Shown here: positions 1-64,000 of the stretch, piece after piece
Layout: each line of letters opens with the position of its first letter
Position numbering within the stretch: the first letter of the stretch is position 1
Assembly: GCA_902798975.1 (NCBI GenBank)
Contig: CADBYT010000004.1
Location: 142,721-206,720, forward strand
Length of the DNA stretch: 64,000 nucleotides
Reading direction: 5' to 3'
Origin: an uncultured Bacteroidia bacterium
GTDB taxonomy: Bacteria > Bacteroidota > Bacteroidia > Bacteroidales > UBA932
Translations under genes and position numbers: made by a program
The notes under the pieces: model-generated
The model's input: only the letters and a program-made list of their open reading frames with translations
The model's database searches: none
What the model was told of the DNA's origin: nothing

Positions 1-148
1 GCGTGATCACGAAGCAGACCGCTCCCGACATGCCCGTGGCCGTGGACAGCTTGTTGGACACGCCCAGGAAGGGGCAGATGCCCAGGAACTGCGCCAGCAG
101 GATGTTATTGACGAAAATCGCCGAAACGATGATGAGGAAGTATTCCAT
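1..148 (-). CDS. rnfA: RnfA, electron transport complex subunit A (N-terminal part only)
   Basis: This is the N-terminal 49 residues of the Rnf/Nqr-type membrane subunit A, and the rest lies beyond the window edge. The protein begins [20 protein letters not shown], followed by [13 protein letters not shown], the first membrane segments typical of RnfA/RsxA. RnfA is an integral membrane subunit of the ferredoxin:NAD+ oxidoreductase that pumps Na+ or H+. The gene follows rnfE after 6 bases in the same direction and is the last visible member of the rnfBCDGEA operon. Confidence 0.93.
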
Positions 149-154
149 GGCGCA

Positions 155-742
155 CTACTTTTTAGCTAGATACTTGTTGAACAGGACCATCAGGAAGCCG
201 AGCACCAGGAAGGCGCCCGGAGCCATCACGAAGGCGAGGATGCCGTCGCCGGAGATGAACTTCCAGCCGAAGACGGCGCCGCTGCCGAGGATTTCGCGCA
301 CGATGCCGATGACCGTCAGCGAGGCGGTGAAGCCAAGGCCGACGCCCAGGCCGTCGAGGGCGGACTCGCCCACGTTGTGCTTGTTGGCAAAGCCTTCCGC
401 ACGGCCGAGGACGATGCAGTTGACGACGATCAGCGGGATGAAGAGACCGAGCGTCTCATAGACCGCAGGCGTGAAGGCCTGCATCAGCAGCTGGAGCACG
501 GTCACGAAGGTGGCGATCACGGTGATGTAGACCGGGATACGGACCTTGTCCGGCACCATCGGCGCGATGAGCGAAATCACGATATTGCTGAGGATCAGCA
601 CGAACATGGTCGCGAGACCCATCTCCAGACCGTTCATCGCGGAGGTCGTGGTGGCGAGCGTCGGGCACATGCCGAGCACCAGCACGAAGGTCGGGTTGTT
701 CTTGACGAACCCGTCGGTGATGAAATGCAGTTTGCTACTCAT
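155..742 (-). CDS. rnfE: RnfE, electron transport complex subunit E
   Basis: This is a 195-residue integral membrane subunit of the Rnf complex, homologous to NqrD. I chose the ATG giving MSSKLHFITDGFVKNNPTFV, because family members start at this point; an upstream in-frame ATG at 760 would add six residues lying inside rnfG. The family segments NNPTFVLVLGMCPTLA and a GRAEGFA stretch are present, with about six hydrophobic helices. The start overlaps the end of rnfG by 8 bases, which suggests translational coupling. Confidence 0.95.
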   Translation of the reverse strand: MSSKLHFITDGFVKNNPTFVLVLGMCPTLATTTSAMNGLEMGLATMFVLILSNIVISLIAPMVPDKVRIPVYITVIATFVTVLQLLMQAFTPAVYETLGLFIPLIVVNCIVLGRAEGFANKHNVGESALDGLGVGLGFTASLTVIGIVREILGSGAVFGWKFISGDGILAFVMAPGAFLVLGFLMVLFNKYLAKK

Positions 743-1301
743 TGCCCAGCCCTCCTTCATTCAGTTTGTTGAACACAGCCACGGCGTTGGACACCGCCAG
801 CGTGTAGGCGCGGGAGGTGATCGTGGAAGCCGTGATGGCGTCCACGTCGCCGCCGTCCTTCTTCACCGCGAGGGTTTTCGCAGCGGGATCGAAGCCCTGG
901 AACTGCGAAATGAAATGCTCGTCGGTGGTACACTTGGCGCCGAGACCCGGAGTCTCGCTGTGCGAGAGGACCGTGGTGTTGTGGATGGTGCCGTTCTCGG
1001 CGATGCCCACCATCAGCGAAAGGACCCCGCCGAAACCGGAGGTCGAAGAAATGATGGCGCAGCCCGCTCCGGGCACCTTGTAATACTGGTAATTGACCCC
1101 GTTCAGCTCGATGCTGCCCTGTTCGGGCTCCGCCGTGAACTCCGGCAGCACGCGGGCGATGGACGCGGTGGTCTTGGCCCTGGCGGCTTCCGCGATCGGA
1201 TCCGCGGTCACGGCGTATGCGACGCCGACCACGGCCGAGCAGACCAGACACACGGCCGTCAGGCAGAATGCCATATTCTTGAGTGTGGATTTTGCTGCCA
1301 T
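735..1301 (-). CDS. rnfG: RnfG, FMN-binding subunit G
   Basis: This 188-residue subunit has one N-terminal membrane anchor (about residues 10-30) and a periplasmic FMN-binding domain. The motif TASTITS near residue 158 matches the covalent FMN attachment site of RnfG/NqrC, where a threonine carries the flavin by a phosphoester bond. SETPGLGAK, another conserved family stretch, lies about 45 residues upstream. The gene sits between rnfD (1-base gap) and rnfE (8-base overlap). Flavin transferase ApbE, needed for loading, is not in the window. Confidence 0.95.
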   Translation of the reverse strand: MAAKSTLKNMAFCLTAVCLVCSAVVGVAYAVTADPIAEAARAKTTASIARVLPEFTAEPEQGSIELNGVNYQYYKVPGAGCAIISSTSGFGGVLSLMVGIAENGTIHNTTVLSHSETPGLGAKCTTDEHFISQFQGFDPAAKTLAVKKDGGDVDAITASTITSRAYTLAVSNAVAVFNKLNEGGLGNE

Positions 1302-1302
1302 A

Positions 1303-2289
1303 TTATGCCCTCCCGTATTTCTTTTGGTGGAACCACATGTTCAGCAGCGGCACGGTGCAGTTCATCAGCAGGATGGCGAAAGACATGCCCTCCGGATAGG
1401 ATCCGAAGTAGCGTATCATCATCGCGATCAGGCCGATGCCGATACCGTAGATAATGCCGCCCAGGGTGCTCATCGGCGAGGTCACGTAGTCCGTCGCCAT
1501 GAACAGGGCGCCCAGCATCGCGCCGCCGGTCAGCAGGTTGAACTGCACGCCGGTATAGACGTCGGGGTTGATCCCGTGGAAAATGACGGAAATCAGGGCC
1601 ATCGTGCCGAGCACGCAGATCGGGATCCACGGCTTGACCACGCGGCGGATCAGCAGGTACACGAAGCCGATCAGCAGCGCGCCGGCGGAAATCTCACCCG
1701 CGGAGGCACCCGCATCCCAGAGGAAGGAGGCCAGGTCGTAATTGTTCGCGCTCATGAATTCCGGGATGGTCGATCCGGACTTGATCGCTTCCTTGAGCGC
1801 GCTCAGCGGCGTGGCGCCGGAGACGGCATCGGGGATAGGGATGAAGCCGGGCGTCGGCTGCCAGTTGGTCATCTGGGCCGGGAACGAGACCAGCAGGAAC
1901 ACACGGCCGGTGATGGCCGGGTTGAACACGTTCTGGCCAATGCCGCCGAAGGGCAGCTTGGCCACGCAGATCGCCACGAAGGCGCCGATGAACACGATCC
2001 ACAGGGGAATCGCGGACGGCAGGTTCATGGCCAGGAGCAAGCCCGTCACGACGGCGGACAGGTCGCCGACCGTCGAGGGGCGCTTCATCATCCACTTGGT
2101 CACCGCCCACTCCAGCAGCACGCAGGAGAGCACGCTGACCGCGACGACCAGCAGCTCCGCCCAACCGTATGCCAGTACGGAAACGATCAGGGCCGGGCAC
2201 AGCGCGATGATGACATCGCGCATGATGGAGGTCGTGGAGACACTTGCGTGGATGTGCGGATTCGGAGAAACAATATATTTCTTGTCCAT
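1303..2289 (-). CDS. rnfD: RnfD, membrane subunit D
   Basis: This is a 328-residue polytopic subunit homologous to NqrB. The start at MDKKYIVSPNPH fits the family N-terminus (SPNPHIH is conserved); an ATG two codons upstream is possible. The motif SGATPL near residue 165 is the covalent FMN site (threonine). About eight to nine hydrophobic segments are visible. It lies between rnfC and rnfG with almost no spacing. Confidence 0.95.
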   Translation of the reverse strand: MDKKYIVSPNPHIHASVSTTSIMRDVIIALCPALIVSVLAYGWAELLVVAVSVLSCVLLEWAVTKWMMKRPSTVGDLSAVVTGLLLAMNLPSAIPLWIVFIGAFVAICVAKLPFGGIGQNVFNPAITGRVFLLVSFPAQMTNWQPTPGFIPIPDAVSGATPLSALKEAIKSGSTIPEFMSANNYDLASFLWDAGASAGEISAGALLIGFVYLLIRRVVKPWIPICVLGTMALISVIFHGINPDVYTGVQFNLLTGGAMLGALFMATDYVTSPMSTLGGIIYGIGIGLIAMMIRYFGSYPEGMSFAILLMNCTVPLLNMWFHQKKYGRA

Positions 2290-2295
2290 ACGCAT

Positions 2296-3690
2296 TTACT
2301 TTTTAGCTTCGGCAGCGGCTTTCGCGGCCTCGGCGGCAGCCTTGGCGGCGGCCGCGCGGGCGCGGATGACACCCATCACCTGGCCCTTCGCCTGGCGGAT
2401 GTGGTCCAGCAGGGGGATGCAGGCCGGGCAGCTGTACAGGCAGCAGCCGCATTCGATACAATCCTGGGCGGCGTTCGCTTCGAGCGCGTCGAGGTCGCCG
2501 GCCTTGTACAGGCGGTTGAGCAGGAACGGCTCCAGGCCCATCGGGCAGGCGTCCGCGCACTTGCCGCAGCGGATGCAGTTCGTCTCGGGCTTGCGCCGGG
2601 TGTCCTCGTCGCTGAGATAGAGCACGGAGGAGGATCCCTTCACGGTGGTGGCGTCCAGGTTGCTGATGGCCTTGCCCATCATCGGGCCGCCGCTGATCAG
2701 CTTGGCCGCCGTGTCGGGCACGCCGCCGGCCTGCTCCACCACGAAGGAGAGCGGAACGCCGATGCGGAAGAGGTAGTTGTGCTGAAGGTTGCCGGGAATC
2801 TTGTTGCCGGTGACCGTGAGCACGTTGGTAATGAGCGGCTTGTTCTTCTGGACCGCCTCGTAGACGGCCAGCGAGGTGGCGACGTTCTGCACCACGGCGC
2901 CGACGTCGATCGGCAGGCCGCCGGACTTCACCTGACGGTGCATCACGGCGTCGATGAGCTGCTTCTCGCCGCCCTGCGGGTAGCGCTTTTTGAGCACCTT
3001 CACCTCCATGTTCGGATAGCCGAGTTCGGCCACGGCGGCGCGCATCGAAGCGATGGCCTCGGGCTTGTTCTCCTCGATGCCGATCACGCACGGGCAGCCC
3101 AGCACCTTCTGCATGATGGCGGCGCCGATGACGATTTCCTTCGGGCGCTCGATCATGATGCGGTGGTCGCTGGTCAGGTAGGGTTCGCACTCGGTGCCGT
3201 TGAGAATGAGGCACTCCGCCACCTTGCCGGGAGGCGGGCTGAGCTTGACATGGGTCGGGAAAGTCGCACCGCCCAGGCCCACGACGCCGCAGGCCTTGAT
3301 CTTGTCGAGGATGGCGGCCTTGTCGTCAGGAATGGCGGTCACGAGTTCCTTGCTGCGGTCGATCGCAGGATCCCATTCGTCGCCTTCGACGGCGATCTCC
3401 ACGTGCATGACGGGATTGCCGGCGAGGTCCTTGCGCGGGGCTACGGCCTTGACCGTGCCCGACACGGGCGAATGGACGAAGGCGGAGATGAATCCGCCCG
3501 GCTCCGCGATCACCTGGCCGACGAGCACTTTGTCGCCGGGAGCGACCAGCGGCTTGGCCGGGGCGCCCAGGTGCTGGGCCATCGAGACATAGACGGTCTG
3601 CGGGAGCGGAAGCTCCTCAATGGCGCATTCGCGGGCGTATTTGCTGTCGTTCGGGTGGACACCACCCATCGAGAATGTCAGTTTACCCAT
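2296..3690 (-). CDS. rnfC: RnfC, peripheral iron-sulfur/NADH subunit C
   Basis: This 464-residue cytoplasmic-side subunit carries the NADH/FMN-binding region (glycine-rich GLGGATFPTHVK near residue 135, family signature) and two 4Fe-4S motifs, CIRCGKCADACP near residue 372 and CIECGCCLYSCP near residue 413. The C-terminus is an alanine/lysine-rich tail of about 25 residues, common in RnfC proteins. It overlaps rnfB by 8 bases. Confidence 0.96.
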   Translation of the reverse strand: MGKLTFSMGGVHPNDSKYARECAIEELPLPQTVYVSMAQHLGAPAKPLVAPGDKVLVGQVIAEPGGFISAFVHSPVSGTVKAVAPRKDLAGNPVMHVEIAVEGDEWDPAIDRSKELVTAIPDDKAAILDKIKACGVVGLGGATFPTHVKLSPPPGKVAECLILNGTECEPYLTSDHRIMIERPKEIVIGAAIMQKVLGCPCVIGIEENKPEAIASMRAAVAELGYPNMEVKVLKKRYPQGGEKQLIDAVMHRQVKSGGLPIDVGAVVQNVATSLAVYEAVQKNKPLITNVLTVTGNKIPGNLQHNYLFRIGVPLSFVVEQAGGVPDTAAKLISGGPMMGKAISNLDATTVKGSSSVLYLSDEDTRRKPETNCIRCGKCADACPMGLEPFLLNRLYKAGDLDALEANAAQDCIECGCCLYSCPACIPLLDHIRQAKGQVMGVIRARAAAAKAAAEAAKAAAEAKK

Positions 3691-4636
3691 TGGCGTCCTC
3701 CTTTTTATTAGTTTCCGCCTCTGCGGCCGGAATGACGGGCGCAGCCGCCTTGGCTGCCTCGGCGGCCTTGGCCTTGCGGTCGGCGATGCGCTTCTTGACG
3801 GCCTCCTTGTCGAGCTCCTTCGGGAAATTCACCCCATGGATGGCGCCCGTCGGGCAGACCGCCTCGCACTCGCGGCAGAGTTTGCACTTCGTGAAATCGA
3901 TGTAGGCAATATTGTCCGTGACGGTGATGGCCTCGTGTGTGCAGGTCTTGGCGCACAGGCCGCAGCCGATGCAGGCATTGGCGCAGGCCTTCTTGGCGAC
4001 GGGACCCTTGTCCTTGTTGACGCAGGACACGAATTCGCGCATGCCGCGCGGGCCCTTCAGGCGGAGCTCGATGATGTGCTTGGGGCAGGCTTTGGCGCAG
4101 GCGCCGCAGGCGGTGCACTTGTCTTCGTCCACGACGGGCAGGCCCGTCGCCGGATCCATCGACAGAGCGCCGAACTGGCAGGCGGCCACGCAGTCGCCGC
4201 AACCCAGGCAGCCGAAAGCGCAGCCGGTGTCGCCGCTGTAGAGGGCGGCCTTCACCCGGCAGGACTGGGCGCCGTCGTACTCGTTGGTGCGCGGACGGGC
4301 CTCGCAACTGCCGTTGCAGCGGACCACCGCGACCTGCGGAGCCTTGGCGGCCACGGTGAAGCCGAGGATGGCTGCGACTTTCTGCATCACCTCATCGCCT
4401 CCCACCGGGCAATACTGGTTGTCCAGGTTAGGTGCTTTGACCGCCGCATCGGCGAATGCGCGGCATCCGGCGAAGCCGCAGCCGCCGCAGTTGGCGCCCG
4501 GCATCACCTTCTCCACTTCGTCAATCCTCGGGTCTTCCTCCACCTTGAACTTGCGCGCCACCCAGAAGAGGATCAGCGCAAGCAGCAGGCCCAGGACACT
4601 CAGGATCGCAACGGTCCAGATGATTGTTTGAGTCAT
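3683..4636 (-). CDS. rnfB: RnfB, ferredoxin-type subunit B
   Basis: This is a 317-residue protein with one N-terminal membrane helix (about residues 5-27) and the four-cysteine cluster CGGCGFAGC at residues 50-58 plus a further cysteine in QYCPVGG near residue 75. Several ferredoxin CxxCxxCxxxC motifs follow (CLGCGDC, CTACGACAKACP, CIGCGLCAKTC, CKLCRECEAVCP). RnfB accepts electrons from reduced ferredoxin. It abuts rseC with a 1-base overlap and ends in an alanine/lysine-rich tail. Confidence 0.96.
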   Translation of the reverse strand: MTQTIIWTVAILSVLGLLLALILFWVARKFKVEEDPRIDEVEKVMPGANCGGCGFAGCRAFADAAVKAPNLDNQYCPVGGDEVMQKVAAILGFTVAAKAPQVAVVRCNGSCEARPRTNEYDGAQSCRVKAALYSGDTGCAFGCLGCGDCVAACQFGALSMDPATGLPVVDEDKCTACGACAKACPKHIIELRLKGPRGMREFVSCVNKDKGPVAKKACANACIGCGLCAKTCTHEAITVTDNIAYIDFTKCKLCRECEAVCPTGAIHGVNFPKELDKEAVKKRIADRKAKAAEAAKAAAPVIPAAEAETNKKEDANG

Positions 4637-5055
4637 TATGCTTTAATGTTAAAAACGTATTCATTTCTCAGGCGGCCGCGCAGGAGCCAGATGGCCAGGT
4701 AGTACACGGCCACGGCGCCGATTGCGATCAGGCCCGCCAGTAATTCCGTTCCGCCGGCGGAGAGCGTCCCCAGCAGGGCCGCCACCATGACGATCAGGGG
4801 CAGCACGTAGGCCAGCCAGACGGCCTTGTGGCCCATTGATGCCCGCAGCACCACGTCCACTTCCTGGCCCGGCTGGTAATTGTCCCATCCCCGCGTCGGG
4901 AGCTCGACCTGCTTCACCGTGCTGTCGCCCAGGCTGCAGAGCCCCTTGGCATGGCAGGCGGCACAGGCCGACTCGGACACGATCTCCACGGTCGTGACCT
5001 CGGGCGTAATCGATACGATACGCCCCCGGTGGGATATCTCGCTATTGGAACTCAT
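4636..5055 (-). CDS. rseC: RseC/SoxR-reducing system family membrane protein
   Basis: This 139-residue protein of the RseC_MucC family has the usual N-terminal cysteine-rich stretch (ACAACHAKGLCSLG near residue 32) and two membrane helices (about 80-100 and 105-125). In many Bacteroidota this gene opens the rnf operon, as it does here. The role there is unproven; the family is linked to redox control of SoxR and to envelope stress signalling in Proteobacteria. Its start overlaps the dnaB 3' end by 14 bases. Confidence 0.9.
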   Translation of the reverse strand: MSSNSEISHRGRIVSITPEVTTVEIVSESACAACHAKGLCSLGDSTVKQVELPTRGWDNYQPGQEVDVVLRASMGHKAVWLAYVLPLIVMVAALLGTLSAGGTELLAGLIAIGAVAVYYLAIWLLRGRLRNEYVFNIKA

Positions 5056-6514
5056 TGTTCACCATTGTGTTCATGGCGGAGTCGATGGTCATCGAACCGG
5101 CCCGCATGTCCAGCGTGTCGTCGATCTCGACGAAGCGGATCTGCTCGCTCTTGAAGAGCATGTCAATGTCGCAGGTCTCGCCGTTGCGGTGCTTGGCGAT
5201 GATGATCTGCGTCTTTTCCTTGTCCTCGGGATTCTCGCTCAGGCCCACGAAATCCGGCCGGTGGATGAAGAGCACCATGTCGGCGTCCTGCTCGATGGAG
5301 CCGGACTCGCGCAGGTCGGACAGCTGCGGCTTGCCGCCGCCACCCTGCCGCTGCACGGCCTGGCGGGAGAGCTGGGACAGCGCGATGATGGGCACGTCCA
5401 GCTCCTTGGCCGTGGCCTTGAGCGTACGGGAAATGGCCGCCACCTCCTGCTCGCGCATGCCCTTGAGTTCGGCGGGACCCTGCATCAGCTGCAGGTAGTC
5501 CACGACGATGAGGCGCACGCCCTTGTTCTTCACGAGGTTCTTGGCCTTGGTGCGGAACTCCATCAGCGGGAGGCCCGGGGTGTCGTCGATATAGAGCGGA
5601 GCCTTGGACAGGGCCTTGAGCTTGTACTCGAGCTGTTCCCACTCGTAGTCCTCCAGCTTCACGCCGCCCTTGATCTTGTCGGCCGGCAGGCCGGACTCGG
5701 AGGTGATCAGACGCTTGACCAGCTGGATGGCGGACATCTCCAGGGAGAAGAACGCCACCGCCATGTGATGGTCCACCGCGGCGTTGCGCGCCAGGTTCAG
5801 CGAGAAGGCCGTCTTACCCACGGAAGGGCGGGCCGCCAGGATGATCAGGTCGGATTTCTGCCAGCCCATCGTGATGCGGTCGATGCTGTAGAAGCCGGAC
5901 GGCACGCCGTTCAGGCCGGTGCTGCCCTGCATCTCCTGGATGTCCGACATCGCGACGTTGATCAGGCTTCCGATGTCCTGCACCTCGCGGCGCACGTTGC
6001 TCTGGATGGCATCGTACACCTTGCTCTGCGCCTTGTCGATCAAGTCGTCCACCTTGATCGAATCGTCGAACGAATCCTTCAGGATGTCGTACGAGGCGGA
6101 GATCAGGTCGCGCTGGATGGTCTTCTGCTTGAGGATCTTGACGTAGTACTCGATGTGCGCGGCGGAACCGACCTTTTCGGAGAGGTTCGCGAGCACGACA
6201 GTGCCGCCCACGGCCTCCAGGTTACCCTGGGACTTGAGTTCCGTGCTCACCGTGATGATGTCGACCGAGGTGTGGTCCGTCACGAGGCGCGACATCGCCT
6301 CGAAGATCATCCGGTGCTTGGGATCGTAGAAGCAGGAGGGCGTGAGCTCCTCCATGGCGATGTCCACGCAAGACGGCTCCAGCAACATCGCACCCAGGAC
6401 GGCCTCCTCGACGTCAGGGGCCTGGGGCGGCTTGTTGCCGATCTCCATGCCGAGCGTCTCGAGATTGACCGACTGGTCTTTCTTGCGTGCGGTGCCGGGC
6501 CGTTGCGCAGCCAT
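5042..6514 (-). CDS. dnaB: DnaB, replicative DNA helicase
   Basis: This is a 490-residue hexameric helicase that unwinds DNA at the replication fork. The N-terminal domain begins after a 30-residue basic lead (APDVEEAVLGAMLLEP), and the RecA-like C-terminal domain carries Walker A ARPSVGKTAFSLN near residue 230 and a Walker B-like LIVVDYLQLMQG. The length is normal and no intein is present. It is followed directly by rseC-rnf and preceded by the zinc-ribbon gene at 6523 after 8 bases. Confidence 0.97.
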   Translation of the reverse strand: MAAQRPGTARKKDQSVNLETLGMEIGNKPPQAPDVEEAVLGAMLLEPSCVDIAMEELTPSCFYDPKHRMIFEAMSRLVTDHTSVDIITVSTELKSQGNLEAVGGTVVLANLSEKVGSAAHIEYYVKILKQKTIQRDLISASYDILKDSFDDSIKVDDLIDKAQSKVYDAIQSNVRREVQDIGSLINVAMSDIQEMQGSTGLNGVPSGFYSIDRITMGWQKSDLIILAARPSVGKTAFSLNLARNAAVDHHMAVAFFSLEMSAIQLVKRLITSESGLPADKIKGGVKLEDYEWEQLEYKLKALSKAPLYIDDTPGLPLMEFRTKAKNLVKNKGVRLIVVDYLQLMQGPAELKGMREQEVAAISRTLKATAKELDVPIIALSQLSRQAVQRQGGGGKPQLSDLRESGSIEQDADMVLFIHRPDFVGLSENPEDKEKTQIIIAKHRNGETCDIDMLFKSEQIRFVEIDDTLDMRAGSMTIDSAMNTMVNNEFQ

Positions 6515-6522
6515 TTTCGCTA

Positions 6523-7292
6523 CTATATGTCAGGATTGACGATGATGCGTCCGCAGTGCTCGCAGATGACGAGCTTCTTGCCGGAGGCGATGTCCAGGAT
6601 GCGCTGCGGGGTGATGGTGTGGAAGCAGCCGCCGCAGGCGTCGCCATAGGTGCCGTCCTCATGCTTCGGGAACAGGGTCACCACGGCGAGGTGGTTGTGG
6701 GCGTTGCCGCGGATGCGCTCGTAGGCGCTCAGCGTACGCTCGTCGATCTTGGCCGCGCAGGCGCTGCGCTTGGCCTGGAGGGCCTTCTCCTCCTTGGCAG
6801 TGGACTCCACGATCGTGGCCAGCTCTTCCTGCTTGGCCTTGAGGTCCTCCTCGCGGATCAGGATGCGGTCGGCGATGCGCTCGCGGTCGAGCTTGCGCTC
6901 TTCGATGGCGGCGCGGGCGTCGGTAATGTTCTTCTCGGCGATGGCGCGCAGCAGGCCCTGGTTCTCCAGCTCCTTGTTGATGGAGTCGAACTCGCGGCTG
7001 TTGGAGATGTTCTCCAGCTGGCTGCGGTACTTCTCGATCTCGGCGTCCAGCTCGACGATCTGCTTGTTGGCGTTGTCGATGGTGGCGTTGTAGCCCTCGA
7101 TCATCTGTCCGATCTTTTCGGACTTGGCGCGCAGGCCGGCCAGCTCCTCTTCGAGGATCGCGACCTCTGCGGGCAGCTCACCGCGCAGGTGGACCAGCTC
7201 GTCGATGGCGACGTCGGCCTCCTGCAGTTCACAAAAGTCTCCCGCTCGTCGATCGGAGTGGGCACTTTCGTTGTTTTCTTGGTGGTAGCCAT
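6523..7292 (-). CDS. C4 zinc-ribbon coiled-coil protein (CdsZ/DUF164-like), requires a -1 frameshift
   Basis: This is a coiled-coil protein ending in a zinc ribbon with two CxxC pairs (CGGC and CEHC). It is conserved in Bacteroidota and has no firmly established function. The natural start MATTKKTTKVPTPIDERE is at 7292 in one frame, while the body CELQEADVAIDELVHLRGEL and everything after it lies in the -1 frame. The switch falls on a run of four T in the mRNA sense (AAAA at 7233-7236). Either one T is missing (mutation or assembly error) or ribosomes slip from TTT to TTT. The alternative open-frame start upstream (7338) gives an N-terminus unlike the family, so I reject it. Confidence 0.75.
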
Positions 7293-7335
7293 ATATGCTT
7301 TCTTGATATTTATTACTACGTAATATTACAAACTG

Positions 7336-7343
7336 CAAATTTA
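7336..7343 (-). promoter_or_regulatory. Predicted -7 promoter box (TAAATTTG) for the zinc-ribbon gene
   Basis: The minus-strand octamer TAAATTTG fits the Bacteroidota consensus TAnnTTTG. A TTG lies 23 bases upstream, slightly further than the usual spacing. The start codon is at 7292, giving a leader of roughly 38 bases. Confidence 0.55.
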
Positions 7344-7661
7344 GGAAATATTTTTCTTAATCTCCACAAGTTGGGCGCGGATTTCCTTGAGCGATTCGAT
7401 CGCCTTGACGCTCCTGTCCACGGGACGCCGGTCGCCGGCCAGCTGGAGGGCGGCGCCTTCCAGGGTCAGGCCGCGATCCTTGACCAGGTGGTGGATCTGC
7501 TTGAAGGTTTCCACGTCGGCAGCGGTGAACTGCCGGTTGCCCTTGGCGTTGCGCTTGGGCTTGATGAATTTCGGGAAGGAGTTGGACCAGAAACGTACCA
7601 GGGACACCGACTCGCCCAGGATCCCGGCCACCTCGCCGATCGAGTAATACAGTTTCTCCAT
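7341..7661 (-). CDS. MerR-like HTH regulator
   Basis: This is a 106-residue protein with an N-terminal winged HTH of the MerR type (YYSIGEVAGILGESVSLVRFW, residues 5-25, then a wing with KRNAKGNRQFTAADV). A short C-terminal helix (about 85-106) probably dimerises. There is no effector domain and no metal-binding cysteines, as in the small MerR-like proteins found next to M23 peptidases in Bacteroidota. It follows the peptidase gene at 7666 by 4 bases and is probably co-transcribed with it. The target is unknown. Confidence 0.8.
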   Translation of the reverse strand: MEKLYYSIGEVAGILGESVSLVRFWSNSFPKFIKPKRNAKGNRQFTAADVETFKQIHHLVKDRGLTLEGAALQLAGDRRPVDRSVKAIESLKEIRAQLVEIKKNIS

Positions 7662-7665
7662 ATCG

Positions 7666-8622
7666 TTAATCCATTGATTGCAAAGTATTGACGGACATGT
7701 ACAGCATGTTCACGTATTCCGACGGACTGACGGAAGCGAAGAAGAAGCCCACCGGGTCCATCCCGGCGCCGTCCCGGCGCACCTCGTAGTGCAGGTGCGG
7801 AGCGAAAGCCTGTCCGGACATGCCCACGGTGCCGATCCGGTCGCCGGCGCGCACGCGCTGCCCGACATGGACGGTCATGCTCTCCAGGTGGGCATAGACG
7901 GTCTCGTAGCCGCCCGTGTGGGCGATCCGGACGATGTTGCCCTGGGATTTGTTGGAAGAGGCCGTCGTCACGGTCCCGTCCGCGGCGGCCATCACCGGCG
8001 TGCCGCGAGTGACGATCAGGTCCAGGCCTTCGTGGTAGACGTAGGCCTTCAGGAACGGATTCATCTTGCGGCCCGTGGAGGCACCGACCTGCGGATAGGT
8101 GATGTCGGCGATCGGGAGCGTCATCGGCGGCAGGACCATGGCCGTGTCGGACAGGGCCCGGAAAATGCGCTCGAAGGAAGCATCCACCGCCGCGCTGCGC
8201 CGGAGCAGGCTGTCCGCCTTGTGCTGCGTGTAGCTGACCAGGTCCCATTCCGGGATGGTGTCGGCCACGCTGATGGTCTGCGGCTCTTCCATCGGATCCA
8301 GCATGGGGGCGCCGGAGGAATGGAAGACCAGGCCGTAAATCTCGTTGTCCTTGTGCTGCAGGTTGGCGATGGCGTCGCCGAGCAGCTGCTCGCGCTCCTC
8401 CAGTCCGGGATAGAGCCGCTCGTACATGCGGATTTCCCGCCGCAGGCGGCGTTCGGTATCCGTGCGGAAGACCACCGTGAACGCGAGGTAGACCAGCACC
8501 GCCAGGGTGAAGGTCAGCAGCAGGTACACCACGAGCGTCGCCACGGTCCGCCCGATCTGGCGCGGCACCTGTCCGAAATGGAAGCTCTCGGCATTGAATA
8601 TGAACAGCTTGCGTTTAGCCAT
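7666..8622 (-). CDS. M23 (LytM/DipM-type) membrane-anchored peptidase
   Basis: This 318-residue envelope protein has one N-terminal membrane helix (about residues 27-50), a coiled-coil stretch and a C-terminal M23 domain. Zinc ligands are visible: HEGLD near residue 199 (HxxxD) and HLHYE near residue 278 (HxH), so the enzyme is likely active and should cut peptidoglycan cross-bridges. It overlaps the second M23 gene at 8615 by 8 bases; the pair probably forms one unit in wall remodelling. Confidence 0.88.
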   Translation of the reverse strand: MAKRKLFIFNAESFHFGQVPRQIGRTVATLVVYLLLTFTLAVLVYLAFTVVFRTDTERRLRREIRMYERLYPGLEEREQLLGDAIANLQHKDNEIYGLVFHSSGAPMLDPMEEPQTISVADTIPEWDLVSYTQHKADSLLRRSAAVDASFERIFRALSDTAMVLPPMTLPIADITYPQVGASTGRKMNPFLKAYVYHEGLDLIVTRGTPVMAAADGTVTTASSNKSQGNIVRIAHTGGYETVYAHLESMTVHVGQRVRAGDRIGTVGMSGQAFAPHLHYEVRRDGAGMDPVGFFFASVSPSEYVNMLYMSVNTLQSMD

Positions 8623-9637
8623 TGCCTTGTTTGCTGCGCCGGAGCAGCTCCGTCGTGCTGGTATGCTTGCCGTCCGTCGTCTCTTCCCTGCGGGAATTGA
8701 GCAACGCGCGATACTCGTCCAGCGACATGTTGAAATCCATATAGTTCATCGGGTTCACGCGGTTGCCGCGGTAGACCACCTCGTAGTGGAGGTGGGGGCC
8801 CGTGGACTTGCCGGTCGAGCCGACGTTGCCGAGTTGCTCGCCCCGTTTGACCTTCATACCCACCGACACGGAGATGGCGCTGAGGTGCGCATAGCGCGTC
8901 TGGTAGCCATAGCCGTGGTCGATGACGATCTGGTTGCCGTAGCCGTTGGACTTGAATTCCGCCATCGTCACCACGCCGTCTCCGGTGGCATATACCGGCG
9001 TGCCCGTGGCCGCGGCCATGTCCTGCCCGCCATGGACTTCACCGCCGCCGAAGACGGGATCCGTCCGGTAGCCGAAGCCGCTCGAGAGATGGACCTTGTT
9101 GTGGTCGGGCAGCAGCGGCGGCACGCTCGGCACGCAGGCAAGCATGTCGCCCGCGGTGCGGGCCAGCAGGCCCACTTCGTCAAGCGACATGCCCTGGATG
9201 TAGGCGCGCTTGGTCAGCTTGTCCAGCCGCCGGACCGACCAGCCCAGCGTGGAGTTCGAGCCGAGCAGGTCGATCTCGGCGTAGCGGTTGACGCCGCCGA
9301 GGCCGGAATTCTTCACCTCGTCCGGAATCTCGCCCAGGCCATAGATGGAGCGGTACACTTCGTCGTCCCGCTGCTCGATACCCGTCAGCGTGCGGTCGTA
9401 CAGGTCCAGGCGGTTGGAGAGCACCTCCATCCGCGCCTCCCACTCGGCCACCCGGCGCTTGAGCACCGCGGTCCGCGGGAGGTCCCAGTGGAACACGGAG
9501 GTATAGAGCCAGAAGTACAGGAACACGAAGCCCGCGGCGGCCAGGGCGGCTACCGACAAACGCACGTATTTGAGGTACTTGGGGTCTTCCCGTTCCTCAT
9601 ACAGCAGCGTCTCGGGATTGAGGACGTACTTGGGCAT
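8615..9637 (-). CDS. M23 membrane-anchored peptidase
   Basis: This is a 340-residue protein starting MPKYVLNPETLLYEE. I chose this ATG because the family begins with this motif and because the promoter box lies just in front of it; an ATG 30 codons upstream would sit behind the promoter. One membrane helix (about residues 30-52) precedes a coiled coil and an M23 domain with HGGQD near residue 202 and HLHYE near residue 281. The zinc ligands are complete. It is the first gene of the M23-M23-MerR set. Confidence 0.88.
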   Translation of the reverse strand: MPKYVLNPETLLYEEREDPKYLKYVRLSVAALAAAGFVFLYFWLYTSVFHWDLPRTAVLKRRVAEWEARMEVLSNRLDLYDRTLTGIEQRDDEVYRSIYGLGEIPDEVKNSGLGGVNRYAEIDLLGSNSTLGWSVRRLDKLTKRAYIQGMSLDEVGLLARTAGDMLACVPSVPPLLPDHNKVHLSSGFGYRTDPVFGGGEVHGGQDMAAATGTPVYATGDGVVTMAEFKSNGYGNQIVIDHGYGYQTRYAHLSAISVSVGMKVKRGEQLGNVGSTGKSTGPHLHYEVVYRGNRVNPMNYMDFNMSLDEYRALLNSRREETTDGKHTSTTELLRRSKQGNG

Positions 9638-9644
9638 AGGGATG

Positions 9645-9652
9645 CAAAGATA
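9645..9652 (-). promoter_or_regulatory. Predicted -7 promoter box (TATCTTTG) for the M23 gene pair
   Basis: The minus-strand TATCTTTG ends 7 bases before the ATG at 9637. If transcription starts at the usual distance from this box, the mRNA has almost no leader. Confidence 0.65.
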
Positions 9653-9696
9653 CTCATTTTTTGCAAATTGCACCCACTCACCTAAAGAAACCTTCC

Positions 9697-9748
9697 CGTC
9701 ATGCCCGGACGTGACCTTCTCCGTCATGCCCGGCTTGACCGGGCATCT
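9697..9748. repeat. REP-type palindrome, family P4 (one full and one partial copy)
   Basis: The full copy at 9721-9748 has an 8-bp perfect stem, ATGCCCGG at 9726-9733 and CCGGGCAT at 9739-9746, with loop CTTGA. A partial copy CCGTCATGCCCGG lies just upstream at 9696-9708. The hairpin directly follows the stop codon of the TonB receptor gene and could act as its terminator or protect its mRNA end. The same family appears inside three coding regions in this window. Confidence 0.75.
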
Positions 9749-11755
9749 CTAAAATTCTATCCGGTAGCTGAAGTTCGGCATGATGGGCAGCAGGGCGATC
9801 TCTTTCCAGGACTCGGTCCGCGTGTCGAAGTACAGCATGAAGGGATTGAAGTGGTTCGTCACATTGCAGACACCGAGGTTCACCTTGTGCTCCACCCGGC
9901 CCGTCCGGAAGGAGAATTGATAGCCCAGATCCAGGCGGATGACCGTCGGCATCCGATAGTTGTTCACACCGGAATAATACTTTGCCGTCCATTCCATCCC
10001 GGGAAGCGGCATCTGATAGGTCTCCGGAGCGCCGTTCTCCCAGTTCCCGCTCTGCAGGATGAACGTGGCGCAAATACCTTTCCACTGGGCCATGACGTTC
10101 AGCACGTGCGGCCGGTCGAAGCGTGCGGGGAAGGGCAGGCCCCGGTTGGTCTCGGCGAAGTCATGCCGCGTCGTCTTCGACAGCGTATAGGCCACGCGTG
10201 CATAAAAGTCGTTTCCCTGGTACTCGTACAGGAACTCCGCGCCATAGGCCGTTCCCTTGCCAAAGTCCACCTGGTTCTCCCATGCGGCCAACGCCCCGCT
10301 GAACAGGCTCTGCGAGTATTTGTAGTAGATCAGGTTGCCCATCGCCTTGTAAAAGCCGCCCAGCGACAGGGAGTGGCCGCCGAACTTAATGGTCAGGCCC
10401 ACATTGCCCTGCAGGGCCGTCTCCGGTTTGACCTTTGCGCCGGAAGGCACCATCATGTCCAGCGACCAGCCCAGCGGCATACCCTCCAGCGTGTGGTAAT
10501 ACTGCAGCATCCGGTCCCCGGTGATTTCCATCTGCAGCCAGTCCGTCAGGTTCATCCGGGCCGACAGGCCACCTTCAACGTCGAAGCGTCCGCCGGTGGC
10601 GTCCGAGAAATTCTTAAAATAGTGCCCCCGCGCAACCGCCTTCACGGTCAGCCGGTCGGGGATGACGTAATCCGCCTGCACCCACGTCGTCGTCAGCAGC
10701 GAATTCGTATTGTTGTTCGTCTTCGCCACCTGACCCGGTGCGAACTGCGCCCAGCGCAGATTGAGTCCTTCGCTCAGCGTGAAACCGTCCGCCAACGTGT
10801 GGCGCAGGTTTCCCGCCAGGGCATACTCTCCGACAAGCGAACGCAGCGACAGGTGGTTCTTCGTGTCGTGGTAGCGCTTGTCCTGCTCCTGGCTGCTCCC
10901 GTAGCGGTTGGCCGATGCCGTTATCTCCAGCCGCATGTTGTCTTCGTAATGACGGAAGCGCACCAGCCCTACCAGGTTGTTCCAGCCCATCACCTCGTGC
11001 GAGGCGTCCGGCGTGTCGAAGGCATACCGGTCCATGCTGCCCAGCACCGAGGCTTCCAGGAAACTCCGGGCCCCCGCCTGCCAGCGGAGCTTTGCGTACA
11101 CGTCGCCCACCGTGGTGGTGAAATTATCAAGACCGTTCACCATGTCCGGAAGGGCTTTCCGCAGGGCGCGGAACTCCCAGGTCAGCGGAGAGTAGCGCAC
11201 CGAGAGGATGTAGGACAGTTTCTTCCCGAGAGGGCCTTCCGTTGCGGCACTGATAAGGAAATTGTTCAGCGCTATGCTGGTCTGCTGCGCATCCGAAGGC
11301 GTTTTCGAGACCATCCGCAGATGCGCCGCCGTGAAATTGCTGTCCCCGCCGTCGAAGCCGCCTTTGGCCAGCGACGCCCCCTCCGCCACTTCTGAAGGGA
11401 TAATGGTCGTCAGTCCCAGGATATGCGAATAACCGTAGACGGGCACGCCGTCCAGCGAGAAAAGATTGTTCCCCGAGCCGCCGCCACGCACATACATGGA
11501 CGTGGTACCGTCCGCACCTGTCGTCACGCCCGGGAGGCTCTGTGCCCAGCGGACCGCATCACCCTCTCCCATCGGGGACATCAGGACGCGAATCCCCTCA
11601 AGGCCCGTCTGCAGGCGTCCCAGGCTTACTTCGATGCGCCGCGCGTCCGTCTTCACCGCCGCCTGGAGGGTGTCGCTCCAGGCAGTGACCTCCTGCTGCG
11701 CATGGGCAAGCAAGGAGGAAAACAAGATGACCGAGAATAATATGATTCGTTTCAT
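9749..11755 (-). CDS. TonB-dependent outer-membrane receptor, short form
   Basis: This is a 668-residue outer-membrane protein with a signal peptide ending AHAQ at about residue 19, a plug domain at about 60-170 (YVRGGGSGNNLFSLDGVPVY) and a beta-barrel that ends with an aromatic residue (SYRIEF). The carboxypeptidase-D-like N-terminal domain usual in Bacteroidota receptors is missing, which explains the short length. The gene lies 13 bases after the DUF4249 gene. The pair probably imports or senses an unknown ligand; sequence does not show which. Confidence 0.87.
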   Translation of the reverse strand: MKRIILFSVILFSSLLAHAQQEVTAWSDTLQAAVKTDARRIEVSLGRLQTGLEGIRVLMSPMGEGDAVRWAQSLPGVTTGADGTTSMYVRGGGSGNNLFSLDGVPVYGYSHILGLTTIIPSEVAEGASLAKGGFDGGDSNFTAAHLRMVSKTPSDAQQTSIALNNFLISAATEGPLGKKLSYILSVRYSPLTWEFRALRKALPDMVNGLDNFTTTVGDVYAKLRWQAGARSFLEASVLGSMDRYAFDTPDASHEVMGWNNLVGLVRFRHYEDNMRLEITASANRYGSSQEQDKRYHDTKNHLSLRSLVGEYALAGNLRHTLADGFTLSEGLNLRWAQFAPGQVAKTNNNTNSLLTTTWVQADYVIPDRLTVKAVARGHYFKNFSDATGGRFDVEGGLSARMNLTDWLQMEITGDRMLQYYHTLEGMPLGWSLDMMVPSGAKVKPETALQGNVGLTIKFGGHSLSLGGFYKAMGNLIYYKYSQSLFSGALAAWENQVDFGKGTAYGAEFLYEYQGNDFYARVAYTLSKTTRHDFAETNRGLPFPARFDRPHVLNVMAQWKGICATFILQSGNWENGAPETYQMPLPGMEWTAKYYSGVNNYRMPTVIRLDLGYQFSFRTGRVEHKVNLGVCNVTNHFNPFMLYFDTRTESWKEIALLPIMPNFSYRIEF

Positions 11756-11768
11756 GACGGATTATCAA

Positions 11769-13385
11769 CTAATGATGTACCACCCCCATCTGAGGCAAGA
11801 TTACGTCCGCGACTATAGTGTCAGGCAAGGTCGCGTGAGAGACAAAACTATCAATCTCCCCGCACCGTTCCACGTCCGCCCTGTCTACCACCAGGGCCAC
11901 ACGGCTGGAAGTGAAAGGATCCTGAAGAGTACCAAGGTTACTAACCGAATCCCCCATTATGACCATCTGGAAAGCACCTTTGGGAGCCCCGCCCTCCTGG
12001 TTTTCCTCAACCTTCCAATCTATCACGAACGGAATCTTGAATCCAACAAACGCATTGTATGCCACGAGAACGGTCTTGGTGGAGAAATCCACCGGGCCAT
12101 ACTCTGCCATTCCATGATCCAGAAGTTCATCCTCGTTATCGATACGGTATAACGTTGTTCCCGAGGGTTGAAGCATTATGTTGCTTATGTTGGGGTCCAG
12201 TTTCAGTCCATACTTCCATTCCTCCGGATGCCCGGCACGAACCTCGTAAAGGAGCAGGGAGAACAGCCTGTGGCCCTGTCCGGTGAGAGCCTCGATATCG
12301 CCGGGATACAAATCAGGGATATCAATATAGCTTTCCGGAGACGGGTATCTTGCATCTTTCTCGTAAGCGGCAAAGCAGAAAGGGCCATCACCCCAGTATT
12401 GGTCATCATCCCAACGCACGCTCCGGTCCACCATCGCACCAAAAATGCCTATCGCGCCCTGGATGTTCGTATAGATGTTGTCCCGGAGGAAAATGTCCGC
12501 CAGGTCCGTAGAGCTGCCGGCCTGTCCGAACAGGAAGCTGTCGGTCAGGTACCGGTCATATTCTTCGGAGGCCGAAAAGTAATGCAATTCCGAGAAGCGC
12601 TTCTCGCTGCGGACGAAATCCTTCGGGTCTGCCAGATAATTCCGGAAGTCGCCCGAAACCAGGAAATCCGTCCGTTCGGCTTCCCGGGCAGGGAAACGAA
12701 GATAATTCCGGTGGTACGGCGCGCCTTCCAGGTCCGGATAGGCCGATGTGGAGAACCAGCAGTTCCAAAGCAGGGACGCGTCTCCGGACCAGAATGAAGC
12801 AGGAATCTCGTTGAAACTGTCCACTTCGGGAAAATCCGTGATCAAGCGCTCTGTCAGTTCTCCCTGCGATCCAGCGTCCGGATAATTGATTCCATAGAAC
12901 CATACCGGCACGGGTAAAGTGCCTGCCGAGAAAATGTAACCATGGTTTTTCCTGTACTTGGCGTCTTCCGGGAGATGTTTCCGCCACCATTCCCACCGCA
13001 CGTCGATAGCGGGCGCTTCCGGCATCGTTTGCTCTGCCCAGACGGGTTCGTGACCCGGAACGGTGACATCCAGCCGGTAGCGGTGCGTCGGGATGGCGGA
13101 ATAGGCCAACTGCCAGGAGCCGTCTGCCGAGCGGGCGAAACGACCGGCTTCCTTACCTTCCGTCAGGTCTGTCAGCACGGCTGTCGCCTCCGGCGGGTCC
13201 GGAGCCTGATCGCGCGAGGCCCCCTTCGTGTACAGCAGCTTCAATACCTGCACCGGATCGTCACTCAGCACACATGCCACCACCAGCTCAGGATCCTCCA
13301 TCGCATCCATAATGATGTCCTTGACGCAAGCGGTCGCCGCGGCCAGGCAGGCCACGGCAACCAGTAAACGGTACAGGTATCTCAT
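11769..13385 (-). CDS. DUF4249-family lipoprotein
   Basis: This is a 538-residue surface or periplasmic lipoprotein. The start MRYLYRLLVAVACLAA places a lipobox cysteine in ATAC near residue 21; an ATG at 13400 is also possible. The Ig-like N-terminal part (VVACVLSDDPVQVLKL, YRLDVTVPGHEPVWAEQTM) is typical of DUF4249, a family regularly encoded beside TonB receptors and often taken to be an accessory ligand-binding partner. Here it lies upstream of the receptor gene, whereas the reverse order is more common. Confidence 0.8.
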   Translation of the reverse strand: MRYLYRLLVAVACLAAATACVKDIIMDAMEDPELVVACVLSDDPVQVLKLLYTKGASRDQAPDPPEATAVLTDLTEGKEAGRFARSADGSWQLAYSAIPTHRYRLDVTVPGHEPVWAEQTMPEAPAIDVRWEWWRKHLPEDAKYRKNHGYIFSAGTLPVPVWFYGINYPDAGSQGELTERLITDFPEVDSFNEIPASFWSGDASLLWNCWFSTSAYPDLEGAPYHRNYLRFPAREAERTDFLVSGDFRNYLADPKDFVRSEKRFSELHYFSASEEYDRYLTDSFLFGQAGSSTDLADIFLRDNIYTNIQGAIGIFGAMVDRSVRWDDDQYWGDGPFCFAAYEKDARYPSPESYIDIPDLYPGDIEALTGQGHRLFSLLLYEVRAGHPEEWKYGLKLDPNISNIMLQPSGTTLYRIDNEDELLDHGMAEYGPVDFSTKTVLVAYNAFVGFKIPFVIDWKVEENQEGGAPKGAFQMVIMGDSVSNLGTLQDPFTSSRVALVVDRADVERCGEIDSFVSHATLPDTIVADVILPQMGVVHH

Positions 13386-13410
13386 AGCGTTACGATGCAT
13401 AGGTTTCGAA

Positions 13411-13418
13411 CAAAAGTA
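13411..13418 (-). promoter_or_regulatory. Predicted -7 promoter box (TACTTTTG) for DUF4249-TonB receptor
   Basis: The minus-strand TACTTTTG lies 25 bases before the ATG at 13385. The 267-base AT-rich gap 13386-13652 holds this box; I see no gene in the rest of the gap. Confidence 0.5.
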
Positions 13419-13652
13419 GAAAGGACACTCGAGAAAATAAAAACTCAAATCGGTTTCATATTGCTCGTGTATTTCTGCGATAAAGTTAAGTATTATTCCC
13501 GGTTTTATCTGTTTTTCGTAAAATGTAAATCTTACAAACACCCCTTGGAATATACTTATAATCAGACATTTATAAAAGTGAAAGAATTCAAAATCTTACA
13601 CGCCTCCAAAACGGCTTTTCAAGGCAGCCAAAATGACTATTCCGCCCCGGCT

Positions 13653-15377
13653 TCAGATGCTCTTTGTAAGATTTTTCTGTATAAGCGGCATGTACTCCGC
13701 TTTACCCAGGTCGCGGATACGTTTCTCCAGTCGATGGGTCTTGACGTATACATAGTTGTTGGAGATACCCAACAGTTCTGCAATCATGTCCGGCTTGAGG
13801 TCTATCAGCCAGTAGCACAGGAACTTCTCGTCCTCGGTGTGTTCCCGAATCCCCAAATCCGCTTTCAAATGCGAAACGATTCCGTCCAGATCAGCATTGA
13901 GCCTGCGTTCCAGCGCCCGGGTATCCTTTTCCAGGGCACAGACCTCCTGGAATTCTTTCCGTAAGCCATTGATGATATGCGCATCCGACGAGCGTCCATT
14001 TTGTTCCATCCACATCCAGTAGCTATATCGCCCTCCCCTTCTCAGACGATCCAGGCGCTCCCGGCCAAGCTGGAGTCGCAAATCCTCAAGACGGGAGGAG
14101 AAGTCGTCAGACATCGCTGCGGAACGGGATTCCTGTGCAGCCGCTTCCTTTTCCAGATTGGAGTACAATTCCAGTATTCTTGACTTCTCGGCCTCCAACT
14201 TGGTTTTCCGCATTTGAGCAACGCAAAGCAAAAAGATTATAAGCAGTACAAAAAGCAGAGAAAAAACAAAGCCATATAGTCTGTTCCGTTGAATTCTTTG
14301 AGACAGGAACATTTCCTGTTGGCGGTAATACTGCGCCTGGGCCCTGTCAACTGAACGAAGAATGGTATTGCGCGTAAAGGCGTCCGTCTTCTCAATAATA
14401 TCTTCTTGTAATGCGACATACTGTTCCATATCTCCCGCTTCCCGCGCAATCCGTGCTTCCCAGGGCAGCACATATAAACTATCCTTTGACGTGCGAGCCG
14501 CATTCTGTGCGGAAATAATCATTTCTCTTGCGGTTAGCTTATCTCCTTTCAGATATAGACTCCAGGCATATAATGCTTGTTGTTGTACAGAAAGCGGATA
14601 TAATTTGGCCGTTTTGTCCAAAAGAATAAGGGTGCTATCATACTGCGGTGGCGTTTTATGGATATACACCATGGCCGCGGTAAAATATGAATCCGCTAAA
14701 ACCCCTGAATTCCCTGCGGAAGCAGCTTCTACCTGAAGACTATCACACAAATTGAGACAGATATCCGAATATCCGTTGTTGTAGTAATCTTCGGCAAGCA
14801 TTAACCTGGCATACAGTACGTGTGCCGGTGCTTCTGCCTGAGAAAAGTAAACCACCGATTTTCTGGCATATTCCAACGAACGCCTATAGTCGAAACCGGA
14901 ACGGTAGATATCCGACATATTTCTTGCACACATTCCGGCGAGGAACCAATCCTCCCCTTTTTCTGCCAAGCCTAGGGCACGGGAGAAGTTCACAGCTGCT
15001 TCAGCGATATCATCCGCATCCTTTTGCTGGTCAGCAAAATAAAACCAAGCACGGGCGCGTTCTTCCATGGTTCCATGCAGCGCATACCATTCGGCTGCGG
15101 TCTCCATTTCGGCAAGGAAAGACCCGTCATCAATATAATTCTTGTCCAGCGCAACGCTTTTCAAAAGAAAGTACCGGGCCCGCAGGGCACGGGTGGTCAG
15201 GGACGTGGTGTCAACGGCCGTCAGCACCGCCAGGGCGCTGTCCGGACGCTCGTTGATGTAGGTCTCGACATCGTCCAGCACCGCCACTGTCCGCTGCCGC
15301 GGCGCAGGGCCGCAGGCCGCCAACAGCAAGGTTGCAGACAAAAAGAAAACCGCTATTTTTCCAGATAAGTGGTTCAT
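13653..15377 (-). CDS. TPR lipoprotein with transmembrane helix and cytoplasmic HTH, putative membrane-bound regulator
   Basis: This is a 574-residue protein in three parts: a lipoprotein signal with lipobox LLAAC (Cys22); about 330 residues of TPR-like helices (YFLLKSVALDKNYID, WFYFADQQKDADDI); one membrane helix at about 366-388; and a coiled coil leading to a C-terminal HTH (DMIAELLGISNNYVYVKTHR, about 535-560) like region 4 of sigma factors or LuxR-type domains. Such proteins in Bacteroidota are annotated as regulators. The start is set by the lipobox and the promoter box 4 bases upstream; an ATG 17 codons earlier lies behind that box. The lipobox could alternatively be an ordinary signal anchor. 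Confidence 0.75.
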   Translation of the reverse strand: MNHLSGKIAVFFLSATLLLAACGPAPRQRTVAVLDDVETYINERPDSALAVLTAVDTTSLTTRALRARYFLLKSVALDKNYIDDGSFLAEMETAAEWYALHGTMEERARAWFYFADQQKDADDIAEAAVNFSRALGLAEKGEDWFLAGMCARNMSDIYRSGFDYRRSLEYARKSVVYFSQAEAPAHVLYARLMLAEDYYNNGYSDICLNLCDSLQVEAASAGNSGVLADSYFTAAMVYIHKTPPQYDSTLILLDKTAKLYPLSVQQQALYAWSLYLKGDKLTAREMIISAQNAARTSKDSLYVLPWEARIAREAGDMEQYVALQEDIIEKTDAFTRNTILRSVDRAQAQYYRQQEMFLSQRIQRNRLYGFVFSLLFVLLIIFLLCVAQMRKTKLEAEKSRILELYSNLEKEAAAQESRSAAMSDDFSSRLEDLRLQLGRERLDRLRRGGRYSYWMWMEQNGRSSDAHIINGLRKEFQEVCALEKDTRALERRLNADLDGIVSHLKADLGIREHTEDEKFLCYWLIDLKPDMIAELLGISNNYVYVKTHRLEKRIRDLGKAEYMPLIQKNLTKSI

Positions 15378-15381
15378 TATC

Positions 15382-15389
15382 CAAAAATA
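15382..15389 (-). promoter_or_regulatory. Predicted -7 promoter box (TATTTTTG) for the TPR-HTH lipoprotein
   Basis: The minus-strand TATTTTTG is followed by only GATA before the ATG at 15377, predicting a leaderless or nearly leaderless mRNA. Confidence 0.6.
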
Positions 15390-15427
15390 GCGATTTGCGC
15401 CGAGAAATCCAACGGGGACGGATGGCA

Positions 15428-17887
15428 TCAGCAGGCCTGCCAGGACTGGGGATCGCGGAAGCCTTTGAGGAATTCGGCGACGGGCATGCGCTTCTTGCCG
15501 GCGAGCTGGATGTCGGTCAGGGCGAGGGCGCCGTCGAGGGTGGCGATGGCGAGCCAGGTCTTGCCGTCGGAGAGGACGGTGCCGGGCGCGGCGTGGAGGT
15601 CCGGGCGCTTCTCGGTGCGGTAGATTTTGAGGATCTGGGATTCGCCGGTCGGGGCCGGCGAATGACGGGAACTGTCCTGAGAATCAGCGGTCGGAGTCGG
15701 CGAATGACGGGATGTCAATTCGGTGAAGGCAGCGGGATACGGCGAGAGGCCGCGGATGAGGTTGTAGATCTGGTCCGTGGGCCGGGTCCAGTCGATGCGG
15801 CAGAGCTCCTTGGTGAGTTTCGGGGCCGGCTTGAGCTCCTCGGAACCCTGGATGAAGGAGCGCTGGACGCGCAGCTCGACATTGTGCTGGATCAGGGCCT
15901 CAACGGTCTGCAGCACGAGGTCGGCGCCGATCATCATGAGGTCGTCATGTAGCTCGCCGGCCGTCTCGTCCGGCCGGATGCGGCACTCCTGACGGAGAAT
16001 GATGCCGCCGGTGTCGATGTCCTTGTCGATCATGAAGGTCGTCACGCCGGACATCTTCTCCCCGTTGATGACGGCCCAGTTGATCGGGGCGGCGCCGCGG
16101 TACTGCGGCAACAGGGCCGCGTGGAGGTTGAAGGTACCCAGCCGGGGCATGGCCCAGACCTCTTCCGGGAGCATGCGGAAGGCCACTACGACAAAGAGGT
16201 CGGCCTTCCAGGCGCGCAGCGCCTCGAGGAATTCCGGATCCTTGAGCTTGACGGGCTGCAGGACCGGGATGCCGTGCGCGACGGCGTACTGCTTGACTGC
16301 GCTCTCGTTCATCTTGAGGCCGCGGCCTGCCGGTTTGTCGGCCACCGTGACCACGCCCACGACTTTGTAGCCGGCCCGCACGAGGGTGTCAAGCGGCTTC
16401 ACGGCGAATTCGGGCGTGCCCATATAGACGATGCGCACAGGGCGGAACAGGCGCACGACCTTGCTCTTGAACTTGCGCCACCAGGTGGAGAATTGATCCA
16501 TATTGAGAAGCTCTGCGTCCCGCATCGCCTTCCAGGTGAAGAAGACGCCGAGAGGCGCTATGACGGCAGCGGATATGAAGACGCCGACGGGCGTCTCCAC
16601 GGCACCGTCCCGCGCCAGCTTGCTGCCGGAAATGTTGAAAACGTAGTAAATGACGAAGAAGAGCACGGAGATGATGAGGCTCACGCCGAGTCCCCCGCGC
16701 TTGCTCTTCACGAGCGCGCCCAGCGGCGCTCCGATGAAGAAAAGCAGGAAGCAGGCCAGTCCCTGCCCGTATTTCTCCAGGAAGGAAAGGTCGGACTGCC
16801 GGAGGTTGTAGCTCCTGTCGTAGCTATTGAAACGGAAATTGTTGATCTCGGCGCTGAAGCGTCCCACATTGTCCGCCGCGCGGACGCGGGCCTGCGCCTC
16901 GGCGTCCGGCCCGTGCCATTTCATGTAATCCGGCGCGTCGAAATCCATCCTGTCCGTATTGCGGAAGGCCGTGTCCAGCTGCCGGTTCATCTGGAACACG
17001 GAGCTGTAGCGGATGCTCTGGTACTGCCGGTTGTGGAGGGAATCCAGCTCACGGCGCAGCGAGTCGCTGAGCGCGCGCAGCTCCGCCATCTGCTTGGTCT
17101 TGATCGCGTCGTCGAAGCGGGCGGAGTCCGATTTCTCGAAGCTGTAGTTCTTCAGCGGAATGATCAGCTCCTGCCGGTCGAAGTTGATGTGCTGCAGGAC
17201 CAGGTTCGTGTCCTTGTAGTTCACCGTGTTGTCCTCCCGGTAGGTCGAGCCGTGGAAGAGCGTGAAGGTCAGGTAGTCCTTGCTCTTGGACATCTTCAGG
17301 AGGGCGGAATCCGCCATCGTCACGGAGATGTTGCCCTTGTGCGCCGTGTGGTCGTAGACCTGCACGTCGTAGAGCATTTTGTTCTGCTTGTTCTGGGCGC
17401 CGACGCGCAGGATGTAGCCGTCGATGCCGTTGTAGAAAGTCCCGGGCGGGATTTTGATCTCGTCCTTGGTGCGGGCGATGTCGTCGCGCAGGGTGTAGAT
17501 CTGGTTGAAGGCGTGGGGCACGAGCCGCGAGCAGACCACGAAGGCGCCCAGGCCGATGAACGCGGCGGTGACCGCGAGCGGCAGGATGACCCGGCCGAAG
17601 GAAATGCCGGAAGCCCGGATGGCCATCAGCTCCGTCCGCTCGGCGAGCTGGCCGATGGTCATGGTGGCCGCGAGCAGGGTCGCGAGCGGAATGGCGAGCG
17701 GCAGGGCGATGCTGCACACGCCCCAGAACAGGAATTCCAGGATGGTGCGGATGCCGAGGCCCTTGCCCACCAGCTCGTCGATGTAGAGCCAGAGCGTCTG
17801 CATCGCCAGGATGAAGACCACGATGAAGAGGATCGCGACGAACGGTCCGATGAACGACTTCAATATGAAGCGGTCGAGCTTCTTCAT
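15428..17887 (-). CDS. fmt: LptF/LptG-type permease fused to methionyl-tRNA formyltransferase
   Basis: This is an 819-residue open frame with two complete domains. Residues 1 to about 470 form a YjgP/YjgQ (LptF/LptG) permease: N-terminal membrane helices (about 12-32, 50-80, 100-122), a periplasmic beta-jellyroll-like region, then three C-terminal helices (about 365-455). From about residue 484 (VRIVYMGTPEFAVKPLD) a full Fmt domain follows, with NLHAALLPQYRG near 587 (catalytic Asn and His) and MIDKDIDTGG near 622 (catalytic Asp). No stop or shift separates them. Permeases of this type extract lipopolysaccharide; Fmt formylates initiator Met-tRNA in the cytosol. Two translated P4 palindromes lie at about residues 725-750. 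The gene follows alaS by 15 bases. Confidence 0.85.
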   Translation of the reverse strand: MKKLDRFILKSFIGPFVAILFIVVFILAMQTLWLYIDELVGKGLGIRTILEFLFWGVCSIALPLAIPLATLLAATMTIGQLAERTELMAIRASGISFGRVILPLAVTAAFIGLGAFVVCSRLVPHAFNQIYTLRDDIARTKDEIKIPPGTFYNGIDGYILRVGAQNKQNKMLYDVQVYDHTAHKGNISVTMADSALLKMSKSKDYLTFTLFHGSTYREDNTVNYKDTNLVLQHINFDRQELIIPLKNYSFEKSDSARFDDAIKTKQMAELRALSDSLRRELDSLHNRQYQSIRYSSVFQMNRQLDTAFRNTDRMDFDAPDYMKWHGPDAEAQARVRAADNVGRFSAEINNFRFNSYDRSYNLRQSDLSFLEKYGQGLACFLLFFIGAPLGALVKSKRGGLGVSLIISVLFFVIYYVFNISGSKLARDGAVETPVGVFISAAVIAPLGVFFTWKAMRDAELLNMDQFSTWWRKFKSKVVRLFRPVRIVYMGTPEFAVKPLDTLVRAGYKVVGVVTVADKPAGRGLKMNESAVKQYAVAHGIPVLQPVKLKDPEFLEALRAWKADLFVVVAFRMLPEEVWAMPRLGTFNLHAALLPQYRGAAPINWAVINGEKMSGVTTFMIDKDIDTGGIILRQECRIRPDETAGELHDDLMMIGADLVLQTVEALIQHNVELRVQRSFIQGSEELKPAPKLTKELCRIDWTRPTDQIYNLIRGLSPYPAAFTELTSRHSPTPTADSQDSSRHSPAPTGESQILKIYRTEKRPDLHAAPGTVLSDGKTWLAIATLDGALALTDIQLAGKKRMPVAEFLKGFRDPQSWQAC
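15640..15711. repeat. Two REP-type palindromes (family P4) inside the fmt part
   Basis: Copy 1 has arms ATTCGCCGG (15640-15648) and CCGGCGAAT (15655-15663). Copy 2, more degenerate, covers about 15681-15711 and also ends in GAATGACGG. They are translated in the same frame as the peptides SRHSPAPTGESQ and SRHSPTPTADSQ, an insertion in the Fmt C-terminal domain that is not part of the family core. Confidence 0.8.
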
Positions 17888-17902
17888 CCTGACGGGAAAA
17901 GT

Positions 17903-20536
17903 TTACGCGCGGACGGCGATCTCCTTGAGGGCGTCGAGCGCCTGGGCCAGGCCCTCGGCGTTCTTGCCGCCGGCAGTCGCGAGGCCGGGCTGGCCACCGC
18001 CGCCGCCCTGGATGAACCTGGCGGCGTCACGGATGTCCTTGCCGGCGTTGCGGCCTGCGGCCACGAGGTCGTCGGAGTACATGAGGACCAGCTGCGGCTT
18101 GCCTTCGAAAGCGAAGGCGCCGATCAGCGCGGTGTTCTTCAGTTCTTTCTGGAGGGCCAGCGCGGCGTTGCGCACCAGGGCGGGATCGAACTCCTGCCCG
18201 GCGGCGCCGGCCACGATAAGCTTGATACCGTTCACCTCCTGCGCCTTCTCGGAGAGCTGGCGAGCGAACTCGGCGGCCTTCTGCTTTGCGAATTCCTCCG
18301 CCTGCTTCTTGAAGCTGGCGTTGTCCTCGATAAGCTTCTGGATGGCGCCGGCGAGGTCCGGGACGTTGTTGAAGAAGCTGCGGGCGGTCTTGAGCAGGCC
18401 CTGGATGCCCAGCACGAGCTCTTCCGCCTGCTCGCCGGTCACGGCCTCGATGCGGCGGATACCGGCCGCGATGGCGGATTCGCCGGTGATCTTGAAGAAG
18501 CCGATGTTGCCCGTAGCGGAGGTGTGGCAGCCGCCGCAGAGCTCCACGCTCGGGCCGAAGCGGACCACGCGCACGCGGTCGCCGTACTTCTCGCCGAAGA
18601 GGGCCATCGCGCCCATCTCGCGCGCCTCGTCCATCGTGGCGTCGCGCTTCTCCGCCAGCGGGAAGTTGCTGCGTATCAGCTCGTTGACACGCTTTTCCAC
18701 GGTGGCGAGCTGCTCATCGGAGAGCTTCTCGAAATGGGAGAAGTCGAAGCGGAAGCCCTGGTCGCCCACGAAGGAACCCTTCTGCTCGACATGGGTGCCG
18801 AGGATCTCGCGGAGAGCCCGGTGCAGCAGGTGCGTGCAGCTGTGGTTGTTCGCGATGCGCTGGCGGCGTGCCGCGTCCACGCTCAGGGTGAAGGCGCCGG
18901 TGCAGTCCTTCGGCAGGCGCTCGGCGATATGGATGGTCAGGTTGTTCTCCTTGACCGTGTTCAGGATCTTGATCTGCTCGCCGTCGGCGGCGGTGATGGT
19001 ACCCGTGTCGCCGATCTCGCCGCCCATTTCCCCGTAGAACGGGGTGCGGTCGAAGACAAGCTGGAGCATCTCCTTGTTCTTCTGGACGACGGTGCGCTGC
19101 TTGAGCAGCAGGGCGCCGCCCAGCTCGGTGGTGTCGAAGCCGACGAACTCCACGTCCTCGCCCTCGTGGTAGACGGTCCAGTCGCCGAAGGTGTTGGCGG
19201 TGGCGTTGCGGGCGCGGTCCTTCTGCTGCTGCAGCTCGGCCTGGAAGCCCTTCTGGTCCACCGTGTAGCCGTTCTCGGCGGCGATCAGCTCTGTCAGGTC
19301 GATCGGGAAGCCGTAGGTGTCGTAGAGTTTGAAGGCGTCGGCGCCGGCGATGACCTTGCCGTCCTTGCTGCGCTCCATGCACTCGTCCATCAGGCGGATG
19401 CCGCGGTCGAGGGTGCGCAGGAAGGCGAGTTCCTCTTCGCGGATGACGCTCTCGATGAATTTCTGCTGCTTCGCGATCTCGGGATAGGCTTCGCCCATGT
19501 CGTTCACGAGCTGCTGCACGAGCTGGCAAAGGAAGGGCTCGGACAGGCCGAGGAAGGTGTAGCCGTAGCGGACGGCGCGGCGCAGGATGCGGCGGATCAC
19601 GTAGCCGGCCTTGACGTTGGAAGGCAGCTGGCCGTCGGCGATGCTGAAGCTGATGGCGCGGATGTGGTCCGCGATCACGCGCATCGCGACGTCGGTCTTG
19701 TCGCTTTCGCCGTATTTGTGGCCGGAGAGCTCTCCGATGCGGTTGAGCATGCCGGTAAAGACGTCGGAGTCGTAGTTGCTGTTCTTGCCCTGGAGCACGG
19801 CGCAGAGGCGCTCGAAGCCCATGCCGGTGTCGATGTTGCGGGCGGGAAGCGGCTCCAGATGGCCGTCGGCCATGCGCTGGTACTGCATGAAGACGAGGTT
19901 CCAGATCTCGATCACGTGCGGGTCGGATTTGTTGACCAGGTCGCGGCCGGCGATGCCGGAAGCGGCTTTTTCTTCCGCGGTGCGGATGTCGATGTGGACC
20001 TCGGAACAGGGGCCGCAGGGGCCGGTGTCGCCCATTTCCCAGAAGTTGTCGTGCTTGTTGCCCAGGAGGATGTGGTCCTCCGGGAGGTATTTGCGCCAGG
20101 CCTGCTGGGCCTCGGTGTCGAGCGCGGTACCGTCTTCGGCTGCGCCTTCGAACACAGTGGCGTAGAGGAGGCTCTTGTCGATCTTGTAGACTTCGGTCAG
20201 GAGTTCCCAGGCCCAGTCGATGGCCTCGGTCTTGAAGTAGTCGCCGAAGCTCCAGTTGCCCAGCATCTCGAACATGGTGTGGTGGTAGGTGTCGTGGCCG
20301 ACCTCCTCCAGGTCGTTGTGCTTGCCGCTGACGCGGAGGCATTTCTGGGAGTCTGCCGCCCGGTTGTAGGGGGCCTTGGCGTTGCCCAGGAAGATGTCTT
20401 TGAACTGGTTCATGCCCGCGTTGGTGAACATCAGGGTCGGGTCGTTCTTGACCACCATCGGCGCAGACGGGACGACGGTATGGCCCTTGGATGCGAAGAA
20501 GTCGAGGAATTTCTGACGGATTTCCTTGGAAGTCAT
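17903..20536 (-). CDS. alaS: Alanyl-tRNA synthetase
   Basis: This 877-residue class II synthetase charges tRNA-Ala. It has the usual order: catalytic core with the motif 2-like stretch DDPTLMF replaced here by [16 protein letters not shown], tRNA-binding region, editing domain with zinc ligands HSCTHLLH and CGGCH, and a C-Ala domain at the end ([14 protein letters not shown]). The length is normal. A -7 box lies at 20578-20585. It is followed by the permease-fmt fusion and probably co-transcribed with it, which links two translation genes. Confidence 0.97.
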
Positions 20537-20577
20537 ATACTTTTGTCTTTAAATTTTGTTCAATTTGAATCGAACTA

Positions 20578-20585
20578 CAAAAGTA
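20578..20585 (-). promoter_or_regulatory. Predicted -7 promoter box (TACTTTTG) for alaS
   Basis: The minus-strand TACTTTTG lies 41 bases before the alaS ATG, in the short divergent region shared with the polyferredoxin gene. Confidence 0.6.
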
Positions 20586-20658
20586 ACTATTTTCTTCGAA
20601 AATACGAAAACGGCGGCGCGGGCGTGACGGGCATTGTCTGTTTTTTCGGGATTTCTGC

Positions 20659-20666
20659 TATCTTTG
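20659..20666 (+). promoter_or_regulatory. Predicted -7 promoter box (TATCTTTG) for the polyferredoxin gene
   Basis: The plus-strand TATCTTTG has a TTG element 22 bases upstream. The gene starts at 20694, 27 bases after the box. Confidence 0.65.
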
Positions 20667-20693
20667 CAAGACACACCGTTTTTTATCCATTCT

Positions 20694-22235
20694 ATGTTAC
20701 GTAAAATCCGCATTGCCCTGGCAGCATTCTTCTTTATCGGAATCACGCTGCTGTTCATGGGCATCGGCCACAACTGGTGGGGCTGGATGGCCAAGCTCCA
20801 GTTCCTGCCCTCGGCCCTGGCCCTGAATCTTGTCGTGGTCGCCATCATCCTGCTGGCCTGCTTCCTCTTCGGCCGCGTGTATTGCTCGACCATCTGCCCG
20901 ATGGGCGTCTTTCAGGACATCGTGATCTGGCTGCGCCGTACCATCGGCAAATGGCAGCGCAACCGCGGCGTCCGCAAGCTCCAGCGCATGAAGGAACAGG
21001 GCCTGAAGCCCGGTCCCGAGGCGAAGAACCTCATCAAGCATTTCGAATACAAATACATCCCCGAACATGCGTGGGTGCGCTATGGCTTCCTCGTGCTGTC
21101 GCTGGTGTCGCTCTTTGTAAGCGGCCAGATGCTGATTGCTTTGGTGGCGCCGTACAGCGCCTACGGGCGCATCGTGCGGAGCATCGTAGGCCTTGCCAAC
21201 GGGTCCGTCGCGGTTCCGCTGTTGATCACGGGCCTGGTGACGCTGGTCTTCATCGGCTGCTGCGCCTGGTTCTGGGGACGCGAGTACTGCAACACCATCT
21301 GCCCGGTGGGCACGACGCTGAGCCTGGTGAGCCGCTTCGCCCTGTTCCGCCCGGTCATCGACACGACCAAGTGTACCCAATGCGGCCGCTGCGAGCGGGG
21401 ATGCAAGTCCTCCTGCATCGACTACAAGACCGGTCATATCGACTACTCCCGCTGCGTGGGCTGCTTCGACTGTATGGAGCGCTGCAAGGAGAAGGGGCTG
21501 AAATACAGGTTCGTAGGGTTCGGTAAGGGGATTCCGGGTCAAGCCCGGAATGACGACAATGGAGCCCGGAATGACGGAGGAGTCAAACTGGCGAATGACG
21601 AAAAGACAGCGGCGAATGATACCGGCCGGCGGGCGTTCATCGCCACGACGGCGCTGGTGGGTACGGCGCTGGCGGCCAAGGCGCAGCACGCGCAGGGCGG
21701 TCTTGCCGACGTAACGCCCAAGGAGGCGCCGTTGCGCGGTACGCGCCTCGTTCCGCCGGGCGCGGAGAGCGTGAAATCATTCTACGACCATTGCACGGCC
21801 TGCCAGCTCTGCGTGAGCGCGTGCCCCAACGGGGTGCTGCGGCCGTCCACGGATTTCGAGCATTTCCTGCAGCCGCAGATGGGCTATGAGAACGGCTACT
21901 GCCGCCCGGAGTGTCACGCCTGCAGCGACGTCTGTCCGGCGGGCGCCATCCGTCCCTTGAAACCGGGTCAGAAGCAGACCATTGCCATCGGTCTGGCGCA
22001 CGTCAATCTGGAGCTCTGCTTCGCCGCCAACGGCACGGCGAGCTGCGGCAACTGCGCCCATCACTGCCCGTCCGGCGCCATCCGGATGGTGGATCTGGAA
22101 GGAGCGCGCTTCAAGGTGCCGACCGTGTCCGAAGCCCAGTGCATCGGCTGCGGCGCCTGCGAGTTCCTGTGCCCGTCCCGCGCGATCAGCGCCATCACCG
22201 TGCGCGGCAATTCCGTTCACCACACCAACGCATAA
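20694..22235 (+). CDS. Membrane polyferredoxin (NapH-like) with internal Tat-like segment
   Basis: This 513-residue protein has four membrane helices in the first 190 residues, each pair ending in a cysteine motif facing one side (CSTICPMG, CNTICPVG) as in NapH/NosR-type quinol-linked proteins. Cytoplasmic 4Fe-4S motifs follow (CTQCGRCERGC, CVGCFDCMERC). A segment GRRAFIATTALVGTALA near residue 315 looks like a Tat signal, and a second ferredoxin half follows (CTACQLCVSACP, CHACSDVCP, CGNCAHHCP, CIGCGACEFLCP). This resembles NapH fused to NapG. A translated P4 palindrome lies at residues 279-310, at the joint. It is co-directional with the reductase at 22241, 5 bases on, and the two probably form one redox chain. 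Confidence 0.8.
   Translation: MLRKIRIALAAFFFIGITLLFMGIGHNWWGWMAKLQFLPSALALNLVVVAIILLACFLFGRVYCSTICPMGVFQDIVIWLRRTIGKWQRNRGVRKLQRMKEQGLKPGPEAKNLIKHFEYKYIPEHAWVRYGFLVLSLVSLFVSGQMLIALVAPYSAYGRIVRSIVGLANGSVAVPLLITGLVTLVFIGCCAWFWGREYCNTICPVGTTLSLVSRFALFRPVIDTTKCTQCGRCERGCKSSCIDYKTGHIDYSRCVGCFDCMERCKEKGLKYRFVGFGKGIPGQARNDDNGARNDGGVKLANDEKTAANDTGRRAFIATTALVGTALAAKAQHAQGGLADVTPKEAPLRGTRLVPPGAESVKSFYDHCTACQLCVSACPNGVLRPSTDFEHFLQPQMGYENGYCRPECHACSDVCPAGAIRPLKPGQKQTIAIGLAHVNLELCFAANGTASCGNCAHHCPSGAIRMVDLEGARFKVPTVSEAQCIGCGACEFLCPSRAISAITVRGNSVHHTNA
21531..21600. repeat. REP-type palindrome (family P4) inside the polyferredoxin gene
   Basis: Arms ATTCCGGG (21531-21538) and CCCGGAAT (21544-21551) flank loop TCAAG; GAATGACG-type remnants follow at 21570 and 21593. 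It is translated as a linker rich in ARND, between the NapH-like half and the Tat-like segment. Confidence 0.8.
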
Positions 22236-22240
22236 GCCCT

Positions 22241-23566
22241 ATGGACAGAAGAGAATTCCTGAAATCTGCAGGTCTGGGCGCCGCTGCGATCGGCGTGGCC
22301 GCCTGCGCACCCGGTGCCACCAAACAAACAACCACCGGAAACAAAGACCTCCACGGAGAGATGCTCCGCAACTACGATGGCATCGGCACCCTGGGCTACG
22401 GCTGCATGCGCTGGCCGATGGTCAAGGGCGAGGACGGTCAGAACCATATCGACCAGGCGGAAGTCAACCGCCTGGTGGACTTCGCCATCGAGCATGGCGT
22501 CAATTATTTCGACACTTCCCCGGTCTACCTGGGCGGCGACAGCGAACGTGCCACGGCCGAGGCCCTGAACCGCTACCCGCGCGAGAAGTGGCTCCTGGCC
22601 ACCAAACTGTCCATGTTCGGCCCGTCTTCCTTCGAGGACTGCGTGAAGATGTACCGGCGCTCGCTGGAGATCTTCAAGACCGACCACATCGACTACTACC
22701 TGCTGCATGCCATCAGCAGCGGCGACGACTTCAAGAACCGCTTCGAGAACAGCGGCATCGTGGACTTCCTCGTGAAGGAGCGCGAGGCGGGCCGCATCCG
22801 CCACTTCGGCTTCTCCTTCCACGGCCACCAGGAGGGCTTCGACTACATGATGTCCATGCATGAGAAGTACCACTGGGACTTCGTCCAGATTCAGATGAAT
22901 TACATGGACTGGGAGCACCCCAGCGGCAACAATACCCGCGCCGACTACCTCTACGCGGAACTGGACAAGCGGGAGATTCCCATCGTGATCATGGAGCCGC
23001 TACGCGGCGGCGCCCTTGCGGAGATTCCCGCCCAGTTGAGCGACCAGCTCAAGGCGCGGGAACCCGAGCGCTCCGTCGCCTCCTGGGCCTTCCGCTACGT
23101 GGGCAGCTTCCCGCGCGTGATGTGCGCCCTGTCGGGCATGACCTACATGGAGCACCTCCAGGACAACCTGGAGACTTTCCTGGACTTCAAGCCGCTCGAC
23201 GACGAGGGCAAAAAGTTCCTGATCGGCATCGCCGACCAGATGGTCAAATACCCGCTGGTGCCCTGCACGGGCTGCCAGTACTGCATGCCCTGCCCCTACG
23301 GCATCAACATCCCGGGCATCTTCAAGTTCTACAATGACAACGTCACCGCGGGCACCTACGTGGTCAACAAGGAGCAGGAAGGCTACGCCAAAATGCGCCG
23401 CAAATACCTGCTGGCCTACAACGAGGCCATCCCGACGGTCCGACAGGCCGACCACTGCATCGCCTGCGGCCACTGCGCCCCGCTCTGCCCGCAGAATATC
23501 CGCATCCCGGGCCAGCTCCGCCGCATCGATGCCTACATCGAAAGCTTAAAACAGGAAACGCTCTAG
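22241..23566 (+). CDS. Tat-exported aldo/keto reductase with C-terminal 4Fe-4S domain
   Basis: This is a 441-residue protein starting with a twin-arginine signal, DRREFLKSAGLGAAAIG, and a possible lipobox VAAC near residue 26. The aldo/keto reductase barrel shows the tetrad context YFDTSPVY (Asp, Tyr), ATKLS (Lys) and YLLHA (His). The C-terminal part holds CTGCQYCMPCPYGI and CIACGHCAPLCPQNI, two 4Fe-4S motifs. Members of this group are annotated as oxidoreductases without a known substrate. Export, iron-sulfur clusters and the adjacent membrane polyferredoxin suggest electron transfer from quinol to a periplasmic reductase; this is inference. Confidence 0.85.
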   Translation: MDRREFLKSAGLGAAAIGVAACAPGATKQTTTGNKDLHGEMLRNYDGIGTLGYGCMRWPMVKGEDGQNHIDQAEVNRLVDFAIEHGVNYFDTSPVYLGGDSERATAEALNRYPREKWLLATKLSMFGPSSFEDCVKMYRRSLEIFKTDHIDYYLLHAISSGDDFKNRFENSGIVDFLVKEREAGRIRHFGFSFHGHQEGFDYMMSMHEKYHWDFVQIQMNYMDWEHPSGNNTRADYLYAELDKREIPIVIMEPLRGGALAEIPAQLSDQLKAREPERSVASWAFRYVGSFPRVMCALSGMTYMEHLQDNLETFLDFKPLDDEGKKFLIGIADQMVKYPLVPCTGCQYCMPCPYGINIPGIFKFYNDNVTAGTYVVNKEQEGYAKMRRKYLLAYNEAIPTVRQADHCIACGHCAPLCPQNIRIPGQLRRIDAYIESLKQETL

Positions 23567-23635
23567 CGTTCCCGCTACAATGTTTCCCAAAAGGGCTGTG
23601 ATGCATAAACCGCTAATTTACAAATAATTACCACA

Positions 23636-23666
23636 TTATACTACCCCCAAAAACGGGGTAGTATAA
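23636..23666. terminator. Perfect 12-bp hairpin between convergent genes
   Basis: Arms TTATACTACCCC (23636-23647) and GGGGTAGTATAA (23655-23666) enclose the loop CAAAAAC. It lies between the ends of the reductase gene (plus) and trmB (minus) and may terminate both. There is no long T tract after either arm, so the termination role is uncertain. Confidence 0.6.
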
Positions 23667-23693
23667 TTGTATTAGCAATTGAATTCGAGCTAG

Positions 23694-24848
23694 TTACAGA
23701 TCACAAGGATTGGGCGAGCTAGCGCCGTGGAGTTTCTGCCGGCGGGTCTCGGCGGAGTCGTGGCCGAAGAGCAGGCGCGGCCCCTCGGCGGCGCGCCAGG
23801 CCTTGCTGTCGAATTGTTCCGGGTCCCGGGGGCTCGCATACGGCCCCTCATGGTCGATGACGAACGACAGATACGTAATCGGATAACCCTGCTCCAGGAA
23901 CAGCTGCTCGTAAAATGTCTGCACTTCACGTACGACCGGTTGCACGGCCGGCGCTGAATTGCCTGTTTCGGCAGTCCTCCCAGAAAACCGTGCCACCCTC
24001 GGCTTCGTAAGAGGGAGGGGCCCATCGTCAGATGGGAGGGGTCCGGCATAGCCGGACGTTTTTCGGGGGGAGCTGCCGAACAGCTCAACGTCGGCCGATC
24101 CGTACAGGTCCGTGGTACAGGCAAGCACTTTGAGGCCATTGGCCTCGCAGACGGCGCGGGTGTATTCGTGGAGGAAACGGGAGTCGGTCTTGAGATGGAC
24201 GATGCCGCCGGGCTTCAGGAAGGAGCGGTAGCGCTCCAGGAAGAGCGGCGAGCTGAGGCGCGAGTTCTCGCTGCGGTACTGCGGATCGGAGAAGGTCAGC
24301 CAGATCTCGGACACTTCGCCGGGGGCGAAGAACGCGGTAATGAATTCGACGCGCGTCCGCAGAAACGCCACGTTCGGCAGCGCGTGTTCGGTGGCGTATT
24401 TCGCCCCCTTCCACAGGCGCGCGCCCTTGATGTCCACGCCGATGTAGTTCCGCGCCGGATCCCGCTCCGCCAGCGCAATCGTATACTCCCCCTTCCCGCA
24501 TCCCAGCTCCAGAACGATTTCGCGCGCAGCAGCTTCGGCAGTCTCCCCGGCAGACCGTAGCCGCCCTCGGCTTCGTAAGAGGGAGGGGCCCGCCGGACTT
24601 GGGACGGAGGCCGCAAGCTCGCTTGCAGGCATCCGGTCAAAGGACGGTGGGAGGGGTCCGGCGCAGCCGGACGTCTGCAGGGGGGAGCTGCCGAGCTGCA
24701 AGCCGCCGAAGAAATCATTCCAGCGACCTTTGATGGCGTGGTCGCGGAGGTGGAAGTAGCCGTCGGCGAGCAGCTCCTGCGCGGAAGGCTGCAGGAGACA
24801 GGAGAACGTCTCGTTCTCCGCGAATTTCCGTAATTTATCGTGTCCCAT
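23694..24848 (-). CDS. trmB: tRNA (guanine-N7)-methyltransferase with two inserted palindromic elements
   Basis: This 384-residue enzyme methylates G46 of tRNA with S-adenosylmethionine. Core motifs are VLELGCGKGEYT (SAM binding), GVDIKGARLWKGAK and IWLTFSDPQ. The protein is far longer than the roughly 230-260 residues of other Bacteroidota TrmB, because two P1 elements are translated in frame: residues about 50-107, before the SAM motif, and about 255-296, near the C-terminus. An extended C-terminal tail after the VVREVQTFYEQ motif adds more. The reading frame survives both insertions, so the protein is probably made. It overlaps gldH by 14 bases. Confidence 0.88.
   Translation of the reverse strand: MGHDKLRKFAENETFSCLLQPSAQELLADGYFHLRDHAIKGRWNDFFGGLQLGSSPLQTSGCAGPLPPSFDRMPASELAASVPSPAGPSLLRSRGRLRSAGETAEAAAREIVLELGCGKGEYTIALAERDPARNYIGVDIKGARLWKGAKYATEHALPNVAFLRTRVEFITAFFAPGEVSEIWLTFSDPQYRSENSRLSSPLFLERYRSFLKPGGIVHLKTDSRFLHEYTRAVCEANGLKVLACTTDLYGSADVELFGSSPRKTSGYAGPLPSDDGPLPLTKPRVARFSGRTAETGNSAPAVQPVVREVQTFYEQLFLEQGYPITYLSFVIDHEGPYASPRDPEQFDSKAWRAAEGPRLLFGHDSAETRRQKLHGASSPNPCDL
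23963..24083. repeat. Palindromic element P1, copy 2, inside trmB
   Basis: The ends are CTGTTTCGGCAG (23963-23974) and CTGCCGAACAG (24073-24083), an imperfect inverted repeat. The core has the hairpin TCCGGCATAGCCGGA and the CCCTC...GAGGG hairpin shared with the other copies. The inner 6-bp stem next to ACG/CGG is GAAAAC/GTTTTC here, unlike the other copies but still complementary. Confidence 0.85.
24529..24699. repeat. Palindromic element P1, copy 1, inside trmB
   Basis: The ends are GCAGCTTCGGCAG (24529-24541) and CTGCCGAGCTGC (24688-24699). It shares the TCCGGC...GCCGGA and CCCTC...GAGGG hairpins with the other copies. The middle is longest here and holds its own hairpin GCAAGCTCGCTTGC. 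It is translated as SPLQTSGCAGPLPP and PSLLRSRGRLRS with a spacer between them. Confidence 0.85.
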
Positions 24849-25263
24849 CCTGCTTCTTGCAAATCACGCCGAGCCCCAGGAAATCCCCGTCCACCCCGAC
24901 GGGCCGCACGCTCAGCTGCCAGTCCCCCGCCTGCGTGGGCACCATCCCGCTGCGGTACAGCTCCTTCGAGCCCTTCGGCTCCACGGAGCGCATGTAGACC
25001 GTCTCCGAAAAGCCGTCGCCCGACGGAGCCAGCCACTGGATGTTGAGCTGGAGACTCTCCAGCGCGTTGTGTTCGGTCCGGCTATAAAACCAGAAATCAT
25101 ACGCCGCCGTGGTGTCCTTCAGCGGCAAAGAATACACATAGACACCGTCGCGCGCCTCGTCCTGCCGGACAAACAGTTCCAGCGAATCAGGCTCCCGGCA
25201 GGCCGGCAGCGCCAGCCCCAGGGCCAGTACCGCCAGGACTGCTCCCAAACGACGGCGCGTCAT
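24835..25263 (-). CDS. gldH: GldH-type lipoprotein
   Basis: This 142-residue lipoprotein (signal LALGLALPAC, Cys22) is of the GldH family, named for a gliding-motility lipoprotein of Flavobacterium but kept in many non-gliding Bacteroidota. YDFWFYSRTEHN and GLGVICKK at the C-terminus fit the family, as does the position next to ricT. No other gliding genes are in the window, so the function here is unknown. Confidence 0.75.
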   Translation of the reverse strand: MTRRRLGAVLAVLALGLALPACREPDSLELFVRQDEARDGVYVYSLPLKDTTAAYDFWFYSRTEHNALESLQLNIQWLAPSGDGFSETVYMRSVEPKGSKELYRSGMVPTQAGDWQLSVRPVGVDGDFLGLGVICKKQDGTR

Positions 25264-25266
25264 GAT

Positions 25267-26457
25267 TTATTCGGAAGATTTCGGCGGCTTCTGGCCGCCC
25301 TCCTGACGTCCCTTGTTCCGGCCGCCGCGGCCCCGGTTCTTGCCGCCGCGCGAACGCTTGCGCTTCGGCGCGTCGAAACGGCTGATGCTGTCGTCGCCGA
25401 CCGCCGTCACGAACTCCGGCACATAGGGTTCCGGCTCCGAGCGCAGCGACTCCGGCTTCTCGCCGTTGCGGTTCATCTCAATGATGTCCCATACCTCGGC
25501 GGCATCCAGCGGATACAGGTCCGCGTCGGAAGTCTTGTCGTACGAAAAATACATCACCTCGCGCAGGATATCCGTCTTGCGCAGCCAGGCCAGGCCGTCC
25601 TCGAACTCCAGCGGTCCGCTGACCTTGGGGATGCGGGACTGGGCGTCCAGGTATGTGGCCACTTCGTAATTGAGGCAGCACTTGAGCTTGCCGCACTGGC
25701 CCGCCAGTTTCTGCGGGTTGAGCGACAGGTCCTGGCAGCGCGCGGCCGCCGTGGAGATGCTCTGGAACGAAGAAATGTAATTGGCGCAGCACAGCTCGCG
25801 GCCGCAGATGCCCAGGCCTCCGATGAGGCCGGCTTCCTGCCGCGCACCGATCTGCTTCATCTCGATGCGGATACGGAACTCCTCCGCGAACACCTTGATC
25901 AACTGGCGGAAATCCACCCGTCCGTCGGCAATGTAGTAGAAAATGGCCTTGGAGCCGTCCCCCTGGAATTCCACGTCTCCGATCTTCATCTCGAGCCCCA
26001 TCTCGGCCGCGATGCGCCGGGCCTTGATCATCGTCTCCTGCTCGCGGGCGATAGCCTCCTGCCACTTCTCGATATCGCTCTGGCGGGCCTTGCGGTAGAT
26101 GCGCTTGAACTGGGTCGTCTCCGGGTCGATGCCCCGGGCGCGCATCTGGCGGCCGACAATCGGACCTTCGAGCGTCACGATGCCGAGATCCTGGCCGGTC
26201 GTGGCCTCCACGACCACCAGGTCGCCGAGGCGGACGTTCTGCTGGGAGTCATTGACGTAGAAGCCCTTGCGGGTGTTCTTGAAACGCACCTCGAACAGGC
26301 CCCGGCAGGTGCCGTCGGAAGCGTCCTTCAGCCAGTTGTAGTCCCCGAGCTTGCAGCAGCCGGCGCGATAGGTGCAGCGGGTCTCGCCCGTCTCCGCCTC
26401 GTGCGTGACCACGCAGCCACGGAAGCAATCGTATTGAATGGATTCGTTAGTCGTCAT
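25267..26457 (-). CDS. ricT: RicT-like PSP1-domain protein
   Basis: This is a 396-residue PSP1/YaaT-family protein. Its central region has the cysteine-rich stretch ICGRELCCANY and QCGKLKCCLNYE, which in Bacillus RicT helps bind iron-sulfur clusters in the RicAFT complex acting on RNA processing. The N-terminal CxxxxCC segment (CTYRAGCCKLGDYNW) and a C-terminal tail rich in Arg, Gly and Lys (RGGKNRGRGGRNKGRQ) suggest RNA contact. The start at 26457 overlaps the holB stop (ATGA); the longer open frame upstream lies wholly inside holB and is rejected. Confidence 0.85.
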   Translation of the reverse strand: MTTNESIQYDCFRGCVVTHEAETGETRCTYRAGCCKLGDYNWLKDASDGTCRGLFEVRFKNTRKGFYVNDSQQNVRLGDLVVVEATTGQDLGIVTLEGPIVGRQMRARGIDPETTQFKRIYRKARQSDIEKWQEAIAREQETMIKARRIAAEMGLEMKIGDVEFQGDGSKAIFYYIADGRVDFRQLIKVFAEEFRIRIEMKQIGARQEAGLIGGLGICGRELCCANYISSFQSISTAAARCQDLSLNPQKLAGQCGKLKCCLNYEVATYLDAQSRIPKVSGPLEFEDGLAWLRKTDILREVMYFSYDKTSDADLYPLDAAEVWDIIEMNRNGEKPESLRSEPEPYVPEFVTAVGDDSISRFDAPKRKRSRGGKNRGRGGRNKGRQEGGQKPPKSSE

Positions 26458-27437
26458 ATCTGTAAATACAAGCGATCGGCCATGTCGGTGAAGAGGATCT
26501 TCAGGTTGACATTGCGCCCGATCAGGGTCTGTGTCCGGTTCATGACTTCCAGCGCCTGGCGCGGGAAGGTCTTGCGGCATTTGACTGCCCAGCTGCGGGC
26601 CTGCGGGGAAATCTCCCCAGCACCTTCCACCCCCTGCTGCGCCAGGAAGACCTGGCGGAAGCGGTCTGCCGCGAAGGTGCAGAAAGCTTTTGCCTGTTCG
26701 CGCGAAGGCAGGGAAGCAATGCGCTCCGACACCTCCAGGGCGTCCGGCAGGTTCCTTCCCAGCAGCGCGTTCATCAGCTCGTCCAACAAGTCCGCATCCG
26801 CGAAAACGGGACCTGCCGGCCCGCCGGCAGGGCGGACTCGGATACGCTGGCAACGGGACGAGATTGTCGTCAGCACGCGCTCCGGCTGGTGCGCGATCAG
26901 GAGGAACTGCGTCTGTGCGGGCGGCTCCTCGATCATCTTGAGCAGGCGGTTCGCCGCTTCGGCGTTCATCCGCTCCGGCAGGTAGATGACCACCGCCCGC
27001 CAGCCCCCTTCCAGGGCGCTCAGGGACAGTTTCTCCAGCAGGCGGCGCGACTCGGCGACGGCGATCACCGAATTCTTGCCCTCGATGCCCAGCGCCTCGG
27101 AGAGCTCCGCTTCGCGGAAATCGGGCCGCTCGGCCACCAGCTTGCGCAGCGGCTCCATGTACTGCTCGGAGAGCACGCCGGCCGCCGTCGGGAAGACGAA
27201 ATGCACGTCCGGATGGATCAGCTTCGCAATCTTGCCGCAGGACGGACAGGCGCCGCAGGAATCCCCTGCGCGGCGATCCCGGCAGAACAGGTACTGCAGG
27301 AAGGCGAGCGACAGCGGGAAGGCCCCGCCGCCGTCGTCCTCGTGGAAGAGGATGGCATGCGGGATGCGGCCGGAGTCTACCATGCCGGCCAGCGCCTGCT
27401 TCACGTCTTCATTTCCCAGCACCTGCGCAAACGTCAT
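26454..27437 (-). CDS. holB: DNA polymerase III subunit delta-prime
   Basis: This is a 327-residue AAA+-type clamp-loader subunit. It begins MTFAQVLGNEDVKQAL and has the zinc-binding pattern CGACPSCG, and MNAEAANRLLKMIEEPP near residue 155 (family signature). The Walker A loop is degenerate (HEDDGGGAF), as expected for the non-ATPase delta-prime subunit. A perfect 9-bp palindrome CCTGCCGGC/GCCGGCAGG (26812-26831) encodes PAGGPAGP within it. It overlaps the polyprenyl synthase gene and ricT by 4 bases each. Confidence 0.88.
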   Translation of the reverse strand: MTFAQVLGNEDVKQALAGMVDSGRIPHAILFHEDDGGGAFPLSLAFLQYLFCRDRRAGDSCGACPSCGKIAKLIHPDVHFVFPTAAGVLSEQYMEPLRKLVAERPDFREAELSEALGIEGKNSVIAVAESRRLLEKLSLSALEGGWRAVVIYLPERMNAEAANRLLKMIEEPPAQTQFLLIAHQPERVLTTISSRCQRIRVRPAGGPAGPVFADADLLDELMNALLGRNLPDALEVSERIASLPSREQAKAFCTFAADRFRQVFLAQQGVEGAGEISPQARSWAVKCRKTFPRQALEVMNRTQTLIGRNVNLKILFTDMADRLYLQI

Positions 27438-28405
27438 ACTTCCCGAATCATGTTAAAGCGAGCAATCCGGACGAGCATCTGCCGGGCCTCCCCGTCCGGG
27501 AAAACGTCCAGCGCCTCCTCTGCGCGGGCGACCCACTCCCCGAGCCGCCGGGAAGCGGCCGCAATCCCGTCGCGCTCGGCCACAAAGGCGCGGATCGCGT
27601 CACAATGCTCCGGATGGGACGGGATTTCCCGCACCATCGCGCGTATCTCATTCTCCCGCGGCGAGCCCTCCAGGGCCGCGAGCAGCGGAAGCGTAATTTT
27701 CTGTTCCTTCAGGTCCACGCCGACCGGCTTGCCCAGAGCGTCCGTGCCGGCGTAGTCCAGGATGTCATCCTTGATCTGGAAGGCGATGCCCAGGGCCGAA
27801 CCATAGGCCCGGGACGCCTCCCGCTGTTCGGGCGTGGCCGCAACGGAAATGGCCGCCGTCTCGGCCGCCACGCTGAAAAGCGAAGCGGTCTTGCAATAGA
27901 TGATCCTGAGATAATCCTCCTCGGAGGTGTTGGCGCTGCCCGCCTTCTCCAACTGGAGCATTTCCCCCTCGGCCAGATCGGTCAGCGTACGCGCAAAGAG
28001 CGGAATCACATCGTTGCGGTGCGCCGAGGCGGAGATCAGGGACACGGCCCGGGCCAGCCAGTAGTCCCCCACCAGCACGGCGGGGCCGGGGCCGAGCAGC
28101 GACGAAAGCGTGGGACGGCCGCGCCTTTCGGCACTCTCGTCGGCCACGTCATCATGCATCAGGGTGGCGTTGTGCAGCATTTCCGCGGCAGCGGCGAAGC
28201 GGCAGCTGTCCTCCGAGACCGGACCGATCATCCGGGCGAAGAGCATGGCGACCACCGGGCGCAGCATCTTGCCCGAATTGGACAGGATGCGCTCGTTCGT
28301 CTCCTCCAGCAGGGCCACGCCGGAATGCAGGTTGGAGCGGATCAGGGCCAGTACATGGTCCCAATCCCTGCCCAGGAATGCTATGATCTCCTCTCTTCTG
28401 TTCAA
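27434..28405 (-). CDS. Polyprenyl synthetase (trans-isoprenyl diphosphate synthase)
   Basis: This 323-residue enzyme elongates isoprenyl diphosphates, probably making the side chain of menaquinone or the undecaprenyl precursor. The two aspartate-rich motifs are MHDDVADES near residue 87 and FQIKDDILDY near 215. The first in-frame ATG lies far inside the conserved region, so the start must be TTG at 28405, whose bases overlap the stop codon of the LOG gene (TTGA); translation is likely coupled. A longer open frame running into the LOG gene is a shadow. Confidence 0.9.
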   Translation of the reverse strand: MNRREEIIAFLGRDWDHVLALIRSNLHSGVALLEETNERILSNSGKMLRPVVAMLFARMIGPVSEDSCRFAAAAEMLHNATLMHDDVADESAERRGRPTLSSLLGPGPAVLVGDYWLARAVSLISASAHRNDVIPLFARTLTDLAEGEMLQLEKAGSANTSEEDYLRIIYCKTASLFSVAAETAAISVAATPEQREASRAYGSALGIAFQIKDDILDYAGTDALGKPVGVDLKEQKITLPLLAALEGSPRENEIRAMVREIPSHPEHCDAIRAFVAERDGIAAASRRLGEWVARAEEALDVFPDGEARQMLVRIARFNMIREV

Positions 28406-28932
28406 AGCAGTTGCGCCAGTTCTTCGACCGTCTCCGGGAAGTGGATCATGGCGCGGGAAGCCGCATCCATCATCCCCCGCTCCACGTAGCGGTCCAGTTG
28501 CTGCTTGAACGGATCGTAGAATCCGTCCATGTTGAAAATGATCACCCGGCCGGGATAACGGCCGAGCTTCGCCAGGCAATAGGTTTCGGCCACCTCATCC
28601 AGGGTGCCGATACCGCCAGGCAGGGCGATGGCGAGAGAAGTTCCCTCCCGCATCAGGTCCTTGCGCTCCGACATCCGCTCCGTCCAGAGACACTCCGTCA
28701 GGCGGGGATGCTCGAAGCCTTTCATAAAGCGGGGGAGCACGCCGATCACGCGCACGCCATGCGAGAGGGCCTCGTCACAGACATGGCCCATGGTCCCGCG
28801 CCACGATCCCCCCGACACGATATCATATCCAGCCAAACAAGCTGCGCGGACAATTTGCCGCGCAGCTTGATTGTAAGCCGGATCGATGTCGGAACTGGAA
28901 GAGCAATAGATAACTGCCCGTTTATCCGACAT
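28402..28932 (-). CDS. LOG-family protein (TIGR00730)
   Basis: This is a 176-residue Rossmann-like protein with the PGGIGTLDE motif and the GGSWRGTMG stretch near residue 42 typical of LOG-type nucleoside phosphoribohydrolases, which release cytokinin-like bases from their ribotides. The bacterial role is usually unknown. It is coupled by overlap to the downstream polyprenyl synthase gene. Confidence 0.88.
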   Translation of the reverse strand: MSDKRAVIYCSSSSDIDPAYNQAARQIVRAACLAGYDIVSGGSWRGTMGHVCDEALSHGVRVIGVLPRFMKGFEHPRLTECLWTERMSERKDLMREGTSLAIALPGGIGTLDEVAETYCLAKLGRYPGRVIIFNMDGFYDPFKQQLDRYVERGMMDAASRAMIHFPETVEELAQLL

Positions 28933-28938
28933 TTCAGT

Positions 28939-29556
28939 CTAGAAGAGGAGTGCGACGGAAGCGATGATACCGCTGGCACCCCTGTTGGTGACGGCCTGCA
29001 TGGTTTCGCTTAAGTTGGCGTTTTTGGCGCTGCCCAGGTTCCAGAAGTAACGGGCAGACACCTGGACGTGTTTGATCAGTTCGACACCGACGCCCACACC
29101 GACACCATACTCGAGTTTATCCTTCACGTCCTTGTTCCAGTCAAAGCTGAAACCAGCGACATTAGCCTGGTAGCTATTGCTGATAGCATAACCGATGAAA
29201 GGCTCGGCGATACCATAGAGACGGGCAAGACCGAGGTCGAAACCGACCTGCAGCTGCACGGGGATCTCGATGTAACCGTTCTTATATTCAAAACTACCTA
29301 TCGGCTGTCCACCGTTCATGAGGTTCTTTAAGCTGGCACCTTTGACATTGTAGATAATGGACGGCTGAATAGCGAAAAGAGATCCGAGAGACACCTTGTA
29401 GGTGACACCCACGTGATACTGGGTCACGTTGGCGACGTCCTTGACAGCGTCGTTGACGTTGTTTCTGGCAGAGGTAACACCCGCCACGATACCGAACTGG
29501 GCGTGGGCGCTCACTGCGATGAGCAGGGAGGCGATAACAACAATAAACTTTTTCAT
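28939..29556 (-). CDS. PorT-type outer-membrane beta-barrel protein
   Basis: This is a 205-residue protein with a signal peptide (SLLIAVSAHA, cut after about residue 19) and alternating amphipathic strands ending in an aromatic residue (IIASVALLF), fitting an eight-strand barrel of the OMP_b-brl_2 family. No ligand can be inferred. It lies 6 bases upstream of the LOG gene. Confidence 0.8.
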   Translation of the reverse strand: MKKFIVVIASLLIAVSAHAQFGIVAGVTSARNNVNDAVKDVANVTQYHVGVTYKVSLGSLFAIQPSIIYNVKGASLKNLMNGGQPIGSFEYKNGYIEIPVQLQVGFDLGLARLYGIAEPFIGYAISNSYQANVAGFSFDWNKDVKDKLEYGVGVGVGVELIKHVQVSARYFWNLGSAKNANLSETMQAVTNRGASGIIASVALLF

Positions 29557-29580
29557 TATAAAACTTGGTTAAAAAAGTGA

Positions 29581-29895
29581 CTACATTAATTTACTGAGGC
29601 GGTCGATGATCTCCTGTTTGGGAACCACGCCCACGGAACGGTCCGCCAACTGCCCGTCCTTGAAATAGAGCAGGGTCGGGATGTTGCGGATGCCGTACTG
29701 GACGGCGATGTCCTCGCAGTCGTCGACGTTGCACTTGGCCACGACGGCCTTGCCTTCCAGCTCCTTGGCAACCTCATCCACGGTCGGAGAGAGTATGCGG
29801 CAGGGGCCGCACCAGGAGGCCCAGAAGTCAATCAGGACAGGCATGGGAGACGCGAGAACCTCGCTGATATTGTTGGGATTGATAACTACTTCCAT
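29581..29895 (-). CDS. trxA: Thioredoxin
   Basis: This is a 104-residue cytoplasmic thioredoxin with the active site WCGPC near residue 30 and the conserved cis-proline in NIPTLLYF. No signal peptide is present. It reduces protein disulfides. It has its own promoter at 29944-29951. Confidence 0.95.
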   Translation of the reverse strand: MEVVINPNNISEVLASPMPVLIDFWASWCGPCRILSPTVDEVAKELEGKAVVAKCNVDDCEDIAVQYGIRNIPTLLYFKDGQLADRSVGVVPKQEIIDRLSKLM

Positions 29896-29943
29896 ATACT
29901 TTTTCTATCGGTTATTGGTCTGCGGACAACGTATCCGCACCTG

Positions 29944-29951
29944 CAAAGATA
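29944..29951 (-). promoter_or_regulatory. Predicted promoter (TATCTTTG) for trxA
   Basis: The minus-strand -7 box TATCTTTG has a TTG element exactly 19 bases upstream, the best-matched promoter in the window. The trxA ATG follows 48 bases later. Confidence 0.7.
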
Positions 29952-29956
29952 GTAAA

Positions 29957-30250
29957 TTAATAGAAAGATTCAATACTCCAGGTAAACGCACGGAGTCCCA
30001 GGTCGGGTGCTTCCTTGTCCTTGGACTCCAGCGCCGCGAGCAGCGGAGCGACCTTCTCGTCCTCCATCATCACCAGCAGCGCGTGGTTCATTTCCGGCCA
30101 CGCGTGGCTGCCGAAACGGGGGAACCCGTTGAAGCTTCCCTTCCCTTCCACGCCTTCCCAGCGGGTGAATCCCCGCTGTCCGTGGGCGGCGAGCAACTCC
30201 ACGATATCCTCGTTATATGCCTGGTTATAGGCGATGAACATGGCTTTCAT
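29957..30250 (-). CDS. PG0541-family transporter-associated protein
   Basis: This is a 97-residue protein beginning MKAMFIAYNQAYNEDIVELL, of the small PII-like fold family found next to RND pumps in Bacteroidota. Its start overlaps the RND gene stop by 4 bases, so it is the last gene of the efflux operon. A regulatory role by ligand binding is suggested by the PII resemblance only. Confidence 0.8.
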   Translation of the reverse strand: MKAMFIAYNQAYNEDIVELLAAHGQRGFTRWEGVEGKGSFNGFPRFGSHAWPEMNHALLVMMEDEKVAPLLAALESKDKEAPDLGLRAFTWSIESFY

Positions 30251-33200
30251 TGGCGATTCCTCCTTCTTTCAAGTCTTCTTTCCATCCGGTTGGTGAACGC
30301 GCAGTAGACCGTCGGGATGAGCACGAGGGTGATGAGCGTGGAAACGGTCAGACCCCAGCACACGGTAATACCCAGTCCCTGCCACATCTCGGAACCCTCA
30401 CCCGTACCGATAGCCATCGGGAGCATACCCAGCACGGTGGTCAGGGTGGTCATCAGGATCGGGCGCAAACGGCTCTTGGCGGCCGTCGTGGATGCGTCGC
30501 GTATATTCATGCCGCGCTCGCGGCAGAGAATCGTATAGTCGATGAGTACGATACCGTTCTTCACCACGATACCGATCAGGATGATGATACCGATGATGGA
30601 CATCATGCCCAGGGCCATGCCCGTGATGCGCAGGCCGAGCAGCACGCCCACCAGGGCGAACGGCACGCTGAACATGATGACGAACGGTCCCATCAGGTTC
30701 TCGAACTGCGAGGCCATCACCATGTAGACGAGCAGGATCATCAGCACAATCAGCACGGCCATCTGGCCGAACATCTCCTGCTGGTCCTCGTAGTCACCGG
30801 CAATGACCGTCGTAATTTCGGACGGGATCACCATGCCGTCCAGGGCGCGGTTGCAGCCTTCCACGGCGTCGCTCAGGGCGGCGCCCTTCGCTACGATGCC
30901 ACGGACGGTAATCAGGCGGGAACGGTCCTTGCGCTCAATGGTCGGCGGCACCATGCCTTCGACCACGGTGCCGAGTTCCTTCATCTTGACGGTGGCGCCG
31001 GTCGGCGTCGTGACCACGATGTTCTCCATGTCTTCGACGCTGGAACGGAATTGCGGCGCATAGCGCACGCGGATGTTGTATTCCTCGCCGTCCTCCCGGT
31101 AGAGCGAGGCCACCGTGCCGCTCATCGCCGAGCTGAACGCGGACGCCGCGGTGGTGGAATTCAACCCGTTCAGGGCCAGCTTGGTGCGGTCGAAGTCCAT
31201 CCGCAGCTCGGGCGTGTATTCGTCGCGGCTGAGGGTCACCTGCGTGAAGGAGGGTTCCTTCGCAAGGCGGGCCTGCAGTTCCTGCGCCACGCGGTCGGTC
31301 TCGGCGAAATCATAACCATAGACCTCCACCTCAACGGTGGACGCACCCATACCCATGCCCATGCCTTCGGACACCATGGCGCGGCGAATCTCAGGATACT
31401 GCGCGCAGATGCCGCGCACCACGTCAGAGATTTCGGCGGACGAACGCTTGCGCGTGCTTGAGGTGCCGATGTTGAGGTTCAGCGAGATGATGTGCGTTCC
31501 GTGGCTCTGCATGCTCGCGAAGGTATTGTCGGTATCGGCCTGGCCGAAGGTGGCGTTGAGCACCTGGATTTCCGGCACGGCTGCGGTAATGTCCGCATAC
31601 AGCCGCTCGTACACCTCGCGGGTGACGTCCTGCGCCGTACCCATCGGCAGGTTGATCGTGACGGTGAGGCGCTCGGAGTCGCCGCGCGGGAAGTATTCCG
31701 TCTTGAGGCCGGGGGCCAGCAGGGCCACGGCCGCGACAAAGACGGCGGCGAAGCTCAGGATCACAAGCTTGCGGCGTTTGGTCGCCCAGTGGATCACGTG
31801 GGCGTAACCGCGGGATATCTTGTCGATGAACTTGTTGATCGGAACGAAGATGGCATTGTAGGCCTTGCCGTGGGTCACGTCACGCTTGAGCCAGCGGGAG
31901 CACAGCATCGGCACGAAGGTCAGGGCGGCCGTCGTGGACACGATCATGATGATGGACACGATCCAGCCCAGCTGGCGGAACATGATGCCAGCCATGCCGT
32001 TGATCATCGTCAGCGGCAGGAAGACGCAGAGCATCGTCAGCGTGGAAGCGATGACGGAGATACCCACCTCGCCCGTACCGTGCACGGCCGCCTCTTTCGG
32101 CTTCTCGCCGCGGGCGATGTGCGAGGAGACATTCTCCAACACCACGATGGCGTCGTCCACGACCATACCGATCGCGATGGTGAGGGCGGACATCGAGATG
32201 ATGTTCAGCGTGTTGCCGGAGGCGAACAGGTACATCAGCGAGGCCAGCAGTGCCAGCGGGATGGACAGGACAATGATAATGGTGGACTTCCAGTTGCCCA
32301 GGAAGATGAAGACCACGAGCATGACCACCAGGAAGGTGATGAGGATGGTCTCGATGAGGGTCCGGATGGTATTGATGATCTCGCGGGAGCCGTCCACGAT
32401 GGGCGTGATCTTCACGTCCGCGGGCAGCGTCTTCTCGATCTGGGCGAGCTGTTTCTTGACGCCACGGATGACGTTCACCGTGTTGGCATCGCTCTGCTTC
32501 TGGATGATGATGCGGGCGGAACGCTCGCCGTTGGTGTAGGACTCCTGCTCACGCTCCTGCTCGCCGTCAGTCACGGTGGCCACGTCGCGCAGGTATACGG
32601 CCCGGCCGTTCATCGTGCCGACCACGACGTCCAGCAGTTCGGACGGATCGGAAAATTCCTTCTGCACGCGCAGGGTGTAGGTTTCGGAGCCGATATCGAT
32701 ATTTCCCGAAGGGAGGTTGCGGTTCTCGGCCGAGATCATGCTCGCGATGGAGCTGATGCTGAGGCCGTATGCCTGCAGTTTGCTGGGGTCGCAGTAGACC
32801 TGGATCTCGCGCCCGGGCGCGCCGCTCACGGACACGGTACCGACGCCGGAGACGCGCGCCAGCGGGGTGGAAACCTTGTCGTCCAGGATCTTGTCCAGGC
32901 CCGAAAGGCTCTCGTCCGCCGTGGCGGAGAGCAGCATGATCGGCATATCGGAGGCGCTGAACTTGAAGATGACGGGATTCGACACACCGTCCGGCAGCAT
33001 CGAATTGACCATGTCCAGCTTGTCTCGCACGCTGTTGGTCGCCGCTTCGATGTCCACGCCGTAATTAAAGGTCAGCGTCAGCAGGGAGATGTTCTCCTTG
33101 GACTGGGAGGTCATCTCCTTCAGGTCCTCGACGCCGTTCAGGGCGTTCTCCAGGACCTTGGTCAGGTTGGTCTCGATCTCCTGTGCGTTGGCGCCCTGAT

Positions 33201-33351
33201 ACGACGCCATCACCATGATCGTATTGGAGTCAAACTCCGGCAGCAGGGCGATGGACGTCCGGCTCAGGGAGAAGACGCCAAGGATGGCGAGGGCGATGAA
33301 CAGCAGCGTCGTCGTGACGGGATGTTCGACCGCAGATCGGTAGATACTCAT
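30247..33351 (-). CDS. RND efflux pump, inner-membrane transporter
   Basis: This 1034-residue AcrB-type transporter has 12 expected membrane helices, in two halves with large periplasmic loops. Proton-relay and family signatures are present (GMVVDDAIVVLENV near residue 400; GIVVKNGIVLIDY near 930). It is likely drug/toxin efflux (HAE1 type) rather than metal export, since no metal-pump motifs are seen. The gene overlaps the membrane-fusion gene by 4 bases. Confidence 0.93.
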   Translation of the reverse strand: MSIYRSAVEHPVTTTLLFIALAILGVFSLSRTSIALLPEFDSNTIMVMASYQGANAQEIETNLTKVLENALNGVEDLKEMTSQSKENISLLTLTFNYGVDIEAATNSVRDKLDMVNSMLPDGVSNPVIFKFSASDMPIMLLSATADESLSGLDKILDDKVSTPLARVSGVGTVSVSGAPGREIQVYCDPSKLQAYGLSISSIASMISAENRNLPSGNIDIGSETYTLRVQKEFSDPSELLDVVVGTMNGRAVYLRDVATVTDGEQEREQESYTNGERSARIIIQKQSDANTVNVIRGVKKQLAQIEKTLPADVKITPIVDGSREIINTIRTLIETILITFLVVMLVVFIFLGNWKSTIIIVLSIPLALLASLMYLFASGNTLNIISMSALTIAIGMVVDDAIVVLENVSSHIARGEKPKEAAVHGTGEVGISVIASTLTMLCVFLPLTMINGMAGIMFRQLGWIVSIIMIVSTTAALTFVPMLCSRWLKRDVTHGKAYNAIFVPINKFIDKISRGYAHVIHWATKRRKLVILSFAAVFVAAVALLAPGLKTEYFPRGDSERLTVTINLPMGTAQDVTREVYERLYADITAAVPEIQVLNATFGQADTDNTFASMQSHGTHIISLNLNIGTSSTRKRSSAEISDVVRGICAQYPEIRRAMVSEGMGMGMGASTVEVEVYGYDFAETDRVAQELQARLAKEPSFTQVTLSRDEYTPELRMDFDRTKLALNGLNSTTAASAFSSAMSGTVASLYREDGEEYNIRVRYAPQFRSSVEDMENIVVTTPTGATVKMKELGTVVEGMVPPTIERKDRSRLITVRGIVAKGAALSDAVEGCNRALDGMVIPSEITTVIAGDYEDQQEMFGQMAVLIVLMILLVYMVMASQFENLMGPFVIMFSVPFALVGVLLGLRITGMALGMMSIIGIIILIGIVVKNGIVLIDYTILCRERGMNIRDASTTAAKSRLRPILMTTLTTVLGMLPMAIGTGEGSEMWQGLGITVCWGLTVSTLITLVLIPTVYCAFTNRMERRLERRRNRQ

Positions 33352-34382
33352 CGCTTGACCTCCACTTTATCGCCGGACCTGAGGTTGGAGTGGCCGCCGG
33401 TAAGCACCTGCTCGCCCTCCTCCAGACCGGAAAGGATCTCATACTGGCTGCCGAAATGGCGGCCTGTCTCCACGGTCCGCACGGACACGGTGTTGTCGGT
33501 GTTCAGCACGAACACGGTCCGCTGGCCGGAACCCTGGAGCTTCATCACGGCGGCGTCCGGTACCACGATGCTCTCGGCGGCGCCGTAGTCCACGGTGACG
33601 CGGGCGTACATGCCCGGACGGAGTTCACGCTTCTCGTTGGCCACGCGCACTTCCGCGTTGAACGTATGGGAGGCGGGATCGATCGTCGGGTAGAGGCGCA
33701 CGATGGTGCCCGTATAGCTGCGGCCCGGCAGGGCGTCGGCCGTAAGGGACACCTTGTCTCCGCGCTTCACCTTGGTGTAGTCCGCTTCGGAAATGGGGAC
33801 CAGCAGCTTCACCGGCGTGATCTGCTGGACGGTGTAGATGGGCTGACCCATCGAATAGAGATCGCCGCGGTCGTAGTTGCGGGCGGAGATCACGCCGCTC
33901 ACGGGAGCACGCAGGATGGTGTTCTCCAGCAGGTTGTCATAGCTACTCTTGGACACGTTGAAGGCCAGCTCCAGCGCTTCGTAGTCGGACTGCGAGACGC
34001 CGCCCTGCTCGAAGAGCTGCTTCACGCGGGCGAGCTCGGTCTCGTCGTTCTTGAGGCGCAGCGCAGCCTGGTCGAGCTGCACGCGGTCCATCTCGGCGAG
34101 CACCTGGCCGGCGGACACGAAATCGCCGACCTCGACGTCCAGCTTCTGGATGCGCCCGCTGGTCAGCGGGGCGATATTGTTGATTACGTTGGCCTGGACG
34201 GAGGCGGAGTAAACCGCGTCACGGGCGACCTGCTGCCGCACGGCAGAGGTCACGGAGACCACGGGGGTCGCATTCATCGCGGCCATCATCGGGTCCATGG
34301 CCGGCGCGCCCGACTGCCGCTGGCCGCAGGCAGCGCACACGAGGGCGCACAAACTTATTCCTATTGCACTAATCTTATTCAT
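33348..34382 (-). CDS. RND efflux membrane-fusion protein
   Basis: This 344-residue periplasmic adaptor is a lipoprotein (lipobox VCAAC, Cys20). It has the lipoyl-like half domains (NIAPLTSGRIQKLDVEVGDF), a coiled-coil hairpin at about 90-150 and a beta-barrel domain. It links the RND pump to an outer-membrane channel. It overlaps the broken tolC gene by 8 bases and the pump gene by 4. Confidence 0.93.
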   Translation of the reverse strand: MNKISAIGISLCALVCAACGQRQSGAPAMDPMMAAMNATPVVSVTSAVRQQVARDAVYSASVQANVINNIAPLTSGRIQKLDVEVGDFVSAGQVLAEMDRVQLDQAALRLKNDETELARVKQLFEQGGVSQSDYEALELAFNVSKSSYDNLLENTILRAPVSGVISARNYDRGDLYSMGQPIYTVQQITPVKLLVPISEADYTKVKRGDKVSLTADALPGRSYTGTIVRLYPTIDPASHTFNAEVRVANEKRELRPGMYARVTVDYGAAESIVVPDAAVMKLQGSGQRTVFVLNTDNTVSVRTVETGRHFGSQYEILSGLEEGEQVLTGGHSNLRSGDKVEVKR

Positions 34383-35731
34383 GGGTGTATGTTTTATTCA
34401 GTTGGACATTCCCGTCGGCATCGATGAAGTCGGCACCGAGCGTGCCTTCGAGGTTGGCTTTCGCGGTGACGAAGCTGTAGATGGCCTGGCAGACGCCGAG
34501 CTGCGACTGGATCAGTGCATACTGGGCGTCATTGAGATCCGTGAGTGTGCTGCGGCCCACATCGTAGGATTTCGACGCGATATCATACGCCTTCTGAGCC
34601 GTCTCGGCGGCGCTCCGGGCCGAGCTTAAACTCTTCATCGCCGTCTCCATCTGATTCAGATACTGGCGGATGGCGATCTTGAGCTGACGCTCGGTGTTGG
34701 TGCGCTGGACATCGAGTTCGCGGGCCTGCACCTGGGCCTGGCGGACGGCGTTGAGCCGCTGGCCGCCGGAGAAGATGGGAATCGACAGGCTCAGTCCCAC
34801 GAAGGAATACGGGGACCACTTGTACTCGCTGAACTTGAAGTCGTTGGTCATCGCGTTGATGCTGTAGTTGAACGACAGGGACAGCGTGGGCAGATAGGCG
34901 TACTGCTGGACCATCCATGTCATAGAGCATGTGCTCCGCATAATCGTCCAGGTCGCCGGCCACGTCAATGTTCGTGTCCAGGTTGACACCCATCACGGCC
35001 TTGAGCTGCCACAGGGACAGGATGACCGAGCTTTCTGCGTCATAGACGGTCGGGATAGCGTTCGCCAGCGTGGTCTTGGCGCGGGTGAGATCCAGTTCCG
35101 AGGCCTTCTGGGCGTTGAAGCGGCGCTCGACCTGCTCGAAGTTCGCGAGGGCGTTCTCGTAGGCGGACTTATACACGTCGAAAGCCTTCTTGGACAGCAG
35201 GCAGGTGAAGAAGGCCTGCTTGACCTGGTTCACCGTCTCGAGACGGGAACTGCGCGCCTGCTCGACGGCCAGCTCGACGTTCTCGCCGGAGATCTTCAGG
35301 TTTTTCCACAGCTGGGCATTCACCAGCGGCATGCTGGCGCTGATGCCGGCCGACCAGGTATTCCAACGGCCGACTTCGAATCCGTCGGTGCGGCTGCCAC
35401 TGGCATCCCCGGAGTCATCTCCGCCCGTGCTGCCCAAGCTGCCCATGCCGCCGATGTCGAAGTCCATGTACATGACCTGCTTCTTGATGGTACGCTGGTA
35501 AGAACCGGACCCGCTGATCTGCGGGTAGAGGGAAGCGTACGTCCCTTTGCGGGCATAGCCCGTCCTTTCTATCTCCATGTCCGCCACTTTGACGGACGCG
35601 TTCTCGCTGAGGGCGACCCGCAGGGCATCCTCGAGGGTGAGGACCGTCGGCGCGGAGGCCGGATCAACTGTCTGTGCGACAGCAATTAGCGGAAGCAAAA
35701 GAGAAATTATTAACGTTATCGGTCTCTTCAT
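34375..35731 (-). pseudogene. TolC-type outer-membrane efflux protein, internal deletion and frameshift
   Basis: The gene starts MKRPITLIISLLLPLIAVAQ and runs intact for about 270 codons through the first OEP repeat. After DDYAEHMLYDM, near 34920, the frame leaves the family sequence, and QQYAYLPTLSLSFNYS and the rest of the second repeat continue in another frame down to 34375. About 30-40 residues that normally lie between these points are missing, so this is a deletion with a frame change, not a single-base slip. Unless the assembly is wrong, the channel protein is not made whole, though the other pump genes are intact. Confidence 0.82.
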
Positions 35732-35748
35732 ATTACTATTTTCGCGCG

Positions 35749-35756
35749 CAAAGATA
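35749..35756 (-). promoter_or_regulatory. Predicted -7 promoter box (TATCTTTG) for the RND operon
   Basis: The minus-strand TATCTTTG lies 17 bases before the tolC ATG and back-to-back with the lgt promoter 14 bases away. Confidence 0.65.
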
Positions 35757-35770
35757 TGCAAAAATTATGC

Positions 35771-35778
35771 TATCTTTG
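35771..35778 (+). promoter_or_regulatory. Predicted -7 promoter box (TATCTTTG) for lgt
   Basis: The plus-strand TATCTTTG is 17 bases before the lgt ATG at 35796. Together with the divergent box at 35749-35756 the whole regulatory region is only 64 bases, so the two polymerases should interfere. Confidence 0.65.
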
Positions 35779-35795
35779 CATCAAACCATCGATTT

Positions 35796-36674
35796 ATGTA
35801 CAGTCTTCTCTCCGTGCACTGGCACGTCAACCCCATCCTTTTCCAGATCGGACCGCTCGAGGTCCGCTGGTACGGCCTGCTGTTCGTGTCGGGATTCGTC
35901 ATCGGCTGGTATCTTTTCAAATGGTTCTTCACCCGGGAAAAGGTGGACACCAAGCTGATGGACCCCTGTCTGTACACCCTGCTGATCGCCACCGTCGTGG
36001 GCGCCCGCCTCGGGCACTGCATCTTCTACCAGCCGGATTATTATTTCGGCTCCTGGGCGGGGTTCTGGGAGATTTTCATGCCCTGGAAGGGCGGCCTCGC
36101 CAGCCACGGCGGCGCCATCGCCCTGCTCCTCGCGATGTGGTGGTTCGCCAATCATTACGGCAAGAAGAATGACTTCGACTTCTTCTGGATCATGGACCGG
36201 CTCTGCATCGCCGTCGCCTTCGCGGGCTGCATGATCCGCCTGGGCAACCTCTTCAATTCCGAGATCTACGGAGACGTCACGTCCCTCCCCTGGGGCTTCA
36301 TCTTCGACCTGCGCGGCGAGACGGAACCCAAGCATCCCACGCAGCTCTACGAGGCACTTTCCTACCTGCTGCTGGGCCTGATCATGGTCTGGATCTACAA
36401 GAACAAACTGGACAAGGTCCACCGCGGCTTCTTCTTCGGTTTCTTCCTGCTGGGCTGCTTCGGCGCCCGGTTCCTCATCGAATTCATCAAGGAACCGCAG
36501 GTCGAATTCGAGCAGACGATGGCCCTGGACATGGGCCAGCTCCTTTCCATCCCCTTCATCCTCGCCGGCATCGCCCTGCTGGTCTACGCCGCGAAGGCAA
36601 AAAAACCGGCCGCGGTCGTTCATCCGCAGCCGGTCAAGAAAGAAACGACACACTACGCACATCCCATGAAATGA
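35796..36674 (+). CDS. lgt: Prolipoprotein diacylglyceryl transferase
   Basis: This is a 292-residue inner-membrane enzyme that adds diacylglycerol to the lipobox cysteine of lipoproteins. It has about seven membrane helices, GGLASHGGAI near residue 105 and the Lgt signature region RLGNLFNSEIYG near 150, plus HPTQLYEA near 182. The upstream in-frame ATG at 35577 lies in the divergent tolC gene and is rejected. The lgt stop overlaps the MORN gene start (ATGA), which implies coupled translation. Confidence 0.95.
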   Translation: MYSLLSVHWHVNPILFQIGPLEVRWYGLLFVSGFVIGWYLFKWFFTREKVDTKLMDPCLYTLLIATVVGARLGHCIFYQPDYYFGSWAGFWEIFMPWKGGLASHGGAIALLLAMWWFANHYGKKNDFDFFWIMDRLCIAVAFAGCMIRLGNLFNSEIYGDVTSLPWGFIFDLRGETEPKHPTQLYEALSYLLLGLIMVWIYKNKLDKVHRGFFFGFFLLGCFGARFLIEFIKEPQVEFEQTMALDMGQLLSIPFILAGIALLVYAAKAKKPAAVVHPQPVKKETTHYAHPMK

Positions 36675-37939
36675 ACCCGTTCTTTCAACTCCGATTTGGC
36701 GTCATGACCTTGCTCTCGGTCTTGATGCTGCTGGCCGCCTTCCCCTGCGACGCGCAGCGGAAGGGTTACCGCAAAGGCATCCACACCAACGAATACCCCG
36801 ACGGTAGCAGCTACACCGGCGAGTGGAAGGACTTCCTCTTCCACGGGCAGGGCACTTACAAATACGTTAACGGCGACGAGTACACAGGTGAATGGAAAGA
36901 AGGTAAGCCGGACGGCGAAGGTACCCTCACGCAGCCGGACGGGTCCACCTACACCGGCTCCTGGAAAGAGGGCAAGAAAAACGGCCACGGGGTGTTCGAA
37001 TATGCCGAAGGAGACCGCTTCGAGGGGGAATGGCTGAACGACTTGAAGCATGGGGAAGGCATCTACATCTGGGCCAGCGGCGACCGTTATGAAGGCAATT
37101 ACGTCCAGGGGGAGAAAACCGGTTTCGGCACCTTCACGACCGCGGACGGTTACCGGTATTCCGGCCACTGGATCGACGGCATTTGGGAGGGCTTCGGAAC
37201 CTACACCAATCCGAACGGCGAAACATACACCGGAGAATGGAAACAGGACCGTCGCTGCGGGAAAGGAACCCTGACGGACGCCGACGGGCACATTCTCTAC
37301 GACGGGGACTGGGAAGACAACGAGAAACACGGCGTCGGGACTGCCACCTGGGAAAACGGGGACGAGTATTCCGGCGACTGGGTCCATGGTGTGCGGACCG
37401 GGACGGGAGTCTATACCCGCCCGGACGGCTCACAGTATTCCGGATCCTGGACGGACAACATGCGGGACGGCGAAGGCACCCAGCGCTATACCGACGGCAA
37501 GCGATACGAAGGCTCTTGGAAGTCCGACAAGATGGACGGCAGCGGCACCCTTTTCGAGTCCGACGGCAGCGTCATCTACGAAGGTACTTGGGCCGCCGGC
37601 ATGATGAGCGGCCCGGGTACGCGCTATTACGCAAACGGCAAGAAATATGTCGGATCCTGGCAGGAGGACCACCGCACCGGTGAGGGCATCGAATATGCCG
37701 CCGACGGCCGCGTGGAGTACGAAGGCATGTGGTTCAATGACCGCAAGATGGGTGAAGGTACCTTCTACTGGGAAGACGGCAAGAAATACGTCGGATCCTG
37801 GCTGGACGACATGATGAGCGGCCGCGGCACCCTCTTCGAAGCCGACGGTTCCGTCATCTCCTCCGGCATCTGGGCTTTCGGCGACTTCCTCGGCGAAGAG
37901 AGTGAATTCGGCGAAGGCGAGGACGATTCCGAGCTTTAG
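36671..37939 (+). CDS. Secreted MORN-repeat protein
   Basis: This 422-residue protein has a signal peptide (MTLLSVLMLLAAFPCDAQ) and then about sixteen MORN-type units of about 23 residues (pattern YxGxWxxxxxxGxGxxxxxDG) filling nearly the whole protein, with an acidic tail. MORN arrays bind lipids or act as scaffolds. The 4-base overlap with lgt is notable but the partner is not evident. It ends in a 4-base overlap with the convergent gene at 37936. Confidence 0.88.
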   Translation: MNPFFQLRFGVMTLLSVLMLLAAFPCDAQRKGYRKGIHTNEYPDGSSYTGEWKDFLFHGQGTYKYVNGDEYTGEWKEGKPDGEGTLTQPDGSTYTGSWKEGKKNGHGVFEYAEGDRFEGEWLNDLKHGEGIYIWASGDRYEGNYVQGEKTGFGTFTTADGYRYSGHWIDGIWEGFGTYTNPNGETYTGEWKQDRRCGKGTLTDADGHILYDGDWEDNEKHGVGTATWENGDEYSGDWVHGVRTGTGVYTRPDGSQYSGSWTDNMRDGEGTQRYTDGKRYEGSWKSDKMDGSGTLFESDGSVIYEGTWAAGMMSGPGTRYYANGKKYVGSWQEDHRTGEGIEYAADGRVEYEGMWFNDRKMGEGTFYWEDGKKYVGSWLDDMMSGRGTLFEADGSVISSGIWAFGDFLGEESEFGEGEDDSEL

Positions 37940-39099
37940 TCTACATAGACATACCACTGTTCCTCACCGAAGAGCTGGAGCTGGTCGCCCTGCTGGCGCA
38001 GGCCGAAAATGTTTTTGCTCTCGGGAGCGGAATGGTTGAACCAGAGGATGACGTTGTCGTGCAGGTCGAACGCGATGCAGAGCAGTTCGGGAATTCCATA
38101 GCTGCCGTCGTCATCGACGTTCCAGGTGCTGCCATACTCGGGATTGACGTTGGTCGTCTGCACATAGGTGGCCTTGACTTTGCCGCCCTGAGTCCACGCG
38201 ATCACGATCATCGCCTCGCCGTCCTTGGGCTCGAACTCGAAGATGCCCACGCGGCCGTCCTCTTCGCGTAAGTGGCCGATGTAGTGGGACTGGGTGAGTG
38301 TGCGGCCATAGCGGGTCTCCATCTGCTTCTCGAGCGTGGCGCTCATCGACTGCTCCGACTCACCCCATTTCCAGCGGCTGAACGGCGGGAAACGGTGGAA
38401 TGCGGCAAATTTGCAGTCCATGGCAAGGCCGATCACCTCCATGGCTTCGTAGCCGCGGAACATATCCTTCTTGACGTTGGCAGGCACGTCCATCTCATAG
38501 TACAGGCCCTGCATGCCCTTGTCATTCGCCAACCAAGGGTGGTAGCCCCATTTCAGCGACTCGTCGGTCAAATGGTCCTCGAGGTAGGTCAGCGGAGCGT
38601 AGTTGTGCTTGAAGAACATCCAGAGGGGCGTCGTGCGGTCCCACTCCGGCACTTCCTCCTGACGGACGAACAGCTTGTAGTTCTCGCTGGGATAGACATA
38701 GCCCGGGAGACCGTAACGGCCTTCCCAGTAGTAATACATGCCGCTGCGGTAGAACGCGGACGGGCCGACGTACTGCGTGTCGCGGTTCCAGGTCACTTCC
38801 GTCACGGCCTTGTTGTCCCGGAAGGCGTTCGCGCCGATGCCGGCCACCTCGATCTCCTTTCCGCCGACGATCAGCGACCCGGGCAGCTGGACCGTACCGG
38901 AATAACGGCCGCCCGCACAGAGTTCCAGTTTCAGGCCCTCCACATATTTATAGCAGTAGCCGTTCTCGTCGGTCACGATCTCGGTCTCGGGATCATATTC
39001 ACCGTGCACGCCCGACTGCGGCTGGGCGAAGCCGGGCATACAAAAAGCCAAGACTGGCAGCAATACGGCTGCCAGTCTTGAGATAAACGTCATTTTCAT
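37936..39099 (-). CDS. Secreted hypothetical protein with a BspA-like N-terminal segment
   Basis: This 387-residue protein has a signal peptide (VLAFCMPGFAQ). Residues about 65-115 (VAGIGANAFRDNKAVTEVTW, VGPSAF) resemble one or two BspA-type leucine-rich repeat units. The rest (YPSENYKLFVRQEEVPEWD, GLAMDCKFAAFHRFP) is not recognised. No catalytic motif is evident. It is followed on the same strand by nothing and preceded by the gene at 39109 after 9 bases. Confidence 0.7.
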   Translation of the reverse strand: MKMTFISRLAAVLLPVLAFCMPGFAQPQSGVHGEYDPETEIVTDENGYCYKYVEGLKLELCAGGRYSGTVQLPGSLIVGGKEIEVAGIGANAFRDNKAVTEVTWNRDTQYVGPSAFYRSGMYYYWEGRYGLPGYVYPSENYKLFVRQEEVPEWDRTTPLWMFFKHNYAPLTYLEDHLTDESLKWGYHPWLANDKGMQGLYYEMDVPANVKKDMFRGYEAMEVIGLAMDCKFAAFHRFPPFSRWKWGESEQSMSATLEKQMETRYGRTLTQSHYIGHLREEDGRVGIFEFEPKDGEAMIVIAWTQGGKVKATYVQTTNVNPEYGSTWNVDDDGSYGIPELLCIAFDLHDNVILWFNHSAPESKNIFGLRQQGDQLQLFGEEQWYVYVD

Positions 39100-39108
39100 G
39101 GCGTAGGA

Positions 39109-40329
39109 TTATTCGGCATCGGTCTTCGGAGCCTCCGGAGCTGCGGGAGCCGCAGGGGCAGCGGGAGCCGCAGGGGCGGCCGGAGCTGCAGGAGCAGCAT
39201 CGGCGACGGCCTTGCTCTTCTTGATGAGGAAGTAGATCAGGGCGGCGATGACCAGCGCCAGCACGATGGCAAGCACCGGACGATGGGCTACCCAGGCGAT
39301 CAGGATGATGATCAGGGCCCAGACGGCGCCGACGACACCCGTCACCAGGTTGACACCCAGTTCACCGACCTTGGCCAGCGGCGGGAGCACCTTGAGGATG
39401 GTGACGAGGATGCTGAACATCATGCGGAGGGCGGCGATCACGAGGATGATACCGAGGATGCGGAGCACCCAGAGGAGGAACTTGTTGGCCTGCTTGGCAG
39501 ACTCGAACATGGACTCCATGGAATGGTTACCCATCTGGAGGGTCATCATCTGCTTGCCGTTCTTGTGCTTGAAGGGCTCGAAGGTGTTGCCGTTCACTTT
39601 ACCGATGATGGAAGCCTCACCGCCGTCAGCCTGCATGAAGGTCACGCGGACGTCACCGACGGCCGGGGTGTTCGGGTTCTCACCATAATAGATCACATTG
39701 TCGCTCACGAAGGTGTCGATACCGTTTCCAAGGGAAGCCGGGAGGCTCACGGACGAGGAAGCGGGGATGGAGCTCACCATGGACTTCGGGAGGACATAGC
39801 CGCCGAAGCTGACCTTGGTGGCCTCGACCTCGTTGTCATTCACGGTCGTACGGACATAGTTGCTGCCCTGGTAGTCAGGATCCTTGAAGCTGTCGGAGTT
39901 GACCGGGGAGCTGACCCATTCCTTGCTGTAGGTGTAGGTCGTGGTGGTCTCCTGACCGCCGCCGATCTTGTCCTTGGTCTCGGACTGGGAATGCTCCACC
40001 CACTGATAATACTCGACATCGCGCTCCAGGCGGACAGCGTTCACGGACACACCGTAATCGGGATCGGTCAGGATCTCGTCGGTCTGTGCCACAGCCGTGG
40101 CATGGATCAGCTTGCCGTTGAGGGAGGCGTCCACGGTGGCGACGTCAGCGACGTCCACGCACTCGGACTCAGCCGATTTGATCATTCTGGTCGTCTTGAT
40201 CGCATTGCCTTCGTTCCACCACAGGAGGACGGTCGCAGCGATGAAGAGTACAAGCCCGGAGATAATTCCCTTCAGGGAGTTACCAAGCCGGGTGCCGTAG
40301 CTTGTCTTAGTTACTTCTTGGTAGGCCAT
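39109..40329 (-). CDS. TMEM43/LUMA-family membrane protein
   Basis: This 406-residue protein has one helix at about 20-40, a long non-membrane region (about 45-280), and four C-terminal helices (about 280-375), as in the TMEM43 (LUMA) family known from eukaryotic nuclear envelope proteins and scattered bacteria. GIISGLVLFIAATVLLWWNE at the first helix is a family hallmark. The tail is a run of PAA repeats of about 30 residues ending in acidic residues. The bacterial function is not known. Confidence 0.8.
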   Translation of the reverse strand: MAYQEVTKTSYGTRLGNSLKGIISGLVLFIAATVLLWWNEGNAIKTTRMIKSAESECVDVADVATVDASLNGKLIHATAVAQTDEILTDPDYGVSVNAVRLERDVEYYQWVEHSQSETKDKIGGGQETTTTYTYSKEWVSSPVNSDSFKDPDYQGSNYVRTTVNDNEVEATKVSFGGYVLPKSMVSSIPASSSVSLPASLGNGIDTFVSDNVIYYGENPNTPAVGDVRVTFMQADGGEASIIGKVNGNTFEPFKHKNGKQMMTLQMGNHSMESMFESAKQANKFLLWVLRILGIILVIAALRMMFSILVTILKVLPPLAKVGELGVNLVTGVVGAVWALIIILIAWVAHRPVLAIVLALVIAALIYFLIKKSKAVADAAPAAPAAPAAPAAPAAPAAPEAPKTDAE

Positions 40330-40370
40330 ACACTATTAATTTAAAGGTTAAAGAATTGCTTTTCAAGCGA

Positions 40371-41624
40371 TTAGCCGCGAATAGCCGCGATGCCCGGGAG
40401 CTCTTTGCCTTCGAGGGCTTCGAGCATGGCACCGCCGCCGGTGGAGACATAGCTCACCTTCTCGGCATAACCCATCTGGGTCACGGCAGCGACGGAGTCA
40501 CCGCCTCCCACGAGGGTGTAGGCGCCCTTGGCAGTAGCCTCGGCGAGGTCTTCCGCGATGTCAAGCGTACCCTTGGCGAAGGTCGGCATCTCGAACACGC
40601 CGACGGGGCCGTTCCAGAGGACGGTCTTGGAGCCGAGGATGATTTCCTTCCACTCCTTCAGCTGCTCGGGACCGGCGTCCATGCCCTCCCAACCGTCAGG
40701 GATGTCGTTGGAAGGAACGACCTTCGTGTGGGCGTCGTTGCTGAACTCGTCTGCGATGACGGTCTGGTTGGACAGATAGATCTTCACGCCCTTCTCCTTG
40801 GCCTTGGCCAGGATCTCGAGGGCCTGCGGCATCAGGTCGTCCTCGTGGAGGGAGTTGCCGATCTTGCCGCCCTGGGCCTTCACGAAGGTGTAACCCATAC
40901 CGCCGCCGATGATCAGGTTGTCCACCTTCTCGAGCATGTTCTCGAGCACGGCGAGTTTGGAAGAGACCTTGGAGCCGCCGATGATGGCGGTAAAGGGATG
41001 CTGGGCATTCTTGAGCACGTTGTCGATGGCCTTGATCTCGCCTTCCATCAGGTAGCCGAACATCTTGTCGTTGGGGAAGTAGTCGGCGATGAGGGCGGTG
41101 GAGGCGTGGGCGCGGTGGGCCGTGCCGAAGGCGTCGTTGATGTAGCAGTCAGCGTAGGAGGCGAGGGTCTTGACGAAGTCCTTCTGGCTGGCCTTCACGG
41201 CAGCCTTGGCGGCCTTTTTCTCCTCGTCGGAAGCGTCCTCCGCAAGTCCGCGGGGCTTGCCCTCCTCCTCGGCGTAGAAGCGGAGGTTCTCGAGCAGCAG
41301 GGCCTCACCCGGCTTCAGGGCGGCCACCTCGGCCTGGGCCTTCTGGCAGTCGGCGGCGAACTTCACCGGAGCGCCGAGGCACTCGGCCACATGATCCACG
41401 ATATGACGGAGGGAGAACTTGTCGGTCACGCCCTTCGGACGTCCGAGGTGGGACATGATGATGAGGGAGCCGCCACCGGCGAGCACTTTCTTGAGGGTCG
41501 GCATGGCCCGGCGGATGCGGGTATCGTCCGTAATTTCAAACTGCTCGTTGAGGGGAACGTTGAAGTCCACGCGCACGATCGCCTTCTTGCCGGCGAAATC
41601 GTAGGAATCGATGTTTTGCTGCAT
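40371..41624 (-). CDS. pgk: Phosphoglycerate kinase
   Basis: This 417-residue glycolytic enzyme transfers phosphate between 1,3-bisphosphoglycerate and ADP. Motifs are [10 protein letters not shown] near residue 18, HLGRPKG near 60, [15 protein letters not shown] and GGGDSVAAV near the C-terminus. The length is normal. It has its own -7 box at 41653-41660. Confidence 0.97.
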
Positions 41625-41652
41625 TATTTTGTTGTTTTAAGTTTCCAAACTG

Positions 41653-41660
41653 CAAATATA
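41653..41660 (-). promoter_or_regulatory. Predicted -7 promoter box (TATATTTG) for pgk
   Basis: The minus-strand TATATTTG lies 28 bases before the pgk ATG. Confidence 0.6.
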
Positions 41661-41684
41661 ACAATTATTTCCGAATTATTCTGT

Positions 41685-41776
41685 CCGGCGACGGAGTCTT
41701 CCAGACGAGCGGACGCAAATTATTTTCCGGACAGGTTTGCCGGAAAACCAATTTGCACTCCGCCTTCCGTCGCCGG
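41685..41776. repeat. Double-stem palindrome, family P3, copy A
   Basis: The outer 11-bp perfect arms are CCGGCGACGGA (41685-41695) and TCCGTCGCCGG (41766-41776). The inner core 41710-41762 has the stem TTTTCCGG/CCGGAAAA and the stem GCAAATT/AATTTGC, separated by a small internal loop. It lies 8 bases after the stop of the methyltransferase gene at 41784 and may end its transcript. Two further copies are at 59100-59233. Short open frames crossing it encode LVFRQTCPENN and are not genes. Confidence 0.85.
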
Positions 41777-41783
41777 GAGCGTG

Positions 41784-42683
41784 CTAGCGGGTCATCCGAA
41801 CAACAATAGAGAGCGGCAGCGCCTTGCCGAAGGGATCGTTGAGGGCGAGTTCGCCGCTCTCGACGGTGCCGACGCGCATCGCCTGCCGGAGCACCGTTTC
41901 GCCCAGCAGGGCGGAATAGCCGTTGCTGTAGAGGTTGAGCACCAGGAAGGCGTCCTGCGGAGCGAGGATCTCCCCGACGCTGCGGAGCATGTCGAAGAGG
42001 CACTCGTCCAGCTTCCACTTCTCTCCGTCCGGGCCATGGCCGTAGGCGGGCGGGTCGAGGATGATGCCGTCGTAGCGCTTGCCGCGGCGCGCCTCGCGCC
42101 GGGCGAATTTCATGGCGTCTTCCACCACCCAGCGGATGCCGTCCAGGCCGCTGTGCTCCATGTTTCCGCGCGCCCAGGTGACCACCTGCCGGACGGAATC
42201 CAGGTGGGTCACGTCGGCGCCGGCCGCCTTGGCGGCGAGCGAAGCCGCGCCCGTGTAGGCGAAGAGGTTCAGCACACGGGGCGTGCCGCCTTTCGCGGCG
42301 AGCGCCCGGGTCTGCCGGTAGATATAGTCCCAGTTGGGAGCCTGCTCCGGGAACACGCCGACATGTTTAAATGACGTCAATCCAAGACGCAGATCCATCT
42401 TCAGGCCGTCCACATTCGCGTAGCGTATCCACCACTGGTCATCCATCTTCCGGAGGCGGTTCCAGGTACCGCTGTCCTCCTTGCCGGCCTTGCCGAAACC
42501 GGCACCCGGCGTGAAGGTCGTGTGCGCGAGCCTGCGCCATTCCGCTTCAGGCAGGGATTTGTCCCAGAGGGCCTTGGGCTCCGGACGCGCAAGCACGTAG
42601 GCACCGAAGCGTTCGAGCTTCTCGCCCGCGCCGCTGTCCAGGAGCTCGTAGTCCGACCAGGAAGGGGGAGGGAATTCTGCCAT
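41784..42683 (-). CDS. Class I SAM-dependent rRNA methyltransferase (RlmI-like)
   Basis: This 299-residue enzyme has the SAM motif VLNLFAYTGAASLAAK near residue 140 and the catalytic-type motif ILDPPAYGHG near 215, as in RlmI-type cytosine methyltransferases of Bacteroidota, but without the usual PUA domain of full-length RlmI. I chose MAEFPPPSWSDYELLDSG as start; an ATG 13 codons upstream lies inside the DUF2723 gene. It follows that gene by 4 bases. Confidence 0.85.
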   Translation of the reverse strand: MAEFPPPSWSDYELLDSGAGEKLERFGAYVLARPEPKALWDKSLPEAEWRRLAHTTFTPGAGFGKAGKEDSGTWNRLRKMDDQWWIRYANVDGLKMDLRLGLTSFKHVGVFPEQAPNWDYIYRQTRALAAKGGTPRVLNLFAYTGAASLAAKAAGADVTHLDSVRQVVTWARGNMEHSGLDGIRWVVEDAMKFARREARRGKRYDGIILDPPAYGHGPDGEKWKLDECLFDMLRSVGEILAPQDAFLVLNLYSNGYSALLGETVLRQAMRVGTVESGELALNDPFGKALPLSIVVRMTR

Positions 42684-42687
42684 ATCT

Positions 42688-45600
42688 TTAGGATTCGTCT
42701 TCGAGTGCATCGGATGCGGCATCCACCAGGGCCACGAGGCCGTCGGTAAGCTGCTTCGACAGGTCCGTATCGCCGGCCGACTTCATCACGTCAGCCAGGA
42801 AATATATGTACTGCCCCACGATCTCGAACTCTTCGCGGGCCCAGTTGTAGAATTCGATATAGAACTTGGCGCTCTTCAGCAACTCGTTTCCAAGCTGCGT
42901 CGCCAGGATGCGCGCCTTCTCCGGCTGCCCCAGCCGATAGTAGTCCTCGATCATCGAGATGACCATGTAGTCGTTGCCCGAGAAGCCGAGCGGGACGGTC
43001 TCCAGCGGATAGTGCTGCATGATCTCATTGGCCTTGTCCACCATCTCCAGCGCCCGGTCCTTCTCGCCCGCCTTCATGAAGGTGTCGGCGCAGGTCACGA
43101 ACATGCTGCGGATAGACATCACGCCGAGGTGCGTATACATGTTCTGGTAGTCGATGAAGTAGTCGTCGCGCGCCACGTCGTCCCAGTTGTAGACCTGCGT
43201 CATCAGGCGATAGAGCTCGTCGGTGTCCACGAAGCCCGCTTCGGTGGTCGTGGTCTTGTTCTTGATCGGGACGAACTTGAAGGAATAGCCCGTGTACTCG
43301 AGGTACTCCTTGATGCCGACATTGAGGTCGCCGCCCATGTTGAGGAAACACAGCGGGCGATCCCACTCGTAACCTGACAGCAGGTCGAGCAGGAAGAGTT
43401 CCGGCTTGCTGAGGTACTCCTTGTCCTTGGAGATGGTCAGCACGATCGAATCCGGGATCTGCGCCGCGTATTTCTCATCGAGGATGCCGGATTTGATGAC
43501 GTTCTCCCGGTTCACCGGCATGACGATCTTGCGCGAAGGGATGTAGTCCACCTTGCGGCCGCTGGTCATCGGGGCCTTGATCTGCGGGTGCTTGAACACG
43601 GCCATCACGTCGGCGATGGACATCTCGCGCTCCTGGGTGTCGTAGATCGGGACGTATTCGTTGGTGCCGTACAGATACTGCTCCGGACCCACCGTGATCG
43701 GCAGCGGGGCGGACTTGTTGCACGCCCACTTCATCTGGTCGATGTGCCAGTCGGTGCCGAGCAGCGAGGTGTTGCAGATACGCACGTCCGTGCGCACGTC
43801 TTCCACCTCCTGGGCGTACCAGAGCGGGAAGGTGTCGTTGTCGCCGTGGGTCACGAGGATGCCGTTTTCTCCCACGGAGTTGAGGTAGTTGCGCGCCATC
43901 TCCACCGCCGTGCAGCGGTTCGATCGGTCGTGGTCGTCCCAGTTTTGTGCAGCCATCTGCACGGGCACGATCAGGCACAGGACCGTGAGGGCACCGGCCG
44001 TCATCAGGCTGCCGCGGCCCTTGCGGGCGCCGTCAATCCAGCTGAAGAGCGCCGCGACGGCGAGTCCCGCCCAGACGCTGAAGAAATAGAAGGATCCCGC
44101 GTACGCGTAGTCGCGCTCACGCACCTGGTAGGGCTGCTGGTTCAGGAACAGCACGATGGCGATGCCCGTCATGAAGAAGAGCAGGAAGGTCAGCCAGCAG
44201 CCGCGCTTGTCGCGGTCGAACTGGAAGAAGAGGCCCAGCAGGCCGAGCAGCAGCGGCAGGAAGAAATAATGGTTCTTGCCCTTGTCCTTCGCCAGCGTGT
44301 CGGGGGCGTCGGACTGGTCGCCCAGGCGGATGTCGTCGATGAACTTCACGCCGCTCTCCCAGTTGCCGTGGAAGATGTCGCCCGGGCTGGGCGAATGGAT
44401 CTGGTTCTGCCGGCCGACGAAATTCCACATGAAATAGCGCCAGTACATCCAGTTCATCTGATAGTCGAGGAAGAAGTACAGGTTGGCGCCGAATGTCGGC
44501 TTGCGGGCCGTCGCGCCGGGAACGCGCGCCCCCTTTCCGTTCGTATAGGTCTCGTAGAATGCCTCATAGCTGCCGTCCGGGCTCGTGCTCCACATGCGCG
44601 GGAAGAGCATCTTGCCCGACGCCTTGTAGCGGGCGTCGATCGGGCCTTCGACCTTCTTGTACTTGCCGTCGAGCGGAGCCCAGTAGGTCGTGGTCTTCAG
44701 ATCGTAGGGCGCGCCGTAGTACTGGCCGTAGAGGAGCGGCTTGGAGCCGTACTGCTCGCGGGAGAGGTAGCGCACAAGGGTGAAGGCGTTGTCCGGCTGG
44801 TATTCGTTGGTCGGCGTCTTGGCGCAGGAGCGGATGATGTCGATGCTGACCACCGAGAAGCCGATCGTGATGACGGTCACGCACAGCAGTGCGGTATTGA
44901 GGAAAACCTTCTCCTGCTTCATCGTAAGGAAAATTCCCCAGAAGAGCAGCGCCAGCAGCGCGGCCAGGAAGAAGGCGGCGCCGCTGTTGTACGGCAGGCC
45001 GAGCACATTGACAAAGAAGAGGTCGAAGTATGCCGCCACCTTCGGCAGGTAGGGCACCACCACGAAGTTGATCAGGCCCAGGATCACCACGCCCACGGCG
45101 AAGATCTTCACCAATTCCCAGAAGTTGAACGGCTTGTCCTCACGCTGACGGTAGTAGTACATAAACACGATGGCCGGGATGACCAGCAGGTTCAGCAGGT
45201 GCACGCCGATGCTCAGGCCCATCAGGAAGGCGATCAGCACGATCCAGCGCAGGGCGTGCGGCTCGTCGGCGCGGTCGTACCAGACCGTCATCAGCCAGAA
45301 CACCACGGCGGTGAAGAGCGACGACATCGCGTAGACCTCACCCTCGACGGCCGAGAACCAGAAGGTGTCGGAGAAGGCATAAATCAGGCCGCCCACGAGG
45401 CCGGAGCCGAAGATGGCGACGGCCTGCCCCGTGCTGTAGCTACCGTCAGCGGCCGGGCGCACCAGGCGCTTGGCCAGCCAGACAATGGTCAGATACAGGA
45501 AGAGAATCGTCGCCGCGGAACACAGCGCGCTCATCGCGTTCACGAGAATAGCCGCGTGCATGTTGTCCCCGAACAAGGTGAAAATGCGGGCGAACAGTTG

Positions 45601-45777
45601 GAACACGGGGTTTCCCGGCGGATGCCCCACCTCGAGTTTATAGGAAGACGCTATGAACTCGCCGCAGTCCCAGAAAGAGGCGGACGGTTCTATGGTCAGC
45701 AGATACGTGACGGCGGAGACGACGAAAGCGACTCCCGCGCAGATCCGGTTCCACAGGGTAAATTTCTTCTCAGTCAT
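42688..45777 (-). CDS. DUF2723 membrane protein, predicted glycosyltransferase
   Basis: This 1029-residue polytopic protein has about ten N-terminal membrane helices and a large C-terminal domain with TPR-like helices. The motif FWDCGEFIASSYKLEVGHPP near residue 35 is the family signature and resembles the first catalytic loop (acidic residues) of protein mannosyltransferases, to which DUF2723 is distantly related. It may be a lipid-linked-sugar transferase. The start at MTEKKFTLWNR is set by the promoter box just upstream. Confidence 0.85.
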   Translation of the reverse strand: MTEKKFTLWNRICAGVAFVVSAVTYLLTIEPSASFWDCGEFIASSYKLEVGHPPGNPVFQLFARIFTLFGDNMHAAILVNAMSALCSAATILFLYLTIVWLAKRLVRPAADGSYSTGQAVAIFGSGLVGGLIYAFSDTFWFSAVEGEVYAMSSLFTAVVFWLMTVWYDRADEPHALRWIVLIAFLMGLSIGVHLLNLLVIPAIVFMYYYRQREDKPFNFWELVKIFAVGVVILGLINFVVVPYLPKVAAYFDLFFVNVLGLPYNSGAAFFLAALLALLFWGIFLTMKQEKVFLNTALLCVTVITIGFSVVSIDIIRSCAKTPTNEYQPDNAFTLVRYLSREQYGSKPLLYGQYYGAPYDLKTTTYWAPLDGKYKKVEGPIDARYKASGKMLFPRMWSTSPDGSYEAFYETYTNGKGARVPGATARKPTFGANLYFFLDYQMNWMYWRYFMWNFVGRQNQIHSPSPGDIFHGNWESGVKFIDDIRLGDQSDAPDTLAKDKGKNHYFFLPLLLGLLGLFFQFDRDKRGCWLTFLLFFMTGIAIVLFLNQQPYQVRERDYAYAGSFYFFSVWAGLAVAALFSWIDGARKGRGSLMTAGALTVLCLIVPVQMAAQNWDDHDRSNRCTAVEMARNYLNSVGENGILVTHGDNDTFPLWYAQEVEDVRTDVRICNTSLLGTDWHIDQMKWACNKSAPLPITVGPEQYLYGTNEYVPIYDTQEREMSIADVMAVFKHPQIKAPMTSGRKVDYIPSRKIVMPVNRENVIKSGILDEKYAAQIPDSIVLTISKDKEYLSKPELFLLDLLSGYEWDRPLCFLNMGGDLNVGIKEYLEYTGYSFKFVPIKNKTTTTEAGFVDTDELYRLMTQVYNWDDVARDDYFIDYQNMYTHLGVMSIRSMFVTCADTFMKAGEKDRALEMVDKANEIMQHYPLETVPLGFSGNDYMVISMIEDYYRLGQPEKARILATQLGNELLKSAKFYIEFYNWAREEFEIVGQYIYFLADVMKSAGDTDLSKQLTDGLVALVDAASDALEDES

Positions 45778-45783
45778 AACCTG

Positions 45784-45791
45784 CAAATGTA
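45784..45791 (-). promoter_or_regulatory. Predicted -7 promoter box (TACATTTG) for DUF2723
   Basis: The minus-strand TACATTTG lies only 6 bases before the ATG at 45777, implying a nearly leaderless mRNA. Confidence 0.6.
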
Positions 45792-45805
45792 CAATTAAAA
45801 ATCTG

Positions 45806-45813
45806 TATCTTTG
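45806..45813 (+). promoter_or_regulatory. Predicted -7 promoter box (TATCTTTG) for the SUI1 operon
   Basis: The plus-strand TATCTTTG lies 18 bases before the SUI1 ATG, in a 54-base divergent region. Confidence 0.65.
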
Positions 45814-45831
45814 CAAAAATTATCCCATTCT

Positions 45832-46179
45832 ATGGCACAACAGGACTGGAAAAGCCGTTTGGGGGTGGTTTATTCCACCAATCCCGACTTCCAATACGAA
45901 ACGACGCAGGACGCCCCCGAAGCGGACACGCTTCCGCCCGAAAAGCAGCGCCTGATCGTCCGCATCGACCGGCGCCGCCGCGCCGGGAAACAGGTCACGC
46001 TCGTGGACGGTTTCGTCGGCCGCGAGGCCGACCTGTCCGCCCTGGCCAAGACGCTCAAGACCAAATGCGGCGTGGGAGGCACCGTGGAGGATGGCCAGAT
46101 CCTCATTCAGGGAGACCTGCGCGACAAGCTCGTCACCCTGCTCGGCACCATGGGCTACCAGGTCAAGCGCGGCAACTAG
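45832..46179 (+). CDS. SUI1/eIF1-family translation factor (YciH-like)
   Basis: This 115-residue protein has a disordered acidic N-terminus and the SUI1 core (LIVRIDRRRRAGKQVTLVDG, then KCGVGGTVEDGQILIQGD). Bacterial SUI1 proteins help check initiation fidelity, by analogy with eIF1. It is the first gene of the SUI1-DUF4271-hemD-rnpA-yidD set common in Bacteroidota. Confidence 0.92.
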   Translation: MAQQDWKSRLGVVYSTNPDFQYETTQDAPEADTLPPEKQRLIVRIDRRRRAGKQVTLVDGFVGREADLSALAKTLKTKCGVGGTVEDGQILIQGDLRDKLVTLLGTMGYQVKRGN

Positions 46180-46182
46180 ACC

Positions 46183-46890
46183 ATGGAAGAGGTCTTCAGG
46201 AGCGGCACGCTGAACATGTCCGCCAGTCCGTTCGAAGGCCTGGCGGCGGAACCGCTCTGGTCCGACCTCACCATAAACCGCATCCTCGCCGTCGCGGCCG
46301 TGGCCCTGGTCCTGTTCCGCATGCTCGACCTGCTCCGCCTCCTGCCGCAGCTGCTCTACAGTTACAACCGCATCCGCGGCGCCGAAGCACTTGAACACAG
46401 CCTCGGCACGGCGCGCCTGCGCAACCTCGTCGCCCTCAGTTTCACGCTGCCATTCTGCCTGGTCCTCGACCGCTACGCGGTGCTGCGTCCTGCGTTCTGG
46501 GAGGCCATCCCCCCGGAATGGAGTGCACCCGCCACCATCGGACTCGTGGCCGCATACATCTTGCTCCGCACCCTGATCCACGCGATTATCCATCCCCGCC
46601 GCATGGGCAGCGAGGTCGTCCTCACCCTGCGGCACAACCTCTATAATTATCTCCCGCTGCTTGTCGCACTGATGCTGCTGCTCACGGCCATTGCAATGGC
46701 GTTTCGGCTCGACGACACGCTTGTCCGGACCCTGCAACGCGTGCTGATTGCTGCCGTCTGGGGTTTCGCAACCCTGCGTTCCGGACAAATTTTAATCGCG
46801 CATGGCGCTGGATTCTCAACATTTTTGTATCTTTGCGGGCTTGAAATTTTACCAGCAGCCTTATTGGTAGCAGTTGTAGTGTTTTTTTGA
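46183..46890 (+). CDS. DUF4271 membrane protein
   Basis: This is a 235-residue protein with five to six hydrophobic helices (about 35-60, 85-105, 120-140, 160-180, 215-235). It is assigned to DUF4271 from its size, membrane layout and conserved position directly before hemD. The function is unknown. A promoter box for hemD lies inside its 3' end. Confidence 0.75.
   Translation: MEEVFRSGTLNMSASPFEGLAAEPLWSDLTINRILAVAAVALVLFRMLDLLRLLPQLLYSYNRIRGAEALEHSLGTARLRNLVALSFTLPFCLVLDRYAVLRPAFWEAIPPEWSAPATIGLVAAYILLRTLIHAIIHPRRMGSEVVLTLRHNLYNYLPLLVALMLLLTAIAMAFRLDDTLVRTLQRVLIAAVWGFATLRSGQILIAHGAGFSTFLYLCGLEILPAALLVAVVVFF
46828..46835 (+). promoter_or_regulatory. Predicted -7 promoter box (TATCTTTG) for hemD
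   Basis: The plus-strand TATCTTTG lies inside the DUF4271 coding end, 71 bases before the hemD ATG; it would give hemD-rnpA-yidD a separate promoter. Confidence 0.5.
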
Positions 46891-46906
46891 TCAATTTTGC
46901 AGCAAG

Positions 46907-47641
46907 ATGAAGATCCTGATATCCCAGCAAGTTCCGTCCAATCTCGCAGCTTATGAGATTCTGCAAAGCCGCTGCGGAGCCGAACTGACCTTCCAGCCGT
47001 TCTTCCTCATCGAACCGCTCTCCGCCAAGGAATTCCGGGCCGAACACATCAATCTCCCCGACTATACCGCCATTGTCTTTTCCTCGCGCCACACCATCGA
47101 CGCCTACTTCAAACTGTGCGAAGAGATGCGTTTCAAGGTGCCCGAGACGATGAAGTATTTCTGCTCCACGGAAGCGGTCGCCATGTACCTGCAGAAGCAT
47201 ATCGTCTACCGCAAGCGCAAGATCTTCTACGGCACCGGCGCCCCGGCGTCCATCGTCGCGCTCGTCACCGCCAAGCACAAGGGCGAGAAGTTCCTCATCG
47301 CCACGACCGAGGGTTCCGACATCACGCCGATCACGACCCTGTTCGAGGCCGCCAAACTGGACTACACCGTGGGCGTGCTGGTCAAGCCCGTCCCACAGGA
47401 CCTCCACGAGACGAATCCCGCCGACTTCGACATCGCCGTGCTCTGCAACCCCGCCGACGTGGCGTCGCTGCACGAGAACTTCCCCGGTTTCAAGCAGGGT
47501 TCCCTCAAATTCATCTCTTTCGGCAAGGCCGTGGTCAAGGCCATGGAGGAAGCCGGCTACGAGATCGCCCTCAAAGCCCCCACGCCGGAGGCCACTTCCA
47601 TCAGCAAAGCAGTAGAACTCTACCTCCAATCCGCCTGCTAG
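46907..47641 (+). CDS. hemD: Uroporphyrinogen-III synthase family protein
   Basis: This 244-residue two-lobed protein matches the HemD family of Bacteroidota (KILISQQVPSN start, IVFSSRHTIDAYF, CSTEAVAMYL). HemD cyclises hydroxymethylbilane in tetrapyrrole synthesis. Other heme genes are absent from the window; some Bacteroidales lack the full pathway, so the actual activity is not certain. Confidence 0.85.
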   Translation: MKILISQQVPSNLAAYEILQSRCGAELTFQPFFLIEPLSAKEFRAEHINLPDYTAIVFSSRHTIDAYFKLCEEMRFKVPETMKYFCSTEAVAMYLQKHIVYRKRKIFYGTGAPASIVALVTAKHKGEKFLIATTEGSDITPITTLFEAAKLDYTVGVLVKPVPQDLHETNPADFDIAVLCNPADVASLHENFPGFKQGSLKFISFGKAVVKAMEEAGYEIALKAPTPEATSISKAVELYLQSAC

Positions 47642-48043
47642 ATGTCCGTACCGCAAAGCCATACTCTCACCAAAGAGGAAAGGCTGTGCGGGAAGACAAC
47701 CGTCTCCGCACTCATTTCCTCCGGGAAATGGGGCACCACGCCGCACCTGCGTTTCTGCTGGTCGGCGGGGCATGACACCGGCCTCAACCGGCTGATGGTG
47801 TCCGTGCCGAAGAAATTCTTCAAGCGCGCCGTCAAGCGCAACCTGCTGAAGCGCCGCATGCGCGAGGCCTACCGGCTGCAGAAAGAGCTGCTCACCGCCA
47901 CGGGCATCGACCTGCTGCTGGCTTATTCCCTTCCGGAGGTCGCCGACTTCGCCACTCTCTATGCCGAGGTCGCGACGATTCTCGGGCGTATCTCGTCGTC
48001 ATCCGCCGGCCCGACCGGCGAATCTCAATCCGCCGCGCGATGA
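47642..48043 (+). CDS. rnpA: Ribonuclease P protein component with palindrome-derived C-terminus
   Basis: This 133-residue basic protein partners the RNase P RNA in tRNA 5' maturation. The RNR motif [18 protein letters not shown] lies near residue 60. The last 16 residues ([16 protein letters not shown]) are encoded by a P4 palindrome at 47998-48027 and are not family sequence; they share PTGESQ with the insertion in Fmt. The stop overlaps the yidD start (ATGA). The gene directly follows hemD. Confidence 0.93.
47998..48027. repeat. REP-type palindrome (family P4) at the rnpA 3' end
   Basis: Arms CGCCGG (48004-48009) and CCGGCG (48015-48020) sit inside GTCATCC...GAATCTC, matching the P4 copies in fmt and the polyferredoxin gene. 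Confidence 0.75.
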
Positions 48044-48279
48044 GCGCCCTGGACATCATCAAGCGGATCCTCTCCGCGCCGTTCATCCTGCTGATCAAAT
48101 TCTATCAGCTGTGCATCTCGCCCCTCAAGGGGCCGACCTGCCGCTTCACCCCCACCTGCTCGCAGTACGCCCTCGAGGCCTTCCGCAAGTACGGGCCTTT
48201 CAAAGGGTTCTGGCTCTCGCTGAAACGTATCCTCCGCTGCCACCCGTGGGGTGGTAGTGGATATGATCCAGTGCCCTGA
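48040..48279 (+). CDS. yidD: YidD, membrane protein insertion efficiency factor
   Basis: This is a 79-residue protein with the conserved cysteine segment [14 protein letters not shown] and the C-terminal [14 protein letters not shown]. It supports YidC-dependent membrane insertion. The end GYDPVP is family sequence, so the codons of 48260-48275, which form the left arm of a hairpin, are original and the right arm (48281-48296) is a copy. Confidence 0.93.
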
Positions 48280-48369
48280 CGGCACTGGATCATATCGCTG
48301 ACGCTATGACGGGGGGCGTTCCCCCCGGAACCCCCTGCGTCGCTTCGCTTCGATGCTGCAGACGCTAGC
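48260..48369 (+). repeat. Palindromic element P2 with inverted copy of the yidD end
   Basis: A perfect 16-bp hairpin, 48260-48275 against 48281-48296 with loop CTGAC, is followed by GCTGACGCTATGACGGGGG, a G5/C5 hairpin (GGGGGG...CCCCCC) and a GTCGCTTCGCT stretch, up to about 48369. The stop codon of yidD lies in the loop. The tail reaches the 3' end of the convergent S24/S26 gene. The same element is inside mutY. Confidence 0.8.
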
Positions 48370-48790
48370 GAATCAGGCGACGGTAAATGCCGAGAATATA
48401 GCGCCGGACGGGCTTTAGGCGGCGCCAGAAGCGGCCGGAGCCGGGCTGGATGCGGCGGCCGGAAGGGCGGATGATTTCCGTGACGGTACCGAGCACATCG
48501 GCGACGGTGCAATGCTCCGTGCCGGCGAGGTTGCCGTCGCCCATCAGGGTCAGGGCGTCGCCGGAGACGGCGATGACGCGGTGCAGGATGTATTTCTCCC
48601 CGATACGGACCAGCACAATGTCGCCGACGGCCACCTCCGGGCGGGCATGCAGCACCACGCGGTCGCGTCCGCCGCGGATAAAGGGAAGCATGCTGTTGCC
48701 TGTGGGAATGATGACGGCCTCGCGACCCTCCCGCAGGATGGCCGTCACCTCGCCGAGGAGGATTTCGTTGGGCAGGGTCATCCTATGCAT
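48365..48790 (-). CDS. S24/S26-family peptidase-like protein
   Basis: This 141-residue protein resembles signal-peptidase/LexA-type serine peptidases. GNSMLPFIRGG near residue 31 carries the catalytic-type serine, and YILHRVIAVSGD near 69 and GDGNL near 84 fit the fold, but a catalytic lysine is not obvious. No long N-terminal membrane helix is seen. An ATG at 48781 is an alternative start. It overlaps the HprK-like gene by 8 bases. The same gene pair next to PqqD and ABC genes occurs in other Bacteroidota. Confidence 0.7.
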   Translation of the reverse strand: MHRMTLPNEILLGEVTAILREGREAVIIPTGNSMLPFIRGGRDRVVLHARPEVAVGDIVLVRIGEKYILHRVIAVSGDALTLMGDGNLAGTEHCTVADVLGTVTEIIRPSGRRIQPGSGRFWRRLKPVRRYILGIYRRLIR

Positions 48791-49775
48791 CGACCGTTTC
48801 CTGACAGAGCCGGGCGGCCGCCTCGTCCGGCAGACATTCCAATTGATAGCAAGGCACCTGCTGTGCGATGGCGGACAGGGTCTCGTGCTGCGCGTCGGCG
48901 AGCGAGCGGATGGGGCGGAAGCCGGAGCAGGAAGCCATCACGGAACCGTACGCATGCACCATGCTGAGGCGCTCGATGCGGTTGTACGGTGCCTGCCGCA
49001 GGCGGACGATGGCACCCACAGGCGCATCCTGCGCCTTGTAGCAGGGCGTTTTGCCGCTCCAGGGCGAGCCGAACACCCGCGCCTGCCCGTCGATGATGCG
49101 GAGCACCGGATTGTCGTCGTTGAGCAGTTCCGTTCCGGGGATGTGGTCCAGCCAAAGGCGGGAGTGGGTGCTCTTGCCGGTGCCGCTCTTGCCCAGGAAC
49201 AGGAAGCCGCGTCCGCCGTGCAGCGCCACCGAGGCGTGCATCTCCAGCGCGGCGTACGGCGCCGACGCGAAGGCGAACAGCAGCATCAGCGCGTTGTTGA
49301 TGGCGAAGGCCTGGGCGGACGGACTGCCTTCGGCAAAAAGTTTCCCCTCCCGGAAATCGCCGCTCATCTCCAGCACGCCGCACACCTGCGCGCCCGGCCC
49401 GGGCGCAAACGCCGCCTGGTAACCCTCACCGCTGCGGAAGAAGCCCACGACGGGTTCGCCCGTCTTCTCCTGCGGTTTCAGCAGCGGCTCCCCCGGTTCC
49501 CCCGGTTTCTGATCACTCAGTTCCAGATGGAACAAGGCAGCGGAACCGTCAGCAGCCTCGCCAGACCGTAGCCACCCTCGGCTTCGTAAGAGGGAGGGGG
49601 CCGACGACGAAGTCGTTGGGAGGGGTCCGGCACAGCCGGACGTCTGGAGAGGCTGGCTGTCGGTCCGCGCCTCCAGCGAAAACGGATCGTAGTTGTGCAA
49701 CAGGTCAGCGGCCGGATGGCCGTCCGGCAGATCCAGCGAGAAGACAAGTCCCGCGACCTGAAAAAATCGGACCAT
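48783..49775 (-). CDS. HPr kinase-like P-loop protein with inserted element
   Basis: This 330-residue protein has Walker A GKSGTGKST near residue 200 (within ALHGGRGFLFLGKSGTGKST) and LLNDDNPVLRI downstream, as in the HprK/PEPCK-like proteins that accompany PqqD in peptide-modification loci. No HPr or PTS genes are in the window, so sugar-transport control is unlikely. A P1 element is translated at residues 41-74 (TSGCAGPLP, SLLRSRGWLRS), in a poorly conserved N-terminal region. It precedes the S24/S26 gene and follows lepA by 6 bases. Confidence 0.72.
   Translation of the reverse strand: MVRFFQVAGLVFSLDLPDGHPAADLLHNYDPFSLEARTDSQPLQTSGCAGPLPTTSSSAPSLLRSRGWLRSGEAADGSAALFHLELSDQKPGEPGEPLLKPQEKTGEPVVGFFRSGEGYQAAFAPGPGAQVCGVLEMSGDFREGKLFAEGSPSAQAFAINNALMLLFAFASAPYAALEMHASVALHGGRGFLFLGKSGTGKSTHSRLWLDHIPGTELLNDDNPVLRIIDGQARVFGSPWSGKTPCYKAQDAPVGAIVRLRQAPYNRIERLSMVHAYGSVMASCSGFRPIRSLADAQHETLSAIAQQVPCYQLECLPDEAAARLCQETVDA
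49553..49655. repeat. Palindromic element P1, copy 3, in the HprK-like gene
   Basis: The ends CAGCCTCGCCAG (49553-49564) and CTGGAGAGGCTG (49644-49655) form an inverted repeat with one mismatch. The core hairpin TCCGGCACAGCCGGA and the CCCTC...GAGGG stretch are as in the two trmB copies, and the tip hairpin (ACGACGAAGTCGT) differs from both. Confidence 0.85.
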
Positions 49776-49781
49776 GGCAGA

Positions 49782-51572
49782 TTAGGAATCGAGTTTGAGA
49801 ACGGCCATGAAGGCGCTCTGCGGCACCTGGACAGTGCCGATCTGCCGCATACGCTTCTTACCCTCCTTCTGCTTCTCCAGCAACTTGCGCTTGCGCGTCA
49901 CGTCGCCGCCATAGCACTTTGCGGTCACGTCCTTGCGCACCTGCTTGACCGTCTCGCGTGCAATGATCTTGGCGCCGATGGCCGCCTGGATGGGGATGTC
50001 GAACTGCTGGCGCGGAATGAGATCTTTCAGCTTCTCGCACATCTTGCGGCCGAAGGTATAGGCATTATCCTCGTGGATGAGCGTGGACAGCGCGTCGGCG
50101 GGCTCGCCGTTCAGCAGGATGTCGAGGCGGACGAGCTTCGCCGGACGGAAATCCATCACATGGTAATCGAACGAGGCATAACCCTTCGAAATGGTCTTGA
50201 GCTTGTCGTAGAAGTCGAAGACGATCTCGGACAAAGGCATGTCGTAGGTCAGCTCCACGCGGTCGGCCGTGATGTAATGCTGACCGATCAGCGTGCCGCG
50301 ACGGTCCAGGCAGAGTTTCATGATGGGGCCGAAGAACTCCGACTTGGAGATGATCTGCGCCCGGATATACGGCTCCTCGATGTGGTCGATCAGCGTCTGG
50401 GCGGGCAGGCCGGAAGGATTGTGCACGTCCACCACCTCGCCCTGCGTCGTATAGACCTTGTAGGAAACGTTGGGCACCGTGGTGATCACGTCCATGTCGA
50501 ACTCGCGGAACAGGCGCTCCTGCACGATCTCGAGGTGCAGCAGGCCCAGGAAGCCGCAGCGGAAGCCGCTTCCCAGCGCCAGCGAGCTCTCCGGCTCATA
50601 GACGAAAGAGGCGTCGTTGAGCTGGAACTTCTCCAGCACGGCGCGCAGTTCCTCGAACTTGTCGGCCTGCACGGGATACATACCCGCGAAGACCATGGGC
50701 TTGACCTCCTCGAAACCGGCGATCGCCTCCGCGCAGGGGTTCGCCAAATGGGTGATGGTATCGCCCACCTTGACCTCGGTGGCACTCTTGATACCCGTGA
50801 TCACGTAGCCCACATCGCCGCAGCCGATCCCGTCCGTGGGGACGAGCTTCATCTTGAGGATGCCCACTTCCTCCACCTCGTAGTCCATCCCGGTGGCGAA
50901 GAACTTGACCTTGTCACCCTTGCGGATGGAACCGTTCTTGACCTTGAAATAGGCGATGACGCCGCGGAAGGAATTGAAGACGGAGTCGAAAATCAACGCC
51001 TGGAGCGGCCCCTGCGGATCACCCTGCGGGGCGGGAATACGCTCCACGATGGCATCCAGGATGGGCGCTACGCCCTCGCCCGTACGGGCGGAGACCTTGA
51101 AAACCTCTTCGGGGCTGCAGCCCAGCAGGTCGCAGATCTCGTCGGTCACGACCTCCACCTGGGCGGACTCCATGTCGATTTTGTTCAGCACAGGGATGAT
51201 CTCCAACCCATGGTCGATGGCCATGTAAAGGTTGGAGATCGTCTGTGCCTGAACACCCTGTGAGGCGTCCACCACGAGGAGGGCGCCTTCGCAGGATGCG
51301 ATACTTCTCGAAACTTCATAGGAGAAATCCACATGGCCCGGCGTATCGATCAGGTTGAGTTTGTACGGCTCCCCGTGATACTGGTGGATCATCTGGATGG
51401 CGTGGCTCTTGATGGTGATGCCCTTCTCCTTCTCCAGATCCATGTCGTCCAGGACCTGGTTCTCCATCTCGCGCGACGCAAGCGTCCGGGTCAGCTCCAG
51501 CAGGCGGTCCGCCAGGGTGCTTTTCCCGTGGTCGATGTGCGCGATGATACAGAAGTTCCGAATATGCTGCAT
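49782..51572 (-). CDS. lepA: Elongation factor 4 (LepA)
   Basis: This 596-residue translational GTPase back-translocates stalled ribosomes and aids initiation. G motifs are [19 protein letters not shown] and NKIDM. The C-terminal LepA-specific domain contains [20 protein letters not shown]. The length is normal. It follows tkt by 5 bases and may be co-transcribed with it. Confidence 0.97.
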
Positions 51573-51577
51573 CTGTC

Positions 51578-53605
51578 CTAGAAGAGCTTGTTCACCTGCT
51601 CGTACACATTCTCAGCGGTGTAGCCGAGCTTCTCGTCGAGCACCTTGTACGGAGCGGAGAAGCCGAAGCTCTCCAGGCCCCACACCTTGCTCTCGGGAGC
51701 GGCACCGATGAGGAAGCCCTGCAGATTGACAGGCAGGCCGGCGGTCAGGCCGAAGACCTTGGCACCCGCAGGCACCACGCTCTGCTGGTAGCTGAGCGGC
51801 TGGTTGCGGAAGACGCCCTCGGACGGAACGCTGACAACGCGGATCTTCCTGCCATCCTTGCGCAGCAGCTCGGCGCCGGCGACGAGGGTGCTCACCTCGG
51901 AACCGGTGGCCACGAGGACCGCGTCCGGATTGGCATCGCTGCCGGCCACGATGTAGCCACCCTTGCGGGCCTGCTCGTAATCGTTGCCCTCGGGCAGGTT
52001 CTGGATATTCTGGCGGCTCAGGATGAGGGCCGTCGGGGTCTTCATATTCTCCATGGCCATGGCCCAGGCGACCGTGGTCTCCTTGGCGTCGGCGGGACGC
52101 AGCACGAGGCAGGAGTTCTGTCCGTGATGGTTCTTCAGCTTCTCCATCAGGCGGATCTGGGCCTCCTGCTCCACGGGCTCGTGGGTAGGACCGTCCTCGC
52201 CCACGCGGAACGCGTCATGGGTCCAGATGAACTTCACCGGCAGCTCCATGAGGGCGGCCATGCGGACGGCCGGCTTCATGTAATCGGAGAATACGAAGAA
52301 GGTGCCGCAGGCGGGAATGACTCCGCCGTGCAGGGCCATGCCGATGCAACAGCAGGCCATGGTGAGCTCGGCCACGCCGGCCTGCAGGAAAGCGCCGGAG
52401 AAGTCGCCGGCCTGGAGGGACTGCGTCTTCTTGAGGAAGCCGTCGGTCTTGTCGGAGTTGGACAGGTCGGCGGAAGCGCAGATCATGTTCGGGACCTGCT
52501 CGGCGAGCACGCTGAGGCAGGCGGCGCTGGCGGAACGCGTGGCGTCGTTGTCCTTCTGGACGCACTTGCTCCAGTCGATCTTCGGAGCCTTGCCGCTGAA
52601 CCACTCGGCCTGCTGGGCGGCCTTCTCAGGGTTGGCGGCAGCCCAGGCCTTCTCCTCGGCGTAACGCTCGGCCGCGATCTTGGCCAACTCCTCTGCGCGC
52701 TTGGCGTAGAGTTCCTTCACGTCGTCGAAGATCTGGAACGGATTCTCAGGATCGCCGCCCAGGTTCTTGATGGTATTCTTGAAGGCGTCGCCGCCCAGCG
52801 GGGCGCCATGCGTCTTGCAGTTGCGCTCGTAGCTGGATCCGTCCTCCTTGAGGGCGCCCTTGCCCATGATGCACTTGCCGATGATGAGGGCAGGCTTGCC
52901 CTTGACGGCCTTGGCCTTCTCGATGGCGGAACGGATCTGCGCGGCATCGTTGCCGTTGATCTCCTGGACGTCCCAGCCGAGGGCGCGGTACTTGGCGGCC
53001 GTGTCTTCGTTCATGACGACCCGGGTCTCGGTGGAGAGCTGGATGTCGTTGGAATCATAGAACATCACCAGGTTGTCCAGGCCTAGCACGCCGGCGATAC
53101 GGGCAGCGCCCTGGGAGATTTCCTCCTGGACGCCACCGTCGGAGATGTAGGCGTAGACGGTCTCCTTCGCGAAGGTCGGGTTGCCCGTATGGGCGGCGAG
53201 GAACTTGGCGGCAATGGCAGCGCCTACGGCATAGGCGTGGCCCTGTCCGAGGGGGCCGGACGTGTTCTCGACACCGCGGGTCGGATCGAACTCCGGATGA
53301 CCGGTGGTCGGGGAATCCCACTGGCGCAGGTTGGCCAGTTCGTCGAGGCTGTACTTGCCGATGAGGCAAAGCTGGCCGTAGAGCATCGGGGCCATGTGGC
53401 CCGGATCAAGGAAGAAGCGGTCACGACCCACCCAGGTAGGGTTCTTGGGGTCGTAGTTCAGATACTCGCTGTAGAGCACATTGATGAAGTCGGCACCGCC
53501 CATGGCGCCGCCCGGATGGCCGCTCTTGGCCTTTTCCACCGCACTGGCAGCCAGGATTCGGATGTTGTCTGCCGCGTGATTGAGTAAGCTGATTGAATTT
53601 GCCAT
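51578..53605 (-). CDS. tkt: Transketolase
   Basis: This 675-residue thiamine-diphosphate enzyme transfers two-carbon units in the pentose phosphate pathway. The N-terminal part has [10 protein letters not shown] and [12 protein letters not shown]; the centre has [19 protein letters not shown], the family signature. It is a single-chain form, not split in two subunits. The -7 box TAACTTTG is at 53643-53650. Confidence 0.96.
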
Positions 53606-53642
53606 TGTCTGTATGTTTTTAGTCAGATATTCCGATATCGTA

Positions 53643-53650
53643 CAAAGTTA
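53643..53650 (-). promoter_or_regulatory. Predicted -7 promoter box (TAACTTTG) for tkt-lepA
   Basis: The minus-strand TAACTTTG lies 37 bases before the tkt ATG. Confidence 0.55.
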
Positions 53651-53685
53651 GCAATTTATTTCCTCATTTCCTCCGGAAATATCGT

Positions 53686-53693
53686 TATCTTTG
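53686..53693 (+). promoter_or_regulatory. Predicted -7 promoter box (TATCTTTG) for pqqD-ABC
   Basis: The plus-strand TATCTTTG lies 24 bases before the PqqD ATG at 53718. Confidence 0.65.
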
Positions 53694-53717
53694 TCAGGAA
53701 CAATTCATACATGCACC

Positions 53718-53987
53718 ATGAGACTGCTTGAAGGCTTTGTGCTCCGCTCGATATGCGGAGAACACATCGTCACGGGTGAGGGGCTCGCCCGGGTCGATTT
53801 CAGCAAGGTTATTTCGCTCAATCCTTCCGCCGCATATCTTTGGGAACAAATTCAGGACAAAGACTTTACGGCGGACGATCTGGTCGCCCTGCTGACCGCG
53901 CGCTACGACGTGGACGCGGAGCGGGCGCGCGCCGATGTGGACAAGCTGCTGGCTTCCTGGCGGGAAGCCGGCGTGATGGCCGAATGA
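53718..53987 (+). CDS. PqqD-family peptide-binding protein
   Basis: This 89-residue protein has the PqqD winged-helix fold (ISLNPSAAYLWEQIQ, ALLTARYDVDAERARADVDKL). PqqD-like domains bind the leader of ribosomally made, modified peptides. The start MRLLEGFVLRS is chosen over an ATG nine codons upstream because the promoter box lies between them. No precursor peptide is seen next to it. The ABC gene follows after 1 base. Confidence 0.85.
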   Translation: MRLLEGFVLRSICGEHIVTGEGLARVDFSKVISLNPSAAYLWEQIQDKDFTADDLVALLTARYDVDAERARADVDKLLASWREAGVMAE

Positions 53988-53988
53988 C

Positions 53989-55626
53989 ATGATTCCGCTT
54001 CGCCAGATTTTCCGGGGCCTCCGCCCGATGATACATCCCGTCCGGGGACGTATCCTGCTCAGCGTGTTCATCGGCATCGTCCGCATCGCTGCGTCGCTGG
54101 CCTTCGTGTGGATCTGCAAGCGCCTGGTCGACATCGCCACCGGCGAGATCGACGCCCCGCTCCCCCAGCACATCGGTATCCTGCTGGGCGTCATGCTCCT
54201 GCAGCTGATCTGCTCCGTGGCCGCTTCGGCCTGGGAGAGTTATAATATCGTCCGTACAGGCAACGAACTGCGCCGCGACACCTTCACCCGCGTACTCCGC
54301 AGCAGTTGGAGCGGCCGCGAGGTCTACCGCAGCGGCGACGCGGTCAACCGGCTCGAGGAGGACGTGCGCGTGGTCACAGACCTGCTCTGCGCCCGCATTC
54401 CGGAGGTGGTTATCACCATTGTCCAGCTCATCGCCGCCTCTGCCTACCTGATGTTCATGGCCCCGAATCTCCTCTGGGTCCTGATCGTGCTGATGGTGGC
54501 CGCCGTCGGGGGTTCGCGCCTGTATTTCCGCAAGTTGCGCTCCCTGACGGAACGCATCCGCAAGCAGGAGGGCGAGGTGCAGCAGCTCATGCAGGAGAAC
54601 CTGCAGAAGCGCCTCGTGGTCCTGACCCTGATCGGAGCGGAACGCGTGCTCACGCGCCTGGGCCTGCTGCAGAAGGATGTGCAGGACCAGACCGTCAAGC
54701 GCATCGGCTACAACTCCCTGGCCCGCGGTTTCATGATTTTCGGGTTTATGGGCGGCTACGCGGCTGCATTCCTCTGGGGCGTGCTGGGCATACGCAGCGG
54801 CGTGGTCACTTACGGTATGATGACCGCATTCCTGCAACTCGTCGGACAGGTCCAGCGACCGATCGCGGAACTCGCCCGCCAGGTGCCCGCCTTCATCCAC
54901 GCATCCACCTCCGTGGAGCGCCTGATGGATCTGCAGCAGCTTGAGCAGGAGCCGTCCGACGAGGCCCCGGTGGCCCTGGAAGGCGCCCCCGGCATACGCT
55001 GCACGGACATCGACTACGCCTATCCCGACCGGCCGGAGGAACTGATCCTGTCCGGCTTCAGCCACGACTTCGCGCCGGGCACCATGACCGTGATCATGGG
55101 CCATACCGGCGCCGGCAAGAGCACCCTCAGCCGCCTGGTCCTGGGCTTGCTGCGCCCGTCCAAAGGCAGCGTGGAGCTCTACGACGCGCAGGGCTCATTC
55201 CGTGCAGGACCGGCCCTGCGCGGCAATTTCCGCTATGTCCCGCAAGGGAACTCCCTGTTCAGCGGCACCATTCGCGAGAACCTGTTGCTCGCGCGCGAGG
55301 ACGCCTCCGGGGAGGAACTGCGCGATGCCCTGCACACGGCGGTCGCCGACTTCGTGTTCGACTTGCCCGAAGGGCTGGACACGCCCTGCGGCGAAACGGG
55401 CAGCGGCCTCAGCGAGGGGCAGTGCCAGCGCATCGCCATCGCCCGCGCCCTGCTGCGCGACGGCGGTGTCCTGATCCTCGACGAAGCCACCTCCGCGCTC
55501 GACGCCGAGACCGAGGAAACGCTGCTCGACCGCCTCTACACCCGTTTCCACGGCAGCAAGACGCTGCTCTTCATCTCCCACCGCGACGCCATCAGCGCCC
55601 GCGCGAACAGCATCCTGCGCATCTAG
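53989..55626 (+). CDS. ABC exporter (fused membrane and ATPase domains)
   Basis: This is a 545-residue half transporter with six membrane helices in the first 310 residues and an ATPase domain with Walker A GHTGAGKST near residue 370, signature LSEGQCQR, Walker B VLILDEATSALD and switch ISHRD. There is no N-terminal peptidase domain. Together with PqqD and, across tkt-lepA, the HprK-like and S24/S26 genes, it suggests export of a modified peptide or lipid; the substrate is unknown. Confidence 0.88.
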   Translation: MIPLRQIFRGLRPMIHPVRGRILLSVFIGIVRIAASLAFVWICKRLVDIATGEIDAPLPQHIGILLGVMLLQLICSVAASAWESYNIVRTGNELRRDTFTRVLRSSWSGREVYRSGDAVNRLEEDVRVVTDLLCARIPEVVITIVQLIAASAYLMFMAPNLLWVLIVLMVAAVGGSRLYFRKLRSLTERIRKQEGEVQQLMQENLQKRLVVLTLIGAERVLTRLGLLQKDVQDQTVKRIGYNSLARGFMIFGFMGGYAAAFLWGVLGIRSGVVTYGMMTAFLQLVGQVQRPIAELARQVPAFIHASTSVERLMDLQQLEQEPSDEAPVALEGAPGIRCTDIDYAYPDRPEELILSGFSHDFAPGTMTVIMGHTGAGKSTLSRLVLGLLRPSKGSVELYDAQGSFRAGPALRGNFRYVPQGNSLFSGTIRENLLLAREDASGEELRDALHTAVADFVFDLPEGLDTPCGETGSGLSEGQCQRIAIARALLRDGGVLILDEATSALDAETEETLLDRLYTRFHGSKTLLFISHRDAISARANSILRI

Positions 55627-55629
55627 CCG

Positions 55630-56067
55630 ATGGAGTGGTTGCAAAGTCTCGGCCTGCTGGGCCTTTTCCTGGGGAGCGCGCTGGCTGCCTCCATCTTCCC
55701 GTTCAGTTCGGACGCCCTGTACATCGCCGTGCTCGCGGCCACGAAGAACCCCGTCGGCTGCCTGCTTGCCGGAACGGCCGGCAGTTGGATCGGCAGCCTG
55801 CTCACCTACGGCCTGGGCTGGCTGGGAAAATGGGAATGGATCGAGAAATGGCTCAAAGTGAGCCATGAGAAGCTGGAAAAGCACCACGCGTCCGTGCAGA
55901 AATACGGCGCCTGGCTGGCCCTGCTGAGCGGCATCCCGGTCATCGGGGACATCCTCGTGCTGGCGCTCGGTTTCTACCGCACCACGCCCGGCTGGACCTT
56001 CGTCCTGCTGCTCGCCGGCAAACTCGCCCGCTTCCTGATCTGGAATGCGGTGGTCGGCCTGTTCTAG
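55630..56067 (+). CDS. DedA/YqaA-family membrane protein
   Basis: This 145-residue protein has three to four helices (about 5-25, 38-60, 95-115, 120-143). SIFPFSSDALYIAVLA and GTAGSWIGSLLTYGLG fit the short YqaA branch of DedA. DedA proteins flip or scavenge lipid carriers. It lies 3 bases after the ABC gene and may be co-transcribed, and it ends in a 4-base overlap with the convergent DUF456 gene. Confidence 0.82.
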   Translation: MEWLQSLGLLGLFLGSALAASIFPFSSDALYIAVLAATKNPVGCLLAGTAGSWIGSLLTYGLGWLGKWEWIEKWLKVSHEKLEKHHASVQKYGAWLALLSGIPVIGDILVLALGFYRTTPGWTFVLLLAGKLARFLIWNAVVGLF

Positions 56068-56555
56068 ATGAAAACGATGATATAATACAGCATCACCGCG
56101 GAAGCGATGAGCTTGATGCCCGTGCCCGACAGGAAGCCCAGGAAGGCTCCGAGCGAAGCCTTGACCGAAGAGCCCGCCCCCTTGCCGGCCAACAGGAATT
56201 CAGCCAGGAAAGCGCCCAGCAGCGAGGTCACCACCATGCCGAAAGGAAGCGGGAAGATCAGACCCGCGAATAGGCCCAGGATGGCACCCCATGAGGCATA
56301 TTTACTGCCGCCCGTGAGCTTGGTGAACCAGGCCGGGACGATGTAGTCCATCACGGTGACGAGGAGGGTGACGCCCAGCAGGACGAGCAGGAGTGTCAGC
56401 GACATGGTCTCGCCGGCTCCGTTGGTGCCGCCGAAGAAATACATCAGCAGGATGCCCACCCAGCTCAGCGGCGGCCCGGGAAGCCCCGGGACGACACTGC
56501 CGATGATCCCCACGACCCCGAGGATCACCGCCAGTATGATCATTACGGTATGCAT
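56064..56555 (-). CDS. DUF456 membrane protein
   Basis: This is a 163-residue protein with four to five helices and the DUF456 N-terminal pattern GIIGSVVPGLPGPPLSWVGI. It is common in bacteria and has no known role. It ends in a 4-base overlap with the DedA gene on the other strand and lies 6 bases after the barrel gene. Confidence 0.82.
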   Translation of the reverse strand: MHTVMIILAVILGVVGIIGSVVPGLPGPPLSWVGILLMYFFGGTNGAGETMSLTLLLVLLGVTLLVTVMDYIVPAWFTKLTGGSKYASWGAILGLFAGLIFPLPFGMVVTSLLGAFLAEFLLAGKGAGSSVKASLGAFLGFLSGTGIKLIASAVMLYYIIVFI

Positions 56556-56561
56556 CTCCTC

Positions 56562-57170
56562 TTAGAACAACAGTCCTGCGCCGATGGTAAGGGTGTTGTT
56601 GTGTATCTCCTGTTCAGGAATGAGGCGGCTGATGCCAAGGCCATAGCTGATGCGGATCTGCACGGCCTCGGCGATGGTGACGGCCGCACCGAAACACCAC
56701 TGGAGGTTCACCCGCGTGAGCGGATGCATGGGGTCGGTGACGTCCCGGCTTGTCTCGAACTGATTCTTCTCGTACAGGTTGCCGATCAGGCCCACGTTGA
56801 CGACCGGGCCCGTGAAGAAGGACGCCATGGCCGCTTCGGTGATGTTGAACGTGTATTTGATGTCCATCGGGATGGACAGGTAGTGCATCTTGATGTACTT
56901 GGGCTTCAGGTCGGCGTCGTTGCGCCCGGACTGGTAGTAAAAGAAGAAGCCCGGCTCGAAGGTCAGGCCCGCCAGCGCCGAGAAATAGAATTCGTGGCGG
57001 ACGCCGGCATAGAATCCGTGCACCGGGTGCTTCGTGAGGAACAGGGAGCAGTCCGTGCCCTTGAAGGAGTTCATCGCATAGCCGACTCCGACATTCCAGT
57101 TCTGTTGCGCAAAGGCCGGCGTGCCGCCCAGCAGGACGGCTGCAAGCAGGATAATCTTGATCTTATTCAC
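56562..57170 (-). CDS. PorT-type outer-membrane beta-barrel protein
   Basis: This 202-residue protein has a signal peptide (LLGGTPAFAQQ) and alternating strand patterns ending LTIGAGLLF, as in OMP_b-brl_2 barrels. It is not close to the barrel at 28939. It is divergent from mutY across 56 bases. Confidence 0.8.
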   Translation of the reverse strand: MNKIKIILLAAVLLGGTPAFAQQNWNVGVGYAMNSFKGTDCSLFLTKHPVHGFYAGVRHEFYFSALAGLTFEPGFFFYYQSGRNDADLKPKYIKMHYLSIPMDIKYTFNITEAAMASFFTGPVVNVGLIGNLYEKNQFETSRDVTDPMHPLTRVNLQWCFGAAVTIAEAVQIRISYGLGISRLIPEQEIHNNTLTIGAGLLF

Positions 57171-57213
57171 GGTTCGGGCGTTTTATTCCAATCACAAAAA
57201 TACGAAAAAATTG

Positions 57214-57221
57214 TATTTTTG
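57214..57221 (+). promoter_or_regulatory. Predicted -7 promoter box (TATTTTTG) for mutY
   Basis: The plus-strand TATTTTTG is only 5 bases before the mutY ATG, implying a leaderless mRNA. Confidence 0.6.
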
Positions 57222-57226
57222 CAGCC

Positions 57227-58379
57227 ATGTCGTCTTTTTCCGGAACCATCCTGTCCTGGTACGACGCCAACGGGCGTGACCTGCCCTGGCGCCACACGCG
57301 GGATCCGTATGCCATCTGGCTGAGCGAGATCATTCTCCAGCAGACGCGCATCGCCCAGGGGCAGGCTTACTGGGAACGTTTCCTGGCCGCCTGGCCGGAC
57401 GTGCAGGCGCTCGCCGCAGCGACCGAAGACGAGGTTCTGCGCTGCTGGCAGGGACTCGGCTACTACAGCCGGGCACGCAACCTGCACGCAGCGGCGCGCC
57501 AGATTGCGGCAGAGGGGCATTTCCCGGATACTCTCGCGGGAATCCGGGCCCTCAAGGGTGTCGGGGACTACACGGCCGCAGCCATCGGCTCCATCGCATT
57601 CGGCCTGCCGGCAGCCGTCGTGGACGGCAACGTGTACCGCGTACTGGCACGGCATTTCGGAATCGAGACGCCGGTCGGCTCCGCTGCCGCGAAAAAAGAA
57701 TTCACCGCCCTCGCCCAGTCGCTGCTTCCGCCCGACAGGCCGGGGGACTTCAACCAGGGAATGATGGACTTCGGCGCGATGCAGTGCACGCCGGCGGCGC
57801 CCCGCTGCGCTCTCTGTCCGCTTGCGGGCAGTTGCGCAGCGCTCGCCGTCGGCCGCGTGGACGAACTCCCCGTCCGGGAGAAGGGCCCCGCCGTGCTGGA
57901 GCGCCGTTTCAGCTATGTCTATGTCCGCTTCCACGGGCGCACGGCCATCCGCAAGCGTCCCGTCGGCGACATTTGGGCCGGGTTGTTTGAGCCGTTGGTC
58001 TGCGACCAGCGGCTCGACGGCATTGTCTATGACGGGGGCGGAGACACCCCATTTTGCCCCTCGCGACAGGAAAAATCGCTTACCAGGGGTAAATCAGGGC
58101 CTTTTTGCCCCTCGGAACCGGAGCTACGAGGCAGTCGGAGCGAAGCGACCGAGGGGGTGTCGGGGGAACCTTCCCCCGTCATAGCGTCAGCGTTGGACAG
58201 ATTTGAGTGGCTCAAATCTGTCCGGCACCAGCTAACGCACCGGACGCTGATCGTGGATTTCTACCTCTGGGAACCGGCGGAAGAACCGGCCCTGCCGGAT
58301 GGCTATGTCTGGATTGAAGAAGCGGAGCTCGACCGCTACGCCAAGCCCCGCCTCTTCGAGCGTCTGCTGGAGACACTCC

Positions 58380-58387
<8 letters not shown>
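57227..58387 (+). CDS. mutY: Adenine DNA glycosylase with element-derived insertion
   Basis: This 386-residue repair enzyme removes adenine opposite 8-oxoguanine. Catalytic parts are complete: SEIILQQTRI (catalytic Glu), LKGVGDYTAAAIGS (helix-hairpin-helix), VVDGNVYRV (catalytic Asp) and the 4Fe-4S ligands CTPAAPRCALCPLAGSC near residues 187-203. The C-terminal Nudix-like recognition domain is interrupted at about residues 268-328 by about 58 foreign residues (TPFCPSRQEKSLTRGKSGPF and following), after which family sequence resumes at KSVRHQLTHRTL. The frame is kept, so glycosylase activity is likely; recognition of 8-oxoguanine may be affected. Confidence 0.9.
58051..58223. repeat. Element P2 plus a 51-bp-spaced direct repeat inside mutY
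   Basis: From 58051, TTTTGCCCCTCG occurs twice (58052-58063 and 58103-58114), 51 bases apart, so in frame (FCPS). Then the P2 element follows, in reverse orientation to the yidD copy: GCGAAGCGAC stretch, GGGGGAA/TTCCCCC hairpin (58162-58177), and the complement of GCTGACGCTATGACGGGGG at 58173-58191. It ends in a perfect 13-bp hairpin, 58195-58207 against 58211-58223, whose outer arm is native mutY sequence (codons for LKSV). Confidence 0.8.
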
Positions 58388-59033
<646 letters not shown>

Positions 59034-59037
59034 GGCT

Positions 59038-59045
59038 CAAAGGTA
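59038..59045 (-). promoter_or_regulatory. Predicted -7 promoter box (TACCTTTG) for the LolD-type gene
   Basis: The minus-strand TACCTTTG lies 4 bases before the ATG at 59033. A divergent TAACTTTG at 59058-59065 may start a transcript through the P3 repeats toward tRNA-Pro. Confidence 0.55.
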
Positions 59046-59057
59046 GCAATTATTTAT

Positions 59058-59065
59058 TAACTTTG
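59058..59065 (+). promoter_or_regulatory. Predicted -7 promoter box (TAACTTTG) ahead of repeats and tRNA-Pro
   Basis: The plus-strand TAACTTTG precedes the two P3 palindromes and, 218 bases on, tRNA-Pro. I see no gene between 59066 and 59283 except these repeats. Confidence 0.45.
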
Positions 59066-59099
59066 CAGCCGGCTTGCCGCGCGTTGGCGTCGTGGAGGG

Positions 59100-59156
59100 C
59101 GGAGCCGGAATTGGTTTTCCGGCAAACCTGTCCGGAAAATAATTCCGGGCCGTCCG
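59100..59156. repeat. Double-stem palindrome, family P3, copy B
   Basis: The inner stem is TTTTCCGG/CCGGAAAA, with loop CAAACCTGT; the outer stem is GCCGGAATT/AATTCCGGGC. GG on one side and TA on the other form an internal loop kept in all three copies. Confidence 0.88.
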
Positions 59157-59177
59157 TTGGGGAAGCGTCGTGCAGGG

Positions 59178-59233
59178 CGGAGCGGAAATTGGTTTTTCGA
59201 GCTACCGCACGAAAAATAATTTCCGGCCGCCCG
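59178..59233. repeat. Double-stem palindrome, family P3, copy C
   Basis: The inner stem is TTTTTCG/CGAAAAA and the outer stem GCGGAAATT/AATTTCCGGC. Both stems differ in sequence from copy B, but base pairing is kept, which is covariation. It lies 22 bases after copy B and about 50 bases before tRNA-Pro. Confidence 0.88.
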
Positions 59234-59283
59234 CGAAGGGAAAGGCCGGGCCGCCCGCGAGGGAATGGCAAGCGGAAAAAAAT

Positions 59284-59357
59284 CGGGGTGTGGCGCAGTT
59301 GGCTAGCGCATCTGCTTTGGGAGCAGAGGGTCGTGTGTTCGAGTCACATCACCCCGA
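59284..59357 (+). tRNA. tRNA-Pro (anticodon TGG)
   Basis: The cloverleaf is complete: acceptor CGGGGTG (59284-59290) with CACCCCG (59350-59356), D stem GCGC/GCGC, anticodon stem TCTGC/GCAGA with loop TTTGGGA (anticodon TGG at 59318-59320), and T arm GTGTG-TTCGAGT-CACAT with one G-U pair. The discriminator is A; CCA is not encoded. Confidence 0.97.
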
Positions 59358-59367
59358 CGGAAAAGAA

Positions 59368-59395
59368 AAAAGCCTGCGGAAAACCGCAGGCTTTT
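59368..59395 (+). terminator. Rho-independent terminator after tRNA-Pro
   Basis: The perfect hairpin AAAAGCCTGCGG/CCGCAGGCTTTT with an AAAA loop is followed by TTTT on the plus strand and, read the other way, also ends in a T run. It can stop both tRNA-Pro and the convergent mdh transcript. Confidence 0.9.
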
Positions 59396-59413
59396 ATCGT
59401 GTTCGGACGAATC

Positions 59414-60400
59414 CTAGAGATTTGGATTGCACTTCTTCCACTCGGAGGTCGGCGGAATGATGCCGAGCTCGATGATCTCATCGCGCATGGCGCAGAGATG
59501 CTCGTAGGAAGCCTGCAGGTCGGCCATTTCGGCGGCGGTGCCGGCAGGATCGGTGAAGTGCACGCCGGTCGCGTCGATCACGGACGGCATGGCCATCATC
59601 ACGTTCTTGAAGGAGGCGTTGTTGACATAGCAGCCGGCAGGCCAGGTGAACTTGTCACCGCCCATCGCAGCCTCGATCATCTTCACGGCATTGTAGGCAG
59701 GGCTCTGGAAAGAGCTGCGGCCGCGGAGCTTGATGATGTTGGAGCCACCCTGGATGGTGTCGTGCTTGATCTCGGCCCAGCGCTCGGCGGAAAGCTTCTT
59801 GTCCGCAAGCGGGGTGCCGTCGATGAGGGCCTTGGAGGCGAACACGGCCATCGCTTCGCCGTGACCGCCGTAGGTGTAGGCGTTCGTCACCTTGCACTGC
59901 TGCACACCGAACTCGAGGGCCAGCGCCTCCTGGAGGCGGGTGGAGTCAAGGGCGGCGAGGGTGGTCACGCACTCGGGCTTGACGCCGGAGTGGAGCAGGA
60001 CCACGAGACCGGTGAGGTCGGCCGGGTTGAAGATAACCACGATGTGTTTGACATCCGGGCAGTATTTCTTGACATCCTTGCCGAAATCCTCGGCGATCTG
60101 GCAGTTACCCTTGAGGAGGTCCTCACGGGTCATGCCTTCCTTACGGGGGGCGCCGCCGGAGGAGATGATGTATTTGGCATCCTTGTAAGCAACGGCCGGG
60201 TCGGTCGTCCAGGTGATGTTGGCGCCTTCGAAAGCACAGTGATCCATCTCGGCGACCACGCCGCGCAGACCGGGCTCATAGACATCATAAAGGCAGATGT
60301 TGGGGGTGAGTTTGAGCATCAACGCGGTCTGGGCCATGTTGGAGCCGATCATGCCCGCGGCACCGACGATGACCAATTTCTCATTAGTAAGATAGTTCAT
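59414..60400 (-). CDS. mdh: Malate dehydrogenase
   Basis: This 328-residue NAD-dependent enzyme has the nucleotide-binding GAAGMIGSNMA near residue 14, SSGGAPRKEGMTREDL near 80, and the YGGHGEAM stretch near 172 (active-site His). It belongs to the Bacteroidales-type malate/lactate dehydrogenase group. It interconverts malate and oxaloacetate in the reductive branch to succinate. The -7 box TATATTTG is at 60439-60446. Confidence 0.93.
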   Translation of the reverse strand: MNYLTNEKLVIVGAAGMIGSNMAQTALMLKLTPNICLYDVYEPGLRGVVAEMDHCAFEGANITWTTDPAVAYKDAKYIISSGGAPRKEGMTREDLLKGNCQIAEDFGKDVKKYCPDVKHIVVIFNPADLTGLVVLLHSGVKPECVTTLAALDSTRLQEALALEFGVQQCKVTNAYTYGGHGEAMAVFASKALIDGTPLADKKLSAERWAEIKHDTIQGGSNIIKLRGRSSFQSPAYNAVKMIEAAMGGDKFTWPAGCYVNNASFKNVMMAMPSVIDATGVHFTDPAGTAAEMADLQASYEHLCAMRDEIIELGIIPPTSEWKKCNPNL

Positions 60401-60438
60401 ATTGGGTTGTTTTAATTGACGTCTTTCGAAAAATCATG

Positions 60439-60446
60439 CAAATATA
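60439..60446 (-). promoter_or_regulatory. Predicted -7 promoter box (TATATTTG) for mdh
   Basis: The minus-strand TATATTTG lies 38 bases before the mdh ATG, 12 bases from the divergent box at 60458. Confidence 0.6.
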
Positions 60447-60457
60447 CAAAAAATCAT

Positions 60458-60465
60458 TATCTTTG
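60458..60465 (+). promoter_or_regulatory. Predicted -7 promoter box (TATCTTTG) for the phosphopantetheinyl transferase gene
   Basis: The plus-strand TATCTTTG is 18 bases before the ATG at 60484. Confidence 0.65.
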
Positions 60466-60483
60466 CGATGTTATAAACGTTTT

Positions 60484-61134
60484 ATGGCCCTATATCTCAT
60501 CAAAGATCTGGACGATGACTACCACTCGCGGGTAGGTGTCTGGCAGATCACAGAGACCGAGGAAGAACTACGCTCGCTCTCATCCGTTCCCTCCGACGAG
60601 ATGGAGGAAATTTCTTACATCAAGAGTGAATCCCTGCGCAAGCAGAAACTGGCCGTCCGCTGCCTGCTGGACGCGCTTTTCGAGGAAAAAGTCTATCTGA
60701 GCCACCACGATAACGGCAAGCCGTATATCGAGAACTCAGCCATGAATATCAGCATCACCCACACCAACCGCTACGTCGCCGTCATCCTGAATCCGACGGA
60801 CGAAGTGGGCATCGATTGCGAATCGCTCGACCGCGATTTTTCGGCCGTCAGGAAGAAAGCCCTTTCCGAAGATGAAATCGAGGAAGTGGACGAGATCGAC
60901 GAGGATCAGCGCAACGAGCAGCTCGCCATCTACTGGTGCGCCAAGGAAGCGGTGTACAAGATGATCTCGCAATACGGCGTCGATTTCGCCGAGCAGATCG
61001 AGATCGACGATTTCCGCCTGCGCGGAGAAGGTGAGCTGGTGGCCACCTTCACGGACAAGGACGGTTTCGAGGAGGAGTACGAACTCGAGTACATGACCTT
61101 CGACCGCCACGTCCTCGTCTGGGTGGTCGGCTGA
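60484..61134 (+). CDS. 4'-phosphopantetheinyl transferase
   Basis: This 216-residue Sfp-type enzyme transfers phosphopantetheine from CoA to carrier proteins such as acyl carrier protein. Motifs are VGIDCE near residue 107 and YWCAKEAVYK near 152, with NISITHTNR upstream. The start MALYLIKDLDDDY is preferred over an ATG 16 codons upstream, which precedes the promoter box. The AraC-type gene follows after 6 bases. Confidence 0.9.
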   Translation: MALYLIKDLDDDYHSRVGVWQITETEEELRSLSSVPSDEMEEISYIKSESLRKQKLAVRCLLDALFEEKVYLSHHDNGKPYIENSAMNISITHTNRYVAVILNPTDEVGIDCESLDRDFSAVRKKALSEDEIEEVDEIDEDQRNEQLAIYWCAKEAVYKMISQYGVDFAEQIEIDDFRLRGEGELVATFTDKDGFEEEYELEYMTFDRHVLVWVVG

Positions 61135-61140
61135 CGACGC

Positions 61141-62238
61141 ATGGAAGCGCAAGCGTTGCTTCAAGACATCGTCTTTCTCGTACTTTACGGGGGCGTAATG
61201 GGGCTGAGCATCGCAGCGGCGATCTATCTGCTGCTGCGGCGCAGCAATGCCATTGCGCCGGGGGTGACGCCTCCCAGGCGCCTGCGCCTATGGGCGGCGG
61301 CCATTATGCTGGAGAACGTGTTCAGCCACGTTTTATGGCTATTGTACTTCTGCCATCCTTCCATCCACGGTTACATTCTTGTCTGCACTCTGGACATCCT
61401 GCTGCTCATCCCCATCATATCCGGCTTTCTGCTGTCTATGCTGCAGGACCGGCACCGGCCCGTATGGCTGGTGGCCGTGGCGCTGGTCCCTGCCATTGTA
61501 TTGTCGGCCTTGGGTCTCATCTGCCAGGACGAGGCATTTATGGATTGGCTGCGCTTTTATGTCATTGCGCTCTTTGCGCTGTTCATGGTGTATATGTTCT
61601 TTGCCGTCCGGCGCTATGGATGCTGGCTCAGGGACAACTACGCCGATCTGGAGAACAAGGAGGTCTGGCAGAGCTTTCTGATACTGGCCGCGTTTGTGTT
61701 GTTGTCAATTGTTTACATCTTCACTTCTGAACAGACCACGACGCTGACCTATCTTCTCGAGTATGCCTGCATCATCATGATGGGCCTGCTGCTGTGGCGG
61801 GTGGAAACGTTGCAGTCCCTGAGCGAAAGCAGCCCGGAGGAGGCCGATGAGCCGGCCGAAGAGGAGCAGAAGGCCTCGGCACCGCAAGCCCTCCCCGTCG
61901 ATATCGCCCCGCTCCTGAAAAAGCACTGCGAGAACAAGCATCTCTACCTGCAGCACGATCTCTCCCTCTCCCAGCTCGCCCTGGTCGTCGGCACCAACCA
62001 TTATTATCTGAGCCAGTACTTCTCCCAGCAGGGGCTCACCTATAACGCGTACATCAACGGTCTGCGCATCCGTCATTTCATCCGCCTGTACGAAAAGGCG
62101 GTGGCCGAGAATCGCACGATCACCGCGCAGCAGCTGGCATTCGAGAGCGGATATCGTAGCTACAGCACCTTCAGCGCCGCTTTCAAACAACACACCGGGA
62201 AGTCCGTTTCGGCGTGGATGTGCGACGCCGGAGAGTAG
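61141..62238 (+). CDS. AraC-type regulator with seven-helix membrane domain
   Basis: This 365-residue protein has seven hydrophobic helices in residues 8-222, an acidic linker (EEADEPAEEEQ) and a C-terminal AraC/XylS double HTH (LSLSQLALVVGTNHYYLSQY; ITAQQLAFESGYRSYSTFSA). Such membrane-bound AraC regulators are frequent in Bacteroidota. It may regulate the following lipoprotein gene, in front of which a 15-bp direct repeat occurs. It may share the promoter of the phosphopantetheinyl transferase gene. Confidence 0.87.
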   Translation: MEAQALLQDIVFLVLYGGVMGLSIAAAIYLLLRRSNAIAPGVTPPRRLRLWAAAIMLENVFSHVLWLLYFCHPSIHGYILVCTLDILLLIPIISGFLLSMLQDRHRPVWLVAVALVPAIVLSALGLICQDEAFMDWLRFYVIALFALFMVYMFFAVRRYGCWLRDNYADLENKEVWQSFLILAAFVLLSIVYIFTSEQTTTLTYLLEYACIIMMGLLLWRVETLQSLSESSPEEADEPAEEEQKASAPQALPVDIAPLLKKHCENKHLYLQHDLSLSQLALVVGTNHYYLSQYFSQQGLTYNAYINGLRIRHFIRLYEKAVAENRTITAQQLAFESGYRSYSTFSAAFKQHTGKSVSAWMCDAGE

Positions 62239-62255
62239 AGCTCTCGCCCCCCTAC

Positions 62256-62291
62256 TTTCAGAATCTGCAATAATTGTTTCAGAATCTGCAA
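62256..62291 (+). promoter_or_regulatory. 15-bp direct repeat, possible operator for the AraC-type regulator
   Basis: TTTCAGAATCTGCAA occurs at 62256-62270 and, identically, at 62277-62291, 21 bases apart, which is two helical turns. It lies 18 bases after the AraC gene and 112 bases before the lipoprotein gene. The spacing matches how AraC proteins bind direct repeats. Nothing else is evident in 62292-62402. Confidence 0.6.
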
Positions 62292-62402
62292 GATTTGCAG
62301 GCCACAGGGCCGGCCCTATTGATATTTTGGGCCCGGGATGGTAGATTAGCGAAAGAGAACTGACTGAAGAGTAACACTAACAACTAACTAACCGTTTCAA
62401 AA

Positions 62403-64000
62403 ATGAGGAAATTGTTTTTAGCCATCGCCGTGGCGATGATGGGCATCCTCTTCGCAGGATGCAACAAAGACGTGGAACCCGATCGGGGTGTAGCCCAGAA
62501 GATTATCGGGAAATGGATTACCGCCGATTCCAACGGCAAGGCACTGCCGACCAACGAGAAAGTCGTTTACGATTTCATCTCCACCACCGAGGCCTACTCG
62601 AGTCTTTCCTTTATGGATGAAACGAGGAAAGCAGCCCCCTGGAAGAATCGTGAAAAGTCAGCCGTGGAGATTTTCGGCAACGATGTCACCCTCACCCAAA
62701 ACTTTGATGGTAGGACAGTCGTCATTGAACTCCATATCGAAAATATCTCGGACGCGTTCTTGATTGCCAAGCGCACCGTTACCATCCGGAAAGAAGGTGG
62801 CCTGGTCAAGTCCGAAGAAGACATCGTCCGCTGCGTGAAGCTGGACGAGGGCTTCAGCACGAAGATCCTGGGCATCTGGGAGGGCAGGATGACGAGCGAA
62901 AAATCTGCGTATGACGACGGTCAGGAGCACCGCTGGGAGTTCAAGGACGACGGCACCTTCGTGTACTTCGTCAGGAACGAGGCGGGCATCTGGGAGCCCG
63001 GCGACGACACGCTGAACGAATACTTCGTGGCCGGCAACCTGCTCTGCACCCGCTGGATAGAAAACGGCGTGGAGAACCGCGAGTGGTGGGAGATCGCCAC
63101 GATGAACGACAAGGCCATGATCTGGATCGCCCTGCGCGAGGAAAAAGATGGCAGCCAGTACACCGCCGCTTTCAGCATGGAAAAGATCAGTTTCCCTACG
63201 CAGGCCGAAGTGGAGGCTTCGATCCGCGGCAAGTGGATGAATTTCGAGGTGAACGGCGTACCCAGCCTGACCAATGAAAAGAGCGTGCTCACGATTCTCA
63301 CGTTCAACAAAGGTGCCATCAGCGCCTCCCTTTACGGCGACCCCGGTATGGAGACCGTGTGGAACGAACTCGAGGATGTGGATGTGACGATCAAGGACAA
63401 CGTCGTCTCGCTGATCAGCCAACCCAAACCCGCATTGGCGCTTAGGGTCGAAATGTTCATCACCTCCATCAACGATCAGGAAATGCACGCCGACGTGACG
63501 CTCTATATGACGGAGAACGGCACGGAGGTGAATACCGGTACCGCCCACGTTCATTACGAGAAAGTGAAGGAGCGCTTCAACAGAGAGATCCGGGGCCTCT
63601 GGGAAGGCCGGAGAACCGCCGGAGGAACCACGGAATATCACCGCTGGGAGTATCTGGGAGACGGCCATTACAACTTCTATCTCAAGACCGGAGAGGGTCA
63701 GTGGGTCATGATGGAGGACGAATTCTCCGAGTACTTCGTGGACGGCCGCCTGCTGTGCACCCGATGGAAGAACGCCGGCGAAGGCACCGTGGAGAACCGT
63801 GAATGGTGGGAGATCCGCAGCATCGAGAACGACACGATGATTTGGACCGCCCTGCGCCAGAACGAGTTGGGAGAGCAGTATGTAGAGTCCTTCGCCATGA
63901 ACAAGGTACAGGTCCCCACGGCCGACGAAATCATGCGTACCATCAAGAGCACCAAGTGGATGACGGAGAAGCTGAACGGCGAGATCGCCCTCACCAACGA
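62403..64000 (+). CDS. Lipoprotein with alternating repeated domains (C-terminus beyond window)
   Basis: This is an open reading frame of 532 codons without a stop before the window end. It starts MRKLFLAIAVAMMGILFAGC with a lipobox (Cys20). Two domain types alternate: type A (GKW...N.....L.TNEK, at about residues 35, 273 and 512) and type B (about 154-268 and 395-508), the latter sharing LLCTRW, NREWWEI and EYFV. It resembles lipocalin-like Bacteroidota surface proteins, but the family is not recognised. Its position after the AraC gene and its operator suggests regulation by it. Confidence 0.75.
   Translation, partial: MRKLFLAIAVAMMGILFAGCNKDVEPDRGVAQKIIGKWITADSNGKALPTNEKVVYDFISTTEAYSSLSFMDETRKAAPWKNREKSAVEIFGNDVTLTQNFDGRTVVIELHIENISDAFLIAKRTVTIRKEGGLVKSEEDIVRCVKLDEGFSTKILGIWEGRMTSEKSAYDDGQEHRWEFKDDGTFVYFVRNEAGIWEPGDDTLNEYFVAGNLLCTRWIENGVENREWWEIATMNDKAMIWIALREEKDGSQYTAAFSMEKISFPTQAEVEASIRGKWMNFEVNGVPSLTNEKSVLTILTFNKGAISASLYGDPGMETVWNELEDVDVTIKDNVVSLISQPKPALALRVEMFITSINDQEMHADVTLYMTENGTEVNTGTAHVHYEKVKERFNREIRGLWEGRRTAGGTTEYHRWEYLGDGHYNFYLKTGEGQWVMMEDEFSEYFVDGRLLCTRWKNAGEGTVENREWWEIRSIENDTMIWTALRQNELGEQYVESFAMNKVQVPTADEIMRTIKSTKWMTEKLNGEIALTN

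Follow-up and report, generated by a model that had tools for sequence, protein, structure and literature searches.

Short palindromic repeats in the genomes of a Bacteroidales genus are often joined, at one fixed end, to an inverted copy of the host sequence beside them, so that host and copy together form a hairpin whose stem changes from site to site. This junction signature of a REP-like repeat is real, recurrent and unusual. Our reading, which we hold at about even confidence, is that the element is a non-coding palindromic mobile repeat of the REP kind, about 60 nt long, that would enter the chromosome by a route including fold-back (snap-back) copying of the host flank. The window, by which we mean the whole 64-kb stretch of DNA analysed, belongs to a MAG that is 71% complete (G000) and holds two copies, one inside mutY and one at the 3′ end of yidD (Table 1).

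The element in mutY

The mutY frame encodes 386 aa and stays open across the element, in agreement with the original prediction that the gene is interrupted in frame. PDB MutY chains match residues 4-260 of the product (E about 1e-67), with the best alignment ending at residue 260, immediately ahead of the insert, and the NUDIX_4 match is confined to profile positions 59-112 of 113. The linker, which we define as the region from the end of WAGLFEPLV to the HQLTH motif, contains in order the EPLV hairpin, a tail remnant, about 98 bases, the core, the tail and the LKSV hairpin. Past the tail, the 13-bp mirrored arm is the exact reverse complement of the codons at 58211-58223; the hairpin had been predicted at precisely these coordinates, and comparison with MutY orthologues confirms that its LKSV codons are native, as claimed. 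The extent given for the conserved part, 58121-58191, needed correction. The shared part spans 58135-58192 on the forward strand, is 84% identical to the reverse complement of 48296-48353 at yidD and leaves 58121-58134 outside the match. The element is open in three of the six reading frames.

The linker also holds an older hairpin and a tail remnant of which the original prediction made no mention. This EPLV hairpin is also present in related species, where its arms covary, and from by-eye alignment we infer that 57989-58036 is the leftover of a second, opposite copy whose core has mostly been lost or replaced. The insert that follows has no counterpart by eye in the mutY orthologues compared.

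Other features of the gene and its linker were seen in passing. A mini-stem of 3-4 bp (GGC-nnn-GCC) lies in the tail of the mutY copies and likewise shows apparent covariation from species to species. A second palindromic repeat family, found in the window at 41705-41768 and 59094-59157, reads ENYFSQGFAKNQFS in the mutY linkers of several congeners, and this linker seems to attract repeats generally, as a hot spot. In a set of 150 genomes with a completeness of 90% or more and contamination of 5% or less, only 38 had a MutY match at E ≤ 1e-60, and mutY seems to be missing or very divergent across most of the genus.

Table 1. Features of the two element copies and their surroundings, in window coordinates
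Feature	Position	Strand	Basis or remarks
mutY (A/G-specific adenine glycosylase)	57227-58387	+	Open frame through all insertions; Pfam HhH-GPD, NUDIX_4; PDB MutY chains
Older hairpin	57989-58015	+	Native EPLV codons GAGCCGTTGGTC 57989-58000; loop TGC 58001-58003; mirrored arm GACCAGCGGCTC 58004-58015 (reads DQRL); one mismatched position
Putative tail remnant of reverse-oriented copy	58016-58036	-	By-eye comparison with G124, G113, G166 and others keeping the reverse core
Insert between the two mutY copies	58037-58134	.	Weaker self-complementary stretch at about 58053-58093
Element core TCGGAGCGAAGCGACCGAGGGGGTGTCGGGGGAACCTTCCCCCG	58135-58178	+	Shared with the yidD copy and genus-wide copies
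Element tail TCATAGCGTCAGCGTT (type A tail)	58179-58194	+	
Mirrored arm GGACAGATTTGAG	58195-58207	+	Inverted copy of the host codons that follow
Hairpin loop TGG	58208-58210	+	
Native host arm, LKSV codons	58211-58223	+	MutY orthologues
Second copy of core and tail	48296-48353	-	yidD 3′ end; YidD by Pfam match
yidD hairpin	48260-48296	+	Native codons at 48260-48275; loop CTGAC, in which the stop codon is completed; mirrored arm at 48281-48296

Hairpins at the tail end across the genus

The element was detected in 130 of 400 genomes of the genus (E ≤ 0.01), a count of genomes and not of copies, at most two candidates having been scored in most of them. Twelve places match in its own genome, including the query itself and a reverse-strand match of the query's hairpin, and the exact core pattern is shared by six named records, MAGs or isolates assigned to Bacteroidales or Bacteroidia, of which two came from the rumen or omasum of goats. 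Two candidate identities were rejected, a known RNA family, as Rfam at gathering thresholds gave only the tRNA in the window, and a phage source, as the phage collection gave no match at E 0.01.

Hairpins were searched for at 132 loci. Cores were recognised in 83 of these, amounting to 88 distinct copies, and five copies with too little right-hand sequence were dropped, leaving 83 testable. Counting hairpins of score at least 9 that start no more than 45 nt from the core end, 52 of the 83 copies carry one just after the tail (37 at a score of at least 12) and 31 do not. The same test on the head side gave 5 of 82 copies, random places gave 5 of 249, and shuffled flanks gave 0 of 249, the shuffles being single-base ones that preserve base composition only. 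The pattern is therefore real and polar, with the hairpin at the tail end. Many copies share descent, so the counts are not all independent events, and with one genome per species the states before and after insertion are compared across species.

Within the window, six hairpins reach a score of at least 12 and two of them adjoin the mutY and yidD copies; the simulated probability that both copies have a strong hairpin no more than 20 nt away is 8.5e-5. Chance, which had been thought an unlikely cause of the hairpins, is ruled out by these two figures together with the random and shuffle controls. As further controls we took other repeats of the window, and three D1/D2 and two 'ENYF' stretches were without a hairpin of score at least 9.

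Some of these repeats deserve mention in their own right. D1/D2 is a third repeat family (CCCTCGGCTTCGTAAGAGGGAGGGG ... TGGGAGGGGTCCGGC), located at 23958-24084, 24526-24699 and 49537-49668 and without adjacent strong hairpins. A GATTCGCC repeat at 15635 is a hairpin by itself. Similar strong hairpins (ACTACCCC...GGGGTAGT) occur at 23635-23667 of the window and in the left flank of locus L040.

Host origin of the mirrored arm

At every site that we traced the distal arm is host sequence, made up of codons (mutY, metH, yidD and ppdK) or of tRNA and tmRNA 3′ ends. The sites in mutY and metH are in frame, and those at gene 3′ ends concern yidD, a LytTR response-regulator gene and a gene that we take to be ppdK, its Pfam match being PEP-utilising enzyme. 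The mirrored arm matches the local target and recurs at unrelated sites with different local sequence, which bears out the proposal that it is taken from wherever the element sits.

Comparison with orthologues was most extensive for mutY, where 91 genes were found and 89 fetched, 88 of them placed at the EPLV site and 87 readable at the right flank. At the EPLV site a hairpin of score at least 8 is present in 8 of 8 genes flagged for a core versus 3 of 80 unflagged ones; the flag misses a forward core in L078 and a reverse core in L082, as well as the truncated yidD core of G074, all of which were seen by eye. Element-free genes nearly always show the host arm alone. The original prediction had named both arms without a core as the case that would speak against it, and this case does occur, in part, at the EPLV hairpin, in G275, where the tail is kept, and in G135 and G193, where it is absent; all three lie inside the clade of carriers described below. 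At the right flank, the LKSV site, the same score is reached in 3 of 87 genes, namely that of the window, that of G221, which has its own forward core there as in the window, and that of G008, whose linker carries a reverse core and whose right-flank hairpin lies at another place. Forward copies in mutY go with the right flank and reverse copies with the left flank, as predicted from the polarity, the exception being L082, whose reverse core is without arms.

Two genes with the element at their 3′ ends were compared as well. In ppdK the mirror (score 11) is present in 2 of 2 genes with a core versus 1 of 28 without (G011). The ppdK element lies after the stop codon and before another, distinct hairpin, and this second hairpin may act for one or the other of two convergent genes. 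In yidD, where the motif was absent in 1 of 30 loci, the hairpin of the window scores 16, and among the 27 genes without a flagged core G015 scores 14 (its tail remains), G011 scores 9 and the other 25 score at most 7. The decayed yidD core of G135 goes with a score of only 5 and the truncated one of G074 with a score of 6. G011 stands apart in that both its ppdK (L300) and its yidD (L280), although free of the element, carry a mirrored hairpin that spans the stop codon.

These comparisons bear on the possibility that the hairpin comes first. Template switches would make hairpins, and an insertion machinery would then recognise a hairpin or cruciform of any sequence beside its target, in the manner of diversity-generating retroelements (DGRs) and group IIC introns, for which free-sequence hairpins beside the insertion or homing site are a precedent (excerpts of PMC3240598). 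Such an order of events would suit a stem that is free in sequence and fixed in position and polarity, and core-less hairpins are indeed present in G011 at ppdK and yidD and in G135 and G193 at mutY. However, the group IIC and DGR hairpins described in those excerpts pre-exist in the target, whereas most element-free orthologues here are without one (hairpins in 1 of 28 for ppdK, 3 of 80 for mutY EPLV and 2 of 27 for yidD, the last at a score of at least 9). Insertion would then need hairpins that are rare yet regularly found, and we consider this order of events rather unlikely.

tRNA and tmRNA sites

Thirteen of the 52 copies with a hairpin have a tRNA or tmRNA gene ending at or close to the host arm, with the RNA 3′ end inside or directly against the arm in 11 of them and 2 nt from it in the other two. 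This count considered RNA gene 3′ ends only. In a retest that allowed either gene end, all 17 RNA gene/copy pairs near the 83 copies had the 3′ end facing the element, 15 of them on the tail side, 14 of these with a hairpin, and two on the head side, both at the tandem locus L063 and without a hairpin.

For tRNA-Leu(CAA), 27 of 30 loci were usable. A 6-nt mirror of the acceptor end is present in six of them and absent in 21, which again argues against hairpins that precede the element; in L333 the mirror is nearly complete but falls outside the strict count. The core pattern lies downstream of the tRNA in 4 of 6 loci with the mirror versus 0 of 21 without, although two of the four matches depend on a pattern derived from L330 itself and their exclusion leaves 2 of 6. 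One locus, L322, has the hairpin without the core. As for ready-made terminators the picture is mixed, with ordinary terminators after the tRNA at many of the loci that lack the mirror and the element.

The orientation of all 17 RNA genes towards the element, and the many sites at the 3′ ends of genes, tRNAs and tmRNAs, would fit a hairpin under selection, in which case the element would be kept for its strong 3′-end stem, as a stabiliser of the message or a transcription terminator, and the complementarity of the stem would come from ordinary compensatory change. Covariation of the arms, presented below, would fit as well. The mutY and metH copies, however, lie inside coding frames where a terminator would cut the message, and by argument perfect stems of 13-20 bp reaching into codons would be hard to attain through single compensatory steps. 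We find this explanation quite improbable.

Age and upkeep of the arms

The MutY tree comprised 84 proteins, three duplicate rows (L010, L013 and L014) having been removed. All 13 rows labelled as carriers of a core or of the EPLV hairpin fall into one 19-member clade (support 99/93) and none is found among the other 65, so that the EPLV copy is probably one old insertion. Its core would probably have been lost later in G275, G135 and G193, and largely in the window; as these three genomes sit within the carrier clade, core loss is a simpler reading than a hairpin that arose before the element. As the sister G124 is without it, the window's forward copy is probably the younger of the two. The labels are scattered inside the clade, with at least five changes, and losses or repeated insertions must therefore have happened.

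The arms stay complementary between species despite codon differences. In the 36 pairs among nine genes with the EPLV hairpin, fourfold sites are 16-55% different. Across 10 distinct sequences of the hairpin 97.5% of cells are paired, three pairs have changed on both sides, and the codon pairs GAA/TTC, TTG/CAA, CTG/CAG and CCT/AGG covary in the stem. The covariation score of 0.167 compares with a mean of 0.074 for shuffled alignments, none of 500 of which reached it, and with 0.017-0.085 for slid versions of the alignment; relatedness alone can beat the shuffles, and the slid controls retain relatedness. The arms change in step between G000 and G113 at ppdK and from one species to another at metH, where some species show one or two mismatches. 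The arms have therefore also been maintained after arising, and not just copied once.

Relation to known systems

Palindromic elements of Rickettsia insert in frame into protein genes. Our element resembles them by its in-frame palindromic insertion in mutY and metH, a likeness in description only by which we claim no membership, and we know of no mirrored host flank in the Rickettsia elements.

REP/RAYT repeats, including the atypical Bacteroidetes TnpA_Y1 subclass 2.6 (PMC6006769) and REPINs (PMC3116915), are described in excerpts of these papers as short, palindromic and interspersed, with several per genome and often in intergenic positions, and tandem units that include flanking sequence occur among them. 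The present element is alike in all of this, as its several copies in its own genome and its spread through the genus illustrate. It differs in being without a GTAG/GTGG foot at the core hairpin, neither motif being found directly 5′ of the CGGGGG..CCCCCG core hairpin in 8 aligned copies, and without a firm tie to a Y1 gene. It differs further in the inverted local host flank at one end, which the excerpts of PMC6006769 and PMC3116915 do not describe.

We did find candidate Y1 genes, and an ordinary RAYT/REP system could be imagined in which the element is mobilised by a Y1 transposase and the mirrored flank arises as a by-product. The Y1-like gene L191 of the same genome (G000:C13) is bracketed by two core copies that point in opposite directions, and a further such gene, L178 (G000:C5), has a core copy close by. 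Genes of the L191 type (at least 65% identity) occur in 10 of 300 genomes, and all ten have the element, versus about 97 of 300 overall (the 97 being approximate). This association is confounded by shared descent, however, and the L191 type is absent from most element-bearing genomes. A core lies no more than 1.5 kb from only 4 of 10 L191-type loci, in three cases by way of the neighbouring metH copy, the Y1 genes carry different hairpins of their own in the flanks examined, and L191 and L178 match Pfam Y1_Tnp weakly, at 22.4 and 22.8 bits with a cut-off of 23. That such a system moves the element appears very doubtful to us.

CGTC-tagged REPs, in excerpts of PMC3733652, are alike in having no known dedicated transposase, and in our element a CGTCAT runs from the last bases of the core hairpin into the tail. 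In those repeats the tag is unpaired and opens the repeat's own stem of 8-9 bp with a loop of 4-5 nt, whereas here CGTCAT overlaps the core-hairpin end and the long stem that follows, on the far side of the tail, is host-derived. Template-switch hairpins and quasi-palindrome correction, in excerpts of PMC8794818, are alike in that fold-back copying makes and keeps perfect stems, and our hairpins show the same reverse-complement arm of adjacent sequence, short loop and coordinated two-sided changes. The switch described there is a stand-alone mutation, whereas here the hairpin is tied to a repeat in place and polarity. Titles and abstract openings in the limited literature searched hold no description of a mirrored host flank at a REP-like repeat.

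A proposed fold-back route of insertion

The observation made in the original prediction is confirmed, and its interpretation is supported with the qualifications given above. In the reading that we favour, the host 3′ end at the target would anneal to itself, by way of a short self-complementary seed or of a terminator already in place, would be extended on itself for about 9-28 nt and would then be joined to the element at its tail end. The product would read host arm, loop, inverted host copy, tail and core. During evolution of the gene the arms would be kept complementary by later template switching between them or by selection for the hairpin; template switching has been described as able both to create and to maintain hairpins (excerpts of PMC8794818). 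Fold-back synthesis would account for an arm that is an inverted copy, for the short loop and for stems that run on into a tRNA.

A seed of a few bases, GGTC-nnn-GACC in mutY, is plausible if weakly supported. The motif is found in the mutY carriers and in the core-less clade members L075 and L085, where it may be a remnant; the case for it is weakened because the compared outgroups are mostly without a perfect one.

Certain arrangements are not predicted by simple fold-back. In 20 of 51 hairpin-bearing copies part of the arm, loop and tail is repeated left of the core, on the head side, and L058 and L063 carry whole units in tandem; L206 also has head-side repetition or tandem units. Tandem duplication at a later time may have produced them, or else a duplication of the target; the second possibility, if the duplicate came from a pre-existing hairpin, would favour the reading in which the hairpin precedes the element. 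Core-less hairpins are likewise counter-cases to fold-back and comprise those in three mutY genes, at yidD in G015 and G011, at ppdK in G011 and at the tRNA-Leu locus L322. The 31 of 83 copies with no tail-side hairpin also speak against the model, as do decayed or irregular cases such as the yidD core of G135 with its low score and the armless reverse core of L082.

Returning to fold-back insertion, a more general form of it, to which we give tentative credence short of an even chance, is that a class of bacterial palindromic elements inserts by snap-back of a host 3′ end that is joined to one fixed element end, each copy building its hairpin from local DNA or from a tRNA or tmRNA 3′ end. How CGTC REPs that lack their own transposase move is presented as an open question in excerpts of PMC3733652. 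Our results suggest a mobile-looking repeat of ruminant gut bacteria whose insertion involves DNA that folds back and serves as its own template. A host flank copied in inverted form at one end of the repeat is a junction signature readable from genomes, which would let insertions be recognised, dated and tested. It would link the mobility of short repeats to fold-back DNA synthesis, and it would account for in-frame palindromes in genes such as mutY and metH.
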